A stretch of 8,761 nucleotides of DNA, from positions 1 to 8,761 of the forward strand of contig JAGHAJ010000184.1 of assembly GCA_021161545.1 (NCBI GenBank), written 5' to 3'. The stretch's first letter is position 1. Every line of letters begins with the position of its first letter. Under the pieces are notes generated by a model. It ran no database searches and was not told the origin of the DNA. It saw only the letters and a list, made by a program, of their open reading frames with translations. Of the stretch, positions 1 to 8,761 are shown one piece after another. This stretch comes from Synergistota bacterium. GTDB lineage: Bacteria; Synergistota; JAGHAJ01. Made by a program: the position numbers and the translations under genes.

Positions 1-964
1 CAACAGCAGAGAATTCACCTGGCATATATCTGGGATATCCCAAGGAAAAATTCACAGAGAAGGGAAAACCTGTCTGCCATGCCAAAACGCTACCAGCACC
101 TTTAACATTATAGTGGCCCCTCATCGCCTCTATGGACCACCTTGTGTGAGCATTCAACTCTCTTACAAGGGATATAGCCGCCTCTACATTGTGGTATTTT
201 CCTCCCGTCATAGTTAGCCCCATCCCAAAGAATATCACACCATACCTTGCAGAGAGCATGATGTCCAACATTTCCTTGAGCTTATCCACATGAACCCCAC
301 CAATAAACTCCTCAGAAGGCTGAATCCCCTTAAGTAGCATCCTCAAAGCCGTAAAGATATCGTAATCCCTTCCATATTCCACTCGAACAAAAAGATTTGC
401 AAGTTTGGAAGAGACCGTATCCCTCACATCTACAACTACAAGTCTCCTATCCTTTCTGCCATAAGGTATAAGCATCCCCTTTGCAAATAACGAATATCGT
501 TCATAGTGTCTCTGGTGTGATTCTAAAGGGTTGGAGCCCCAGAAAACTACAACATCTGCCCTGTTTTTTGCTTCCCCCAATGTGCAGGTAGGAATTCCAG
601 ACTGCTGTATGGCCATAGTGGTAGGTCCATGACAGACAGAAGATGTTTGATCTATACTACCACCAATAAGCTCAGCCAACCTTACAGCCTTTCTCTGAGC
701 CTCTATAGAAGTAGAACTAAGTCCATATACAAGGGGATGTTTTGCAGAGGTTAGTATTTTCACCGCCTCCGATACAACATCGTCTATAGAAGCTTTTTTA
801 CCATACACCACTGGTTCTGCAAGGTCTTTTTCATGATTCAAAAACAATATTCTCCCTACACCACAACTACTCTTAACATTAACTATCTTTCCATTATCTA
901 CTTCCACCTCTATATCATCGCACAAACAACCACAAAAAGGACATACAACATTTTCTATCTTCAT
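1..964 (-). CDS. fwdB: Formylmethanofuran dehydrogenase subunit B (FwdB/FmdB), partial, C-terminus beyond window
   Basis: Catalytic Mo/W-bis-pterin subunit that interconverts CO2 plus methanofuran and formylmethanofuran in the cytoplasm. The reading frame is open from an ATG at 964 to the left edge, giving 321 residues; the family is usually about 430, so roughly 110 C-terminal residues are missing. The N-terminus has the 4Fe-4S motif CPFCGCLCDD (C8, C11, C15) with a fourth cysteine at C34. The motif SVCHGPTT places C111 where FwdB has its metal ligand (Cys118 in Methanothermobacter), followed by H112. MRGHYNV (R282) matches the conserved active-site arginine region, and GYPRYMPGEF near residues 309-318 is typical of FwdB. 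Cysteine, not selenocysteine, is used at the metal site. The start overlaps fwdD by 4 bp (ATGA), with GAGGTG 8 nt upstream, so coupled translation is likely. Family assignment is very secure. The physiological direction of the reaction cannot be read from sequence. Confidence 0.95.
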   Translation of the reverse strand, partial: MKIENVVCPFCGCLCDDIEVEVDNGKIVNVKSSCGVGRILFLNHEKDLAEPVVYGKKASIDDVVSEAVKILTSAKHPLVYGLSSTSIEAQRKAVRLAELIGGSIDQTSSVCHGPTTMAIQQSGIPTCTLGEAKNRADVVVFWGSNPLESHQRHYERYSLFAKGMLIPYGRKDRRLVVVDVRDTVSSKLANLFVRVEYGRDYDIFTALRMLLKGIQPSEEFIGGVHVDKLKEMLDIMLSARYGVIFFGMGLTMTGGKYHNVEAAISLVRELNAHTRWSIEAMRGHYNVKGAGSVLAWQTGFPFSVNFSLGYPRYMPGEFSAV

Positions 965-1335
965 AGATTCGACACCTCTTTTAGCACTCGTTTCCAGCTC
1001 CATATTTCATCTTCAGAAGGAACCGCATCAACTTCTATACCTTTTAAATCTGGCATACCTATACCATTGGTGTCCGTAGATGTCAAAAGATTAGCCCAAG
1101 GACCATAAGGCATAAAAACCATTCCTCTTGGAAGTTTACCCTTTAACGCTTTGACAACCACCTTTCCAAATCTGCTGGATATCAAGACTGCCTTTCCCTC
1201 AAATATCTTCCTGTCCTGCATATCCTCCTCGTTAAAGTATGCAACAGCAACAGCATCTTCATATTCTTTTGTAGTCTTACCTATGTGGAGCACTACACCC
1301 TGCTTAGCAGTCCTACCGGTAATCAGTCTATACAC
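961..1335 (-). CDS. fwdD: Formylmethanofuran dehydrogenase subunit D (FwdD/FmdD), molybdopterin dinucleotide-binding domain
   Basis: Small 124-residue subunit corresponding to the molybdopterin-dinucleotide-binding domain that is fused to the catalytic chain in ordinary formate dehydrogenases but is separate in Fwd. It helps hold the pterin cofactor over the FwdB active site. Visible motifs are LITGRTAKQG at residues 4-13, the family signature LPRGMVFMPYGPWAN at 68-82, and a T-rich segment leading to GMPDLKG at 93-99. Length is normal for the family. The start is GTG at 1335, with AAGGAG 9 nt upstream, inside the end of the ATP-grasp gene; the two genes overlap by 8 bp. The downstream end overlaps fwdB by 4 bp. 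The D-B order, with no A, C or other fwd subunit before it in the operon, means the remaining subunits must lie further downstream or elsewhere. Confidence 0.94.
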   Translation of the reverse strand: MYRLITGRTAKQGVVLHIGKTTKEYEDAVAVAYFNEEDMQDRKIFEGKAVLISSRFGKVVVKALKGKLPRGMVFMPYGPWANLLTSTDTNGIGMPDLKGIEVDAVPSEDEIWSWKRVLKEVSNL

Positions 1336-2410
1336 AACCTCTCACTCCTTTCTCATACAACCACCTTTTCTGCTCAACAAGACCGTTTATGACCTCTTCT
1401 ATACTGTCTCCAGAAGAAAAAACAGAACATACAGGACTCCCTTCAGTAATACACTCAGCTTCCATCGGTATATCCCTGAAACCTCTCCTCCACATCTCCT
1501 CACTATTAAAACCACAGAGTCCCTTTTCTGCATAAACTATACCCTTGGCAAAATAGCTCATAGGTCTTGGAATTTCCGACGGAAGGCTGCCCCTGCATGC
1601 TTCTAGATGAATCCTAAAGATGCTAATATTTAAGGCTTTCTCCACCAATTCCATACTCCCCGTATACCTGGGGTTTACCTCTATGACATAAGGAAGATTA
1701 GTACCAGCCTCAATAACTACATCCACACCAAAAACGCCACAAAGACCTATCTCCCGAGTCAATCTCTCAATCCAGTCACTCACCTCATCAACAACTTCAG
1801 AGTCAAGATTTGCAGGGTATACATTACCCGTCCACGCAAATCTCTTTCCACCAAGTAACCTCTCGCCAATAAGTTGAAGAGTAACACCAAAAAGCTTAGA
1901 ATTCCTACTATCAGCAGCAAATAAAAAAGAGAAGCTTTTGCCGTTTATAAACTTCTGAAGATAAAAGCCACTTGGCAATTCACTATCAGTCCAAAAAGAA
2001 ATACCCTTACCTCCTCCACTCTTAAAAGGCTTTTTTAACCATGTTCCACAACTACCAACCAAAGCTGTCCTAACGCCAGGAATCCTTATACCAAGCTCCT
2101 TTGCCAGATTCCACCACTTCTTTCCCGGTCTGACATTCCCAACTACCTCCTTTCCGTTACCAACAACCCTATTCCCCAAGAATCCAAGCATTTCCACATC
2201 GTTTTCAAGCACAGAAGAATAAGCCACTTTATATCCATCATAACGCTGAAGCACAGTAGAAAGGTGATTCCTGCCATCCACAACCTCGACTCTTCCTGTA
2301 AGACGCTGCAAATCCCAGTCCCCAAAAAAGTCTATTGCTATCACATCCTTAATTCCATAGCTAATAGCAGACTCTACTAATGCTCTAACACTGTATCCAA
2401 CCAGCAACAC
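1328..2410 (-). CDS. ATP-grasp superfamily ligase (COG2232-like predicted carboligase)
   Basis: Predicted ATP-dependent carboxylate-amine (or thiol) ligase of 360 residues, cytoplasmic. The N-terminal pre-grasp part reads LLVGYSVRALVESA, followed by DFFGDWDL at 27-34. A glycine-rich nucleotide loop SGGGKG lies at 131-136, a GVFGVDVVIE strand at 225-234, and the Mg/ATP-binding signature EVNPRYTGSME at 244-254; together these are diagnostic of ATP-grasp enzymes. From memory, relatives of this type occur beside H4MPT/methanofuran C1 genes in methanogens and methylotrophs, so adding glutamate or another acid to a C1 carrier is a plausible role, but the substrate is not visible. It is not clearly the known tyramine-glutamate ligase MfnD. 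The start is GTG at 2410, chosen because AGGTGAG lies 8 nt upstream and the family's hydrophobic N-terminus begins there. It is 16 bp from the NifX-like gene and overlaps fwdD by 8 bp. Confidence 0.85.
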   Translation of the reverse strand: MLLVGYSVRALVESAISYGIKDVIAIDFFGDWDLQRLTGRVEVVDGRNHLSTVLQRYDGYKVAYSSVLENDVEMLGFLGNRVVGNGKEVVGNVRPGKKWWNLAKELGIRIPGVRTALVGSCGTWLKKPFKSGGGKGISFWTDSELPSGFYLQKFINGKSFSFLFAADSRNSKLFGVTLQLIGERLLGGKRFAWTGNVYPANLDSEVVDEVSDWIERLTREIGLCGVFGVDVVIEAGTNLPYVIEVNPRYTGSMELVEKALNISIFRIHLEACRGSLPSEIPRPMSYFAKGIVYAEKGLCGFNSEEMWRRGFRDIPMEAECITEGSPVCSVFSSGDSIEEVINGLVEQKRWLYEKGVRGCV

Positions 2411-2426
2411 TGCTATTTCTCACCTA

Positions 2427-2762
2427 TTATCTGCACAGATTTACCTCCATCTGCTTCAACACCATACCTATATCTGCGCCCCTGTCAACATCGTATATAG
2501 ATATCCCCTTATCCAAAACACGCTTTCTCCCTCTTACTCCTATATTAGAAACCACATAGGTATCACAGTCTTGTAAAAAATCTATCACGTAAAAGGTCTT
2601 CCCTCTTGGCATCTCCTTTGCATACGGGTTTAACCTCTTTTCAATCAACTTTAATCTCTCACTATCACACTCATAGATAAGATAAAACTCAGCCATTCCA
2701 AACATCTTTGAGCATACTCTCTTCCCATCATCCGTTGGTATTGCTATCCTTATCTGAACCAC
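2427..2762 (-). CDS. NifX/NafY-like dinitrogenase iron-molybdenum cofactor biosynthesis family protein
   Basis: Small 111-residue protein of the Nitro_FeMo-Co (NifX/NifB C-terminal/NafY) fold, whose members bind or carry metal-sulfur cofactors. The N-terminal strand IRIAIPTDDGKRV (residues 4-16), the FGMAEFYLIYECD segment (21-33) and the late VLDKGISIYDVDRGAD region (82-97) follow the family pattern. Four cysteines (C17, C32, C66, C110) could serve in metal binding, though that is inference. No nitrogenase gene is in view, so the cargo may instead relate to the Mo/W site or iron-sulfur clusters of the neighbouring formylmethanofuran dehydrogenase, or to the Lar-type nickel cofactor. The start is GTG at 2762 inside the end of larB, a 35-bp overlap. 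No later start keeps the conserved first strand, and there is no strong separate ribosome site, which suggests translational coupling to larB. Confidence 0.82.
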   Translation of the reverse strand: MVQIRIAIPTDDGKRVCSKMFGMAEFYLIYECDSERLKLIEKRLNPYAKEMPRGKTFYVIDFLQDCDTYVVSNIGVRGRKRVLDKGISIYDVDRGADIGMVLKQMEVNLCR

Positions 2763-3516
2763 CCCTGTAGGCCAAAGAGTTTATCATATGAGCCAGCACA
2801 CCCGCACCAAAACCATTGTCTATGTTAACAACACCAATACCGGGTACGCAGGTGTTCAGCATAGCAAGCAGTGAAGAGAGACCACTAAAGTGTGAACCAT
2901 ATCCGACACTCGTAGGCACAGCTATAACAGGTGAAGATATCAGTCCTGCTACTACTGTAACCAGAGCACCTTCCATACCTGCCACAGCAACAACCACATT
3001 CGATTTCCTTAAGGTTTCAAGATGGGGAAATAGCCTGTGAATACCAGCAACCCCCACATCGTATATCCTAATAACTTCATTTCCTAAAATCTCTGCAATA
3101 ACGGCTGCCTCTTCTGCAACTCTGATGTCAGAAGTACCCGCAGTAACTACCGCTATACCCTTTCTTGGCTTACTGATTTTTCTCCTAACAGATGCTGCTA
3201 TCTGAGCCTCTCGATAATAAATGATGTCAGAAATTTCCTGTCTGATGACATCAAATGTCTCATCATCAACATGCGTGAACACCACATTACCAGTAGAGGT
3301 AGAGAGTGCCTTTGCAATTCCTCTCACGTGTTCCTTTGCCTTTCCCTTACAAAACACTACTTCATCTATGCCGCGTCTAAACGGCCTGTGAGTATCAAGC
3401 CTTGCAAAACCTAAGTCAATATAGGGAAAGTCCCTTAATGCATTTAAAACCTCTTCCTTAGAAACTCTTCCCTGTGAAAAGTTATCCAGAAGATCCTCTA
3501 AAGCTCTCTTATCCAT
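2728..3516 (-). CDS. larB: LarB, nickel-pincer cofactor biosynthesis (nicotinic acid adenine dinucleotide carboxylase/hydrolase)
   Basis: First enzyme of nickel-pincer nucleotide synthesis: it carboxylates the pyridine ring of nicotinic acid adenine dinucleotide and hydrolyses the phosphoanhydride to give pyridinium-3,5-dicarboxylate mononucleotide. The 262-residue protein has the typical LDTHRPFRRGIDEVVF segment (residues 40-55), the PurE-like core IAVVTAGTSDIRVAEEA (121-137), VVAGMEGAL (177-185), and the LNTCVPGIGVVNIDNGFGAG motif (220-239). C223 lies where Lactiplantibacillus LarB has its catalytic Cys221. Length is close to the usual 246-260. The C-terminus from about residue 251 is a polar tail encoded in the 35-bp overlap with the NifX-like gene. 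The ATG start overlaps the symporter stop by 8 bp (ATGGATAA). Identification is very secure. LarE, the sulfur-inserting partner, is not in this window. Confidence 0.95.
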   Translation of the reverse strand: MDKRALEDLLDNFSQGRVSKEEVLNALRDFPYIDLGFARLDTHRPFRRGIDEVVFCKGKAKEHVRGIAKALSTSTGNVVFTHVDDETFDVIRQEISDIIYYREAQIAASVRRKISKPRKGIAVVTAGTSDIRVAEEAAVIAEILGNEVIRIYDVGVAGIHRLFPHLETLRKSNVVVAVAGMEGALVTVVAGLISSPVIAVPTSVGYGSHFSGLSSLLAMLNTCVPGIGVVNIDNGFGAGVLAHMINSLAYRGGSDKDSNTNG

Positions 3517-4873
3517 TAGTATCTACGCCCCTTTGCAACCCTCTTAAACCATACACCACAAACCACGAAACAGCAGAAGCAAGAAGACCATACATTACAG
3601 AAAGCGATACATCTCCCCAATCAAATGCCACCCAAAGCACAACAGTTGTTCCTCCTCCTACCATACTCCCTATAGCTGGCAAGCTATACAGCCTCGCATC
3701 CCTTACATAAAAGGCCACAACAAGTGGAATAAGACTACTTGAAACAAACAAAGAGAAAGCAAACATAGCTGCGTCTAATATATTCTTAAAAAGTAAAGAT
3801 GCAAACAGTGCAACAACAGCAGAGATTATAGCACCAACCTTCGCATACAAAACCTCCTTAGGCATATATCTTCTCACTGGCCTGAGTATATCGTGAGCAA
3901 TAATACCACCTGCAATAAGCAGATAGCTATCCGCCGTTGACATTATTGCAGATAATACAGCCAAACCAACAAAATCTCTCACTCCCTTGGGCAAAACAGC
4001 ATTCACTACTCTCGGAAAAACCGCATCAGGAACTATATGCCTACCAAACAACGCTATACCAGCAATGCCAACTATCAGTGCTACAAACGTCATCACGGAA
4101 TCTACCAATCCAACTGTTGCTACACCAATTCTCGCTACATCAGGCGATCTTGCCGCATTGCACCTTTGATAGAAGGATGGATTTGCCCAAAAGGGAAAGG
4201 TAAATATTATGAAAAACGAAATTATATCGCTGAAACCAAACGCACTTGGATAGCGTAGTGCTATATCCTCTATACGAGCAATCCCTCCAGTTGCCTTTAA
4301 CGTAAACAAGACCAAAACAGCTAAACCTACAATCAAAAAGAAGAACTGCAGAATATCAGTTTCCACAACCTTCTTGAACCCACCTAATAATGTATAGATG
4401 AGAGCAACTCCAAGTACAAGAGAGGCTCCAGCAACAAACGGCGTACCAACCATGATATGCATTATGTAGCCTGCTGCCATTACATTTGTTGCTATCAGGG
4501 TTATACTGTACAGCAATGTAAACATTGACGAAACAACGGAAATACCTGCTCCATATGCCTTTTCGATGACACCACCAATGGTAAATCCCTCTTTCATCTG
4601 GTTAACCCTTGCAGCAAACAGCAAAGAGAAAGTGTAAACTCCAACAGATGTAGGTATAGCTATCCAGAGTGCATCGTACCCAAACATGTAGCAATAACCA
4701 CTAAAGCCCAGTATTATAGCTGAATCCACCCATGTTGACATTAGTGTCAGAGATGTTTCAAAGAGCCCCAGCTTGCCCCCAGTAAGGAAAAAACTTTTAA
4801 ATGTCTGTTGACTCCTAAGCTTCCAGAAGCCTATTAGCGATAGGAGACCGAGGTAGACAGCAACTACCGTCAC
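3509..4873 (-). CDS. Sodium:solute symporter (SSS family), substrate unknown
   Basis: Integral membrane transporter of 454 residues that would import a small solute with Na+. Hydrophobic segments run through the whole chain, consistent with about 12-13 helices. Family marks are LTGGKLG at residues 30-36 (the SSS loop after helix 1), GGFKKVVETDILQFFFLIVG at 164-183 (family pattern GGfkaV..TD..Q), and VLSAIMSTADSYLL at 306-319, where A309, S312 and T313 correspond to the Na2 sodium site region. The start is GTG at 4873: an in-frame TGA lies four codons upstream, and a GGAGGGGAG purine run sits about 12 nt before. It follows the 35-residue membrane peptide by 5 bp and overlaps larB by 8 bp. The operon and the diacid-type regulator suggest an organic acid substrate such as a hydroxy acid, but the protein itself does not show this. 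Confidence 0.92.
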   Translation of the reverse strand: MTVVAVYLGLLSLIGFWKLRSQQTFKSFFLTGGKLGLFETSLTLMSTWVDSAIILGFSGYCYMFGYDALWIAIPTSVGVYTFSLLFAARVNQMKEGFTIGGVIEKAYGAGISVVSSMFTLLYSITLIATNVMAAGYIMHIMVGTPFVAGASLVLGVALIYTLLGGFKKVVETDILQFFFLIVGLAVLVLFTLKATGGIARIEDIALRYPSAFGFSDIISFFIIFTFPFWANPSFYQRCNAARSPDVARIGVATVGLVDSVMTFVALIVGIAGIALFGRHIVPDAVFPRVVNAVLPKGVRDFVGLAVLSAIMSTADSYLLIAGGIIAHDILRPVRRYMPKEVLYAKVGAIISAVVALFASLLFKNILDAAMFAFSLFVSSSLIPLVVAFYVRDARLYSLPAIGSMVGGGTTVVLWVAFDWGDVSLSVMYGLLASAVSWFVVYGLRGLQRGVDTNG

Positions 4874-4878
4874 TTCTT

Positions 4879-4986
4879 TTATTCACTCCCCTCCTTCTGC
4901 CTCTTCCTCACAAAGAATATAACAGCAACCCAGAACCCTATCTGTTCCAAGATGTAAACAGACAGTAACCATGAGTTCCCATGCAT
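4879..4986 (-). CDS. Small single-helix membrane peptide next to the symporter (35 aa)
   Basis: Short reading frame of 35 residues, ATG at 4986 to TAA at 4879. It begins MHGNSWLLSVYILEQIGFWV, continues with a hydrophobic stretch to about residue 26, and ends in a basic/charged tail (VRKRQKEGSE). This gives one predicted membrane helix followed by positive residues. It fills exactly the space between the LarC-domain gene (3-bp gap) and the symporter (5-bp gap), and AAGGAG lies 12 nt upstream inside the preceding gene. Several SSS transporters are preceded by a small membrane partner subunit (DUF997/YhdT-like, DUF4212-like). This peptide sits in the same place and has a related layout but is shorter, so an accessory subunit is an inference. 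The otherwise unexplained spacing and helix-plus-basic-tail pattern make it likely to be real. Confidence 0.7.
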   Translation of the reverse strand: MHGNSWLLSVYILEQIGFWVAVIFFVRKRQKEGSE

Positions 4987-4989
4987 CTT

Positions 4990-5484
4990 CTATACCCACT
5001 CCTTACTGAGAGAAAGCTCTATCCCATTTAGCTTTATGGTCCAACACCTCTCATCCGAAAATGAAAATCCCTCTACTACCTTTTTAATAACCTTAACTGG
5101 TATAAACAGTTCTTTTGATACTCGCCGTAAATCCTCGTATTCCGCCTTCACATGCTTACCACTTCCCCTGTGAATAATCTTCACGGGGATCACAAATTCT
5201 ACCTCATTGGTCCTCAAATATACCTTGTTCATCTCATAATAAAGAGATATATGCCTCGTTTCCAATACTCTTACCCCTATTGTCCCCATCTCAAGTGCAA
5301 GGTAATCAATAATGTCATCCAAATAGCTCTCCTCCACATCGACAAAGAGAAGTATCCCATTTCTTCCCTTTTTGTTTACGGAGTGTACATAGTAGGCATT
5401 CTTTGCACCCTTATCGAGGAGGTTTTGAATGTGGAGAGGTAAAAGTTCCATCTCTATATCATCTAAATTCAACACAAGGAGCAT
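4990..5484 (-). CDS. larC2: Stand-alone LarC C-terminal domain (LarC2-like, nickel insertion / CTP-binding half)
   Basis: 164-residue protein matching only the C-terminal part of LarC (former DUF111), the CTP-dependent nickel insertase that finishes the nickel-pincer cofactor. Recognisable elements are LNLDDIEMELL at residues 5-15 (LarC: N-[IV]-DDM-x-PE), VNKKGRNGILLFV at 36-48, MGTIGVRVLETR at 66-77, and VKAEYEDLRRVSKE at 112-125. About 25 extra C-terminal residues follow. The LarC N-terminal half, with its GDM and histidine-rich nickel region, is absent: the gene upstream is unrelated and the 52-bp gap has no room for it. In Lactiplantibacillus, larC1 and larC2 are joined by programmed frameshifting, but that is not the arrangement here. 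ATG start at 5484; the only purine-rich site is GGGGG 6 nt upstream, so translation may be modest. LarC1 may be elsewhere in the genome, or this domain has its own job. Confidence 0.85.
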   Translation of the reverse strand: MLLVLNLDDIEMELLPLHIQNLLDKGAKNAYYVHSVNKKGRNGILLFVDVEESYLDDIIDYLALEMGTIGVRVLETRHISLYYEMNKVYLRTNEVEFVIPVKIIHRGSGKHVKAEYEDLRRVSKELFIPVKVIKKVVEGFSFSDERCWTIKLNGIELSLSKEWV

Positions 5485-5501
5485 AATAATCCCCCAAGCA
5501 A

Positions 5502-5529
5502 CCGGACAGGGAGATATCTCCCTGTCCGG
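5502..5529 (-). other. Perfect 28-bp palindrome / intercistronic hairpin
   Basis: Two exact 14-nt arms (CCGGACAGGGAGAT and its complement) meet at a central GATATC with no spacer. The RNA would form a very stable, GC-rich hairpin of about 12 bp with a 4-nt loop. It starts 7 nt after the stop of the 592-residue gene and ends 17 nt before the LarC-domain start codon. No T-run follows on either strand, so it is not a standard intrinsic terminator. A role as an mRNA stabiliser or processing barrier that makes the first gene more abundant than the rest is the simplest reading (inference). A dimeric-protein binding site is the alternative. Confidence 0.85.
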
Positions 5530-5536
5530 GAAGTAA

Positions 5537-7315
5537 CTACATAGCTTTCATAATCTCAACAGCCAGCTTTGCAACCTTCCGTGCTGCATCTTTTGCACCA
5601 GGGATAGCACCAGTAATGTATGCACCATTTTCTGCCAGTTTACCTGCATCCTTCCAGTTATATTTACCCATAGCAGCAGCAACAGCAGCAGGAACCGTCA
5701 CATTTATTATAGTGTGACCAGAATACTGCAACTCCTGAGCTACACCTGCCGCGATACCTATCGGCAACGCCCAATCCTCAGAGAGCTCACCTCTTGCTAT
5801 AGCTGGAGAAGCCTTGTGAGATAGTCCTTCTATCTTATAGGGCTTACCATCTACCTTGACTTCCATGTCGATATCGGAGTCAAATCCCCAATACTGCTTC
5901 ACAAACGGGTGATGTCTCCTTGCCGCACCAGCAAGTTTCAGAAACTTTACCTCTATCTTCTTACCCATCACTGCAGTCAAAAGTTCGGATGCCTTCTTCT
6001 CCACAAAAGCCTGCCTTTCTGCATCAAATGTCTTGGAGACTTCCTCCAATGGCTTACCTTCTTTGAGCATCTGGTAAGCCCTCTCTGCCCTCTTGGAAAT
6101 GCCGGCAGTCCTTGTAGGCTCACTTGCAAATATAAGCGTATCCGTTACAAGCCCTCTCTTAATCTGTTCGGTCTTCCTCGCCACTGTATTTATCGAAATC
6201 GTTGCCATTTCGGGGTCAAACCACTGATCCTGTTTAAGCTTACGAATAACCTCTGCAGCAGCTTCAATGTCTCCTTTGTTGTCTATAAGCAAGCACATTG
6301 CTACAACAGCATCACATGTTACATGGCCCAAAGGTGGGTTGACTGGACCACCAGAGAAGCCCGCACCATAGAATATAGCATTATCAAGCGCTGCCATAAT
6401 CTCATTGAACGACATCATACCCACAACAGTGGGAGCACCTATGTCCTTAAACAGGAGAGCCAAGTCTCCTATGAGATGCGCAGTATCAAACTCCCTATCC
6501 GTTCCCCTTATCTTCATCTTTTCAGGCAAACCAGCAGTCTCAGCAGCAGATTTACCTGCAAGATAAGAAGTAGTATCAACAAAGAACTCTCCCAGTTTCT
6601 CGTCTATAAACCCATCAGAATGCAATATTTCCATCGTCGCAGCTGCACCCAATACAGCAGAAATAAATGGACTCGGCAGCAATCCTGCACCGCTATAAGC
6701 ATTCATCATAGCCTCAGTTGCTATCTTTGCACCGTTGGTCGCAATTTCAGGGAATACGATATCCTCACCTAACACATTGTGCCCATAAATGGCACCACCA
6801 GCAAGGAATGGGGGAAGTTTCTTACCCACAATACTCGTAAGTTTCCCATTCTCCATCGCCTCATAAATTGCCTTGACAGCGGCAAACCCTGAAACCCTGT
6901 TTGAAAGCTTCGGTGTTGGTATAGCAGCTACACCAGCCCTGTCTGCCCCAGCTATCATTCTTGCCAATGCACCTATCTTTCTGTTCCCAGCAGGGACACC
7001 AGCCCTCGCATTTGTACCTGCCATATACATCAGAGATGCTACTATAAGAGCAGCATTAGCACTATCAGCACCACCAAGCTTTGCAGTAGCTATCGCCTTT
7101 TTCATTATATCTTCCACAGGAAGCTCCGAAACACTGGCATCACTAAGTTTATAATCCAAACCCTTAAGGATCTCCTCAGTTATGACATTCGCTGCTGCAA
7201 TGGTAGCCAAATTCAACATTCCATGCCCCTTAACCAACGCCTCCAACCTATCATTCGTCACATAATCCGGTTCTGCAGTAGCTGCCATGACAGCAGCCAT
7301 AACCTCTTTCTCCAT
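5537..7315 (-). CDS. Unrecognised 592-residue soluble protein, first gene of the operon
   Basis: I do not recognise this family. It is a full-length soluble protein rich in alanine and glycine, with no signal peptide or clear membrane helix. Likely conserved stretches include MAGTNARAGVPAGNRK (residues 98-113), IPTPKLSNRVSGFAAVKAIYE (132-152), GGAIYGHNVLGEDIVFPEI (173-191), GAGLLPSPFISAVLG (209-223), GFSGGPVNPPLGHVTCD (319-335), RRHHPFVKQYWGF (466-478) and YSGHTIINV (531-539). Histidines H31, H179, H232, H280, H331, H468, H469, H500 and H534 and cysteines C334 and C341 are candidate ligands. It is not LarA and shows none of the usual Lar, Fwd or transporter motifs. ATG start at 7315 with AAGGAGG 7 nt upstream, behind a good promoter and followed by a strong hairpin, so high expression is likely. 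Its place ahead of lar genes, a symporter and fwd genes suggests the key catabolic enzyme of the module (inference). Confidence 0.9.
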   Translation of the reverse strand: MEKEVMAAVMAATAEPDYVTNDRLEALVKGHGMLNLATIAAANVITEEILKGLDYKLSDASVSELPVEDIMKKAIATAKLGGADSANAALIVASLMYMAGTNARAGVPAGNRKIGALARMIAGADRAGVAAIPTPKLSNRVSGFAAVKAIYEAMENGKLTSIVGKKLPPFLAGGAIYGHNVLGEDIVFPEIATNGAKIATEAMMNAYSGAGLLPSPFISAVLGAAATMEILHSDGFIDEKLGEFFVDTTSYLAGKSAAETAGLPEKMKIRGTDREFDTAHLIGDLALLFKDIGAPTVVGMMSFNEIMAALDNAIFYGAGFSGGPVNPPLGHVTCDAVVAMCLLIDNKGDIEAAAEVIRKLKQDQWFDPEMATISINTVARKTEQIKRGLVTDTLIFASEPTRTAGISKRAERAYQMLKEGKPLEEVSKTFDAERQAFVEKKASELLTAVMGKKIEVKFLKLAGAARRHHPFVKQYWGFDSDIDMEVKVDGKPYKIEGLSHKASPAIARGELSEDWALPIGIAAGVAQELQYSGHTIINVTVPAAVAAAMGKYNWKDAGKLAENGAYITGAIPGAKDAARKVAKLAVEIMKAM

Positions 7316-7322
7316 TAAAACC

Positions 7323-7329
7323 CCTCCTT
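7323..7329 (-). promoter_or_regulatory. Strong ribosome binding site of the 592-residue gene
   Basis: AAGGAGG on the minus strand, 7 nt before the ATG at 7315, is a near-perfect Shine-Dalgarno site at ideal spacing. It fixes the start codon and is the strongest well-placed site in the window. Confidence 0.9.
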
Positions 7330-7342
7330 CTCCCCAGAATTC

Positions 7343-7396
7343 TCATCTCAAAATAATACTATCTACCACAAAAGTAGCACTATATCCTCTGTGCAT
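7343..7396 (-). other. Possible 17-codon leader reading frame (weak)
   Basis: ATG at 7396 to TGA at 7343 would encode MHRGYSATFVVDSIILR. A purine-rich AGGAGGG lies 11 nt upstream, rather far, and the perfect Shine-Dalgarno core (7419-7423) lies 22 nt upstream. An overlapping TTG frame (7404 to 7363, 13 codons) is equally arguable. There is no codon run or homology to support it as an attenuator peptide, so it is listed only as a possibility. Confidence 0.15.
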
Positions 7397-7414
7397 ATAA
7401 CCAACCGCCCTCCT

Positions 7415-7425
7415 ATCACCTCCTT
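7415..7425 (-). promoter_or_regulatory. Perfect anti-16S match (AAGGAGGTGAT) in the leader without a well-placed start codon
   Basis: The minus strand reads AAGGAGGTGAT, the exact complement of the usual 16S rRNA 3' end, followed at once by a second AGGAGGG. No ATG, GTG or TTG lies 5-9 nt downstream of the first core. It could be a standby ribosome site, a pairing partner in leader folding, or chance in a purine-rich tract. Confidence 0.45.
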
Positions 7426-7481
7426 ACCTATAAGTAATTTTCACATTTAGACTCCACATCCAGTCTCAACAGCTACCATCC

Positions 7482-7507
7482 CTACTTTTAGAAAGCATAA
7501 AAAGTAG
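7482..7507 (-). other. Leader hairpin with an 8-bp perfect stem and a second possible pairing partner
   Basis: On the minus strand CTACTTTT (7507-7500) pairs with AAAAGTAG (7489-7482) around a 10-nt loop. A second CTACTTTT occurs at 7377-7370, so the AAAAGTAG arm could pair either locally or about 105 nt downstream. No T-run follows, so it is not a terminator. Confidence 0.5.
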
Positions 7508-7523
7508 AAGTTAGACCATCTTT

Positions 7524-7544
7524 CACAAAGAGTATAACACAAAG
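7524..7544 (-). repeat. Two direct copies of CTTTGTG flanking the -10 box
   Basis: The minus strand has CTTTGTG at 7544-7538 and again at 7530-7524, 14 bp apart, one on each side of TATACT. Their TTGTG part matches the arms of the palindrome at 7559-7571; the + strand CACAA cores start at 7524, 7538 and 7566, spaced 14 and 28 bp. This may be a set of regulator half-sites around the promoter (inference). Confidence 0.4.
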
Positions 7545-7559
7545 GATATACAAAATCAA
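7531..7559 (-). promoter_or_regulatory. Sigma-70-type promoter for the operon
   Basis: -35 TTGATT (7559-7554) and -10 TATACT (7536-7531) on the minus strand are separated by exactly 17 bp. Transcription should start near 7524 and run into the 592-residue gene and the downstream lar/fwd genes. It is the only good promoter seen in the window. It sits directly after the regulator gene, so the operon has its own start rather than depending on readthrough. Confidence 0.75.
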
Positions 7560-7571
7560 TTGTGCCACAAT
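7559..7571. promoter_or_regulatory. 13-bp palindrome next to the -35 box, candidate operator
   Basis: ATTGTGCCACAAT is a perfect inverted repeat (6-1-6) touching the upstream edge of the -35 hexamer. That position suits an activator contacting RNA polymerase, or a repressor. The adjacent CdaR-type regulator is the obvious candidate binder, but no known consensus is matched. Confidence 0.5.
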
Positions 7572-7588
7572 ACAAAAATATCCAAATA

Positions 7589-8761
7589 TTATTGTGCGTA
7601 AAGCACATCACCCATAGAGACAACCTGAAGAGCTAACCAGAGGTAAAATGCATCTATGGGGTTGTGAGGATCGAGCCCTGTGAGCCTTTTTATGCGATCC
7701 AACCTGTACAAAAGTGTATTTTTGTGTATAAAGAGCTTCTTAGCAGCAGAAGAAGCATTCATACCGCAGCTTAAGTATGTTTTTAAGGTATGCAGTATTT
7801 CCTTTCTCATCTTGCTTTGATTTATATTTCCTATCGCATGAGATGCAAAACTCCGCCTCTCGTCTTCCCCTGAACTTCTTATAAGGTTACCCAGAAGCAC
7901 TATGGGTTCATCATAAAAGAAGACATTTTTACCCGCAAACTCAGAAAGTAAGACTCCCACTTCCAATGCTCTAACTGCCTCTCTGAAAGACTTCTTCAAC
8001 ATAGAAATAGAATGAGCACAGGGTCCTATCCCCAAAAAAACATCTTCTTTTATCTCCTCCTTCAAAACAGAGGAAAGCCTAAAGCTCCACTCTATTTTCC
8101 TGTTTTCTGCTTCCTCCTCAGAATTGTACGTGCTCCCTACCTTAAATATAGCAAACAATCCCCCACTTATATTAGTTATTATGTCCTGATCACCTATCTG
8201 TGGGATTTTCTTACATGTCGACAAAACCTTTTCTCTGACATCATATCTCACCATCCCACCAGAAACGCTCTTCTCCATAACACCTATAGCACTTCCAATC
8301 ACTGCGCCATACTTGGGGATACCCAGTGCAATTGCAAATCTCGGCAAAGACGGATCATACCCTAACACACTCAAATAGGAGGCCATATCTTCCCAATCAA
8401 AGCTATCTTTCTTCAGCAAACTTCCAACAAAGCTACTCATAGCATGTGTTTTTAAACTACCAACCGTTTCTATAAACCGTCTATGGAGTAGCAATTCTAT
8501 TGTCACAGAAGTAATTCTACCAATATCCCTTACATGTCTGCCCCTACCCGTTATCCAGAGCACACCTATAACTCTATCACCCAGAAATATCGGAAAATTA
8601 GTACCTCCAACACCATCTTCAGTATCAACTTCTGTTATCTTACCCTCATTTATAGTAGCAATAGCTTCCTTGTAGCTTTTGCCAACCCACTGAGGGTCAC
8701 TACTACCAACTACGATACCCCTATCATCTGTGATGCTTATATCCCGTCCTATCACAGGACA
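7589..8761 (-). CDS. CdaR/PucR-family transcriptional regulator (sugar-diacid recognition type), partial at N-terminus
   Basis: DNA-binding regulator that senses a small organic acid, probably of the adjacent operon. The frame is open to the right edge (it reads CPVIGRDISI), so the GTG at 8755 is probably an internal valine and about 15-20 N-terminal residues are missing. Counting from that codon, residues 1-100 match the diacid-recognition domain (DISITDDRGIVVGSSDPQWVG, then GGTNFPIFLGDRVIGVLWITG). A GGDEF-like middle domain covers about 139-275, and a PucR-type helix-turn-helix lies at 322-375 with ASSAAKKLFIHKNTLLYRLD followed by RIKRLTGLDP. Relatives respond to glucarate, glycerate or similar acids. 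It reads in the same direction as the operon, and its stop lies about 18 bp before the candidate operator, so autoregulation together with control of the operon is plausible. No convincing terminator follows. Confidence 0.9.
   Translation of the reverse strand, partial: CPVIGRDISITDDRGIVVGSSDPQWVGKSYKEAIATINEGKITEVDTEDGVGGTNFPIFLGDRVIGVLWITGRGRHVRDIGRITSVTIELLLHRRFIETVGSLKTHAMSSFVGSLLKKDSFDWEDMASYLSVLGYDPSLPRFAIALGIPKYGAVIGSAIGVMEKSVSGGMVRYDVREKVLSTCKKIPQIGDQDIITNISGGLFAIFKVGSTYNSEEEAENRKIEWSFRLSSVLKEEIKEDVFLGIGPCAHSISMLKKSFREAVRALEVGVLLSEFAGKNVFFYDEPIVLLGNLIRSSGEDERRSFASHAIGNINQSKMRKEILHTLKTYLSCGMNASSAAKKLFIHKNTLLYRLDRIKRLTGLDPHNPIDAFYLWLALQVVSMGDVLYAQ

Follow-up and report, generated by a model that had tools for sequence, protein, structure and literature searches.

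A protein family without recognised relatives, always encoded beside a LarC2-domain gene, is a candidate for a second kind of nickel-pincer nucleotide protein

Introduction

The organic part of the nickel-pincer nucleotide (NPN) is the target of LarB and LarE, whereas LarC2, the C-terminal domain of LarC, belongs to the CTP-dependent nickel insertase. To our knowledge, LarA is the only protein family that uses this cofactor. LarA binds NPN covalently, presumably on Lys184, and has two catalytic histidines (PMC11796402, PMC12611868). About 15% of genomes carry larB/larC/larE without larA, and non-LarA NPN proteins have been predicted (PMC11796402). A second system that bears on the locus described here is the bacterial tetrahydromethanopterin (H4MPT)/methanofuran one-carbon (C1) module (fwd, ftr, mch, mtd); archaeal-type fwd, mch and ftr genes have been noted for Acetomicrobium hydrogeniformans (PMC6025917).

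Here we describe a gene, referred to as X, on contig JAGHAJ010000184.1 of a Synergistota bacterium. The whole stretch analysed, 8,761 nt, is called the window. X encodes a protein of an unrecognised family that is a candidate nickel-pincer-dependent protein. It resembles LarA in being encoded with larB, larC and larE and in taking the larA position in rhizobial operons, but differs from it in size (592 versus about 425 residues), in lacking any detectable sequence or profile similarity, and in being paired with an additional LarC2 protein, a partner which is absent from the larA operons examined.

Results

All genes of the window lie on the minus strand, in the order cdaR-type regulator, X, larC2′, sodium:solute symporter, larB, nifX-like, ATP-grasp, fwdD-like and fwdB. 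The gene of the CdaR-type sugar-diacid regulator (7589..8755; PF05651, PF17853, PF13556) is separated by 273 bp from X (5537..7315), and between X and larC2′ lies a 28-nt perfect palindrome without a T-run (5502..5529, minus strand; fold z-score −3.8 on 61 nt), a hairpin that is possibly an mRNA-stability or attenuation element. The product of larC2′ (4990..5484) is a stand-alone LarC C-terminal domain (NF052512, 67.8 bits, cut-off 50; PF01969 positions 248-374). It is followed by a symporter of the SSF family (3509..4873; PF00474), by larB for the pyridinium carboxylase/hydrolase of NPN synthesis (2728..3516; NF033503, 275.9 bits, cut-off 175), and by genes for a NifX/NifB-type Fe-Mo cofactor domain protein (2427..2762; PF02579) and an ATP-grasp protein which is weakly MfnD-like (1328..2410; PF02655; 32 bits with the MfnD model, far under its cut-off of 400). 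The last two genes encode a FwdD-like molybdopterin-dinucleotide-binding subunit (961..1335; PF01568; NF042908, 107 bits, under the cut-off of 175) and subunit B of formylmethanofuran dehydrogenase, FwdB, which is cut by the contig end (2..1003; TIGR03129, 419 bits, cut-off 327.8). An Rfam search of the loci gave no matches, riboswitches for nickel or cobalamin included.

The initial annotation had placed X at the head of an operon of pincer-synthesis and fwd genes. Its fwd part is borne out by fwdB and the fwdD-like gene downstream on the same strand. Of the lar part, larB is indeed downstream on the same strand, but the second gene is a lone LarC2 and not a whole larC; a full larC is found on another contig of this genome, within an mtd-larC-citG-rimK-mch-fwdC-ftr-fwdA operon. 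Likewise, LarA is absent from the window as noted then, but the genome has five LarA-type genes on other contigs. Contig C32 of the same genome also encodes a LarC N-terminal-type domain (Ni_insertion, 2-205) fused to a TrmO tRNA methyltransferase domain (L085:1866-3002).

The reading frame of X is intact over all 592 codons, in agreement with its annotation as a full-length protein, and starts with ATG behind a strong ribosome-binding site (AGAAGGAGGGGTTTTA-ATG). The closest homologue, in genome G006, is 81% identical, and the two genes differ at 90/46/345 sites of the three codon positions, with 267 synonymous versus 113 changed codons. Because these differences fall mostly at third positions, X is under purifying selection. 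The protein has no transmembrane segment (maximum Kyte-Doolittle value 1.45) and no internal repeat, and with nine histidines among 592 residues (1.5%) it is not the histidine-rich protein it had been taken for.

No model of Pfam or NCBIfam matches X at E<=1, and no PDB entry matches it by sequence. Profile matches in the PDB (the designed repeat 7udk over 34 residues, 4h7l, ribosomal S24 and myosin light chain) were rejected as chance or compositional because they are short and mutually unrelated. The Lar_N domain (PF09861) was not detected in any of 12 X homologues, while the same model does pick up genuine LarA genes at other loci of the X-bearing genomes. In line with this, hhalign comparison of the X profile with LarA gave a probability of 0.1% (E 0.46), that is, no detectable similarity, and probabilities were below 1% throughout for DUF2193, MtrH, URO-D, LarB, LarC, LarE, Mch, Ftr, FwdA/B/C, Mtd, CitG, RACo and a corrinoid protein. 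On these values we rejected X as a paralogue of DUF2193 or of any other tested neighbour. A scan of viral contigs found no relatives, and a literature search found no paper naming the family. The earlier statement that X fits no known family thus stands after the profile searches against LarA and Pfam proposed with it, in which no characterised family matched.

Full-length X is present in 12 of 185 Synergistota genomes, in 20 of the 237 genomes from the archaeal class to which a Methanosarcinaceae MAG belongs (in one of them, G290, the gene is in two pieces), on five rhizobial plasmids among 72,556 plasmids, and in two genomes, G592 and G445, of another bacterial family, f36. Apart from the G006 protein, homologues are 44-55% identical to the window protein over nearly the whole length. 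In a maximum-likelihood tree the family falls into two clades, A with the archaea and most Synergistota (the window protein among them) and B with the rhizobia, G118, G132 and f36. Three histidines (H30, H178, H330) and five lysines (K112, K135, K265, K289, K380) are invariant in 29 homologues, as are the segments GxPxGNRKxG, GHxxLGED and KDxGxP. The conservation map that the initial annotation had called for thus leaves three histidines and five lysines, but not a single cysteine. All four motifs quoted in that annotation occur in X, but RRHHPF is not a family motif, as H467 is variable and H468 is missing from the Rhizobium-type clade.

The most constant feature of X loci is the partner gene. 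Every one of the 38 contexts that could be assessed has a LarC2-domain gene immediately adjoining X (11 Synergistota, 20 archaea, five rhizobial plasmids and two f36 genomes). In 37 of them it is stand-alone, although the open reading frame in L115 is short, and in one (G387) it is a whole LarC. PDB matches of larC2′ are the C-terminal domain of LarC (12bi) and MK0293 (3c19), and the core residues common to full LarC (D, KKxR, GxR, E) are kept. Thus larC2′ corresponds to the LarC2 domain of the LarC nickel-insertion cyclometallase (NF052512), but unlike LarC itself it stands alone, accompanies a full LarC in most genomes, and is tied to X.

Other lar genes are also frequent near X, and 26 of the 38 contexts have larB no more than about 7 kb away. 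The initial annotation had named homologues that usually occur without lar genes as an argument against a cofactor link; instead, larB was found in all 32 X genomes tested, larE in 35 of 35 and larC in 34 of 35 (G010 counted in), the exception being the fragmented draft G132. However, larB scores above its cut-off in 165 of the 185 Synergistota and 209 of the 237 genomes of the archaeal class, and larE is likewise very common in both phyla. Genome-level co-occurrence is therefore weak by itself, and was judged uninformative when taken alone for larB, so that it is adjacency that carries weight. Moreover, almost all whole-sequence X genomes also carry LarA (only G269 had no match), and the biosynthetic genes would be needed there regardless, which speaks against an NPN-based reading of X to the extent that retention of larBCE cannot be credited to X alone. 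Within the archaeal class of G185 (237 genomes), X is present in only 20 genomes, far fewer than have larB; in most of these archaea a pincer-type cofactor is probably made but put to a use that does not involve X.

On rhizobial plasmids X and larA occupy equivalent positions. Plasmid pRlX3 of R. ruizarguesonis carries the order larA-larC-larE-larB. Plasmids of R. tropici and of Rhizobium CCGE531 and CCGE532 carry X-larC2′-larC-larE-larB followed by a nickel transporter of the HoxN/NixA type, and the CB3090 and Ciceribacter plasmids show X-larC2′-larC-larE-larB in the same order by tblastn. The larC, larE and larB genes are 48-53% identical between the two types of operon. On five plasmids, X-larC2′ thus sits exactly where a relative's operon has larA. 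Among the 72,556 plasmids, 15 carry LarA, five carry X and none carries both, and no Lar_N domain was found on the two X plasmids that were searched whole. Across the rhizobial X plasmids X is 94% identical, versus 71-88% for larC2′, larC, larE and larB. In pRtrCIAT899b of R. tropici an in-frame TAA splits larE, which is annotated as two hypothetical proteins (L009:18565-19371); larE of CCGE531 has the same split annotation, and the gene is intact in CCGE532 and Ciceribacter.

These arrangements bear on two alternatives to X as an NPN-using protein. The first is that X and LarC2′ form a cofactor-maturation pair which modifies or stores NPN, or a derivative of it, or hands it over to the LarA-type enzymes that the same genome encodes at other loci. 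The near-universal presence of LarA in whole-sequence X genomes would suit such a role, as would the fact that LarC2′ is itself a biosynthetic domain with the LarC core residues retained. We nevertheless regard it as unlikely: X is missing from most relatives that have LarB, so LarA can do without it; the rhizobial X fills the larA slot with no larA on the same replicon; and X is both large, at 592 residues, and the most conserved gene of its rhizobial cluster. The second alternative, that NPN is not used and that nickel, or some other ligand, is bound directly by X, with LarC2′ as the nickel chaperone of X, could draw on the HoxN/NixA transporter of the rhizobial clusters and on the invariant histidines, but we consider it very improbable, given that larB and larE cluster with X as well (L018, L064 and the rhizobial plasmids) and that X has no invariant cysteines.

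Natural losses give a further view of the pair. The Acetomicrobium genome G010 retains a 55-residue scrap of X and has lost larC2′, while larB, larC, larE and LarA are kept. In G020 both X and larC2′ have been lost at the locus, where larB-larC1 is kept, and this persistence without X argues against X being the user of the cofactor. G004 and G006 have the genes fwdA-fwdB-fwdD-ATP-grasp-DUF2193-symporter-cdaR in common; in the otherwise collinear G004 cluster the DUF2193-symporter interval contains no X, larC2′ or larB, and the citG-mtd interval contains no larC. As these three patterns show, X and larC2′ are present or absent as a pair, which in G004 is missing along with the clustered larB and larC. 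The presence of the symporter in the X-free G004 cluster also indicates that it belongs with the C1 genes rather than with X. A substrate of X guessed from the symporter and the CdaR regulator was dropped, since both stay in this cluster.

The window fwdB and fwdD-like genes belong to the H4MPT/methanofuran C1 module, which most X-positive Synergistota possess. Methenyl-H4MPT cyclohydrolase (Mch) is encoded in 10 of 12 X-positive Synergistota versus 13 of 173 others (Fisher P 6.5e-9, not corrected for shared descent), and X is located with fwd/ftr/mch-type genes in six Synergistota. In f36 (L114:9403-18158 and L115:2920-11284, from G592 and G445), the clusters comprise a TetR regulator, larC2′, X, an MtaA-like URO-D protein, RACo, an MtrH-like methyltransferase and a second MtaA-like protein, to which G445 adds an MtbC-like corrinoid protein; they are possibly a methyltransferase system that includes X. 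The fwd clusters of several Synergistota (G004, G006, G161, G162) also contain DUF2193 (L017:4316-5854), a family which is archaeal according to Pfam.

A C1 role, as suggested in the initial annotation, is therefore plausible for some members of the family, as X tracks the methanopterin module in Synergistota and precedes corrinoid methyltransferase genes in f36. It can at most be a property of part of the family, because the module exists without X (G004, G008, G010, G020 and others), X also occurs without the module, and no C1 genes lie at the X locus on the rhizobial plasmids or in G118. Thus the suggestion fits the neighbourhood and phyletic pattern of one clade and the f36 cluster, but not the rhizobial members. 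The same observations could be read as X being a C1 enzyme, acting on methanopterin/methanofuran or corrinoid methyl groups without a pincer cofactor, whose lar neighbours reflect a shared regulon or a transferred block. The fwd/ftr/mch-type neighbours, the tracking of Mch and the f36 gene order are what this explanation would lead one to expect. It seems improbable to us, however, since on the rhizobial plasmids and in G118 X has LarC2′ beside it but no C1 genes at the locus, Mch-positive genomes such as G004, G008 and G010 do without X, and the X-LarC2′ pair is the sole constant across all lineages.

Discussion

Taken together, X probably founds an uncharacterised family that stands in for LarA, to which it is not homologous, as a user of the NPN produced by LarB, LarE and LarC. 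This keeps the NPN-enzyme idea of the initial annotation but exchanges its grounds: the arguments from histidine richness and from the absence of LarA fail, while the constant LarC2 neighbour, the larA slot and the co-occurrence with lar genes speak for it. On the other side, AlphaFold models of two X sequences (window and L008) reached pLDDT values of 40 and 41.7, too low for a fold in which an NPN pocket could be recognised. Because X travels with NPN-synthesis genes and replaces LarA in some operons, it is in our view a strong candidate, open to direct testing, for a nickel-pincer protein of a second kind that is unrelated to LarA.

In the mechanism that we propose, LarC2′ would be a dedicated partner of X that carries out, or assists, the final CTP-dependent step, in which nickel is inserted or handed over. 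Like LarA, X is presumed to be an NPN user, and by analogy its invariant residues could serve cofactor and acid/base roles: NPN may be held, perhaps covalently, via one of the five invariant lysines, and H30, H178 and H330 may provide acid/base catalysis while a small substrate undergoes proton-coupled hydride transfer. Either the compound consumed or the one produced by X would probably link up with pterin-bound one-carbon metabolism in the archaeal/Synergistota clade.

A more specific version can be imagined by analogy with molybdopterin, which exists in mono- and dinucleotide forms. LarC2 might keep or install a cytidinylylated (dinucleotide) cofactor in this second, unrelated pincer family, unlike the NPN of LarA, and in methanogens and Synergistota X might catalyse a new reaction that feeds or draws on pterin-bound C1 units. 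We consider this combination a long shot.

X is thus a concrete candidate for a predicted, undiscovered NPN protein, albeit in lineages that mostly keep LarA. Methanosarcina, in which it occurs, is genetically tractable, and the rhizobial plasmids that carry it have the full biosynthetic operon as well. If X does use the cofactor, it would provide a second scaffold for the organometallic NPN, and the reaction catalysed would probably be new and might belong to one-carbon metabolism.
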